DNA of 64,000 bases from Tetrahymena thermophila SB210 (lineage: Eukaryota > Ciliophora > Oligohymenophorea > Hymenostomatida > Tetrahymenidae): NCBI RefSeq assembly GCF_000189635.1, contig NW_002476157.1, positions 62,001 to 126,000 on the forward strand, written 5' to 3'. Shown here in pieces: positions 1-64,000 of this stretch (the stretch's first letter is position 1; every line of letters starts with the position of its first letter). The position numbers and the translations under genes are program-made. The notes below the pieces were generated by a model, which worked only from the letters and a program-made list of their open reading frames with translations, was not told the origin of the DNA and did no database searches.

Positions 1-1904
1 GCTAGTAATTAGTGGTAGTATCACTACTTTAATTCATATCTGATGTTAATTATGGTAAGGGAGTACTAGGATATTAATATTAACTCTGTTAATTAGAGCT
101 TTAAAAAGTTTCTACGATATTAGTCTAATCTGAAAGGACTTAAAAATTATTTTAAATACTAGCTTATTTCTGTTTATTTTCTAACTTTTCAGTCATTTTT
201 CTTTATTTTCTTTTTGGTTATCTTTTTTAGTTTTAATGACCTTATTGATTAGATTCATCTACAAAATTTTATTAAATATTTATTGAGTTTTGGTTACAGT
301 TATTTTCTCTTTTATTAGTAAATATATCCCTATTAATATTATTTTAACTCTTCAAGGATAATTAATCATTTTAATATGTGTTTTTGTTTTAAAAAATTAT
401 CTAATTAGATTCTATTAAATTATTTTTTCCAGTAAATTATTGTTGAATATTCGAATTTATTTGATTATCTTTTTGTGGTTTAGTAAATAAATTGTACTAA
501 AATTATTAATTTTAGTGTTTGTCTTATTTATTAGTTTAGTATTGGCTTATAACATTTTATTATTTTAGTTATAAAGTGTTTTGAGTAGGTTATTGATAAT
601 ATTAATGTTAACCCTCAAAGCTTTTTTGACCAAACTATTCTTAATTTCCAAAACTATTTTGACTAAATTCTTAAATATTGTTCCTAATTAAATAATTATT
701 TTAGAATAATTCACCAGCATTCTTTGCTTGATTAGCAAATTCTTTCTTTTAAAATTAAACTTTAACTAGATTTGAAGAGCTCTATGAAGGCAATTATTTT
801 TCATAATTAAGTTGTTATTATTGCTAAAATGAATTAGTATTAATACTTAATTTTTCTATTTTAGGAATCAATTAATCGCCATTTAAATCTTAATTTAACT
901 GCTAATTTATTTTTATTAAATTTTTTTGTTACAGATCTTAAAATTCATTTTTGTTTTTTTTAATTTATTTTTGTTATAAAATTGTAGATCCTTCAGGTGA
1001 AGCTTCATCTACTTATTAGATTTTCTATTTTTGATTATCTATTTTATTACTAATTTAATTATTTTCAGTATTTGACTAAATTAATTGACTCTTTTGACGA
1101 GTAATTATATTACTCTATGTTGTATTCCTTAAAGAAGAAGTTGAATCCTAAAGATTTTCATTTTAGGTTACACTTGAATTTTCTTTTCTTTTAAAACGTT
1201 TTATTACTTACTCCTCTTCAAAATCACTTACAGTTTCTTCATCTTCATCATCTTCATTTTCTTTTTTTAATTTTTTTTAGGTCTTTTTTTATTTATTTTG
1301 CAGTTTTTATTTAATATTTTTGTTTTAGCAAACTTAATTTTGCTAATTCAAAATAATTTAATCTCTTTTAATATTCTCTAGATTCTGAAATTAATTTAAA
1401 GATGAGCCTTTATTTATACTGTTAAATCTGATTTCTTCATTATTTGATGCTTTATTTTTCTCATTCTGATCTATAAATTTACTTATAGGTGGGCTATTAA
1501 GTGCCTATTTAATTAGTAAAAATATTTTTTAAAATAACTTATTTAGTAGAAATTAAATTTACTTTAAAATTGTTTTTGTTTGTTTTGTTGACAAATTGTT
1601 GCTTATAAGGAAGAAAATTGCAAGGAAAAACTATAAAATTGTAAGAAAGTTCATCCGCTAAAGAGTTATAAGGAAAATAAAAGCTGTCAAGTTAACTTTA
1701 GTTTAAAAACATTGTAGGATTCATTCCTTAACACCTTAAAATGACATTGTCCCTAAAAAGATTATTGTAGTTAGCAAACAAGGAGTTTCTTAATTAACTA
1801 GAAATAAAAGGTAGTTTTTAAACATGTTACCCATCTTTTTTAAGCTCTGCGCTATTAGCTACTTTTTATTTAATTGAAGACAACTTGTTCACAGATTATG
1901 ACAT
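1..1904 (-). CDS. Gln/Asn-rich protein of unknown function, 3' end cut by window edge
   Basis: This protein is not recognised. The frame starts at an ATG at 1904 (MSQSVNKLSSIKQ), which is the first Met after an upstream in-frame TGA. It runs 114 codons to an intron at 1505..1562 (GTAAAT donor, AATAG acceptor, 58 bp) and then stays open for about 501 codons to the window edge with no TGA. The N-terminal 110 residues have ordinary composition with several Phe, Tyr and Cys residues. The rest is very rich in Gln (mostly TAA/TAG codons), Asn, Ser and Lys, with an acidic patch (ENEDDEDEETVSDFEE) near 1220-1260. The composition is like that of disordered or prion-like proteins. No catalytic motif is visible. 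The gene is surely real, because the frame would be impossible by chance under the ciliate code, but I cannot propose a function. Confidence 0.8.
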
Positions 1905-3069
1905 TTGAAACAAACAACTTTAATTCTTTAGGTTTTTTTTGAGAACAAGAGAGTGAGTCTTTTGTTATTTGTTTTTTAATTGATTTGATTCTTAATTTAT
2001 TATTTTTTTTAATATTACTTTTAATTAAATCTTGTTTTATCAAGTTTTTTTTAAACAGATATTTTTGATCACTATTTTTCAATTTTTAATTATTTTTCCT
2101 TTTTAATTAAATCAAGGTATCTTCTGGTATCCAAATTCTAAAAATCAAAGAGTAATTAATTTAAAAGTATCTTTGATTTATACGGTATATTTTGAAAATT
2201 ATATAAGAGAGACAAAGCTTGTATTTTTTTTTTTTTGTAAGTTAGTTATATTTATAATTAAAAAAAATGTTAGTTAATCCAATTAACCTTTTTGATAAAA
2301 ATTTTAATTTATCAAAAATATATCCTAGCACAAAATCAAACGTATTCCTAATATGAAAAATGTTTTAATTAAAAAACACTATTGTACTTGTCTAAGTATT
2401 TCAATATTCATCTAAAATTACTAAGAAAATAAATTAAAGTACTTCAATTATAAAATTTAAAATATTTTTTATATTTTCTAAAAAATTAACGAAATTCATT
2501 TTTAAATTAAATTTCAAAAGTTGAATGGAAGGAAGCAAGAAAAAATAAATAAATTTGATATTTTTAAATTTATTTTTCATACAAATACATTAATACAATT
2601 TATTAAATATATTAATTAGTCAAGCAATCAATCAGTTTTTTTCATAAGATTTATTGTTTATTTCTTAATTTGTTAAAATTTCAAAAGAATTAGATAATCA
2701 TTTGAAAATTCTTATTACTCTACTAAATTTTCTAATTTTATTTACACAATTCTGAATTAATTCTATTTACTCTTTTTAAAACTTTTTTGATTAAAATTCA
2801 CCAAAAATTTTTAAGATATTTATTAAGTTGAAATAACTATTGATTTTTTTACAGACAGACACAAGCACTTTTTATTTACTAGTGAGAGAGACTCTTATAA
2901 AAAAAATATATTTTTTTAAATTTCAAGATAAACAATGAAAATAGAAGAAGATATTTTGAATAATTTAAATTAAAAATGAGGTGTTTTGTTATTATTGTTG
3001 TTATTATTTTATGAACTTTACTTAGATGATAGAGGAGAACAATATTGTTATTTTTTCACTCTTTCTTTT
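1905..3069. other. AT-rich intergenic spacer
   Basis: Between two minus-strand genes, so it holds the promoter of the Gln/Asn-rich gene and the 3' region of the receptor gene. The only ATG-led plus-strand frame noted (2935) reaches TGA after 14 codons. I see nothing else supportable. Confidence 0.7.
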
Positions 3070-4617
3070 TCATATTTAACTTCTTTTAGAAATATTTTCT
3101 GATATATTATTTACATTTGAAATCTTTCTTTATTTATATAATAATTTGGCATCACGCTTACTTAAGAAGAGCTGTTCTGAATTTTTGATATTCATCTATT
3201 GAATTTCTTTATCAAACAATTCCTCATCACTATCTTCTTCTATTTTTTCCATACGATTCCATTAGCCAGAGGTTTCGAATTATTATTTCTAAGTACGCTT
3301 AATATTTGCCTTTTTCTTCTAAATGCTATGATTTGGATGGTTCGAAGAATTTGGTCTACTTTAAGTTCTATGAGGTTTGTTATTTTAGCTTTTAATTTGA
3401 TTTTAATGATGGTTATGATTATGATGATGTTATTGCTACAGTTAATTTTAATTTTAATGCTAATTTTTTTTCTAGGTATGATGAGCTTGTCTTTCTTAAT
3501 CCTCTTCACCTTTCTTATTAGATATTGAATTCGAAGTAGAATTCATTTAGTTAGATTTTTCATGCTTAGAGTTTTTAGGTGAGTCAGTTTCACTACCAAT
3601 TTGATTTTGACTTGAAATATTACTGGAAGTATCATTAATTTTTTTGTTTTACACATTCTGGTTGGTGTCTGAGCTATAGTAGCTAAAATAATCGTCTTGA
3701 TCGTCTACATCAAGTAGTTTAGATTGCATTTAAGATAATTCATCTTTACTCTCATCACAGCACTCCCCACTTTGCTGCTCTTAATAAATTTAAGTTTTTG
3801 AAAGCGATACTCTATTTTTTATGGCATCAAGAATTCTTTTGTCACTTAAAAAAATGATCATAGTGAAAAATCCTTGAGAGCAAGTCAAAACTAAGGAAAT
3901 ATCTGTTAGAAATGTATTTCCTTCTCCACCAAAAGTTATGATTGTCCTATTTATAGTGCCAGCAAACCAACAAATTATCCAAAGACAGGGGTAATACAAA
4001 AACCTTCTAATAACAAAGTAAGTTTCTGTGTTTGCAATATCAAGATCTTTTAGCATTTTCATAGTTCTTAAAATGAGAATAAAATTTAAGAAAATACATA
4101 CCCATAAAGGAAAGTAAAATAAACCCCACACTTATAGCAGCTCAGCTACTCTTCCTAAATTATCAGTAATCCAGCAAACACCATTAGCCCTCCCAAAAGA
4201 CCCAGTTATAAAAGGGATTACACTTAGAACTAAAGGTATTACAAACCCTAAAAATATAAAGACTTTTTCTCTCTTTGCCATGTTCTTAATTTTATTCTTT
4301 ACTGTATCGTGAATAGTCAAAGAAAGGATAGTTATCCATATTAGCATACACTCAGAAGTGTAAGTAGAGATAAATGCTTAAATCATACATAATGGATTCA
4401 TACTATCGTTTTCATATGAGTTATTTATATCTAAAATAAACTCAAAAAACGCCTAAAAAGAATAAATTGTATTCGACATCCCTACATACATAATCATTTT
4501 ATTACCAAAAGTCTTCAATTCTGGAAGTCTGTAATAGCAAAATATTATGATGGTCCCGCCAATAATAGATATTGAGCAAGAAATCATTCCAAATATATTA
4601 ATTAGATACAAACTCAT
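3070..4617 (-). CDS. cAMP-receptor-like seven-transmembrane GPCR with a long His/Gln-rich tail
   Basis: Intronless 515-residue frame from ATG 4617 to TGA 3070. The first ~275 residues hold seven hydrophobic segments, starting at residue 1 (MSLYLINIFGMISCSISIIG). TM3 lies in LCMIQAFISTYTSECMLIWI. An extracellular CWIT motif precedes TM5 (VWGLFYFPLWVCIFLNFIL). This order matches class E/Dictyostelium cAR-type receptors, which signal through heterotrimeric G proteins at the plasma membrane; ligand cannot be inferred. The cytoplasmic tail (~240 residues) is polar, with a His/Asn/Gln run around 3420-3470 and an acidic stretch (EKIEEDSDEELFDKE) near the end. The tail frame is confirmed because it is continuous with the membrane domain; frames read in other phases over 3200-3530 are shadows. 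It could alternatively be an orphan GPR family, but the 7TM call is firm. Confidence 0.85.
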
Positions 4618-5807
4618 GACTAATCTAAAACTAAATATTCTTAATGCTCAATGAAAGTAGAATATGTGAATTAGTGTCCAACAATGATTGATTAATTTAT
4701 TGTCTATAAACTAAAGCGCTTATTTTGTTACCGCTTAGCTGTTCCTTTATAAAATAAATACAAGGGAAAATATTTGCTTCAATTAGCTTACTTGCTTGTA
4801 AAATTATTAAGCCTCTTAAATTACTAATTTCTCTACAAATTTGTTTTATGTTTTTATTCCCAACCACACTCTAAATATTAATTAATATATCTATTTATTA
4901 ATTAATGTATTTGTTTTAAATATCTTTCTATGCTCCTTTGATAAAGAATGTATAAAATCCAAATCTATGAGTCTTTATTTTCCTAATTCTTATTTAAATT
5001 ATTTTTTACCTTCCATCTTTTTTTTATATTTTACTTTCTTTTCAGAAAAACTTATTACTGATTAGAGCTGAAGCAAAACTATCTTTTCAGCTCAGCAAAT
5101 AAAAAGCTATCCTATTTTGATAAATTGATTAATTGGTTTGTTAGTTTGTTTAATTTTTTTACAACCTTAAATGATGAATTGAAGTAAATATTACGAAATT
5201 TGTTTATATTCAAATCATTTACATATTTTTTCATTTTCAAACCAAATATCTCATTAAATAAATAAAGTAGATATGTGAAAAAAATAAAGATTTCTTCCTT
5301 CCTTAAATTTTATAATTTAAATATTTGTAAAATCACAAATTTTTCAATAGAAGTTAAAAATTAACTCCTGCATAATAAATAAGATCAAATATATTACAAT
5401 TCTTTATATTCTTAATAATCTCCAAGTATATCATTGTATAATTGAAATGAAGATATGTAAACGCATTCTTAACTTATTAGTAAAATCATGACGAAAAAGC
5501 TAAGCTATAAAAAATTATTGATATCTTTCTAATAAGAAAATTAAAAAAATAAAAGATTTGCTCTCTAAATTAAAAAAAAAATTGGTACTTGTATAAAAGA
5601 ATAACTTCAAAAATTTATGGAGAATTGCTTGATATCTGCAATTATTTTACTACAAAAATTATCAACCGACATCATCAAAAAAAAAAATCCAGAATACAAT
5701 TTTTTAGTTTTATAGACAATTTCTTTTAGAAAAATTCAACAACAGTAAATTTTATTAAAAAGATGAATTAAACGAATAATTAAATATCTTTTTTGATTTA
5801 GTAATTA
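4618..5807. other. AT-rich intergenic spacer
   Basis: Upstream of the receptor and downstream of the RAD54-like gene, both on the minus strand. No conserved motif or RNA gene recognised. Confidence 0.7.
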
Positions 5808-8800
5808 TCATTTTTTTAATTTTTTAAGTATATTTTTGGCTGGATTAGTATCACTTGTTGTAGTTGCTTTTCTTCTTCCTCTTCTGCCTTTTGTTACAAC
5901 AACTTCATCTTCATCTTCAGCTTTTTCTTCAACTTGCATATCTGCTTCTTTATTATCTTTATTTTATGATTCTTCCTCCTTTTCAGCTGCAATTTAGTTA
6001 TCTATAAGATCTTCATTCTTTATTTCTTTTATGGGTTATTCATTATCTGAATCCTTTTTTTTAGCATAATTAAATATAGCAAAATCATCATCACTCTCAT
6101 TACACTCTTTAACATTTTTATCATCTTCCTCTATTATTCTGCTTAGCTCTCCTGTTGCTGCTGTGGATTCAGAGATGTCTTTAGTTAATTCTTCTCTTAT
6201 TTTTTCTTCCTCTTCTTCATTAATTTCTTTATCATCTAATGAATCTTCTCCATCAGCTTCATCTTCATTTTAGGCTTCTGGTTTTAAGAAAATATTTCCT
6301 TCATCAAAAGCATTATCAATTACATTTTCACTCTCTTACTCCTAATCTTTCTTTTCTCCCTTAATTGTTCTCTTTACAAAAGTTATATATTTCTCCATAG
6401 TATCAACATAATCAGGAGTAAACTCTTTTAATTAATTTAATTAATTTTCATCTTCTTTAAAGCTGGTACATTAATTATCTCCCTTAAATTCAAAAAGTTA
6501 TTTTAGTTTATCATTATTATATTGTTTAACAATCATTTTTTCATCAACTACATTTTAACTTAAGTCTTCTTTCAAGAACTATCTCTGTAGAACTTTTTCT
6601 TCCATAGTGCCACAAGCAACTAATCTGTAAATATGCACTGGTTTTGTTTATCCATCTCTCCAAATTCTTCCCATAACCTTAATTGATAAAATTTGATATA
6701 ATTAATAATTCTATTAAATTCAATAATGATCTATAAAAATCACCCAAAGATAATTAAATATATTTAAAAATTATTTAAAAAAGGAAATTTAAATTAAAAA
6801 AGCATTAATATTACAACATTTTTCAATACAAACTGTGAAAATTTGATACTAAACCAAAATTTATTTTTCTAAAATTAATGAAGATTAATTACCTATAAAT
6901 CGTTTGAAGGATTCCAGTTAGCTTCCATTAAAACCATTCTGTTTGCTGCACTAAGATTTAAACCTGTACCACCTGCACTACCACAAAGCAAGAAAACTTT
7001 GATGTCATTAGTGGGGTCTTAGAATCTTTTTGTTGAAAATATTTCTATTTATTGGAAAAATCAAAAAAAATTTCTAACCTATCAATCAATTCTTATCTTT
7101 TTTGTGCATTCACTGAACCATCAAGACGGACAAATTTTAAATTTTTTTATTTGATCATAATTTATAGAACATCAAGAGTTTAAGTCCAATAAGATACGAT
7201 AATTATTCTTTCAGTTGATTTTTAGGCTATTTCAATCTATCTCATTTAATCTAGTAAATCTGAAATAAATTTAAACTTAAAAGAAGCTTCCCAATCATCA
7301 AGTTGATAATCTTAAGGGAAATATTGCTTAAACTCTTAAGACGTTTGCTATTTTTATTATAGATTATTAATTTAATCAAATATAAAAATAATTATTTTAT
7401 TTACGTTGCCTACATCAGTGTATATAAGCTAAGGGTGATTGAGTAACTTTCTCATTATAGTCAGAAGGCCAAAAGCACCTTCACCAGTATCAAGTTCGCT
7501 TTTATTATATCTTGCTTATATCATCTTCTTATATAACATGTTTTAAAAAGGTGTAAGCTTCAAAAAGATAAAGTATTCAGAACGAGGAGGTAATAATTTT
7601 TCCAAAATATCAGCCTTTCTTCTTAAAACGAATCTACTGATTATATGAGTGAGTTCTTTACTTCTTACAGCAGCCTTTTCGACAGCATCTGCAGAAGCAT
7701 CACTTTTTAAAGCTGCCAAAATAGGATCTGAAAAAACAAATTTAAACTACTTTTCGTTTTCAAAGATATTCGGGTTAACAAACCTTTAATTAGAAAAAAT
7801 TAAGTTCATAATAAAAAGATATTATAATTTATACTTAACACAAGAGTAGAATTCATCTAAAGAGTTCTGAAGTGGTGTACCAGTTAGTATAATACGCCTA
7901 TTGCATTTAATTGAATTAAAAGATCTAAATGTTTTGATATTCATGTTTTTGAGTCTGTGACCTTCATCGAAAATTAAGAGGTCACAAGCATTAGATAAAG
8001 TCTCTACATGCATTCTAAATTACTCGTAAGAAATTAGAAGCATTTTAGCTGAGCTACTTGCGAATTCTTTGCAAATTCTGATTACCTAATATTTATTAAA
8101 TTTAGCAGTTTAATTTAATCAAATTTTGTTAAATTAAATATATTTTATACTGTTTCTCTTTTGCCTAAAGCTATTTTAGGGATTAAACGTGCATCTCCTA
8201 GCCATTTTTTTACTTCTTTATTCCAACTTCCTAATAGACTTACTGGTGCTACTACTACAACTTTTCTAATTAAAGGTGAAGTTCCTGAATGTGGATCTAT
8301 TAATTAATTAATTATTTTTTTATAAACTATTTATAACCTAAAATAAATTTTTAGCATTACTTCTTCTTATCAAAGTCCAGATTAATGCTATTGTTTGAAG
8401 TGTCTTACCGAGACCCATACTATCCTAAAATTGATTATAAAATCAATTAATTAGTTATTTGAATAATATTTTAATAATTTACAGCTAAAATGCAACCACC
8501 AATATCAGGTCCTCTAAGGCCTGAAATACACTCAAACATAAATTTAACACCCAATCTTTGATGAATTCTCATGCTATTATTCAAGTAAACATCGATGTAA
8601 ACAGGAAAAAGTTATTTATTAGAAGGGTCAGTGAGCAAATACGAGTTTTCAGGAACAACTATATCTGAGGGTTTAGGCCCTTCAGACTATGTATTTTTCT
8701 TCATTGGGGCTATTTTTTTTTTGGCGCTTTTAATGTATTTTAGACAAAAAAGAGTTAAATTTTAGTTTTAGTAAGAAATCTTTATCAAAAGAGTAGCTAA

Positions 8801-9568
8801 AAATAAACTAAATTACATTGTTTAATCTTTTTCATAAGTCATTTTGGCCTTGACAAAGCATCTTCCACTTAAGAAATCATCTTTTGATATTTTATCATCC
8901 TGCTCAACTAAATTTTATTAAAAAAATCAATTGAAATCATCACTTTAAATTACTTTCTGCTTACCAAAATATTAACCTACTATGTATTAGTTTCCATTAT
9001 CTGGATTAGGACAATACAGTTTTGATTTGTAGCTATCGTAAATTTTTTCTCCATCTGAGTTATATATTTATACTTTACTAGAAGTAAATACTATAATACC
9101 ATCATCTAATACTTTGTGTTTTTTCTTAACGTCTTTCGACCAAAAGCATTTATAAAATTCTTCAGGACTATTTTTTTCTTCTTATTATGGTGGTTAATTT
9201 TTTGCTGTAGGATTTGTGCTAAAAGTTGAGCTAGGTTTCATTTAAGTTTTAGTATCAGTATTACTTTTAACTTCTAACTTACTTACTAAAGGTTTGAATG
9301 GCTTTGACTTCAATCCTAATAAGCCCTATGGTTTATTTTAAATTACAGGAGTAGTTTTTTCTTTGTTTTCTTTTAAATTTTCTGAATCACTAATAGGCTA
9401 TTCTTTTGAGTCAACTGACTCTTCTTTCTTAGTAGCTTTTGCTGACTCTAAGTTAGAAGGAGCAGAAATAGTTTATTTCAGCAATGGCTTTTAAAATGGT
9501 TTTGATAAACCGCTTGTATTTTCTGAACCATCTTTAGATCCAGGAGGTTTGAATGGTTTTTTTAACAT
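5808..9568 (-). CDS. RAD54B-type SNF2 family DNA translocase
   Basis: SNF2/RAD54 family ATPase, which in other eukaryotes remodels Rad51 filaments and D-loops in homologous recombination in the nucleus. Start ATG 9568, stop TGA 5808. Eight introns fit (8908..8964, 8425..8482, 8297..8327, 8086..8150, 7784..7834, 7348..7404, 7026..7078, 6678..6892), giving 1057 residues. The N-terminal region has repeats of the type KPFKPP/KPFQKP, then a segment EFYKCFWSKDVKKKHK that is characteristic of RAD54B rather than RAD54. Helicase motifs in order: Walker A DSMGLGKT near residue 345, DEGH near 462, TGTPLQNSLDEFY, and motif VI MGRIWRDGQ near 775. The C-terminal ~200 residues are acidic and end in a basic AT-hook-like KGRRGRRK and KNILKKLKK. 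In-frame bases 8728..8820 may be one more intron. The family call is strong; RAD54B over RAD54 rests on the N-terminal block. Confidence 0.9.
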
Positions 9569-10899
9569 TATAAAGTTTGAAAGTTGTAATGATTTATTAT
9601 TTACTTTAAATCTATCCAATTATTTTTTAATAATAATTAAATATTGCGGCAAAAGTTGTATAAGGTTTTATCAAAAACATTATTTTTGATTTGAAATTTA
9701 TATTAAAATTGTTGAATATTTAAGAATTTTAAATTTTTTAGTTGAAATTTGTTGAGAAAATTCAGAAAAAATAAATTCAATTAAGATATCATTTTTATTT
9801 TTAATAATAAATACTTTTAAAATGAATTTATATAACAAAAAAAAAGAATCATCTAAGAATAAATAGATGAATAAATCAATGAATTATTTAATCAATCAAT
9901 TAATATAAATTAATCTAAATCTGAAAAAATTCATGTAAAATGTAACATTTTAAAAACTAAAATTAATCTAAATTTTAATTAAAAAAAAAATTTTATAAAT
10001 TTTTTAAACTGTGTTTTATAAAAACTAAGAAAATATTAAATAATATTTGTAAATTTTGAATTTTATGAATTTAAAAACTAATATTTTTAATAGTTTTTTA
10101 ATTAAATCTAATAATTATAAAATGTCAAAAATTAAATTTATGGTATTAAATATTTGTAATGTGTTTAAGTAATAAAAAATAAAAAAGCTAAAAATAATGA
10201 TAGGTTTAAAAGTGGAAACTAGTTAATTTAAAAATTTTTTTAATTTTCTAACTAAAATCTAACAAAAAAGCATAAATAACTAAATTATTAATCTAATATT
10301 ATTTATTTTATTAACTAAAAAATAAAATATTATCTTTTGATAAATTTATGATCAACCTACCTTCAAAATAACTTATCAAATTTAAATTAAAAAAATTGAA
10401 ATCATTTTAATTTAAAACTCAAAATTACTCAATTATTAATTAATATCTTTACTGTCTCTTAGATAAATAAAAAAATAAACATATTTTTATTAGCTAAATT
10501 TGATTTTATATAAAAAAAATAAATTTTGCAAAAAGAATCTATTTAAATAACATTTTTTATTTTTAATTGATATTGATTATTTATATTCAAATCATATAAA
10601 GTTTTTAGGATTTATTTATTAATTTTTTAAATTTATTTTTACATTTTACAAACTTTATTGCTGCTTAATAAATGTAAGAAATTTTTTTTGCAAACATTTA
10701 GCTACTTATTAAAAAAAATATTATCAAAAAAAATATTTGTTCTTTTTTATATAAATGAATTTCTTTATAATGTTTTAATAAATCTTTTTTCTTATGTTTG
10801 TAAACTAATTGCTATAATGAAGTATAAAAATGAAGTTATAAAATAGTAAAATAAGCAACATTATATTTTTTTATATTTATTAATTTATTTATCAATCTA
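9569..10899. other. AT-rich intergenic spacer
   Basis: Promoter side of the RAD54B-like gene and 3' side of malate dehydrogenase. A short plus-strand frame at 10658-10846 is Lys/Leu/Phe-rich without recognisable features and is more likely chance. Nothing else seen. Confidence 0.65.
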
Positions 10900-11964
<1,065 letters not shown>

Positions 11965-13148
11965 TTGGTTTATATTATTGATTTACCTTTTTTTACTGAA
12001 TTATCTTTTTGATCAAATATTTATTTGAATTTTATTTAATTATAACGATTAAATAGGAGACGTATCCTCTCTTCTACTTACTTACCATTTATTTAAAAAT
12101 TCAAGCAAATCAACATGATTTATATGGGAATGAATTAGGTAAAAGAAAGCAAGCATGTATATTTTTAGAACAGAATTTTGGGTGCTTTTGAATTTTATTA
12201 TATGGATAATAAATAAATGTGATATATGATTGAGCCATAAAATATCTCAATAATTACGTCACTTACGTAGAAATGATTATTTACGCACTTAAAATCCTTA
12301 AGCAAATTTCATTCAGCTTTCTTTCTCCTTAACTTCTATATTTGTAAATTTAAAAGCTTTTCTGATCAACTTTAAAACTAGCATTATAAATTGAAGTTAA
12401 ATCTTAACTTAACTATTGAAGTATCAGATAACAACAAAATTATTACTTAACTATAATAGAATTTTCTAATTAGAAGAGTATCTTTGTAACTAAAATTTCA
12501 AATCTATATCTTATAAATTCGAAATAAGATATAAATTAAAAATATTAATTTCTTATCAATTTTCTATTTATTATTTAACAATTTTTTTTTCTACTCAAAA
12601 TAAACAGCTTGTCTCTTTCTCTTCCCTCTGATCTTAATTATTCCACTTTTAGTAATTAAAAAGTTTAAATAATTTTTATTTGGCTATTTTTTATGCATCG
12701 TTTTACGTTATTTAAATGATCATTTATAAAAATACATCCAAAATCTACTAATAAAATGTATCTTAACTAAAATGATTTAAATAATTTTAAATATTACGAG
12801 GATGCTAAGAACTTTTTTTTAGAAGTATAATTAATTTTTATATTAAATACTGATGATTTTTTCCTTATATTTTTTCGTTATTATCAAATATTCAAATATA
12901 GATTTTATAAGTATTTAAAAGTAATAATTTTTTTTAATTACAAATAGACTTGAGTATTTCTTAAAAGAATTAGTTTTTAAATATAAAGTAAAAAATGTAT
13001 TGCTTTTGAAGATTAATACTTTTCTGTAATATTTATAATTAAGATTATTGAAATAAATATTTTTTTTAATTTAACAAATCTTTGGTTATAAAAAGCGGTT
13101 TTTGTTCAATTTTTTGAATTAAAACTTGAGATTTAAAAAAATAAATCA
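11965..13148. other. divergent intergenic spacer
   Basis: Separates the divergently transcribed malate dehydrogenase and B-box/macrodomain genes, so it should hold both promoters. Very AT-rich; no specific element recognised. Confidence 0.7.
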
Positions 13149-14062
13149 ATGGACTTAAATTAAAATATTAAAATTTCTACACCAAAAGAATTAGATAATA
13201 TTATGTAATAGTAGCAGTAGTTTTTGTGTAAATTACATAAAAAGTAAAATTTATTCAAATGTTCATGTGAGTAAAATTTTATTTGTACAACTTGCTTTGA
13301 CTCAGGAAAGCATATAAATCATGTAGTTGATACTATAGCATCAGATGAAGCTCCTAATTCAATAAACTTCTAAAAAATATATTTAAAAAATGTTTGTTAT
13401 TTATCACCTTTCATAATTAATTTGTACAAATTTTGATATTTAGAAAACAAATAATTCTTTTAATTTAAAAGAAAGATGAAGAAAAAGGTGAGCAAGGTTA
13501 AGTTTTTGAAGTAAAAGGAGATTTGTTGAATTTTTAGGCTGATATAATTGTATAATAGTGTAATTGTATTACTACAAATGAAAAAGGGCTTTCTTAATCT
13601 ATATTAAAAAAATTTGGGGTAAGTGCTTATGAGACAAGAGTGAAAGGTAAAGGAAATATTGCTGATGTAAGCTCAATAGATATTCCAGGTACATGCTTAT
13701 TTTAAAAACCTAAGATAAAAAACAAAAATTGCTAAATCCAATATATCGCAAATCTCTTTAGCCAATTTACGCCAGGAAAGAATGGATTTAAATACTAAAA
13801 TACACTATGTCAATAAATATAGGATCCATTAACAAACAAACCTATTGTTGATAATTTCTCAAGTAGAGAAAAATGGTTTGAAGTGTGCTTATAATAATTG
13901 GCAGATTTTGCTAAGGAAAAGCAATTATTCAAGATAGCATTTCCCTATAAAATTGGATGTGGCCTCGCAGGAGGTAAATGGGAAAACTACAAAAAAATGA
14001 TATAAGAATTTTCAGAGAATAATATAGATTTAAAAATATACATCGTCTAACTTGAAGAATGA
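13149..14062 (+). CDS. B-box zinc finger fused to a TARG1/Poa1-like macrodomain
   Basis: 277-residue protein of two exons; intron 13392..13471 (GTTTGT donor, AAAAG acceptor, the only acceptor that keeps the frame). The N-terminal exon carries a perfect B-box 2 pattern: Cys27, His30, Cys38, Cys46, Cys49, His55, His58 (C-x2-H-x7-C-x7-C-x2-C-x5-H-x2-H) after a Gln run. Residues ~90-277 form a macrodomain: VFEVKGDLLNFQADIIVQQCN at the start and AFPYKIGCGLAGGKWENY near the end, the signature of Poa1/TARG1-type enzymes that hydrolyse ADP-ribose esters or ADP-ribose-1''-phosphate. The B-box suggests a protein-protein or targeting role. Activity is inferred from family only. A decayed copy of its 3' end follows directly (14117-14245). 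The joining of the exons needs transcript support, since the acceptor is non-standard. Confidence 0.85.
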
Positions 14063-14110
14063 AAATAATTTGTAACAAATAAAAACAATAAAACTATCTC
14101 TAAATTATAA
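13948..14110 (+). repeat. unit A of a degenerate direct repeat (3' end of macrodomain gene)
   Basis: Covers the last ~115 bp of the macrodomain coding sequence and ~50 bp of 3' flank. Shares the blocks gacctcgc-like/gaggtaa, ggaaaacta, gtctaacttga, taacaaataaaaac and ctaaatta with unit B immediately downstream. Confidence 0.7.
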
Positions 14111-14116
14111 TATACT

Positions 14117-14245
14117 TACGAAATAAGATATGACCTCGCGAGAGGTAATAGGAAAACTAAAAAAAAGAACTAAATATGTCTAACTTGATAAGTGAAATAA
14201 TTTTATAACAAATAAAAACTATAAAAAACTAACCCTAAATTATTT
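14117..14245 (+). repeat. unit B: decayed tandem copy of the macrodomain gene 3' end
   Basis: Aligns by eye to unit A in order: gacctcgcgagaggtaa, taggaaaacta, gtctaacttgataagtgaaa, ttataacaaataaaaact, ccctaaattat. It lacks about 40 bp matching the codons for IQEFSENNIDLKIY, and carries base changes elsewhere. It looks like a relic of a partial tandem duplication rather than a second functional gene. Confidence 0.7.
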
Positions 14246-14346
14246 AAAACTATTTTTTTTATTGGTTATTTAATTTTATTTGCGATTTGTTAACCTATAC
14301 TTCCTTCTATTAATCTTTTTTCGTATCAGTATTCTAATCAATTATA

Positions 14347-17124
14347 TCAATTTACAGTAGTATTTCTTTATCCAGTAACTTGGTATGAATATGACTATTA
14401 TTATAGATAAATAAAAATTTTTATTACTTTTTATTATTTTAAAAAAATATTACTTGGCTTATCTAACCAGGAACTTAACTGCTGTATCTTTAACCTTCAA
14501 CTGGTGTATAGGTTGTATTGCTATAGCTATTTATACGAAAATAATTTAAATGAGAAAAGAATAGGTAAATTAGATATATATATGTATTTTACTTTGCATC
14601 TCCAGCATAGTAGGATTTATATTCTGGTAGCTTTCCAGATGTTGTAGTATAAGTGGTTGTGGTAGAGTTAGCAGTGGTATAGTTTTGTGGTGTTCCAGTA
14701 GTCACATTAACAGTGTAAGATGGAGTGGCAGTTGTTGTTTGAGGAATGGTGTAAGTTTAATATGTAGTAGTTGTGGCAACACTTTGAGGAGTGTAGATAC
14801 TCTCAGTTGTTTTAGGTGCTGATCTTTTTACAGTCTCATCTTCTGTTCTATAAAGTGTGGCAGGAGTGTTAAAAGTGCTATTAAAAATATTATTTTAAAT
14901 CTAATAATTTTTATGTTGTTATTTATTACTTTGATTAATAAGCTGAAGTCTTTTAGAAACTTGTTCTAGAGGCATCTAAGTTCATGGTTAAACTGTTTCT
15001 GAGATCTCTGCTTCCAGCTAAAATTTGATTCAACTACCTAAATTGATTATAATCAATTTTAGTTAATTAAATATAAATCATGTAAAATTTACAAGTTATT
15101 GATTGTTGAGTAAGTAAACATTTTCCTGCTTTGATCACTTTGAACTCCATAGACTTCAATTTGGACACATTATGGATTTTCAGCAGTTTGAGGAATTAAG
15201 AAACCTTTTTTGAAATGTTTCTCAGTATTTTTAACAAAGCTTTTTGAAAGATCTTTTCCATCTATCCATATTCTACAATCATCCTTGGATAATCCAAAAA
15301 CGAGTCCTGGTTCTCTTCCATAAGACTCTTAAGTAAAGAGATAGCTTGTAGGAAGAGGCTTTGTGTATTATGAATACTAGTTATTTTCAATAACTGGGTA
15401 GAAGTGTCTATACCTTGGACTTAATTAGAAAATATAATTTTCCATACTTAAAGAATCTGTTGATCCCCATTTTTGAGAGCTGAATCCACCAACTGTGTAT
15501 TTTTCTCCTTTAGCATCAACAAATTGAAGCAATATAAAAGTTTATCCAGCAAAGCTAGTAAGTTGTGAGGAAAACTAATCAAAATTATAGTTTTTTACAT
15601 CAGCTTGATATAGTAACTTCAATTAATTTGAGTTAAGCAAATATTAATTGTTAAGATAAAGATGGATTAATTATTCTTGCTTGACTAGTTATTGTTTTGA
15701 AGCCTCGGGCATTTGAGGAAGTAAGAAAGGTACAGTTCCATCTAAAAATTTGCTCTTGAAATAGACATGGATAAGGGAAGCAATCAGATTAATTTAATCT
15801 TTAACTAACATTCCAAATGTCCAAAATTCTACTTTTGCTATTAATTAAATACAAATGATTGTTATTCTTTGATTCTCCCAAAAATATGTTATTCAAACAT
15901 TAAAAATGTGAATTTAAATTAATTTTGAGAACAAAAGTTTATTTAAAATAAATTGATTGGCTCTCTTTAATTTAAAAAATTATATTATTTTATTCTTTTA
16001 TTTTTTAGAATTAAAAAAAGAACATAGAAGTATTTGAAAGCAAGCTATATGTATATATATTTATTTTCAGTGAATATCTGGTCTTATTTTTTGTTGTTTT
16101 TTATTTATTTAAAAATAAAAAGTAGACTTCTGAATTGATTAAGAAATATTATTCGTTTTTAGCTTATTTAACAAAACTGATAGTTAGAGTTTTAATAAAG
16201 TTATCTACTATTCAGTTATTATATAAACTAATTTTATTTTTTAAAATTGATGAAGATGAAATTTTATTTTTTGGTTTTATAAGACAGCAATTTAATGTTT
16301 AAAGTAAATGAATTACTGTCATTGTTGGGGAAGATCCTGTCAACAATTTATCTAGATAATGCATCATTCATTTTTTAATCAGGGTTGGCATTCAACATAT
16401 GAAGAATTGTTAGAACTAAATCAAGGGCCTCGCTGTAATTAATCACAATGTTTATGTATTCCTTCTTTTTCATAGCTTTTCTCATATGTGGGAATAGGAT
16501 TGCACTTAGAAGTCCTACAACATCATGCTTAAGGTAGGTTTCACTAAGTGATTTGTTTGAGGGCTTTCTTATTATTAATTCAACTATTATAAATTTAAAG
16601 GATGGATAAAGATAAGTATCATTAATTAATTATAAGAAATAAAATAAATTTATAAATTATTTTTGTCAATTTATTGATCTAAAAAAAGTTGGAATCTTGT
16701 ATAAAATCTTACGAACTTCAATAAATATATCAACATCAACCTTTCCTGATGATGAATTTTTTAGCATAAACTCATGGAGTCTTTCTCCTAGTAGTAAATT
16801 TTCTGGGAACAAGTCTTTAAAAGCTTAAACATTAAGCTCATTCTTGTCCTTAGTCCTATTTTTTATAATGTATATATTTAAAATTTATGTTTAAACTCGT
16901 AAAGCGCTTTAAAAAATCATAATTAACCAACTTTAAACGCTATCTCATATTTAAAAACGAAATCTTAAAAAGTATTAAATACAGCGATAAATTATGAAAT
17001 TTAATAAAAAATGAAAAGATCTATACTCAGCGTAAGAGTTAGCTGTCTTCTAAAAGAATTCTTTGAGTCTTTTGATTTCTTCTTCTCTGAATGAATATTC
17101 TTTTCTGCTTTAATTACAGCCCAT
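14347..17124 (-). CDS. MEAK7/TLDC1-type TLDc-domain protein with predicted N-myristoylation
   Basis: Eight exons (introns 16856..17026, 16584..16712, 15838..16316, 15038..15092, 14878..14929, 14527..14592, 14395..14453), 588 residues. It starts MGCNQSRKE, a Gly2/Ser6 N-myristoylation plus Cys3 palmitoylation context, as in human TLDC1/MEAK7 (MGNSRS), a lysosome-associated mTOR regulator. A helical region follows; exon 4 opens KVEFWTFGMLVKDQ, matching the family's EDWVFRVP block, then FLDGTVPFLLP. The TLDc domain spans about residues 250-415, with KYTVGGFSSQKWG, GREPGLVFGLSKDDCRIWID and VQIEVYGV. The C-terminal ~170 residues are Thr/Tyr/Gln/Ser/Pro-rich and absent from animal homologues. The 479 bp intron joining the N-terminal and TLDc halves is inferred: frame, splice signals and family architecture agree. 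If wrong, these are two adjacent genes. Confidence 0.85.
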
Positions 17125-19499
17125 TACTGAAATGTATTATAAGGGTGTTTTTGATTTATTATTATAAATATTATAGTTTTGTTGATTTAATCAATTATTT
17201 GAAATAGTATTGTTTTTTTGATTAAAGAATTGCTGATTAAATTTATATAATTTTTTATTCAAGATTAATGCAAATTAATTTCATTGAATCATTATTTTCT
17301 AAGATATATATATCTTTGTTTATTTATTTGCTTTTTTGATAGATATATTGATTGACCTGCATACCCTACCTAACAAAGTCTTATATATTTATTTTTTAGC
17401 TTAATGGTTATTTATAACTATAGAAATTACATTTTGCCAATCTAAGTTTTTTATACAGTAATTCTTGTGCATAATTATTTTAAGAAAAATTTTGAAAAAT
17501 TTATAACCACTAGTACTAAAATATAAGTGAAAAAAACAAATAAACTACTTAAATTTTAAGATTTAACTAATTTAATTATTATTTTAGATTTATTCATAAA
17601 AACCAATAGATATTTCAAAAAATAAATCCATTTTCTAAAAATAGTTGTTATTATCATTATTCTAGATCTGGTGAAAATAAAAATAGTTTCTGAGGCAACA
17701 ATATTTATTAAAAATAAAATCCTAGAAAAATTTTGTAAAATAAATTACATCAATACTTTAAGATCAAGTATAAATAAATAAAAAATAAATCACCACTTTT
17801 AAGATCATTAAATCATTATTATAAATAACTTTACAGTTTAACAAAAAAAAAAAATTATATAATGTTAGAATTTGATAACAATTAAAAGCTAATTAGGTTA
17901 TTGAAGAAAATCATGTAAAAATTAATCTATATTAATTATTCATTTTTACAAAAATAATTAATCAATATAATTTCTTAATTTGTATAAAATCAAACAACTT
18001 AAAAACTACTCAACTTAGGTTTGCTTAAAAGATTAGAGTTAATATAGTATATTTAGATTAGTTTGGCTCTTCATTAAATATTCATGATAGAGAATTAAGA
18101 TGTAAAACTCATCATAATATTGGTCTTTTTTTTTCTCACTTTAAACAAAAAAATAATAAAATACCTCTCAGTTATTAAAAATACACAAATTTATAGAAAA
18201 AGATAGAAAATAATTAAATAAAAAGGTGGATTTAATTCGCAAAAATGCATAATTTTCCTTTTTTTAGCTTTTTTAATTTCTAATAACAAGTTAAAATTTT
18301 ATTAAAAAATTAATAAACTTTTTGACTAAAAAGAGGAAGGCTATTAAATTTTATGTATCATTAAATAATCTAAAATAAATGGCAAGCCTTGAAAATATTT
18401 AACTTACAATATTTATTAAGAGTAAATGCAATATTTAAATTTGACCAAAATGCTTTTAAATTTATAAATTTTGATAATAATTTATGTATTTATTTCTATT
18501 TTTAGAAAATTAAATATATATTTTTTTATTTAAAATCTTGTAAGTATCACTTAGTTCATCTCAAAAATATTTTCATAAAAAATTTCATGCTAGACTTTAG
18601 GTTTTAAATTAATTTAAATGATAATTTAAGGTTTTTTAAAAGATTAGTCTTTTAAATTTCGTTTTTCTCTTACATTTACAAAATTATTTTTTTAACTTAT
18701 TTGTAATTTATTTTATTAAAGATTAATTATAATAAGGAAATGAATCATTAATTATAATTACTTGACCAAAGAATTTTAAAATAAATTTATCCATTTATAA
18801 ATTATTAAAATTTCAATAAAATCTAAAAAATAATTATTTTTATCGCTGAAAATTTTTAGCCACTTTAGTTTTTATATATTAGTAAGATAAGAGGTTTGAT
18901 TTATTTAAACAAAATTAAATATTTTTAGTAAAAATTGAAGTACTTTCATAGTTATCTTCTTAAAAGATTTCCATTTTCTAAATTATTTTTTAATTTCTTT
19001 GATATTAATAAATGGAAAAAAATTTAAATAAGAATACAATTCTTAAAGATTACTTGCTTATTTTTTAAGTAAGTATTTATTGTACTTACACTCATCTTGA
19101 TTTCATATAATTTATTTATTTTTTTAACAATTACTTTTAAAATTTATTATCATATTTTAAAAACTAGAAATTTAATAAAATTTGGTGTTAAAGGGCATAA
19201 ATGATTTATTAAAATTAGAAATAAATATTTTTTTTTTGGCAAAAAATAAATTGAAATATTAACAGACAAATTTCAATTCAATAAATTAATTTATGTAATG
19301 TTTTTTTATTTGTTTGCGTATGCTTTGTTTGTAATTTATTGCTTTCCATAAGATAATTTACTTGGTTTTTCTATTGTAAAAGTAATAATTAATTGACTTT
19401 TTGATTATTTATAGGTTAATAAAGATATTTATTTATTTATCTTTTACGAAAAGATAGAAATTGACTAATTCAATATAGACAAAAAAATTAAATTTAAGA
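17125..19499. other. long divergent AT-rich spacer
   Basis: 2.4 kb between divergent genes (MEAK7-like on minus, Asn/Gln-rich coiled coil on plus), holding both promoters. I see no coherent exon, RNA gene or repeat in it. Confidence 0.65.
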
Positions 19500-22400
19500 A
19501 TGACAGAAGAAAGCGATTTAAATAATATAAATTTAATAGAATATGAAGAATTTATTTAAACAGAAACAACTAATCAAAATATTGAGGTTGACTAATTAGG
19601 TTTAGAAGATGAAAGATAGGGTATTCAAGAAGTTTCGAATATTTTGAAAGCAAAAGATAATGATTAAGATTCTAATAATGAAAGCTATGTAAATTGTGAA
19701 ATCAGTAACTAAGAAAAAGAGAATAATCGAATTTTACTAACTAGCGATGATCAAATTGAATATGATGTTAATAATTCTTAAATGAGCAATAAAAGTATGA
19801 TTAAATTAAGTTTTATTTGAGTAAAAATGTTAATTTGTACAATTTATTTGATAAATTTAGGAGACATAAGTCCCAACTGCGATAAAAAAAGATAATACAA
19901 AAGTAATAGAAGCAGCTTAGTTAAATAGTAGGAAAATACAAATAAGCAGCCAACATTAGATAATTTAGCCTATATAACCAATTCACCTTAATCCTCAAAG
20001 TAATCAATTATTATAAAAATTTAAATGAAAAGTTAAATTACGTAGCTTTTTTTTAGAAAAGGGAGCAGAGAAATTATTTTCGAAGAAAAAATTATCCACA
20101 TGCAGAATATCATAAATGCCTAAAAAGAGTAGATAAACTAGAAAGACGATAAAATAGCATTTCTACTGAATTAAATTTAAGAGATGAACTAGCAAATGCA
20201 GAAGAAAAATGCAGAGATATCTTAAACTAGGGAAGACCTTAATAAAGCTTAATAGGAAGTATTTAATTGGCACTTATATTAATTTTTAGTATTTTACTTA
20301 GTTATTTGTTGATGCTTTTAACTGCATTCAAAATTAAGAGAGTTACTAAAAACGTTGGCAGACTTTATTAATAACAATTTATATCAATTGATTTTTTATT
20401 TATTTATTTATTTAACTAAAAAAACTTACTAACTTACTTTGCTTAATTTTAGTCAATCAGCTAAATTTTAATGCTTTTTTTCTTAAACTTTAAAAAAATA
20501 GATTGATCTTTTAAAATAACAGCAGATGATCAAAGATGAAATTTAGAATGGTAAGTCTCAGATTCTAGATATTTAAATATAAAAAGAAGGTAGTTAATTT
20601 ATTTATTTATTTAGTGCTCTAATTTATATTTACTTACTTAATTAATAAATTGTTTAAATAGTTGGAATTATTTTAAATATGCTTTAATTTGTTAGTATTA
20701 ATTAAATTATTATGTAATAGAATAAATAATACAGAATTTAGATAATAAATTAGTTGCTAGCAGAAATAATTCACCTATCATAACAAGTGATATGAAAATA
20801 AAAGATAAAGGAGCTAATTAGATTTTATCTGAAAATGAAACGAATATAACAGAAATTAAATAAACGAATTCGAAAAATAATAAAAAGCAAATGGAAAAAC
20901 TTCTTAATTCAGCAGCTACTACAAGTTATTATAATAATAGCTAAATAGGGAATAGCTTATCAGCTACTACTTAAAAAAATACCTAAAAAACTAGAGAAAT
21001 GGGCATTAAAAATCCTTGGAACAATCAAAGTTAAATTGCATCAAACCAATAATTATCAGCAGAGAATAATGCAGGAGCTGACACAACAACTTCATAGAAT
21101 ATCATCCATTAATCTCCTATGACAAACTATAATTCTACTGAGGTAAGAGCTAATTTAAATAGTAATAATAAAGATAATATTGCAAATTCAAATATACCTA
21201 ATTTAGCTTAGTTATTAAATGAGTAACCGAAATAAAATAATTTTTGCCACAAAAAAAACACTATGTCTACAGATTTCGTCTACAAAAGAGAACCTCTTGC
21301 ACAAGCTTAAATATAGAATATTTAATCTACATTTAACATAAATAACATTTAAGATAATCATGAGATTTTACCTAATAAAATTAATAACAATTTTTCAAAA
21401 TACATTTCAAATACAAACATAAATGGAGGATTGCATAATTTTTAAAATATTAATTAAAACCTTTACAGAAGCTGTAGTAACCACACTTCCAACATTCTTA
21501 CTAATAATACATCTGGGAATAAATTATATCAGCCAAATGAGAATAGAGTAAAAGAGTTTTATGAAAAATCCAACTCATAACCTCCAACTCAATGTTCGAC
21601 TGCTAAAGGTGGCTCATCTTTAATTAACTAGGAAAACAACAAAAAAAGCGAAAGCTATAGAGAATAGTACATAAAAAATATAGAGGTAATTTATTCTTCC
21701 TATTGAGACATTTAATTCTTTATTCAGCTTAAAAATTATATTTTAGGGATATAAAAAAATAAAAAATAACTAAAATATTATCTTTTTTTTCACTAATTTA
21801 GGAATTGCAGAAAAGACTCGATTTTCTCAAACAAAAAAGAAATGAGTATGAAGTTAGGCCAGTAAATTAATAAATAAATTAGTTTAAAAATAAAAAATAA
21901 TTTTACATAATTGAACAAACAGGATTACCTGAATGCCTCTTAGAGCACAAGATTCACTTCAAATGTACAAAATAATTATAAAGATAGAAACTTTAATTCA
22001 AGCATCAGTAGCCCTATTAAATAGGTTCCTAACTTAAATAGTAAACTGCAATAATCATAAAGTATACTCTTAAATCCTAACAATAACTCTCTTATTTCAT
22101 CAACAGTAAATTAAAAACTAAATGAAAATATGCTGGTCCACTTTGCATAAATTAAAAAGCTAGAAAATATGGTACCTAGCAAAGATAGTTACTTCAACAA
22201 GTAGGTATTTTCAGTTTAAAATAGCCAACCTTAACCTTTGGCGTTTACAAGCAACATCCAAAAATAGGAAGAAAATGTAGCTTAAAAATATGCATAATCT
22301 CCTCAGCCTATATCGAGTAAATTAAATAAATATATTAATGGTAACGCTAATAGTGCACTTAACTATTATAGTTCAGTTCCATTAATACCTTAAAATGATG

Positions 22401-23145
22401 AATACAAATCAATTAATGTTCTTAATAATGTTTAAAATTAAAATCACCAAGCTGCCACGCCAAATTTAGATTTGGGATTACTTAGTGCTAAGTAAACAAT
22501 AAATAAGCAATACTTTCCTGTATCTTCAAAGCAAAAGTTCAAAAATAACGAATATAGTCTTCAAAATAACGCTTACATTATATAAGATAAAGTAGATTCA
22601 GTTTCACCTACTAAAGTGTACTCCACGAGAAATAGTTAAAATAATTATCAGTCACTTCTTGATAATCTAGCTCTTTCAGCAAGTCTAAAAAGTAATTCAT
22701 ATATCAATCCAAAATATTCTTTTCTCAAATACAATTAATTTAATCATAGAAGAAATTAATAACCACAAAATGAGTTGGGACAGTCTAAACCTAAAAGACA
22801 CCGGTACACCTTCTAATTTTATATCAAGTGGTGGAATAAGCAGTTCACACATCAAGCATTCTAGTGTGACAGCGTTTAATAAATTTGCTCCTATATCTGT
22901 CAAAAATAGTTATTGTAAATTAAATTTAAAATATATATTTTACCAATATTTAAAATTAAAACTAAATAGAAGCCTATGAAAGCGAAAAAAATTAGAATTA
23001 TTTTAGCAAAGTAAGTAGTAGTAACAACAATCACAACAACAATACTAATAATATTAACACAAATAGTAATAAATGCTACTTTAATATGCAAGATTAGCTT
23101 AATTAAGTAATAATTGATAATAAAGAATATTGTAAATAATAATGA
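19500..23145 (+). CDS. large Asn/Gln-rich protein with a central coiled coil, function unknown
   Basis: Not recognised. Starts MTEESDLNNINLIEYEEFIQ. Eight exons fit (introns 19795..19860, 20259..20501, 20551..20720, 21686..21801, 21853..21922, 22692..22749, 22909..22969), about 953 residues. The second exon ends in an amphipathic coil (IIHMQNIINAQKEQINQKDD onward to TREDLNKAQQE), continued by IDLLKQQQMIKDEIQN. Another short coil (ELQKRLDFLKQKRNEYE) is a 51 bp exon. The remainder is low-complexity Asn/Ser/Gln with repeated SxNSY and PQ motifs. The end is Asn-rich (SSSNNNHNNNTNNINTNSN). The third intron has two possible donors (20551 or ~20591), both in phase. Coil plus disordered tail would suit a cytoskeletal or scaffold role, but nothing specific supports one. 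Confidence 0.75.
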
Positions 23146-24301
23146 CAACTTAAAATAAGAGAGATGGGATGATATTATTGAAGAAAGAGATAAAATATAT
23201 AATAAATACTAATTTTATACTTTGTTTTTAATTTAATTAACCTACCCTTTAAATTAAAAATAGAATATGCATGAAATTAATTACATATAGCATGCAAATT
23301 TAAACAAAAATAAACAAAATATTTCAAAATGTATATTTTTTATATATCAATAAGAATAAAATTAATAAGTATTAAATAAATTAATAAAAATAATTTTGGT
23401 TAGTTAAACAACCAATTGCTGCAATTTTAAATTACTTAAATTTCATTAAAATAGGTCTTCTTATTTTAAAGATATTAGATTATTAAAATTTACAAAATGA
23501 TAATCAAAATATTTTAAAGTTTGTATTAAATTTATATGTAAACAATAAATATTTTTAATCAAAGAAATAATCAAATAAGTAATAAATCTAATAGTAGTGC
23601 TTTTAAAAAATATTTTATAGCATATTATATTACTTAAATTTATTATTTATATCTCCCCAATTTATAATTATTAAAATTAATGAACCTACATTTGGTTATT
23701 AAAATTAAAAGAATCATAAATGAACTATTATTGTATAAATTTTATGTGCATATTTAAAATAACTATTAGTCAATTAAGTAAATTAATTACTTTGCCATAA
23801 ATTTTAAAACAGTTTAAAATAATTATCTAAAGTTTTTATTTATATTTAAAGTTTTTATGTTAAAAATATAAAGTATAAAAAACTAAATATTTTTTTATAT
23901 GTTTATAATCATAAATCAATACATCTATCAAATAATTAATAAATATTGTATTGAATTAGATTTTATTTTTTATTTTTTTGAATAAAAAACATATTTTTGT
24001 ATTTAAATTGCAAATGAATTTAAAAATTAAAACATAATGCTTTTAATGTTTTCATTTTTTTGAGTTTAACAAATGTTTATATATAAATCAATAAAGTAAG
24101 TAAAAAGTTAATACATAAATTTATTATTGCTCATAAACTTCAATATTATTTAAATTATTTAACTTGCCCAACCAACTAAATATTTAAAGATATGATTTGG
24201 TTTTTTAGTATCTATCAAAATTTCAATCAAAAATTTATTTAATATTATTATTTTTACTTTTTTGTGATTAATTAATTAAATATTTAAGTTAGAAACATAA
24301 A
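23146..24301. other. AT-rich intergenic spacer
   Basis: Between two plus-strand genes; 3' region of the first and promoter of the VTT protein gene. Nothing recognised. Confidence 0.7.
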
Positions 24302-25812
24302 ATGGTAAAAGTAGAATCTTAGAAAGAACCTTAAGTGGCAGTTTAAGAAGAAGATTTTAAAAAAGATGTTATCCATAAATATAGTTGGAAATTTATTCCC
24401 GTACTATTTCTGATTTGGCTTTCATTTTAAGTTGCTGTTTTCTTTTACGTTGGCTCTATTTTACCTGAGTAATTCCTTTTTATATTATAATGAAGATGCT
24501 TTTATTAGTGAATAGTTTGAAAATGAATTCCACATTTAGAAATTATGAGGATTTATTGGAAGATATTCTTTCTAAAATATAAAATTAATGAATTAGTATT
24601 TCAAGTTTTTTAAATGATTTTAACTTTAACTCTTTACTCAATGTTTATAAATTAAAAATAAAAACTCTGAATATTTCATTATAATTTTTAAAGTTTTAAA
24701 AAGGTTGGTTTTCCTACTTCTTTTGAAAAGGCATAAGAGTTTTCCCATATTATGAGGAATTATCTTGAGACACACTACTACACTTTACTATTCTTTGAAG
24801 TTTCTAATTTCTTATTGTAAAATAAAATAATTTACTATTTGATAAATTATCCTATTATATATTATACAAAAAAAAATTCTAAAATTCTAAAAACTAAATC
24901 TTCGTATTTTCAAAAAGCTTATAAACGTGGTGCATCCCAGGTACTTTTGTATTTAATTTGTTAGGAGGTGCTCTTTTTGGAATCAAAGTTGGATTCCCAG
25001 TTTGCTTAGCAGTAAATATTTTAATTAAAATATATGTAAAATGTATTAAAAAATACTTATTTATTTACTTTTTAAAATTCAGTGCAACACATTAGGTGCA
25101 TTTATATGCTTTAACATTTCTAAATATTTTGCAGGTGATCTTATAGAAAGAAAGTTATCCAATTAACTCAAAATGATAAAATAAAAGGTAGGATTTTAAA
25201 TTTTATTTCAAAAAAAAAAATGTACTTTTGTGTATTAAAATTTTACCATAAAATAAGGTATAAGAACACAAGAAAGACCTTTTCTTCTACATGCTATCCA
25301 CTAGACTGTTCCCTGGATCTCCTAATTGGGCTATGAATATCACATTTCCTCATATACATATTCCTTCTCATTACTTTGTTTTTAGTATTGCTCTTGGACT
25401 TATTCCTTGGAACTTTTTGACATGTGAAGCTGGATCTATCATCAGCACATTCAAGTCTAAAAGTGAAATTTTTAAGCCAGAAACATATTATATGGTAATT
25501 ATATTATAAATATTTAACTTTTACAACTTATTATTAAAAATTACTTTTAAATTTTATAGAGCTAAAAAATATTTTAAAATATTACTTAAAATAAACTTCA
25601 TTACTTATCTCTCTTGAAAAATTAAATAACTAAATTTTATATTAAATTATTTTTAAATATGCCAAAGTTATTTCCATAATCAAATTTAAAAAATAAATAT
25701 CTTAATTAAAAAACAATATTTATATAAATTATAGCTTATAGGTATTGCTTTGTGTGTACTTATACCTCCTATAGTTAAAAAGATAATTAGCAGCAAAGAG
25801 AAGAAAGAATGA
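24302..25812 (+). CDS. VTT-domain (TMEM41/TMEM64/DedA-like) membrane protein
   Basis: 267 residues in six exons (introns 24469..24693, 24817..24917, 25012..25082, 25188..25257, 25495..25734; exon lengths sum to 804). Eukaryotic VTT proteins such as TMEM41B and VMP1 are ER phospholipid scramblases needed for autophagosome and lipid-droplet formation. A soluble N-terminus (MVKVESQKEPQVAVQEED) precedes TM1 (FIPVLFLIWLSFQVAVFFYV). The core VTT signature is IPGTFVFNLLGGALFGIKVG followed by CNTLGAFICFNISKYFAGD. The second half has RLFPGSPNWAMNI and GLIPWNFLTCEAGS, typical of the TMEM41/64 branch. The tail ends basic (KKIISSKEKKE), resembling a KKxx-type ER retrieval signal but not exactly placed. 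Intron 1 acceptor was chosen to keep the frame. Family call is strong; exact subfamily uncertain. Confidence 0.88.
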
Positions 25813-28800
25813 TGAATAATATTTTAGCAATCTAATAATTATGTATTTTATTGAAAAATATTTTGATTAATTAGTAAATCTTATTTTTATATCACTAAAT
25901 AAATGTATTTTTTTATATTTTAACTTTTTTCATATTTTTTTTAATTTTCATAATTTTATACTATATGTCCTCAAAACAATTGTACGAATCGTATATGACG
26001 ATGAGAGTTTTTAATTGAATTTTTTTTTTTATAATGAATTCTTCACTAAAGTATGTATGATTTTATGTGAATCGAGGAATTAAGGTATTTTATCATTTTA
26101 TATCTGTATAACTAATCTCTTATCTTTTAAATTACATATTTAAGCTAAGAAAAAAAGTAAGTTAAGTAATAAGTAACACTTATTTCATTCAAAATGTTTG
26201 TTATTTATATGATTAAAATAAATAAATATTTTGAATTATTTGTTTGAGAACACAATCATTGAAAAACAGTTTTTGTTACTCATATTTGCGTAAATACTAA
26301 ATGAATAGTTGATAGAGAAAAATTAAAGTTATTGTAATATTATGGTTTATGATAATAAAAATAATTAAATTCCACATATATACTATATTCAAATATACGC
26401 TATAAGTTTGTCTTTCTCATCAAATTGAAATTTAATTAATTTTAGAAACTCATTAAATAAATTTATTAATTCATTTAATGTATTAAAAAATCATCTTCAA
26501 GTAAATCAAATATATAAATTTTTTCATTTAAGATTACATTTTACTTGACTTAAATTTTGAATTTACAGATATTCAACTATAATTTCACTGAATAACTTTC
26601 TATCATTTCTGATGGCCATGTAAGCTTTCGCCATAATACAACGAGCTACTTTAGCAAAAATTTTACTTATTTTAAAATAAATTTCAATGAATAGAAAATA
26701 ATATTTAAATTTGTAAGTATTTAATATTTGCTATCCATTTAGAATCATGAAATACTTATCAGATAATTCAGTATTCTATAATTTATGGATAGATCATTTT
26801 TATTTTATCTTACATTTGAGAAAAATTTATTTTAGAGATTATTTGATAAACCAGAAAATAAAAGAAATAAACTAAAAATTAATTAAAAAAATATAATCTT
26901 TTTAGGATCAAATGTAACAATATTCAAATTCATCATAATTTAGAAATTAAATTCTGATTAAATTAACCTTTAAATATAAATAAAATTCCATATACTTTAA
27001 TAGAAAGTAAGAATAGAATTGAAAAATTATATTATTATTATATAAGGTAATATTTAAGAAACATCATGACCAGAAATATCTATTATCATTTTTCTTATTA
27101 TTTTTTGATCATTATTATTAAAGCTCTTGGAATAAATGAAGGTTTTGTAAGAATTAAAGAGGATTTATGGTGTAATACTTTTTTCTAATATCTTTTTTAA
27201 TATTTCTAATTATTAATTGTTTATAAGATGTTCCGAAAAATATAATGAACACTACTTTATCTCCAGTCAAATAGAAAGTATTTATGTGTTTTTATACTAT
27301 GCAATACAAAATTATACAAACCTAATTTATATTTGTTTGTGTATGGAAATTAGATAAAATATACTTATTAATAAAAAGTTAGCTTTAATTCATAATAGCA
27401 TTATTTTTAGCTTTTTATATTCCAAAAATCCAAAAGACTTGATAAAATATTTTTCTTTTCCTATAAGTTATATGCAATTACAAATCAATAAGATATTATT
27501 AGATATAAGTTAAATAAAAATAATTTAATAGATTTTAGATATCGCTGTCGTTGTTCCTCTAAGTGGATATTAGTAGTATTTTATTTAAACAATTTGAAAA
27601 AGAAACTCAATCAAACTTTTATCATCCTAAATTAATAAATCATGTATTTTCATTTATTTTTTTTGCTACTATCTCTATCTTATTTGAATGATTTGTTTAA
27701 AAAAATATCTAACTGATTAGATCTTTAGATCTTTAGATTTTATTCTATTATAATAGATTAAATACTATAGATATGATACTCTTTTAAAGAAATTACGCTA
27801 CTTGTTATAAATTTAATTGGTCAATTCTCTTTTTACAGTTTGATCAGGTATTAAACAAAGATAATTTTCTCAAATTCTGAAAATAAGTAGTAAAGGATTC
27901 ATAGAGAGCTAAGTTTAATTTTCATTTTGTATTTAACTTATTTTATAATTAAAACATTTAAATTTAATTTATTTTTATTTTTATAGTTGTTTATCCACCA
28001 AATTTATAATGGAAAATAAAAAAATAATTATAAACAAATCTAGATATTATGGTTATTTTTAATATCATTCACATTTATTAAATAAGATAAATTTTGTAGA
28101 AAAAAAAAAAATTTATTAGTTTATTGGCGTTGAATCAGATACAGATAACTTTTATCACACTTGAGCAAGCTAATTCAGATTTCAAACGTAATTTGTTAAT
28201 TACTAACTCATAAATTTCTAAGTAAAATAATAAAATTAATTTTTCAAATTCATAATATTAGAATGTTGCTATATTTGGTTGATAAATTAAGCTTCTTGAT
28301 ATTTTAATTTATTGAATACTATTAAAAAGTCAATATTGATTCATTTTTTATTTAATTATTTATTCACATAAATTAAGAGCATTTCTCAATGTATTAACTT
28401 ATTATTTTTAACTCTAACTTAATATAATTATCAAAGAGTATATAAAGAAATTAATGAATCAATATCATAAATAGAAATAAGTATTTCTTTTTCTTCATTT
28501 GTTTAAAATAATTATCAAAAAAATTTAGTGCTATTTAAATTTTTCTCTCTTTTATTTTAAATGAAGTAAAATCTAAGAGTTATCAATCAAAAAATTTGCT
28601 AAAATGGAATAAATGTAGTCCTTTTTGCTGTTGTTATTATAACAACATAATCTAAAAAATAAATAAACAATAAGATATATTCTTATAAATTAATGAATTG
28701 TCAAATAAAATATTAGGGTGTGATAGGTGGGAGATGTTTAATTTATCAATTATGAAATACTTTTTATATTTGAATATTTACACAAAGCAGGGGTAAATAC

Positions 28801-29906
28801 CAAGAAAAATAATAGAAAAAAATATTTCTATTGAATACCAGACTCAAAATTTGTAAGGTTTGTAAAATTTATTTAATAAAAATATTTTAATATTTTTTTT
28901 AATTGATAAATTTAAATGCTAAATTATTTTCAATAAAAATTCATTACACTCATTCACTTTATATTACAGTCAAGTTTTCAACTTTAATAAAAGAAATAAT
29001 AATTAATTAATTAATCCATGAATAATACTTGTTAAATGTAAAATATCTAACATTTTTGTAAAAATAGTATTTGAAAACTATAAAATTTTAGATTTATTAA
29101 TCTAATTTTTTGTAATTTTTATTAATATTTACTATAATTTTTAGAAAAAAAATATATAAAAACATTCAATTTATTTTAATATATATTGAATTTTTATTTT
29201 CCTAAAAAGCAATAATTATTTTTGTGTAAGAATTTTTTGAATTAATCAGATTTGCTTACTGACAGTAAGTTATAATAATCAGGCTTATAATAACGTTATC
29301 CTTGAAAATAAAGAAAGTAGGTTTGGATTTGAGTGTAAAAAACTAAGAAATTATTAGAAAAAAATTTTTATGATGCTAGTTAGTAATTTGATTTATGAAT
29401 AGAATTTTAATTTGATAAAAAGTTTATTTTCGATCGCAAAAATTAATTAGAAGATTAATTATGAAATTGATTAAAATATAGATAGATAGATGAAACGCAA
29501 AAACTAAATAATTATAAATTTTTGTTTTTTATTTATTAACCATAAATTTGTTAAAATATTATTTATTTTATATATTCAATTTGTTAAGGGTAAAAGATAT
29601 TTTTATTTGTTTTAAATTCAATATGATAAAGTTCAACAGAGTTAGTATAGAAATATTGTTTATCGTGTGGCCTAATTCTATAGTTATAATAGGTTGTTTC
29701 TTCTTTCATAGATTTTTGCCACTTGAACGGATGAGATAAACTGATTGAAAGCCAGCCTAGATTTAAATCTGTCTTGTTCTTTGGTTGTTAATAAATTTTA
29801 ATAGAAGTAATTTGATAGTTTTTTAATTTTACTGCTCTTAATTTTGCTTATTTTGTTATGGTTGTTAATTAATATAATTTTGTTGAAAAATTCTATTTAT
29901 TTGCTG
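25813..29906. other. 4.1 kb region without a complete gene
   Basis: The longest gap in the window. It contains a gene-like exon set at about 26.35-27.7 kb (listed separately), a 64-codon ATG-to-TGA frame at 28561..28755 with one hydrophobic segment (VVLFAVVIITT), and a 66-codon hydrophobic frame at 29548..29748. Neither short frame is supported by anything else. A small AGATCTTT direct repeat lies at 27716-27740. Confidence 0.5.
26352..27690 (+). pseudogene. gene-like exon series, unresolved or decaying membrane protein gene
   Basis: Not recognised. A frame open from 26352 to 26712 contains ordinary-looking protein (NFTEQLSIISDGHVSF, RHNTTSYFSKNF with N-glycosylation sites) and ends exactly at a GTAAGT donor. 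A 30 bp candidate intron (26713..26742) ends in TTTAG, and an 88-codon segment follows in phase 0 to another donor (GTAAGA at 27007). Further on, a frame open from about 27111 to 27593 (YNEHYFISSQIESIYVFLYY and onward) is rich in Ile, Leu, Tyr and Lys, then another short block (KETQSNFYHPKLINHVFSF). I could not find a start codon or a continuous model. Chance open frames of this size occur in such AT-rich DNA, so this is either a poorly resolved real gene or one in decay. Confidence 0.35.
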
Positions 29907-31340
29907 TCAATTTTAAGAAATCTAAAATTTATTTTTTTACAGCTTTGAGAAGTAAGACATTTCTTCTTAAGCTTTAGCTTTTGTTTTTCTAATTTTTTTC
30001 TTTTTTTATCCAAGATTTTCTAGTTCTTTTTCATAATATTTTTCTAAAAACATAGAAGAGAAGACACTTTCTTAAAATTCCTCTTCTAATTGACTTTACT
30101 TATAGGTCTTTGATGCATCTGATTAGCGATATAGCATCAGTTATCTTAATGCGAGTGGATGAAAAGAGAATTTCATTATTACTAGATAATCTATAAGAAG
30201 ATACTTTACTTCTGAACTGCCTTAATTAGAATAAGGTAGAAGGTTTTGATTTAATGGATAATACTCAAATTAAATCGTAGATTTTATTCTAAACCCATCA
30301 AAAGTCATAATTTCAACTTCTTATTTCTGATATCCTCTTTATGAATTTTCTTTACTTACCATCATCAAGCGACCCATTGAAATATTAAATTAAGTTTTCC
30401 AGTCAAAAAATGAAATACTGCCCTTACGAAGAGCAATTTTAGCCATTTCTTCAGAGGACACCCCCAAAATTTCAAGCAGCAAAGGACTAAAACACTATGC
30501 TTTTTGAGTGTAAAAATCTTCTTCATCTCCAAAACCAATGTATGAACAAAAGAATTCATTAGGGTTTTGCTTTGATAAAATAGCTTTTGCGTTTTAATAA
30601 GAACTTTCTCTTCTTGTTGTTTTATCAATTTCATTAATTTCTTCCTATTTACTTTATAGTTGTTATCTCTTATAGTCAACATATTGTTAGTATTATTCAA
30701 CTAGTTTTGCCATTTGTAAGGCTTTAGCAGTACCCAAGGAATAAAGCATTTATGGCAAAAATTTAAATTAAAAGAGGGGCTGCTAGCGTTGTTCAAGTTG
30801 TAGCATCAAAGACTTATTTTAAAGAGTGTAAGTGTTAGGACACATTTTATGAAATGAAGTATCAATACCATTCAACGTCTCATCGTCCATATTATTCATT
30901 ACCCAGCGTAGATCTATAACCATTTCTCCACCCAAATTATAAGTATACTGTGTTGATGGGCTATTCAGTATTTTTAATTAATATTAAGTTGGGATATATA
31001 TATAGTTAGCTTGTACAGCAATTTATTTTGTTTATTAAGCTTTTTTACATAAGCTTAAGGTATTAATTGCTTTTTATTAAAGAAAATGTAATTAACTAGG
31101 AGTATCAGTACAGTTAGCATCTAAACCCATATCTTCAGTTATAAATTCAATAGATTACAACGGATGAATATTTATGCTTGAATTTTGTTTGTTATGAGTT
31201 GTTGATAGTGAATCACCACTAAATTCTTCATAAATCTTTTATTGATGTTAATTATTTTACTCTTAAGCCTCAAGTAAAGTGAGTGATGGAGATTATTGAG
31301 TTAGTTAACTGAAGCTATGTTATTAGCGATCTTCAATCAT
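29907..31340 (-). CDS. protein with a PAS-like region, function unknown
   Basis: Intronless frame of 477 residues from ATG 31340 (MIEDRQQHSFSQLTQQSP) to TGA 29907. Upstream the same frame stays open for about 40 codons, so a further 5' exon or an earlier start is possible. The N-terminal half is Gln/Ser/Asn-rich; residues ~150-250 are helical with many Gln. Around residues 255-340, FCSYIGFGDEEDFY, SPLLLEILGVSSEEMAKIAL and then EVEIMTFDGFRIKSTIQFEY follow the order of a PAS fold (the LLEILGVSSEE helix and a TFDG turn). It resembles the PAS-like regions of some fungal transcription regulators, but no DNA-binding motif is visible. The C-terminus is strongly basic (QKKKKIRKTKAKAQ). A sensory or regulatory role is inference only. 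Confidence 0.75.
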
Positions 31341-32748
31341 TTATGATGTTTTATTTATATGAATAAATTATTTAGAGTTTTGTCTAAAATCAAATGAGCT
31401 ATCGAGTATTTTATTAATGGAGGTGATTGCACAGATTTATTTGATTTTAAAAGTTCGTTCTTTTTGCTTTTTTTATTTCAATTTTACTTTTTTTAGATAG
31501 AAATAGTAAATAATTTAGTGGCTTTTTAATTACAATTAATTACATTAGAAAAAATTAAATCATTTAAAGTTAATATTTAATAAGAATTTTATGTGGTTTT
31601 TAAAATTAAGTTATGGTGCAATTTCTTCAATACAGATTTGATAGAACAAAGGATAATTAAAAAGTGATTCATTCATCCGTCCATTAACAAGTATTTTTTA
31701 ATAAAATAATCAAAAAGCAAAACAAATCAAAACAAAACAAAACATAATTTTTTTGAGATAGTAAAAATCATAACAAGTATTATTAACTTTTTAAAGACAG
31801 ATAGATAGATACATTATTTTTTTGTAAACGACATATATTTAGGATTGATTAAATTACTTCCCACTAAATCTTTGTGTCTTTGTTATTTATTTTTTGTTAT
31901 TTTTATCTTTTACTTCTAAATTAGCAATTTAGTACCTGAAATACTTTTTATCTAAAATCAGAATTGCACAGAAATAATATTTTTTAATATACTCACTAAA
32001 ATTCTAACTAAATTGATTAAAAGTTGCAAAATAATATTATCTTAAAAATTTAACTTTAGATATATTTTCAGATAAGCTATTTTATTTTTTATTTATGCTA
32101 ACCCAATCCATAGTTATCAAATTCCTAAATATTAAGAGATGATTTATTTATAAACAAAATTTTTCTAATAATAGAAGAAAAAATATATTTAATTTTCTGA
32201 AATACCTTTTTAAAAAATATCATTTGCTTAAATCATTATTGAATACTTTTAGATACTGTAATTTCTTTTTTATTAAGGCAAACTCTGAAAAAACTTTTTC
32301 ATTCAAATGATATCTAAATATGACTTATCAAAAACCACTTTTTCAAAATTATATGACTTGGACTTATTATATGAGAAATTACAGTATTTATTTATTTTAA
32401 AAATTAGTAAGAGTAATCTTTAGATAAGCTATGCTAAAGAGGTACTCTTTAATGAAATTTAGAAAAGCTTTACTGAATTTAATTAAGGGGAGAAAAATCA
32501 TAAAATAGAATAACCGTCTATTATAAAATTTAAGTGTAATTAGGTCAAACCGAAGCGACTATAACGCTAGAACCATTTGATAATCTTTTAATCATTTTAG
32601 TTAATTTGTATAGAAATAAAAAACAAGTACAATACATTCATGATTAATTAGTATTAAAATAATAAATATTTCTATTAGTAGTTAATGTAATTTTTTTCAT
32701 AAAAATATGAATAAATCCTTCCTTTTAATTTATTTTTATTTAAGCTAC
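31341..32748. other. AT-rich intergenic spacer with one GC-richer island
   Basis: Upstream of the PAS-like gene and downstream of the acyl-CoA synthetase. A GC-richer patch at about 32540-32582 (aggtcaaaccgaagcgac onward) stands out from the background but does not fold by eye as a tRNA. No coding frame supported. Confidence 0.6.
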
Positions 32749-35720
32749 TCAGAGTCTAGGAACAGGTTACTGTGCAGAAGTATTTTTTTTCTTTAGGAGA
32801 CCATAACTTTCAACATCAGCTTGTATTTTAGGAATTACTGAGGCATCATCGATAGTAGGAGGGATCTTTTCTATTTTTTCTCCATCTACAATTTTTTTAA
32901 GTGTTTGTCTTAAGATTTTACCACTTCTGGTCTTTGGTAGCTTATCAACTAGAATGCAGTTATTAAAAGAAGCGACGGGTCCTTTTTGTTATTTAAAAAT
33001 TAATTTTTCAAAAATCTTATTTAAAATTTAATTAATATTTGGTAGTATTTTTATTTATTTATTTCATAAACACATTTCAAAAGCTAAATCCTTGAAAAAA
33101 AATATTTGTTTATCCAGTAAAACTTGTAAAAATTAAAGTTTATAATAATTTTTAAAGTTTTTAAAAACCAAAATAGCCTATGCATTTTATTTAGCCTTAA
33201 TTCAAGGTTTTCTTACTAATTGTTTTTTTTTTTTTTCGATTATATTTAACTGAATACAAAATGTAGGATGAAATCAGTAATTAAAGTATTTAAAAAAACT
33301 AAGTTGCAAATTAAATAAATACCTATTTCTTATCTAACTATTGTTGTACATTCTTTTTCGAATTATTTTAAGTCTATGTTACCACCTTATTTAGCAACTA
33401 CAAAACCAATGGGAATTTCTCCTTTGAAATCGTCTACTTTTGCTACAACAGCTGCTTCAACAATATTTGGATGCTTGAGGAGAGCTTCTTCCATAGCTGC
33501 AGTAGATAATCTGTGGCCAGCAGTGTTAATGATATCATCTATTCTAGCCATAACATTTAAATATCCTTTATCATCGAAGTAACCACTGTCACCAGCTAAG
33601 TAGTATCCTGGTGATTCAGCTAAATACTTTTAAATAAAGGCTTCATCATTGTTATATAAGGTAAGCATAAATGAAGGAGGCATGGGGAGTTTAATGCAAA
33701 TTCTTCCAAGCTTATTTGGTTCAGTGACTTCCTTATTATCTTAATCAAGGATGCGGACATCAAAACCAGGAGCAGGCTTAATTGCTGAACCAGGTTTAAT
33801 TGGGTGTGTGTAAAGATTCTATAGTATAATTTAAAACTTAATACAATATGCAAAATTTTATATGTTACCTTATAATTGCATGAAATAATCCAACCAGTCT
33901 CAGTTTACCAATAGTTATCATTGATCAAAACTGGTACATGCTTTTGAATCCATTCATATGTTGGCACATCACATCTTTCACCAGCCATAGATATGGCTTA
34001 TAAAGAAGAGATATCGAACTTCTTAATCCAATCGCCATTCAAATCATCTCTAAATTTAAGTTCAAAAAATTAATTAATTAATTAATAAACTATTAAATTT
34101 TCAATTAAACTTTAAAAAATTGTTGTTAGAAATAATTTAGCCAAATAAAAATAAAATAAGTAAATAAGTTAGTATCTTTTGTAAACCAAGCATGCGTTTG
34201 GGAAATTTAATTAAAAACACTTTCAGATTGAAGAATTATTAAAAAATAAATTAGATCTAAATTAAATACTTTCTGATAGCTCTTAGAGCAGTTGGGGCAG
34301 TGTAAAGACCCTTAACTCTATATTTTTCAATGATTCTCCAGAATTAACCAGGATCAGGAGTACCAGTTGGTTTACCCTCATACAAAACTGTTGTAGCACC
34401 TTTTTTATTTAATAAAATTATGATTAAATAAATTTATATTTTTTTAGAAAGCTTGCGATTAATTTTTTTTTGTTGATTTCAAAAAATTAATAAAAAATTT
34501 TGGATAGATATTTTCTTTTAATCAATCAACCTTATTGCAATAGACAAAATTTTTTGATTAGTCTTTTTAGCTATTAAAACAAATTTTTATTAAAATTGCT
34601 GATTTTTGGATTTTTGATGATAATTTACTAATTGCTTCTTTCTATAAATAAGTTAATAAAAATGATCTATTTGCTAAATGAAAAAAGTGTTTTGTTTAAA
34701 ATCTTTGAAAAAAAATTATTTGAATTCTATTATTAATCAACTTCATTAAGTTGAAGATTTTGTTTTTTAAGATTTACCTCTAATAAGGGGTCCATAAACT
34801 ATGAAATGATGTCCAACAACCCAACCAATATCACTTCCAGAGAAATAAACATCACCTTTATGAATATCCATAATATGTTACATAGTCCATGAGGTAGCAA
34901 CACAGGTACCAGCTGTATCTCTCACTATACCCTTGGGTTATCCAGTAGTTCCTGAAGTATAAAGAATATACAATGGGTGATCTCCTTCAACAGGGACACA
35001 GTCAACTTTTTCAGCAAACAACATTGAAGAATGATAGTCGAAATCTCTACCAACTTTAATGGGAGCAGTCACTTTGTCACCTCTTTACAAAAGTAAAACT
35101 TTAATACCTTATACTCCAGATATGTCAATAGCTTCATCTAAAATCTACTTATAGTTAATAACTTTACCAGGTTCAAACCCATAAGATGCACCTAATATCA
35201 AAGCAGGTTTAGAGTCTTAAATACGACCTGATAACTCTTTAGCAGCAAATCCACCAAAGACAACAGAATGAATAGCTCCTATTCTAGCACAGGCAAGCAT
35301 ACCAAAGACAGCTTCAGGGACCATGGGCATATAGATAATTACTCTATCACCCTTCTTAACACCTAATTTTCTATAAACACCAGCAAGTCTTGATACATTA
35401 TCAAGCAACTCAGCCCAAGTGTAGGCCTTTTCTGTACCTAAGTATCCACATACATATTAAATAGCTGTCTAGTTTGCAAGTTCTCCAACATGACGGTCAA
35501 CAGCATTGTAGCACATGTTAACTCTGCTATCTTTGAACCAACGCCAGAAACCAGGATTAGGGTGAGATCTATCTAAAATGACATCAGGTTTCTTGTACCA
35601 ATCAACTAAATAGGTTTAATCTCTCCAAAAGTCTTCACGAGTTTTATCGTTTGTAGCCTTATCGAAAGCTATTTGGTAAGCATTATTGGGGTGGCTCATT
35701 CTATTTATAATGAAAGACAT
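32749..35720 (-). CDS. short-chain acyl-CoA synthetase, ACSS3/PrpE type (propionate/acetate-CoA ligase)
   Basis: AMP-forming ligase activating propionate or acetate to the CoA thioester. Five exons (introns 34400..34777, 34050..34269, 33819..33868, 32982..33322) give 660 residues. The N-terminus [20 protein letters not shown] leads into [15 protein letters not shown], then [19 protein letters not shown] (ATP/AMP loop, near residue 255), which in this form is typical of ACSS3/PrpE rather than ACSS1/2. Also visible are the NDNYWQTETGW motif, the hinge region [16 protein letters not shown], and the acetylatable catalytic lysine in [12 protein letters not shown] near residue 600. It ends SAQQPVPRL, a weak PTS1-like tripeptide. 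An alternative basic 5' exon may exist upstream (35763-35955). Subcellular location is open. Confidence 0.94.
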
Positions 35721-35762
35721 TTTATAAGCTTTGATAATAAAATGGAGCTATAAAAATTATTT

Positions 35763-35955
35763 ACTTACTTATTTTAATGAAGATTGTAGTCTTTTTGAAT
35801 ATATTTAATTTGTTGCTATTTTTTTGGTAAATTAAAGATTTGATATCTTTATGCTTAATATTATTAATAACTATATTATTTTTGATATTGGTCAAGTATT
35901 TATAAGACGTATTAATATGCAATAATCGCTTTGTTTTGAAGTGTAAATTACTCAC
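35763..35955 (-). other. possible alternative 5' exon encoding a basic leader for the acyl-CoA synthetase
   Basis: A minus-strand frame starts MSNLHFKTKRLLHINTSYKY and reads ~64 residues with about twenty Lys/Arg/His and only one acidic residue. It runs into a GTAAAT donor; splicing to TAAATAG just before ATG 35699 would keep the frame and give KISK joined to [13 protein letters not shown] mitochondrial presequence would look like this, but Lys/Asn/Ile-rich peptides are also common by chance here. Confidence 0.3.
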
Positions 35956-36499
35956 TTAAAAAATTACTGCAAATCTTATAATAACTGGTAAATTATGGTA
36001 TTCAAAAATAAAAACTTTATATCAACATTAAACCCAACCTATAAAAATATCAATTTTAAATCCTCGTACTATTGTTTAACAAGAATTACATAATATAAAA
36101 TGTTAAATAATACATTATTTATTTTAGCAAAAGTTGTTCATTTAAATAAAAGAATTTTTTTAGTTGTTTAGAATTCTGAAAGTGACGTAAAATATATCTC
36201 AAATGAAGAAGAATAAACCTTTGCTTTCAATTTATTAATCAAATTTGAATAAATCTATAAAAATGGTAATATATCTCTAAAAAATCTGAAACGCAATCAT
36301 ATTTTTAAATTCTAGAACAGCTCCTTAATTTAATCTCTACTCTAATCTCACTCCTTTTATTACGACATATTTTTTGCCAGATGAAATATAAATATTTCCA
36401 ATAAAAATAAACATTTTTTTACCACTTACATCTAGTTAATTTTTAATTTTTGTGGTCAAATTGAAGAATTTGTAATTAGTGGCTTAAAATAGTAAATTT

Positions 36500-37620
36500 A
36501 CTAAGAATTAATACAAGTTATAATTAATATCTGTACAACTCCAACAAAATCTTAATCATTTACATATCAAAAAGCGCTTTATCAGAAATAATCTTTAAAA
36601 TATATTTTGTTCACCTCGCTTAAACATTTTTCTAGCAGTATCAATTTTTTTTCAAAGTTCTCCAATAATAATATCAAAGTTTTTAACTTAACATTTACAA
36701 CATATATCCTTAAAACCAATAAAATGTAGAAATTTACAATAATTTTTAAATTTTGTTCATGTATAATAGCATTTTAACTTGAAGTAATTAAAAATCGAAT
36801 AATAATTCATCTTTAATTTTATGCAATTTGAATCGATTGCATAATCAAAGCTTCATATATTATTATTTAATAGATATAAATAGAATGAAGAAATATACCA
36901 TCATAGGTATAGTGGATTTTTGAATTTATTACCTAACTTTAGAAATGAATTTAATCATCTTTTATAATTATAAACGAATAATTAAGAGTTTGACTTGAAA
37001 ATATCATTACAAATTTCATAAAATTTCTTAACTTCGTCATCTTTTCTTAATATCTTATAATTAAGATTTAATTTCAAAATTATACTTTAAACAGATTTCT
37101 AAAATTTATATTATTACTTATTGGACTTAATTTTAAGTATCCTATGCCTTTTAAAGTAAATTTCTAAAAATTTCAAGCCATACATAGTTTTCCTTGGACA
37201 CTACTATTTATGTCATACATAAATGCTATATTAGTTCAATATATTTATAGCAAAATGTAGAATATTAAAAAAACAATTTAGTTTTTGAGATAATTCAAGA
37301 AATTTAAAATAGATTTCAAATAAATTTACAATGAAACAATTTTTATAAATTTGCATAAAATGACCTATAATTAACAGCTGGTGCATTCATACATAGCTTA
37401 ATATATATATTATTGTGAATAATTAACATTTAAATATACTATGTTAATCATTTTGCAAAGAGATAGTTCTCTGTTAAAATACTGTTTTTAGTAATAATAT
37501 ATAGTTGTCTGCTCTTAAATTTCCATCAGTAATTAAAAACTTTGATTTCAAAATCTGTGAAGCTTTTATAGCTTGCATCACTTAAATTAAAGTCCTTTAT
37601 AAGTTTCATCAGAAATAAGT
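36500..37620 (-). pseudogene. weak, interrupted gene-like stretches
   Basis: Minus-strand segments with protein-like composition, such as VMQAIKASQILKSKF with ITDGNLRADNYILL near 37.5 kb, KILRKDDEVKKFYEICNDIF near 37.0 kb and KKIDTARKMFKRGEQNIFQR near 36.6 kb. TGA codons separate them. The spacing of stops is close to what AT-rich DNA gives by chance, so a decayed helical-repeat gene is only a possibility. Confidence 0.2.
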
Positions 37621-37751
37621 AGAAATAAATTGGTTAATTAGAAGCAATTTGAATAGTTTATGGTTGAAAAAAATATGAAACAATTTTACACAAAATAACC
37701 AAAAAAATAAAGTTTATATTGCTAATATTTTAGAAGAGCAATTAAGATTAT

Positions 37752-40213
37752 TCATTCATAGGTGTTTTTTGACCTCCAAAACTTTATTGAACAATCATAC
37801 CCAAATGTTATTAAAGTACCAGATTTAAGCTATAAAATCGAACGTGGAAAGCTTTTATGACCAAAAAGCTTTGTGGAAGCTGTGTTTGTGTCTAAATTTA
37901 CTATAAAAATGCTTAAATCTTCTCCACATACAATTAAAGAATTGTTGTCGTTCATTAACTTAATACTCCATATAGAGAAAGGCACTATATCCATTTTAAA
38001 TACTTTATCAAATGTCTTCCAATTCCACATAATTATTATACAATCATCACCAGCACTTAATATATAATCTTCTTTGTATTTTTCCAGTGTATTTACTTAG
38101 TTATTATGCCCCTTTAAAGTACCATAGCATTCCAAGCGATTTAAGTTCCAAATTTTTATATTGTAATCTGCTGATGAGCTCATTAAGAGGTTGTCTTATT
38201 CGCTCAGCAGAGTTATATAAAATACACCGTCCGTATGACCCACAAGCGTTCCTATAAAGAGTAATATAAATAATAGGTATCCAAGTTAATATAATATATA
38301 AATAAAAAGCAGATATGTCATCGCTTTCATCATTTATATCTGTATGTATGTTATAATTTACATCAGATTTTAGATTAATTAACATTTTGTGACGTTTTTA
38401 TTATACAAGTAAATGATTTTTAATTAACGGTCACAGTAATTACACTCACTAGAAGGAATAATTTTGATTAATACTTGTAATAATTATAAAAATAGATACT
38501 TTCTTTCTTTATTTCTTATTGGCTAAAGCAATCAATTCTTCATTTTAACTTATTCAGAAGTAATTAATGTTAACAAGTAAACTCTTCTCATTAAAGTTTT
38601 TATTTTAATGGTATTTATTTAATTTTAATGAAGATATTTCAATTCAAATAAAAAAAACGAATTTTAAGTTACAGAAGAAGATACAAAATTCTTAACTTGA
38701 ACATAATCTGCTTTTTGATTTTTATCAATTAAAATAAAAAATTACCATCAGGTGACTGAGAGGCAGATTCGTAGTGCCAAACCTTAATTGTATTATCAAA
38801 TGAACACGTAGCAAATAATTTATTTGAAATCTTGCATACACACATCAATATTTCATTATGGGCTTAGAAAGTCTTAAAGTTCTCTGAGTCGCTGATATCC
38901 CAAAACTTTACTACACCATCACTACCTCCTGTTATAATAATACTATCGTGATAGTGTATAATTGACATTACAGAGCCCTCATGAGCCTAAAATTCATCAA
39001 TAAATTGGTTTGTAGCTCTATCAAAAATGAGAACATTATTTCCTGGAGATCCTGTACCAAATGCTATTGTTTAAGAATCAACTTCGCAAGCACACAGAAT
39101 AGGATCTTAATCAATTCTTTATATACTCCTGTAATTAACAACACTTTTAGAATTCCAAATAGAAACCCTATTGTAATCTTCGGCTCCCTTTTATAAAATT
39201 AAATTCAATAGTATGAAAAATAGAAGAAAAAATCAAATTAAAAGATAAATAAATATTTCTTATAAAATAATTTACACAATTTAATTTGCAAAATTTGTTT
39301 TTGTAAAATAATTAATTTTTAAAATATTTTTAAAATCTACATTTTCCTCAACTAAAACTCTCTTTGCTTCTGATTCGTTTGAGACTTTTACAAGTTGTTC
39401 GCTCATGAATGTTTCTATTTTTGGTGATATTTATTTTAATATTAGTAAGCTAGTTTCACTTTCAAACTCTTTAATGTAGAAAGAAATAAGACGAAAGTCA
39501 TTTGTAAGTTGCTCAATTTTTTATTTATCTGGAAAATCAACTACTTTTTTAATAATTACATTCATTTCATCGAAATCTTTTACTTTTACTACGTTTACCA
39601 TCTCTTTTTCAATATCAAAATAAATATCATCTAGTTGTGGCTAAAGAGAGTCTAAAATTTCTTTGCATAAATTGTAATTTTTCTATTTAAAAGCAAGAAC
39701 TTCTTTCTTAGTTTCATTAATCAGGTTAATTAAATTGTCTTAAAGTATACTAAACTCTTTTTCAACAGTTTAAGTTGCCATATTGAATGCAAAATCTAAC
39801 TTTTTCATAAATTATTATTTCTCCTGAAGGAAAAACTCAATGTCCAATACTGACTTTTCTTTAATCACTTTCTTTTCTTTTTTCAATTTGAAAAATTCAG
39901 AAAACTTCTTAGCATACTTTTTAATTGGAGCATGATCAGTTTCTAGGCACTCATCGCAAAGTAATTTTTTGTTGCAAGTTTTAATTGTGCATACTCTGTT
40001 GACTATACCATGCTAAAATCCTTTATCACAATTAATCTTTGGAATCTTATCATCTAAATTTTCTAGCAATTCCTTATAAAAATTTTCATCATACTCCTAA
40101 ATTTCTTTAACTATCTCCTTTTATTGAGATTCAATATCAATAAAAGAATCGCTTTTTTTCTTATCTCTAACAGTTATTGTCTTTGAATTTGATTTAAACT
40201 CTTAAATTGACAT
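37752..40213 (-). CDS. B-box-like zinc cluster, coiled coil and WD40 repeat protein
   Basis: 604 residues, three exons (introns 39188..39340 and 38252..38745). The start MSIQEFKSNSKTITV is the first Met of the frame. Residues ~59-95 have a B-box-like zinc pattern: C-x5-H-x6-C-x4-C-x5-C-x2-C-x4-H in CDKGFQHGIVNRVCTIKTCN then KKLLCDECLETDHAP. A Lys/Glu/Phe-rich coiled coil follows to about residue 290. The C-terminal half is a WD40 propeller of roughly seven blades: AHEGSVMSIIHYHDSIIITG, DGVVKFWDI, ATCSFDNTIKVWHY, GHTDGVFYIT, SSSADYNIKIWNL, AGDDCIIIMWNW and the last blade YDCSIKFWR. This zinc/coil/WD order mimics TRIM-like or ciliate WD40 families without a RING. A scaffold role is inferred; partner unknown. 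The 494 bp second intron splits one WD blade. Confidence 0.87.
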
Positions 40214-40987
40214 ATTTAAATTTATTTTATAGACTACTTAAATATTAACTTCAATTATTTACAAAACTAATAATAACACAAATTAGACATGAATAAACGA
40301 TAGAAAATACCCAAAAATTAAAATAAATAAATATCTGTATTGATAAGTATTTAAAAAAATAAAATAAATAACAATAATAATAATAATAAAACATTTAAAA
40401 AATTTAATAATTTTAATTTGTTTTTTCTTCTAAATAAAAATAAATTTTATTCCTTAAAAAAAATTATTTTTTAAAACAAAATTTAGGAAATTCAGGATTT
40501 GAATTTAAATTAGCACAGATACATCAATAAATAGGTTACAACAAAAATATTTAAATTTTAATTATAAATTAATGCTATAAAAACTAAATTTATTTATTTT
40601 TAAAATGATAACACATGCTTTAAATTAAATTTTTAGATTAAAAGAAAATAAATAAATGAAAGTTTCTAAAGATAATAAATAAAAATGTAGATATTATTAA
40701 ATAAATTTTTCAGTTAAAATCGAGTTGCCACTTTTAGGAATCTTAAAAATTTAGAAATTCAGTAAATATTGTAATTAAATAAATTATGCATAAAATAAAT
40801 ATAGACATATACAGACAAGCATATATACATTCATTTAGAATCCAGGAATTATAATAAAAAGATTTTGTTGGCGGAAATAAAATTTATCAATAATCAATCA
40901 TAAATAATTAACTATATAAATTAAATAAAGCAAAAAAAGGAGATTCATAAATACAAATCATATAATAATATATAGAATTATGCAAAT
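40214..40987. other. divergent AT-rich spacer
   Basis: Promoter region shared by the WD40 gene (minus) and the Asn/Gln-rich gene (plus). It includes an aataataataataat stretch near 40372. No defined site recognised. Confidence 0.7.
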
Positions 40988-42859
40988 ATGAAAGGCAATA
41001 AGCAATATCAATATTAAGAAAAAGAAAATATCATCCCATTTACATAAGGTTTTCCTCCAGGCAAGAGTAAGACTATTAGGAATGTTAGAACATCTGCAAG
41101 TTAGAATGTCCCGCCTATAATTCATTCTAACATTTAGGCTAACTACCTTTATGATTAATAGATAAGCTAATTTAATGAGCAATTCAAGTAGCCAAAAGAC
41201 TAAGAATATAATTAAGATCAGCAGTAGCATAATGAAGAAAATGTGAGATCATTTGTCAGATATCCAAAATCAAGCAGAGGAGAATAATCATAAACAAGCC
41301 ACACACATACTGCAAAAGATTAGCCTGTAGTCTTAGATATCTAAGATCTTAAATAATTAAAGTGTTTTCTATTAGAAAATGATTTAGAAGAAGATACTGT
41401 GATTTCTGGAGAAGTAAATGGCCAATCAAACCATTACACAATATCTCATCCATCTTAGTATTCAGAAAAAAATTAATCAGAGTAAAGCTATTTTCGAGAA
41501 AAAATTCCACCATTTAGAGAGATACAAACAAATATTTTGTAAAAAACTTCTATGAACATAAATTAATAGGTTTAAAGCTTACCATTAAAGCCACAAAATA
41601 GGTAAAAGTCAGCAAATTAGTAACATAAAGAAAAATAAGAAAAAATTACATGCCAAAGCAAGCCATCAACTAGATAGGGAAGATATTGTTATGATAGCAA
41701 TGAATTTAGTGATAAAAATTACCAAACAATATCTCATAATGAACCATCATAGTTAATATGTACTTGCATTAACATGAATGACCAAAATCATAAATAGCAT
41801 GGCACTTTATAGGAAAAAAGTACAAATATAAATTCATTCAGAGAGCTTGTATTCTGCTAAATACACTCATAATATCAAAAAGGTATGTATCCCTTAAACA
41901 GCAACAATAATAATAATAATAATAATAATAGTAATGCTCAATGCTCATCTCATTCTAATTAAAGAAGACCTTTGACATAAAAATTAAATAATAACCAATA
42001 AAATGGGAAATAAATACAAAAGTAATAGTAAGATTTTGAAGATTCTACACTTTCTTAAAGTAACAATGAAATACAATCAAAAAGAACTATCTGCGTAAGG
42101 AAAAGGGGGAACTCTTAAAATTAAAAGCCAACTAGCTAGAACTCTTTAGAAGTAAGTCTCTTTTAATATTTACAAAATCCAATAAATTGTGGAGCAAATT
42201 AGAATATTATATTATCAAATGAATTTGGTAGAATGCACTCAAGAAGTGTTTTTTCGGTATCAAAAGACTAAATTTGCAATTCAAGCAATAGTAACAACAA
42301 TAATGTATCATAAAATTATTTAGCAAAGAGCTTAGCTTAGTAATCAGAAGAGAGAAAAAATTTTAACAAAGCTATTCATAATGTTTTAATAAATTTCAAA
42401 GCTATGCAATAAACACAAAATAATCTTCCACCCATGAACAACAATATTATGGTTAACCACTAATTTTAGCAGTTTTCATAACCTGTAAAATAATAAATAT
42501 CTAACTTAAAATAAGATGTAGAAGAAATAAATTAAACTAATACTAATGATCAGTAATTGCCAGCAAATACTCCCAATAATATTTATCTTAATAATAATGT
42601 AATCATTAATAATTATAATGAGCCAAACGCTTAAATTTAACAAAGAATAAATCTACCATCAATAAATAAAAATAACCAAAAACAAGCCAGATCTTTGAGC
42701 TTTAATGGTGCTAATTATAATAATAAGAATACAACTATTTATAATACAAATTAATAAAATTTTAAAATTTAAAATATCAACAGCAGCTTCTTTAACAATT
42801 AAAATGAATAAGAATAGTCAAATCAAAAAATAGAAAATCTTTACAAAGTATTTAATTGA
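40988..42859 (+). CDS. Asn/Gln/Ser-rich low-complexity protein, function unknown
   Basis: Intronless, 623 residues, ATG 40988 (MKGNKQYQYQEKENIIPFTQ) to TGA 42859. The frame has dozens of TAA/TAG Gln codons and no TGA, which makes it secure. Composition is dominated by Gln, Asn, Ser, Lys and His. One more ordered block lies near residues 120-140 (VVLDIQDLKQLKCFLLENDL). There is a run of nine Asn encoded by an AAT microsatellite (41906-41930). Near the end are NNIYLNNNVIINNYNEPN and repeated NQ/SN motifs. Scattered Cys pairs (CTCINMND, CSSHSN) do not form a recognised zinc motif. A disordered or granule-forming protein is likely from composition; nothing more specific can be said. Confidence 0.8.
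41903..41931 (+). repeat. AAT trinucleotide microsatellite coding for poly-Asn
   Basis: About nine consecutive AAT codons inside the Asn/Gln-rich gene; likely length-variable between strains. Confidence 0.9.
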
Positions 42860-43324
42860 ATTTAGTAAAGAACATTTTTAAATAAATATAAAGACAAATA
42901 AAATTAATTATTCTTATATGTATCCATCCCATCCTTTTATGTATATAAACAAATAAATAAAATAATTTCAAACATTTTAATGATCAAATTTATTTCAATT
43001 TTAATATTCTTGGTATAAAATTACAAATTATTTGATAAAAAAGAAGGTTATTTATTTTTGTTGCAATTAATAAAATAAATCTTTTTTAGCTTTTTTTCTG
43101 ATCATCTTTCAACTTTGTATCTTAAAAAAAATATACACTCATAGATCAAGTGAGTAAATTTAATCATTATAAAAGGATATCCACTAAAAAAAGGCAAGAA
43201 AGAATTAAATATAATAGGAAGAAAATTAATTACATCTTCTTAAAGAATTAAATTATTAATAATTAATAACGCTAAAAATTAAGATTTTAAAGAAAAAAGG
43301 CATATAAATCTATTAATTTAATAA
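42860..43324. other. short intergenic spacer
   Basis: Between two plus-strand genes. AT-rich, nothing recognised. Confidence 0.7.
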
Positions 43325-43960
43325 ATGCAGATTTAAATACTCTTAATATTTACCATTTTTATTTCTTCTTGCTTAGCTGGAAATTATCTAGATAATTATT
43401 TCTGCCAAAACGAAATTTGTAACCAGTACTGGGTAAATTGTAAGGATTAAAATTTAACTCCTGACTAAACTTAATATTGTGCTACAAGATCATTATTTTT
43501 AGGATGCATTGCTTTAATTGATCAAAATCTCTCACCATCAGTCAAGTACCAAAAATACAACGATTGTAGAAAATAGGTCACTTTCGATAATGGTAATTAG
43601 TTTTTTTATTTTTTGAACTGTTAAGTCAATTGCGGATACTAATAGCTATGGGTACAATGCAGCTAAAAGCTAAAATAAATTGATACTTGCCCAGGTACTG
43701 ATTGCCCTTCTTCTGAAGATTTTTAATCATGGAATAATGATTATCAAAAATGCACTGCTGAACAAGATACAAATCTATGTTCATTTGTTTCAGATGATTT
43801 AGTCACTGACTGTTCTAACTCAGTAAAAGCCAAGTGCAAAATTTTAGCATCAAAATCAGCAGGATCATCTAATAAATATGTATAATTGATGTAATGCAGC
43901 TCAAATTCTATGCTTCTTATTTTCTCATTAATTGCCTTACTTAACTTTTTACTATTCTGA
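43325..43960 (+). CDS. secreted Cys-rich protein, probably GPI-anchored surface protein
   Basis: 211-residue uninterrupted frame, ATG 43325 to TGA 43960. The N-terminus MQIQILLIFTIFISSCLAG is a signal peptide. The mature part holds about 17 Cys, in blocks such as CQNEICNQYWVNC and NCGYQQLWVQC. The C-terminus is QCSSNSMLLIFSLIALLNFL then LF, a hydrophobic tail preceded by small residues, as in GPI-attachment signals. In Tetrahymena such proteins coat the cell and cilia (immobilisation-antigen-like). It is related to the protein at 52064. A 33 bp stretch at 43593..43625 has intron-like ends (GTAATT...TTAAG) but also reads in frame, so both spliced and unspliced forms would code. No enzymatic motif is present. 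Confidence 0.85.
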
Positions 43961-44893
43961 GATACCAGATAGATAGATAAATTAATAAATACATGAATTA
44001 AATAATTAGTCAATGACTTGGCAGAAAATTTTGAAACAAAAAAATAGTGAAATTTTCTGATCGTAGAGTAATTGAAAAAGCATTGATAGATATCAAGTAT
44101 ATTATAAAAAATTGAATAAAAATTAATATTATCTTCATACATACATACATACATGTAAATAAGTATTGTGATAAATAAGCAAATGTTAATATTTTAATGA
44201 ATAAAAAATGTAATAAAAATAAATTTATTATTTGTTTTGTTGCCTACACAAAATATTAATAATCATAAAAAATGTATTGGTTCCTTATTTTATCTCTATG
44301 ATTACTGATGAATTAGCCTATTTTTACAGAGAGAAATTCAAAAAATAAATAGCTTACTTTCTGTTTTATTATTTAAAGTTTATGAAATTAATAAATATAT
44401 GTTAAAGCTATTGATTGCAACAAAATTTAAGCTATTTTTTAATTTGCACTTTACTTCAACAATAAATTTGGAAAATAAGATTAATTTTAGCTAATAATTA
44501 CATTTTCATAATATTTACTTAACCCATTTAAATTATTGCAAAATTAATATCTAAATCAAATAAAAGGCGATCTATTGATTAATTGATTAATTAAGAGGTA
44601 AAGCTAATAAAAATAATTACCAAATAAAATTTTAAGTCATTAAAGAGTGAAGACAGATAGTAATAGTATTTTAGGTAAAGCAGATTTTTCTATTATCTTT
44701 GTGAATTAAATCAGATATTATTCATATTACCATTATTGATTGACAGATATTAATAGACTTTTCAATAATTTGATACTAATATTTATTTTATTTAATCTAG
44801 GATGGTTATTTTCTAATTACTTCAAATCATTCATCAAATATAAAAATTAAATTAAGTAAGTAAAAAATCTAAAAGATATTTTTTGTTATTAAA
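43961..44893. other. AT-rich intergenic spacer with a CATA microsatellite
   Basis: Contains five catacata-type repeats at 44136-44154. No gene seen; a 136-codon standard-code frame on the minus strand overlapping 43744-44154 is a shadow of the Cys-rich gene plus chance extension. Confidence 0.65.
44136..44154. repeat. CATA tetranucleotide microsatellite
   Basis: catacatacatacatacat, just under five copies, in intergenic DNA. Confidence 0.9.
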
Positions 44894-45346
44894 ATGCAGA
44901 TAAGATTGATATTTTAAATATTATGCTTGGTTTTTTGTACAGCAAGTTTAACTAGTGCTCGTCATACATTTTAAGGAACATCTGTAGCTGAGTTAAATGA
45001 GCAGTCTTTCCGCTAATTGACAGGAATTGGATCTGAAGACAAAAAAATTAAAGAAGATTTTATTGTTTTCTTCTACGCATATTGGTGTTCTTATTGCAGA
45101 AAAGATAGCCCTGCTTGGATTGATTTTAAGAACCAAAATAATAATGAAAACATTATGGTCTTTCACTGCCCTGATAACTAAGCCTTTTGTGAATAATTGT
45201 ACGTGTATAGCTACCCAACTATACTTTTATTCCCTAAAGACACTTACCAATATTGTATATTCTCTGGAGTAAGGGACTAGTATGAAATACAAAAATTCTG
45301 GTCTAAAAAATGTGAAAATGAATAACTATATGAAATCAAAGTTTGA
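44894..45346 (+). CDS. secreted thioredoxin-fold protein with CSYC active site
   Basis: Intronless, 150 residues. A signal peptide (MQIRLIFQILCLVFCTASLT) is followed by a single thioredoxin fold: EDFIVFFYAYWCSYCRKDSP with the redox pair Cys65/Cys68, then VFHCPDNQAFCEQLYVYSYP containing the cis-proline (YPT) of the fold. The likely role is as an ER or secretory-pathway disulfide oxidoreductase of the PDI family. The CSYC active site differs from the usual CGHC or CPHC, so redox potential may differ. It lies 1.3 kb upstream of a longer paralogue (46618..47472) with the same block order, including the shared extra Cys residues of HCPDN-x3-C and the FW-x-KKC end. There is no KDEL-like tail (ends LYEIKV), so it may be exported. 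Confidence 0.88.
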
Positions 45347-46617
45347 ATAATGTATGAAAAGCTTAAATAGATATATATTGTAATAAAAATATTTTTTATT
45401 TACAAATTAACTAATTTAGTACAGTATTTTTATGAAAACAAATATTTCTACTTTCTATTTTAATTTATTAAATAAGCTAAATTTTACTCATTTATGGTCA
45501 AAATTGCAGACCAAAAATTTATTAATTTAAACATAAAAAAATTCGATTGATTAAAAAATTATTTTTAAAAAATGATCATCCATTAATCTAATCAGACTTT
45601 TCTTATGAATTTTTATTTCTCTATAAATATTTTTTAGGTTGAGATATCTTTGAAATAGATAAAAAATGACTAAATTGGTACTAAAAGTAAAAAGAAGAAA
45701 AATTTTTAATGATGTATTAAAATTATTCACACATAAACTGCTTAATTGTTAAGCAATTATCAAATAATTTGATAAAAAAATTAAATTTTTAAAACTAAAA
45801 ATGCTTGTTTATTTCATTTTTATTTATTTTAAATTTAAGAGAAGAAAATGAATTGAAAAAAACATCTTGAATCATATTATGTGTTTCTTTTTTAAAAATA
45901 TACAATAGTTTTTTTAATTTAATAAAATTATTAAATCATTTAAATTAAACTTATTTTATTCATTTTTTGGTTTTCTTTAAAAAGTATTTTTAGAAAGCAA
46001 GCAGAAATGATCATTAATATTACTTTTATAACAAAATAAATATTTTATTTCGGTTTAAAACATCCTATAATAATAAAAAATTCGACTAAATTAACATTAA
46101 AATCAGAAAGAAAATAAAGATTTTCAAGAATATTTTAAAATCATCCATAAATTGTGGAGCATTAATGAAATAATTAGGTAAACATATTTGATTTTTTTAA
46201 AGCTAAAAATGATTATTTTTTGATTTTATTTATATTTATATTGAAGTTATAAAAAGAAAATAAATTAAAAAAAAAATCTTCTATTATCTTTATTTTACTT
46301 TAAATGTAGTACAAAAGCCTATTTTAATTAAATAATATAGAACAAAATTTAAATTTAACTTACTTACTTAATTTATTTGTTTTTGTTTAAAAACTATTTT
46401 AAATTTTTTGAATATCTAAAAATAACAAATTAAGGGTGAAAATTTTAAATTAGTTAAAAACGGAACATGTTAGGTGTATAGATAGGAATAAAATCCAAAT
46501 AAGAAAATTATAATTTAATTATTTTGATAACAAGCTCTTGATATATTCTACGATTATTGTATATTTAGTTAATTGATATTTAATTAAAACAATCAAATAT
46601 AATTTGAAATATTTATT
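45347..46617. other. AT-rich intergenic spacer
   Basis: Between the two thioredoxin-fold paralogues. Two stretches resemble each other (around 45600-45760 and 46040-46200: aaattggtactaaaagtaa / aaattaacattaaaatc, followed by attgttaag/attgtggag), hinting at an old duplication, but the similarity is weak in such AT-rich DNA. Confidence 0.5.
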
Positions 46618-47472
46618 ATGAAAATAAATTTTATTTTTGCACTAGTAATTGCTTTTGCAGTAGTTGCTTATGCTGACCATAGCTTTATTGGTACGATTGT
46701 TGAGTAGTATGATTAAGTAGATTTTGCATAAAAGACTGGTATTGGTCTTGGAAAGAAAAAAATGAAAGAAGATTTTTTTGTAATGTTCTATGCCGGATGG
46801 TGTCCTCACTGCCAAAGATTTATGCCTGTTTGGATTGAATTAAAAAAGGATAATATGTAAGATAATTTTATAGCAGTTCATTGCCCTGATAACCATGATT
46901 TATGTGAGGCCTTCGGAGTGTAAGGATACCCTACTCTTTTATTATTTAACTCTAAAGAGTATAAGTATTGTCAATTTTCAGACAAAAGGGATAAAGAAAC
47001 TACATTATAATTCTGGAAAAAGAAATGCGAAGGAGCAGCTATGAAGGAAATTAATTTTAGAGTTGACACTGACTTTGAAAGCGAGGATGAAGATGAGGAA
47101 AACGAAGATGAAATTTAAGAGGCATCAGACTTAGATGGTTCAAAAACTATTGTGAATAAGAATAAAAATAAAACAGAAGACCCTAATTTAGATGAAGATG
47201 AAAAGAAGAAGGATGTAAAGAATTTTAGAGTTTAAAAGAACAAAGCATATTAAGATAAAATCATGAAATTTAAAGATTATTTTAAGAAACTTGGTCCTCT
47301 CACTGTTGTTATGTTAATAGGATTATGTATTTTATCTGTTACATTTGTTTGCAATAAGTGTTGCTCATATGATTAAGAAGATCCTTTTACAAAGACAGTG
47401 TTAAAAGGTGCTGATAAAAAATCTAAGTCTGGTTATTAAAAGCAAAGCAATAATAGTTCATACGTGTTATGA
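46618..47472 (+). CDS. membrane-anchored thioredoxin-like protein (TMX-like), CPHC active site
   Basis: Intronless, 284 residues. Signal peptide MKINFIFALVIAFAVVAYA; thioredoxin fold with EDFFVMFYAGWCPHCQRFMP, redox pair Cys62/Cys65, and the cis-Pro in GVQGYPTLLLF. After the fold comes an acidic linker (ESEDEDEENEDE) and a Lys-rich stretch, then one transmembrane segment near residues 225-246 (LGPLTVVMLIGLCILSVTFV) followed by a Cys-containing juxtamembrane motif (CNKCCSYD) and a short polar tail. This topology is that of TMX-type ER oxidoreductases: lumenal catalytic domain, cytosolic tail. It is a paralogue of 44894..45346 with the membrane anchor added (or lost in the smaller one). Role in disulfide formation is inferred from the family. 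Confidence 0.9.
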
Positions 47473-48408
47473 TATCAATAAATTTCTTATGATAAAAATA
47501 AATATTGTGTATACATATAAATTAATTTATTTTAATTTAAGTGTAATTTATCATTTTACATTAGAATTATTTTGACAAAATTCATTAAATATTTAATTAT
47601 ATCTCTTATAAAAATAAAAGTCATCTGTTTATAATCGAAGTTAATTTACTTGGTTAGTAAATAATTAAATATCTCTTTAAAAATTTAATATAATCATTGA
47701 TAAATATGTAGCATACTCTTTAAATTAAGTAAAAGTACCAAATTTTTAATTTTTATTATTCTAATCTCAAAATTAATTTTTTAATTTGATAAAATTAAGC
47801 AAATTTATTAATATATGTAATAGTAATAAAATATTATAATTAAGAAATTTTCAAATATCTTATATCAATTGTATTTTATTCTAAATTTTTAAATTAATAT
47901 CAAGTGAATTAATAAAAAAAATTTCAAAAAAAATCTAAAAATAAGAATAAAGATTTGTTTATTTTAGGCTTCTGTTTAAAAATTTTTACATATTTATCCT
48001 TTGCTGCATTTTCTAAAAAAATATTTTGTTTAAAAAAAGCTTTATAAACTCAAATTAAAATTGTCAATATTATTTTTCTCATTTATTTTTACTATTAATA
48101 AAATAAGATCAATATCTTAATTTAAAAAAACAAGTTTTAAATATTTTGTAAATTTATTTAAGATTATTAATTAATTGATTTAGTTAAATTCATAAATTAG
48201 TTTTATAAAAACAAACTAATTACTTTATAAAATAATATTAGAGTTAATTAAAATAAATTGATTAATAATACAAATATTCATCGAAATATAAAATAAGCTT
48301 TAATAGAATATTATTTTAGCATCTCTATCAATTAATTAATAATTAATTAAATATAAGTAAACTTTAAGAAAATTACTTTTATTGTAATTAATTCATGTTC
48401 GAATTAAA
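47473..48408. other. convergent AT-rich spacer
   Basis: Lies between the 3' ends of the TMX-like gene (plus) and the chromo-like gene (minus), so probably only terminators and 3' UTRs. Nothing recognised. Confidence 0.65.
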
Positions 48409-51304
48409 TCAAAGAAGCTTCTCAATTCTTGATTTAAATCTTCCGAGAGTTCCAGATAGTAAAGAATTAGCACTTTCCTATTAGTTGTAATCTTCTTCAA
48501 TTTCATAGCTATTTTCTTCTTCTGAACTGTCATTAAAATTAGTTTGCTTAATCTATACACCAGTAGATTTTCTAGCAGCTACTACACGTGGTTAATTTAT
48601 ATGTACTTTTATTGGTCTAGATTGAACTGGATATACAAGAGGAGCAGTATGTAAATTATTTTAGGTATATTCTACTACATCATCTTCTACCATCTCAACA
48701 CTAGAATTCTTTTTCCCTTGAGCTTACTTATCGAATGATCTTATAGAACTATTTAATAATCTATTTTAGCAACTTTAATCACTTTCCGAGTCATTCCCAA
48801 CCTCTGGAATTACTTCAAGTTTCGACTTTGTAGAATGATTTTCAAAAATTTCTTTAGCATGCAAATGTTAATGCTCATGTAGATGGTGATCAGTAACAAT
48901 TGGTTCGAATAGGTCATCACCTTCTTTGCATTTAAGTTCTTCTACTTCTTATGTATTTATTTTGTTGTCTTTCAAGTTTTAAAATTTGACCTAAGGAATA
49001 TGAGAATTTAGATCATCACTTATTTCCTACTCCTCTTCTTCCTCTTCATCTTCCTAATAAGTGTCTAGGTCTATCTGAATTATTTTCTTTTCTTTAACTT
49101 CAATTTCTAATTCCTTTGATTGAGATTTTTTTTTTTCAGGAGTTTACATTAGTTCCTCGGTATTAACAGTCAGCTTTTCCATCATTTTTTCTGTTGAAGT
49201 AGTTTTCTCAACACTCTTTGTTTTGTTTTGCTAGTTATTTTCTACTTCAAAGAGTTCATTTACTTTTTCATTAGGCTCTTCTATTTGCATCTCTTCATTT
49301 GTAGCAGCTTAAGAGGTTGAATTCTATTCTTTGTGAATTGGTTAAGAATTTGTATCTTATTCTACTATTTCTCCTTCTTCTACAGAAATAGCTTTAGAAT
49401 GTTATTTATCATTTTAAAGACAAACTTGATCTTTCTAATTATTCTAATTTTCATCTTTAGATTCAAAAATAGCAGAGTCCTTTTCAGTTTCTAGTGATTC
49501 TTATTCAATCTATGTAGTTGTCTTATCCTCTAAATTGCTTTCTTCAACAATCTCTGAAGTATTTTACTTTTAATTTTCTACTGGTAAAACAATTTCCACA
49601 GATTATTATTTCTGTAAGCTTTCTTGGTCTTCAAATGAAATATCTTATGGTAATTCTTAAACTTAGTTCATTAAAACCTCAGAGTAGGTTTTATCTTATA
49701 ATTACTCTTAAGGCTTATATTCTTATTCTCCATCTAAAGGCTTATGCTCTGAAGGTTCTTTTGCTATTTCCTATTTATTTTCGAAGAGAAGTTCTTCTTA
49801 TTCGTTCAAATTCTTTGAGTTCAACTTTTCATCACAATTAAAGCAAGAAGGATTGATCTCCTCTAATTACTATTGAGAGCTTAATTGGCTTTTAGCCTCT
49901 TTGGTTTCTTATAACAACAACTTTGGATTAGGATGATGTTTCTGTTCTTCATTTTATTTATCATTTGATTCATGAGTTACCTTAATAACATACGAGCTAC
50001 TATCTTAAAATTGCTTCTTTTAAATAAGCTCTTTTTCTTAATGAGATTGTTCATGCTTATACTTTTAAAAGTCGCCAAATTGAGTTTCTAGGAACTAAAC
50101 ATATATTTCAGGAGCATGTTTCTTGATTTCACTTAACCTTTAAAAATAAAAATAATAAATTTTAAGTTCAAAATATAAACGATATTTACTTGTAGACAGT
50201 GCTCTTTGGTTTGATTCTAACGCTATCAATATGTTTTGATTAAATATTTTTCCATTCTACTAAATACTGGTCATTCGAATAGTCATGAATTTGCATACTT
50301 AAAGCTTAGTGACCTTTCTCAAATGAGCCTTGAATATCTTCAACCTAACTCTCTTCAAATAATTTATGTAAACTATCCATTCTAATTGGAGAACATGCAG
50401 AATTCGATACAGTTTTAGCTTTAATAGGATTTTCAGATACAGATTCCATTTTATTCGATTAAACTGCAGAAGGTGTCAAGTACTGTTATTGTTAAGGTGG
50501 TGAGATAATACTCTTTTTAAGGATAAGCTTTTTGGTTAGCTTTAAACTTTATGAATTATGATCTTAATCTAGCTATTTTTCTAGCTTCTTAGTTTCTTAT
50601 TCAGAATTTGAATTCGATTAATCATCTTCAGTATGAGGCCTTTTAGGTAAAATTTATGACAAATTTCTCTTTTCATTTATCTTGGAATTAAAACCATTAT
50701 TTTTCTCTTGTATTTAAGATTTATGTCTGTTTTCACTTTCAAAATAATTTTAACTCTTGTTACTCCTATTAGCATGTATAAGTTAACTGTTACTTCTGGT
50801 GTTTCTCTATTCATGATAATTAAAGTCAGAAGAATCCTCATCATTTAATATTTATTTAAAATGATCATTTTAGGTAGCATCGAAATACTTTTTCAAAATT
50901 TGATCTTCATCTGAGTCAAAGCTATCTGAATATTTAGAGTTTGATTAGTGTTTTTTTTCAATCTAGATTGCATTTTTTCCTTTGTTTTACAAGTGAAAAG
51001 GTTTTATTTTTGGAGGTTTTTATTTTTAATAGTGATTAGATTAATCATTTTATTCCTAGTAATTCTTCTAAGTTTAACTCCTTAATTAAATTTATTGTTT
51101 CTACTAGATCTGTTTGTCATACTTTTAGAACATTTAGCTGAATTCTTTCAATTCTTAGTCAGATTCAAAACTGCAATTAAGTAATTCATCTTACAATAAA
51201 AATTCATCATCTTAATTTGAGCCATATTTTTTTTAACTTTTAACTAACTTGGCTTCTTGATTATTTTAATCTTCTTTCTTTTAAATTTTGATAATTTTTT
51301 TCAT
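48409..51304 (-). CDS. large acidic protein with a chromo/chromo-shadow-like domain
   Basis: 947 residues, two exons (intron 50138..50189, 52 bp). Start ATG 51304 (MKKIIKIQKKEDQNNQEAKL); a nearer ATG around 51225 is in another frame. The first 320 residues are Gln/Ser/Lys-rich. Near residues 335-390, DYSNDQYLVEWKN, then VYKLSEIKKHAPEIYVQFLE follows the chromo-shadow pattern: the hydrophobic strand ending in WK, and a C-terminal helix like CPQ-x-VI-x-FYE. In HP1 proteins this helix dimerises and binds partner peptides. The rest is very Glu/Gln-rich with acidic runs (TYQEDEEEEEQEISDDLN) and ends ESANSLLSGTLGRFKSRIEK then LL. Ciliates have chromo-domain proteins in heterochromatin and DNA-elimination bodies, so a nuclear role is plausible but unproven. 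The intron falls inside the domain. Confidence 0.75.
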
Positions 51305-52063
51305 TTTTTCTGACAATTTAATTTAGAATTTAAAATCTTTTTATTAATTAATATTAATAAATTTAATGAATCTGAATGCTTTCTATTTATATCAATTTTT
51401 ACCAATTTTTAGAATACATTATTTAATTGCTGCAAACCCTCTAAAAAATTGACTAAAGTAAAATTTTTTCAAATTAAAAAAATTGCACTTATAATTTATT
51501 TTAAACAAGTTAGTTTTTTTAAATTAATTATTAATTTTAATTAATTTTTTTAAATTTAATTTTGTTTAAAATTTTGATTGAAAATATAAAATTAGGAATA
51601 ATATATTTGATTATTTAGATGACAAATTAAAAGATTTTTCTCTTAAAAATATTCTTGCTAAAAATAAATACACTAATTTTATATATAGTTAGATCAACTA
51701 TTAGCATAAAGAAAATATTTAGTTATAAATATGTAAGCAAATCACAATTAAAAAAATGTAATAATATAATTAGTAATATGAGTATGGTAAAGTTGATTCT
51801 AATGAGGTATAATTATTAAAAATTTATGGATCGTATATTTTATATTAAGCTTAACTATTTATCTATCTAGCTGATTACATTAAGTAAATTATTGAGAAAA
51901 TTTTTTATTATACATGATATTTGAACCAAAAAAAAGATAATCAAGAATAAGTGAGTATATAATAATAATAAAGAAAAAAAAATTATATTCCTGATCATAA
52001 AAAAAAAATCTTGAAAAGTAGTCCAAATTACAAATATATAAAGCAGATAGAAAAAAAGTAAGA
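51305..52063. other. divergent AT-rich spacer
   Basis: Promoter region between the chromo-like gene (minus) and the Cys-rich secreted protein gene (plus). Nothing recognised. Confidence 0.7.
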
Positions 52064-52660
52064 ATGAATTTAAAATTATGTCTAATACTAGTTTTAGCTA
52101 GTGTCTTAACTCAGAAAGTCTTAGCCGATTATATTAGCCTCCACTAATGTATTCAAAATAGCTGTTTTTCACTTTACACATACTGCTAAAATGAAACTAA
52201 ATGTAAGAAATCTTATTAATTAGTTAATTTATGCTCTTAAGTTAATCCTGAGTTTGTTGGAGACTGCATTAACAACATCCATAACTATCTACACATTAGT
52301 CTTTAATAATGTCTCACCTAAAATTGTGGCTACAATTCTTATTATGAAAAATGTGGCATAACCAACTCTAAAATTAGAAATTGTATTGATGTTCCTGAAT
52401 CAGATTGCTACTAGAAAAATGGTGGTAGAGAATTCAAAGCTAATGTAGATAAATGCACAGCTTAAAACTATTTTGACTAATGTGGTACCATAAATCCTTC
52501 ATACAAAGAATATGTATTTAGATGTTAATAATTAAACATACTTTCCTGCTATTAAACTAGTCTTCCTAATGCTTCTTAAACAATCCAAGAACTATTCAAA
52601 TGCTCCTCTCAAATATTAAAGTTATTTTTAGCTGCCTTAATGGTAGTTTTAATGCTTTGA
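52064..52660 (+). CDS. secreted Cys-rich protein, paralogue of the 43.3 kb surface protein
   Basis: Intronless, 198 residues. Signal peptide MNLKLCLILVLASVLTQKVLA; about 20 Cys in the mature part; C-terminal hydrophobic tail KCSSQILKLFLAALMVVLML after CSS, a GPI-signal-like end. Shared landmarks with 43325..43960: an opening C-x4-C-x5-C block (CIQNSCFSLYTYC here), NCGY-x5-C in the middle (NCGYNSYYEKC), a DxCxAQ/KCTA block (DKCTAQNYFDQC versus QKCTAEQDTNLC), and CSS before the hydrophobic tail. The two are therefore paralogues despite low overall identity. Cell-surface location is inferred from signal and tail. No known enzyme domain. Confidence 0.85.
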
Positions 52661-53387
52661 GCCAGTTTAATTCCTAATAATAAAGTTTAATTCATTCTAA
52701 TTTATGTAAATAAAATGTTTAATTTTATAAATTATGTTTAATTCTAAAATATTTTGTATAAATTAAAAAGTATATTAGTACTAATCTATTAAAATCAAGA
52801 CAAATTTATATGCAAAAAAATATTTGGATATTGATTAAAGAAGCAAAAAAAATTAACAATCAATCCTTTAACTTGGAAAAGCTAATAAATAAGAAAAAAA
52901 TTATAATAACTAACTAATAAAAACAAAAATCTAAAAAAGTTTCTTTTAACATTTTTCCTTAAATTTATCTTAATTTTTAGTCATTATTTTTACATATTGT
53001 TGATTTTTTATTTTTTTATTTAAAATGCTTTATAAATTTAATAAATATTTTTTTTATTGACACAAATGAAAACGTACTACGTTTATATCTATTTAGATAC
53101 TATATCTCATCAATTTCTTATAACCAAATTACTCATTTTTATGTCTTTTTTTCTGTTTATATCTTTTTTACTTTAATTTATTTTTAATTTAATATGAAAG
53201 AAAATATCTATTATGAATTTATAAATTTATTTTGATGTAATTTGATTTTATATATTAATTAAAAAAATATTAAAGCCAACGAATTAAAATTATTTCTGCT
53301 TAATTTACAAAAAATATTTACAAATAATGCTTGAATTTATTGATTCTATTTAATTATTATTAGATTTTTTAATATCTTTAAATAATT
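52661..53387. other. convergent AT-rich spacer
   Basis: Between the 3' ends of the Cys-rich gene (plus) and the long coiled-coil gene (minus). Nothing recognised. Confidence 0.7.
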
Positions 53388-56300
53388 TCATTTGTTAGTG
53401 TTTCTTACTATTTTACCAGGACATTTTACTAATTTAGAAGCTGATGAATTATTACTTGAATCTCTTAAATTTTTTCTTTACATAATTTTACTTAGTTCAT
53501 TTTGGAGTGAGTCTACTGATATATGATCGTTTTAGTGATTTTGATGTATGAGAGAATGGGAAGGTTCAATATTTGAAAAATCATTCTAATTTTGTAGATT
53601 GTTTTCATAGTTTGTTGTCTAAAAATTCTGCTAAAATTAATCTCTTTACTAATAGTTTTGAGACTGATTCAAATTTTATTCAAGTGAGTTATGATTCCCT
53701 TATGAATAAAACTTTTTAATCAATGAAGACTAGTTTTTAATTAAAGGTCTAGACTCTTCTGTTGTTTAAGAAGTTTGCAGCTATTACTAAGTATATTGTT
53801 GAGTTTATATTTATTATTATAATTAGTTAAATGACTATGCTGAAGTTGGAAGAGGAGGGATAAGTTGGTTGCTTAGTAAATTGCTTTAAGCAGGAGAGTT
53901 AAATTATTGGTAGGATTATATTTTATTGAGGGTTTAAACACTTTATTAAAGGTTATGTTCGCTATAATTATAGCTATTTTGAGATAGGCTATTAATATTT
54001 TGATTTAAATTAAGTTGATGCTTTAAATTTTAAATGGTATTCTCTTTTTCTTGCAGCTAACTTTTGTATTTATTTTCAACTGTATTCTCTTAATCCTTGA
54101 ATTAGCTCTCTATTTGTTTGGTATATTCGCTTAGAGCCAATACTCTTTATGTCATTTTATTTAACTCTATTTAAAAAGTCTCATTCTGCTTAATCAACTT
54201 TGAAATTTTATTTGCATCTTTTTATGCTTTTAAACTTAGTGAGTTTTCTTTTTTTTATTGAAAATTATTTTAAGTGTTTTAAAATAAATATTAAGGAATA
54301 GTTTAATTAAATTTATCTAGTAATTCTCCTATAGACTATAAAGCTTCCTTCTCAAATCCACTTGAAGAGCTTTTTTAGCAATTCTTATCAATAATTCTTT
54401 TAATTTGCTCAGATAATTTGTCATATTATTAAGTTTTTTTTGATAAAAATGAATTTTTAATAGTTTTGTTTGGCCAGTAACCTGAAGCAGCATTACTAAA
54501 ATCGCCTTTAACATTTGTTTTTTTTATTTTAACAATAAATAATACAGAGAAGACTCCTTTTCTAAAAAGCTTATAAATTTAATCTTTCCTTTATTACTAT
54601 TAATTATTCTGTTTAGCTTAGCTAATGTTATGCTTTTCTGCAAAAGGGTTTAAAACTTAATTAAGAGTGCTAAAATACTCAAAAAATTTTTTGCATACTA
54701 TAACATCCATCGATCTAGTTTATAATTTATTGTGCATATTAAAAAACCCATATAAAAATTGCTCGATTACTGAAGTAAATAATTATATTTTATTTTCCAT
54801 ATTTTAAACTTCCTGCTCCAATTTATAATAATTTTAATTAATCTTTTCTGCCTCAAAATATTTTTAAGAAACATCTATAAATTCTTTTTCTTTTTGCTGC
54901 TAATCGTGCTTTAGATATTCTATTTCCCCTTAGAGAGACATGATTTGATCATCACAATTATAAAGTTTGTTTTAGAATTCTTATTCATTCTATTCAAATA
55001 ATTCTTTCATCCTCATAATTTTTTCTTCATATTCTTCTTTGACAGCAAATAATGTATTTTCTTGTTGTGCCTTATTTAAAATAGTCATCTACTGCAATTA
55101 TTCTATGTGATCTTGCAGTTTTTCAATATTTGAATTTAAATTTTATTACTAGCTTTCTAAAATTGATACTTTCTTTTTGTACATTCCAACCATTTATGCA
55201 AAATACCCTATTCTAATTTTTAATTATTCTTAAGGAATCAGAAGCTCTAAATCAATATATTGCCTTGGCGTATTTTAACTAGTTATTTACTAGCTCTGAA
55301 CATTTTCGACTTGATTCTAATTTGATTTTTTTCTTTTTGTGATAATTTATTTTTTTTATGTAGTTTTTGGAGGTTTTGTATTGCTTTTACTTCTTTTTTG
55401 TTCCTTTTTGTTAAAAGAATCTAAACTAGCCAAACGATTACTTATAATAGCATTCTAGAACCCTCTTATACTTGCTCTACTCTAATTAGAAAAGCTATTA
55501 GAAATAGAAGTATCTTAGGCAGATTTATTATGAGTTTGGTTTTAGGTTTAATTATCATCATCTTAATCTTCTTCATCTTCTTCGTTACATTCTTCATCAT
55601 CATAATTTTAATGTTAATTCATGTTATAAGAGCCTTTAGAGTTTACCTCATTTTAACTCTAGTTATGACTATGATTACCTTAAATTAAAGTAGAAGTTTA
55701 GTTTTTTATTTAGAGGAGTGCTTGATCTCCCTCAAATTCGTCAAGCTTATCTTTAGCAAATTCAGAGATCTCTTAAATAATTAAATCTGAATCCCTCTAC
55801 ATCCTCCTATTTATTTACTCTAACTCAATTAATTACTCTTTCAATTGCAAATTATCATTTATTAGCTATTCACTCCTTTTTTTAATTTCTGCTTAACATT
55901 TTTTTGATTATTATAAATCTCTTTATAAAATATCAATGTTTTCTTCTAATGAGCTCTTAGATTAGATTTGTCTAGCTAAGCTTGCTCTTGTGTCCTCAAG
56001 AGACCTCATTGATTCCTCATATCTCATTTTAAGAGCACTTAAATCGACTCTTAATTAAGAATTTTCTGAAGAAAACTTTTGATTATCTGCAGTTAATTTT
56101 TCAACTTTTTAAATTTATTGCTCCATTTCACTTATCTTATCTTCCTTTGAAGCTAGTTTTTTTTCCAATTTTTCTATTTTCCCTTTGCTTTTGTCGTTGG
56201 CTTATTCTAGTTATTCAATTTATATCCTCTTTTTCTCTAGCTCAATTCCTCTATTTTCATTTTCACTGAGCAAAAGAGCCATCTATTCTCTACTTCCAAT

Positions 56301-57143
56301 CGTACTTTACTAAATCCCTTTAAGTACTCCCTGTTTATGTTTAAAAGCGTATAATTGAAAAATAACTATTTATTTAAATATTAATTAAATTAAAATCTAC
56401 CTTGACTTGGCTAACTTCACTGATAAGATTTTATTTTTCTATGTCATATTTTTCAATAGCTAATCGATACTGTGTTATATCTGATTAGTATTATGTTATT
56501 TATTCATTTTAAATTTGTATTCTCTACTAGAGCTAATGATTAAATTCCAATAGAGATTCATTCTTCTCTTAAAGAGATAATAAACGAATATTAAAATCAT
56601 CCTCATTAAACCTTATTTGCTTCTGTAAATCATAAAAATTTTATTCAAGCTAAGTCTTTTCAGTTTCAAGTTCTTAAACCTTTGATTTTAAATTAAATAT
56701 ACTTTTTAAAAATAAAAATGAGTAATTAAGATTACTTATTCTTTTAAAATGTCTATTTAATGGTCTTTCATTTGCAAGTCATTAGTCAGGAGTTTTATTT
56801 TAGTTAATTACTCTTTTAATAATCCTACAGTCTCATTATTTCCACATTATGTTTATTAAGTAGTTTACAAATTGAATGAAATATTATCATTAGTCAAAAA
56901 TGACTTTTCTGTTGATTTCATTGTTAGTGTTCTTTAATCCTAATAAGGTGAATTTTGTGTATTGATTAAATTTTAATTTGTTTCATTAACTTTTTCACTT
57001 TATGCATTTTATAAGCTATTTAAACTTGTATTGTGAAGAATAGATAAATCACCATTTTAAGTAGATGAATTTGTTTACTTTGTCAACAATCCTTTAATGC
57101 TAGAATTCTTAGCTATAATTTTTTCTAGCTAATCAAAATTCAT
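53388..57143 (-). CDS. long coiled-coil protein, function unknown
   Basis: 1209 residues, three exons (introns 56680..56735 and 56331..56400). Start MNFDQLEKIIAKNSSIKGLL. From about residue 110 to 420 it is heptad-rich coiled coil (QELETEKTQLEQNFYDLQKQ, IELEKKRIQIEQLEQANDKS). An acidic/Asn hinge follows (DDEECNEEDEEDQDDDNQ), then a second coil (MVGMYKKKVSILESQQQNLN onward). A more globular insert lies near residues 730-790 (VIEQFLYGFFNMHNKLQ, RKGVFSVLFIVKIKKTN), then more coil and a Gln-rich, Ser-rich tail. The architecture recalls centrosome or basal-body proteins, and it is divergent from the NEDD1 homologue, but no family signature is recognised. It is not a motor: no kinesin, dynein or P-loop motif is present. 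Confidence 0.82.
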
Positions 57144-57771
57144 TAGGTTTTGTTAAATAAATGCTTTATGTGTATTTTATTAAACTAATTTTATTAAATC
57201 CCTAACTAAAATATTTTAAATTTGAAATTGCTTCACTATTATTCTTGATAAATTTTTGTTTTAATTTTAGTGATATTTTAAAAGATATATTCAAAATTTA
57301 ATAAACAGCTTAAATTTATAATTCAAATAAGAAATACATCAAAATATTATTTATTATTTCTCAGAATTTTATTATTTGTAAATCTTTATTTACTTTTTTA
57401 TGATTTAGCAATCAATCAATATTTATTTAGATTATTTTTAAATTTTCAAAATAAAATCTTGTAAAAATAGCTTTCTTTTTATATTTCTACCAAATAATCA
57501 TTAATTTTTTTTTTTGAAAATAATTAGTTGATTTTAGTATGCTAAGTGATTGTTTGTTTTAAAATATTTAATGAATATAATAAATTTAAATTAATAGCTA
57601 ATTAATTTAAAGCACAATCTTATTATTTTCTTAATTTCTAGCAAAGTAAAATAAGTAGCCATAGCTTGATAATAATAACAAACTTCTCAAAATACTTAAC
57701 AAGGATAAAAATATTAATAGGTATACTCTCTAAAATATAAATATAGGGTACTATTTTTGAAATTAGTAACA
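57144..57771. other. divergent AT-rich spacer
   Basis: Shared promoter region of the coiled-coil gene (minus) and the NEDD1 homologue (plus), 628 bp. No motif recognised. Confidence 0.7.
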
Positions 57772-60588
57772 ATGTCAGAAGAAATAAAACCCGTAATTGC
57801 TTCATGCAGTAATATAGTACTTACTCATGATTTATAAAATCCTTATCCTCTACTGAGTAAAAGACCACACGAAGGAAATGTTAATTGCGTAGTATGGAAC
57901 CACAACAGTAATTAATTTATTTAAACATTAATCTTTTTTTCTTAGCTATGTTAAAGAATAAAAAATTATTTTTAAAACACTTTTTATGTAGCAAAAGAAA
58001 TTTGGTTTTTGTATCATTAATACTTAAATAAGAATTTAGAATTTAAATTGCAATTGAAAGGAAATATAGAGTTTTTATTTTATATAATAATTTTAATAGA
58101 CCTTGTACTAGCAAGCTGTGGTAATGATGGTAAAATAGTACTTTCTAACTCAAGAAAATAAGGAAATCTCATATAATTTGATGATGATATTTAAAATAGT
58201 TCTCCATTAACTTCAATATAATTTACTTCTGCTTCAACTAAATTAGCAAGCGGAGGAAGCAATGGAAGAGTTAAAATATACGATTTGAAGAATTAATGTA
58301 TAGCAAAAACATATTCTAATCATTTTGGAGGTGTAACTTGTGTTGATTGGCATTAAAATGATTACATTTTAGCAAGCAGTAGTTAAGTTGGCGATATTTT
58401 TCTATATAATACAGAGAATGATTAATAAGTAGCTACATTTAGTGAAAATAATTCAGTTCAGCAAATAAAATTTTCTCCATAGAGAAATAACTACTTAGCT
58501 TCTTGTTGTGGAGATGGCAGAGTAAGCTTTTGGGATGTAAATACAAAATAATAAATTGCTGTCTTTTAAAATCATCAAAGTAAAGTAAATTCTGTGACTT
58601 TTTCTCCCCATAACAGAGTACTTGCAACCTCAGCTTCTTTGGATGCTACAATTAACTTATATGATATAAACGAAAAAAAAGTGGTCAAGAAACTATCATG
58701 TGATTCACCAATAACTTCACTTGCTTTTCATAGTGATGGATACACACTTATAGCTGGTACATTGTATGGCGAGTTGATGGTTTATGATCTCAAAAATTTG
58801 CCAAAGCCTAAGCTACTGCTTGAAGGTCACACAAAAAATTAAGCAGTTAACTATATTAGTATAATAAAAAATAATGAATCCAGATCTCAAGTAAATTCAA
58901 GTGCACCTAATTCATAATAAGCACCAAATAATAAAACTAGCAGCTTAAAAGACATTTCATAAACAAAATACCCATAAAATTTAAGCTAAGCTAGTAATTA
59001 AGAGCAATCAATTTAAGGCACAAAATTAAATGGTAATTAATTAATTAACTAACTTATGCTTAATCCAATATAAATTATTGAAAATATTTTTTATTAAATC
59101 ATAAAAATAGATACAATTTCGTCTTAAAAATCAAAAACTTCAGAAACATCTTCTATAAACCCTTCCAAATTTAAGTAAAATAAATATTATTTAAATGAAA
59201 GATTAGACTTTTAAATTAAAAAATAAATTGCTTTTCAAATGCTGAAAATCAGAATTTTGATTGCAATGAATAGTTTTTTAATTATTTTATAAAAAGCCTT
59301 CAATTTTTAATTAATGCAATAATTTTTAAAATAGCTAAAACAATAATTATGGAAATTATTCTGATAGAGATATTTAATAGAAATAAATAAACAATAATAA
59401 CAACAACTATAATATGACTTCTCCTTCAATAAATAACTCTAATGGAAAGTAATTTAGTAACAATTAGTTTGCACAACCATTAAATTAAAACACTAGCATA
59501 AAAGAAAGTGGAATTTAGTAGCAATCACCAGCTCCAATATCAAAGTAGTCTCAAATATCTAATTCAAATACTCTAGCTAATAACACAAACTTGCAAAATA
59601 TTTAAAGTGGAAAAAGTTCTCAAATAATCTAAAATAATTACGATAATCAAAATATATCTACAATTAATTCTTAGTTGGCCAGAAAATCAAGTGCTAATTA
59701 TCAAGAAGAAGACAATAAAGGATAAAATGGACTTTCTAAAAACTATAGTAGCAAGCATATCTATAATTAAAATTCCATGATTTTAAGCTCTACAAAATAG
59801 TCTACTTTATTATAATAAAATTAATTATCTTCTAGTAAATTATAATCACCTGGATAAGAAGATTACTCAGAGATGAAGAGATCAGGAATAACTAATGTTC
59901 AGCCCTATGAGTTACCACCAAAAGCCTCTACAATGTAAATTATTATCATTTTTAATTCATAGAAAAAAATATTAACTGAATTATTATTATAAAGAATAGA
60001 AAGAACTAATGGCAAAAACCTATCATAATTATAGTAATAGCCTTCACTGCCTACTTAATAAGGGGATGATTTTACAAGCAAATAAAAATAATATATTAAA
60101 AATATGATGGAAGACTATTTTTTAGATATGAAATTTAGCTTTTCCGAGTAATTTTAGAACCTGCATATCGAAATAATCCGTTAATTTTAAATTTAATAGG
60201 TAATCTATTATTTTAACATAAACAATTTAAATACTCTTTAGTCAATCAATCTACTTTTTACATTTAAATTTATAATAAAAGCTAATTTTATTTTTTAATT
60301 TGATTGCTTTTAAATAAATTTAATTATTTAAAACAATTTTCTTAATAACTGATATTAAAGATTATTTTTAATTTAATATCATTTATTTTGACAATTAATT
60401 ATTTGTATAAAAATATGATTTTAAAATTACTAAATTTGTAATAATTTATCAAATTTTTTACATTTAATATAAATTAGAATGAGTTAACAGCCCTACTTGA
60501 GTAATATGTGAACAAGAATAAAGCTTTGGAGGAAAAAATGTAATAGTTGTAGTTAGAAAATGATAGATTAAAAAAATCAACTTATTGA
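57772..60588 (+). CDS. NEDD1 homologue, WD40 gamma-tubulin-complex targeting factor
   Basis: Six exons (introns 57908..58099, 59033..59110, 59175..59334, 59935..59994, 60200..60477), 682 residues. NEDD1 anchors the gamma-tubulin ring complex to centrosomes, basal bodies and spindles. Residues ~25-310 are WD40 blades: GNVNCVVWNHN, ASCGNDGKIVLSN, ASGGSNGRVKIYDLKN, SCCGDGRVSFWDVNT, SASLDATINLYDINEKKVVK then AGTLYGELMVYDLKNLPKPK, closely following the NEDD1 order (KRIILYDTSSKKLVK, RGKIYQYDLRML). A Ser/Asn/Gln-rich linker of ~270 residues follows. The C-terminus is diagnostic: LHIEIIRQFQIQ then NELTALLEQYVNKNKALEEK and LENDRLKKSTY, matching NEDD1's gamma-tubulin-binding helix (VEMIKQFHMQLNEM, LLERY, REENKRLRAHF). 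The final exon encodes exactly this helix. Very confident because both ends agree. Confidence 0.92.
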
Positions 60589-61413
60589 AGTTTGTTTGAT
60601 TAGCTAATTAAGTTAAAAAAATTTTGGAGTGTTTCTTTTAAAAAATAAATTTCAAATTATTTAAAAATTAAAATTAAGAAAGATTAATCATTTAATATTA
60701 GTTTTAAACATGATAAAAAAATAAAACTAGATTTCTAAATTTATTTATTCTTCATTAAATTTAAAAAATCCTAATCCAATTATATAATTTAACACAAGTA
60801 ATTATTTATAAATATTTAGATATAAATGTCCATAATTTATGTTCTTAAAAAATGTAAGCATTTTTATGTATTCTTATTTGTAAAATAAATTTTTAGTCTT
60901 ACTATTAAGTTAAAAATATGGTTTACTTATTATTTATTAAAATATTAATATATTATTTTAAATTATTTAATATTTTTAAAGATATTTCATATAATTAGTT
61001 TAATTAATTGTTATATATTTTAGCCAAAACTCTAAATTTTATAGCATCTACTAATTTCTAATTATCTATCTATTTGATTGATTTTTAGATATTGTTCTAT
61101 CTTATAATATTTTTAGATTAATACACAGCAAAAATTTTACTTGTGTTGCTCCTTTAATTTAGACAGAATTTATTAATAATTAGGCTTAACAATTAAGAAG
61201 AAATTTAAGACAAGAAAAAATTTTTTCAAGGACTTGTAGAAATATAATGAGAAGAATTAATTATTTAAAAATCTGATGAATTATATAAAATTCTTTGTAA
61301 ATTTATTTATTCATAATTTTTTAATTTATATCTTGACTAATAATACAAATAAATTATTATAAATAAATAAAAGTAGAAAATTTTAATAAAAATATCACCA
61401 TTAAATAATAAAT
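60589..61413. other. AT-rich intergenic spacer
   Basis: Between two plus-strand genes. Nothing recognised. Confidence 0.7.
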
Positions 61414-62962
61414 ATGCTTTTGGAAATTCAAAGCTCATCTTTAAATAATTCTAGTCAATAATGTATAGAAAATTCTTAATAACCTCTGAATACTTAAAAA
61501 ATTGAGGATTTAGATATAGAAAATGCAGTTTATTTATAAAAATAAGATTACTCAACATTAAAAGATTTAAAAAAGCATATAAGCACTCCTTTTTTGCATT
61601 GTCCTTAAGTTACATTTAGATATACTTAAGGTTAAGAAGGGTTAGAACTTACAACCTACTTAAAAGAAATTAAAAATAACATTTAATGTTTTGAAAATAT
61701 TATATTTGTTATCAAATTGTAAATTTTAATTTAAAAAAAATAATTTTATTAAACTAATATAATTTTAAAAAAAGCTCTAAATCAATTGACGAATGCAAAT
61801 AAAAATATCATAAAACTATAATAGGAGGGTATTAAAATGAGTTTATGATAGAATGTAATATCAAAACAAAAAAAATCAAACTTATCTTAGACTATCTTAC
61901 TCAGTTTACATATATTGAAGATGTTATGATCTAGAAATATGCTTTACAACAATCAAAAGTAAATTCATATAAATGTTAAATGAAGTCTTAAATTTTTTAA
62001 TACAGTTCAAAAATTTAGAAGGTATCCACTTACAAAAAGAGCTTTTTTAAAACTTATACTTAATAAAACAAATATCTAAATTTAATACCGTTGAATTTGC
62101 AGTGTCTCAGTAAATAAATTACTACTCAATTAATAATTAAAACTAATTTTTTATTTATTTATAGAGCGTTTTTACCAATGAACTTTTATAAAATATTGGA
62201 TGTATGGAGAGATCTAAGAGTCTTAGTTATAAGTTGTGAGAAGAGTAAGATAACAATAGATAACCTTAAAAAAATAATGTAAATAAAGTTATTTAATCCT
62301 CAAAGAGAATTAACAAAAATGATTTAACCTATCTTGGGAGAAAATATTTCAGAAAACTATTAAAAAATAATAATATGTGATTTTCCTTTTAATTAAGATG
62401 AGCTTGGGGGATTAGAAAATATAAAAAATATAATAAAGTTAAAAATCGATTTAGACGTAGATTTTAAAATTCAACCTTATTCTCCCATCGAACTCTTTAA
62501 ATACTTATCAACTTAAAAAAATATGAACTCTCTTTATTTTAGAGTAAGTTTTTAAAGCATTTTATTTTTATTTAATTAAAATAAATTCTTAAAATATCTT
62601 AGTGTTTACCTTATCCTCCAACTTAAAGACTCAGCCAATAAGACTTTGGAAACATTTGCACATAGATTATTAAAATTAAAAGTTTAACTAATTTATATTT
62701 AGATATGAATTTTAACAACATCTAAATAGAAAGAATTAATAGATTAGAATTTAAAATTAATTAAAAATAAGTTTATGTAAAATTTTTAAAATTACTCAAA
62801 GAAAAATTCCCAAAATTGCATTAAACTAGATGGGAAGTAAAATTCGAGCTTATAAACATGTTTCTTACTGAAAAAATGAGAGAATTGAAAACTACTTTGC
62901 CTGTTTCTGATAAAAACAGTAGAAAAAACCCTATTTATTCAGAATATTTCTGTAAATTTTGA
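61414..62962 (+). CDS. protein of unknown function, possible leucine-rich pattern
   Basis: Not recognised. Five exons (introns 61719..61774, 61959..62005, 62110..62164, 62544..62602), 443 residues, exon sum 1332 bp. Starts MLLEIQSSSLNNSSQQCIEN. Composition is rich in Leu, Ile, Lys and Asn with regular hydrophobic spacing (FKNLEGIHLQKELFQNLYLI, SLTNLYLDMNFNNIQIERIN), suggesting a degenerate leucine-rich or helical repeat fold of the kind common in ciliate gene families. There is no signal peptide or membrane segment. The end is basic (KNSRKNPIYSEYFCKF). Splice sites are canonical GTAA/GTAAG to AG, and the frame is consistent across all exons, so the gene is real even though its role is unknown. 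Confidence 0.72.
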
Positions 62963-63416
62963 CTTTTAAAAAATAAACATATAGTATATTTATAAGTTTT
63001 CAAATTAATTAAATTATTGTATATTTATAAGCCACTATTTTATTTTATATTTGCATTTAAATTAATAAAATTATTTAAAAATTTTTTAATTTAATGTAAT
63101 TAATTAATCATATCATATTTTTAATTTTTTAATATTGATAAATTTTAACATGTATATTTAAACTGAACAACTTTCTTTTTAATTTGAATTTTTGTATATA
63201 ATTAAATCAAAATACAATAAGTTATAATTATAAGTAATAACATAATTTAATAAAATTAATATAAATTTAAAGATTGTAAAATATTTTTGATTATTAAGAG
63301 ATTTATAAATGAATTTCATTTTTAAATTTATATTTAGATACTATATTTATCAAAAATTTTATTTGTAATTTTTATCTAAGTAAATTTATTTTCTAAATAT
63401 CTCTTCTATCAATCAA
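62963..63416. other. convergent AT-rich spacer
   Basis: Between converging 3' ends. Nothing recognised. Confidence 0.7.
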
Positions 63417-64000
63417 TCAGTACTCATTACCAGAGCTTTAAGCTTCATAGTCATTCACTTTTTATTAAACTATTTTGTCTTGCAAACAATTAATAGTCTC
63501 TACTAATTTCATATAGTCTTTATCATTCTATTCTTGAAGGTAATCTAAATCTCTAATCATGTTATTGTTTAGCTTAAGCATATTCACAAGATTAATATTT
63601 CTTTAATATATTATTATAAAGAATCAATATTATTTTTAAATATAAAAATATAAAAAATTATGAGAAAAATAAAAAAGATTTACTTATTGTTTTAAGGCTA
63701 TTTTGAGTTTTATTATAAAATTGAAGTTCTCATTTAACCAAAATTAGTTGGAGCTTTGATAATATTTGATTTTCTTAAAAATGAATTGTAATTATAATTT
63801 TATTTCTTTTAACTAACTTCCTGAATACTTAGCTGTGATTCACTACTGCAAACACTACTGTTTGATTAATCCTCTTCATCTAAACTTAATTCTATAAGTT
63901 TTTTAGATAATCCTGCTTAATTAGTTTATTATTTTAAGTATTATCTGCATGATTTATGAGTGCAGCCTATTCCATTACACTTTTGTTCTGAAAGCTTTTT
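63417..64000 (-). CDS. 3' end of a Ser/Gln/Asn-rich protein, start outside window
   Basis: Only the last two exons are visible: 63684..64000 and 63417..63600, separated by an intron at 63601..63683 (GTAAAT donor, TAAAG acceptor). The visible protein is ~166 residues. It begins in LSEQKCNGIGCTHKSCRQYL, a Cys/His cluster (C-x4-C-x-H-x2-C) that could be the tail of a CXC or zinc-binding domain, but too little is in view to name it. Next comes a Ser/Glu-rich acidic stretch (LDEEDQSNSSVCSSESQLSI), then polar sequence, and a final coiled coil (NLVNMLKLNNNMIRDLDYLQ then KDYMKLVETINCLQDKIVQQ). No function proposed. Confidence 0.75.

Follow-up and report, generated by a model that had tools for sequence, protein, structure and literature searches.

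Within a 64,000-nucleotide stretch of Tetrahymena thermophila DNA (hereafter the window), a short open frame carrying a zinc-finger-like motif is followed on the same strand by a frame encoding a macrodomain. This arrangement raises the question of whether the two frames belong to one gene and, if so, what its protein may do. The window was translated with the ciliate code (code 6), in which TAA and TAG encode Gln. The use of this code is supported inside the window itself, because the acetyl-CoA synthetase gene reads TGG TAA ACT GAG ACT (WQTET) and its in-frame TAA sits at the expected Gln of what we take to be a motif of that family. When the two exons were joined across the proposed intron, they met in phase 0, and the predicted spliced product was a protein of 277 aa (Table 1). 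The two-exon gene that a sequence-only reading had placed at 13149-14062 therefore keeps its coordinates and its phase, with the splicing as a prediction.

Table 1. Features of the predicted B-box-like finger/macrodomain gene and bacterial loci with linked glycohydrolase genes.
Feature	Position	Strand	Remarks
Exon 1	13149..13391	+	Met1, run of 5 Gln, B-box-like zinc finger, 23-aa linker; 81 codons; code-6 translation
B-box-like zinc finger, Cys27 to His58	13227..13322	+	Motif scan and sub-threshold Pfam zf-B_box
Predicted intron, 80 nt	13392..13471	+	GTTTGT..TTTAAAAG, 16% GC; alternative donors and acceptors possible
Exon 2, macrodomain of 196 aa and TGA stop (14060-14062)	13472..14062	+	Profile and fold matches
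Asn31 codon	13562..13564	+	Equivalent to SCO6735 Asn27; Asn in 60/60 rows, window included
Lys38 codon	13583..13585	+	Equivalent to SCO6735 Lys34; Lys in 4/60 rows, window included
Gln98 codon CAA	13763..13765	+	Equivalent to SCO6735 Gln85, TARG1 Lys84, DarG Lys80; Gln in 57/60 rows, window included
Gly164 codon, GCGLAGG motif	13961..13963	+	Equivalent to SCO6735 Gly128; Gly in 58/60 rows, window included
Loci with glycohydrolase genes, first eight			L112, L116, L118, L126, L130, L132, L133, L138
Loci with glycohydrolase genes, other seven			L139, L141, L143, L156, L157, L161, L164

Upstream of exon 1, its frame is closed by a TGA at 12951, and the first ATG after this stop is the one at 13149; if left unspliced, the frame runs into the TGA at 13434, inside the intron. 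For the macrodomain, the frame is free of stops from 13349 and of ATG codons up to 13600; having no ATG ahead of the domain, it therefore needs joining to an upstream exon. Scans of the window for tRNA and Rfam elements found nothing. Elsewhere in the window, a GPCR-like ORF on the minus strand (3073-4647) gave a Pfam match to Dicty_CAR, the family of cyclic AMP receptors of slime molds (E=5.7e-11).

The splice sites were assessed against eight introns placed in the acetyl-CoA synthetase and SNF2-type genes of the window. These were placed by reading homology to RAD54 and acetyl-CoA synthetase rather than by an aligner; the intron of the WD40 gene, intron 4 of the synthetase gene and intron 1 of the SNF2-type gene were left out. 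The eight introns measured 50-378 nt, four of them end in AAG and one begins with GTT, so the unusual sites GTTTGT..AAAAG match the local style. The GC content of the proposed intron was 16%, as against 29% for exon 2. The final 21 bases of exon 1 contain no G or C, which makes its donor uncertain. With donors in 13320-13436, we found 12 in-frame GT-AG pairs; these junctions change the linker and the residues that precede the first strand but leave all eight finger positions intact. A 20-nt intron at 13424-13443 was likewise in frame, but it is shorter than any of the eight measured introns and was not preferred.

The alternative is that the junction is mis-called or that two genes are present, the finger ORF encoding a separate short protein and the macrodomain having another first exon. 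The odd GTTTGT donor and the GC-free end of exon 1 speak for this, exon 1 could encode a 95-aa protein that ends with TGA 13434, and a second plus-strand frame, open over 12391-13479 with internal Met codons, could supply another exon. However, that second frame carries no recognised motif and the finger ORF is the only upstream ORF that does, some upstream exon is required by the macrodomain frame in any case, and the finger survives every one of the 12 in-frame pairs. We consider two genes or a wrong junction distinctly unlikely, and the two exons are very probably spliced together.

Just downstream of the gene, 14120-14243 holds a decayed partial copy of its 3' end and flank, in which 14178-14226 is 84% identical to 14045-14093. 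The local alignment score of 74 exceeded those of all 500 shuffles (best 46), and the copy of the GCGLAGGKW stretch reads YDLARGN by eye.

The B-box consensus is C-x2-H-x7-10-C-x2-[C/D]-x4-C-x2-C-x3-6-H-x2-4-H, and the finger of exon 1 reads C27-x2-H30-x7-C38-x2-E41-x4-C46-x2-C49-x5-H55-x2-H58. Seven of the eight ligand places are thus occupied as expected, in line with the earlier claim of seven ligands at exact spacing, and the eighth holds Glu41 in place of the usual Asp or Cys, the residue directly ahead of it being a Cys. A strict pattern that accepted Cys, Asp or Glu as the eighth ligand had a single match across the 64-kb window, read in all six code-6 frames, and none among 200,000 shuffled versions of exon 1. 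When exon 1 was searched alone, Pfam zf-B_box ranked first (E=1.7e-4), at 22.1 bits under a cut-off of 24.1, followed by zf-UBR (E=2.3e-3; 18.4 bits against 25.2); on the full 277-aa protein, zf-UBR was listed (E=0.0045) and zf-B_box was not. To call the finger a textbook B-box 2, as had been done, is therefore too strong. Six PDB sequences matched exon 1 at E up to 10, four of them TRIM B-boxes (best E=0.095), the other two being an ATP/GTP-binding protein and UBR1. The single-sequence AlphaFold model of exon 1 was of low confidence and uninformative (pLDDT 46.6).

UBR boxes carry extra zinc ligands downstream, of the CDCGD type. A UBR box was ruled out here, since exon 1 has no Cys beyond Cys49 and the zf-UBR score stays under its cut-off. 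Neither Pfam nor a scan of the three plus-strand frames of 12013-13391 with one RING pattern found a RING upstream of the finger, and the protein is for this reason not regarded as a TRIM protein. Only a short linker separates the finger from the macrodomain. The finger is predicted to bind zinc.

The assignment of exon 2 as a macrodomain, also made in the sequence-only reading, is firm. Residues 10-195 matched PHROG 335 with E=3.3e-22, and tblastn matched 224 phage records at E up to 0.1; Pfam PF01661 was found below threshold on the protein (E=0.0016), and the 31.3 bits of NCBIfam DarG lie under its cut-off of 250. An AlphaFold model built on an alignment of the window row and 59 relatives (60 rows; 128 relatives had passed the filter) reached a pLDDT of 88.7 and a pTM of 0.86. 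Foldseek compared this model with the PDB and returned 172 matches at E up to 0.001. The top row was a designed serine hydrolase (4j4z, E=7.4e-9), whose scaffold we take to be a macrodomain, and next came E. coli YmdB, PARP14, TARG1, DarG and macroH2A. Among the best 50 of the 172 matches, TM-scores to the query were 0.49-0.62, and TARG1 and DarG were present while 5e3b, 2fg1 and 6lfu were absent.

Sequence searches of the PDB were used to place the domain among the known classes. The single-sequence search gave Bacteroides BT1257 (2fg1/2afc) at E=0.0016, TARG1 at 0.024, Streptomyces coelicolor SCO6735 (5e3b) at 0.14 and yeast Poa1 at 0.92, and the profile of the 60-row family gave 3e-26 for 2fg1, 1.2e-21 for 5e3b, 6e-19 for Poa1 (6lfu) and 2.8e-16 for TARG1. 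SCO6735 and BT1257 are macrodomains of the ALC1-like class, and the former is an eraser of thymidine- and protein-linked ADP-ribose. Their Asn, Lys, Gln and Gly determinants are retained in the window protein; unlike it, both are free-standing bacterial proteins without a B-box.

The active-site positions were compared through the profile alignment to 5e3b, whose chain was numbered to bring the residues cited in the paper onto matching letters. Four of five residues important in SCO6735 were retained (Asn31, Lys38, Gln98 and Gly164); the position of the fifth, Lys89 of the mobile loop, is Gly102 in the window protein, with Lys103 adjoining. According to passages of the SCO6735 study, Q85A lost activity fully, N27S and K34E almost fully, and G128E had lowered activity; Gln85 stands at the position of TARG1 Lys84 and DarG Lys80, and a catalytic water is proposed (PMC9411070). 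In the results passages of a further study SCO6735 is inactive on 5'-phosphate-linked and 2'-OH RNA ADP-ribosylation, whereas a passage of its discussion has the enzyme act on RNA phosphate ends (PMC11833690).

The earlier reading had called the macrodomain TARG1-like. The two share the macrodomain fold and the GCGL motif, and an orthologue of TARG1 working through its Lys/Asp dyad could be argued from the single-sequence search, in which human TARG1 (C6orf130) ranked above SCO6735 with a common GCGL..W motif, and from its listing in the fold search (E=5.7e-8). However, both catalytic positions are changed: Lys84 corresponds to Gln98 via SCO6735 Gln85, and Asp125 to Ala166 in the single-sequence PDB alignment. 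The family profile also fits TARG1 ten orders of magnitude more poorly than 2fg1. Membership in the TARG1 group was rejected on these residues and an orthologue is highly improbable, so that the label does not hold in the catalytic sense. The catalytic Lys80 of DarG is likewise not matched, its position being Gln98. Judged from the aligned letters, the residues of the window macrodomain fit the SCO6735/BT1257 type better than TARG1.

A Poa1-type enzyme, clearing ADP-ribose 1''-phosphate as a by-product of tRNA splicing, was also considered. Poa1 shares the macrodomain and is matched by the family profile, phage relatives are annotated Macro_Poa1p_like or similar to cd02901, and PHROG 335 carries the name phosphatase. 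On the other hand, the profile fits 2fg1 and 5e3b better than 6lfu. In the profile alignment Poa1 reads LFTSSF and NSGIAG where the window protein reads LFSQFT and GCGLAG, and Poa1 keeps neither Gln98 nor the GCGLAGG motif. In addition, a B-box would be of no obvious use on a diffusible metabolite. This alternative is unlikely.

The explanation we favour, tentatively, is that the spliced ciliate gene encodes a B-box-tethered ADP-ribose eraser of the SCO6735 type. The 277-aa product would consist of an N-terminal B-box-type finger, a short linker and a single macrodomain. The macrodomain would bind the ADP-ribose end of a modified macromolecule and hydrolyse the bond as proposed for SCO6735, with an Asn-held Gln touching the distal ribose and water attacking, without a Lys/Asp dyad. 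The B-box may bind a partner and so hold the eraser at one cellular place. The reading frames, the fold and branch of the macrodomain and its key residues follow from the computations, whereas splicing, zinc binding, catalysis, substrate and tethering are inferred. Several observations weaken this explanation. A near-invariant His (56/60 rows, and also present in SCO6735) is Gln28 in the window protein (codon TAA), Gln being found there in 4/60 rows, window included; the Lys89 position is Gly102; and in the single-sequence search 5e3b ranked below TARG1. The absence of 5e3b, 2fg1 and 6lfu from the best 50 fold matches, the sub-threshold zf-B_box score, the low-confidence exon 1 model and the inactivity of SCO6735 in the RNA results also count against it, as do two features of the gene neighbourhoods described below, namely that the PARP contigs are largely one group and that the glycohydrolase loci lie outside the tree.

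The loss of this His also fits a reader, which would bind ADP-ribose or poly(ADP-ribose) without cleavage while the B-box brings a partner to chromatin carrying ADP-ribose; macrodomains are described both as readers and as erasers in passages of a published account (PMC7050489). The retained Asn31, Lys38, Gln98 and Gly164 count for the eraser and against the reader, which seems to us rather unlikely.

The relatives of the macrodomain were then considered. Of three scans of viral and genome contigs with alignment queries, the first confirmed at least 225 relatives and the other two confirmed 264 and 208; 80 loci were kept from each. No relatives came from viral-contig scans with either exon alone, and a phage protein as query brought up a single locus, 100% identical. 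In the 60-row tree, the window grouped with 24 rows, 22 from viral contigs and two (L088 and L089) from genome contigs, with a support of 100/98. Inside this 25-row clade the window takes an early position on a long terminal branch, at a lower support of 100/70. L089 is a 5.5-kb MAG contig with a coverage of 2.6 and may be mis-binned. In L088 (2-8428), on a contig titled Deltaproteobacteria, the clade macrodomain is embedded in a frame of some 2,800 residues, open over nearly the full stretch.

The viral-contig relatives are roughly 26-39% identical to the window macrodomain and share with it the pattern R...F..C and IA.P..IGCGLAGG.W..Y. The top viral fold match was Marseillevirus LCMAC101 A0A481YRS7 (453 aa, 30% identity over the aligned part), which is named uracil-DNA glycosylase and is a fusion to a macrodomain by that name only. 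Together with this protein, macrodomains of viral contigs (IMG/VR; L008, L169-L175 and others), which share the clade of the window, are among its closest known counterparts. No B-box-like pattern was present in table-11 frames of at least 50 residues at the 247 loci scanned.

A BLAST search with the PARP of one viral contig (E up to 1e-4) located PARP genes in the flanks, which span up to 4 kb, for 7 of the 24 relatives in the window clade, as genes in L173, L174, L179, L188 and L189 and as fragments only in L190 and L195. The viral-contig PARP lies 0.5-2.4 kb upstream of the macrodomain on the same strand. WGR, regulatory and catalytic PARP domains were identified by Pfam in all four copies tested (L173, L174, L179 and L188), and the six copies other than the query were 58-72% identical to it, two being fragments of 90 and 141 aligned residues. 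One contig outside the tree (L066/L223) also had a PARP near the macrodomain. Since the PARP contigs are largely one related group, the linkage represents few events. In Cellulophaga phages, about 17 kb separate a macrodomain from an annotated PARP, and macrodomains occur in 56% of jumbo phages according to passages of a viral survey (PMC9503650).

Genes for ADP-ribosylglycohydrolase-like proteins, one to three per locus, lay within 4 kb of the macrodomain gene at 15 of 80 bacterial loci (Table 1), 14 of which are titled Bacteroidota and none of which is among the 60 tree rows. An ADP-ribosylglycohydrolase gene (L169:2-838, minus strand; Pfam E=1.6e-39) also shares a viral contig with a window-clade macrodomain. 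These neighbourhoods tie the macrodomain branch to the making and removing of ADP-ribose, perhaps on DNA, and count in favour of the eraser, as does the viral fold match named uracil-DNA glycosylase.

Both domains are of known kinds, and any novelty of the protein lies in their pairing. The earlier statement that no well-described protein consists of only these two parts was borne out to the extent that a literature search of partial coverage found no published pairing of B-box and macrodomain. The nearest likenesses are partial. Tetrahymena Zfr1p is a ciliate protein with an N-terminal B-box that contributes to localisation, but it differs in a hydrophobic C-terminus, and a macrodomain goes unmentioned in the passages concerned (PMC3519685). 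Dictyostelium DDB0232928 joins a RING-related module, macro and PARP in one protist protein, but the module is a U-box rather than a B-box and a PARP catalytic domain is present, as described in part of its source (PMC2964712). PARPs are numerous in ciliates; for Tetrahymena itself, at least 11 putative ones are given in passages of one report (PMC6562869).

A broader proposal, which we put forward as speculative and somewhat doubtful, is that ciliates made the fusion, by which a macrodomain of virus type, similar to SCO6735, became an eraser targeted to ADP-ribosylation on DNA or chromatin. The B-box partner would bring the hydrolase to PARP-marked sites, and the branch would have passed between protists and viruses, a part of the viruses having their own PARP next to it. 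If the favoured explanation is correct, a mechanism described in a bacterium would extend to a eukaryote in the form of a Gln active site of the SCO6735 type, and the B-box would give a direct test of whether adaptor fingers send ADP-ribose erasers to their targets.
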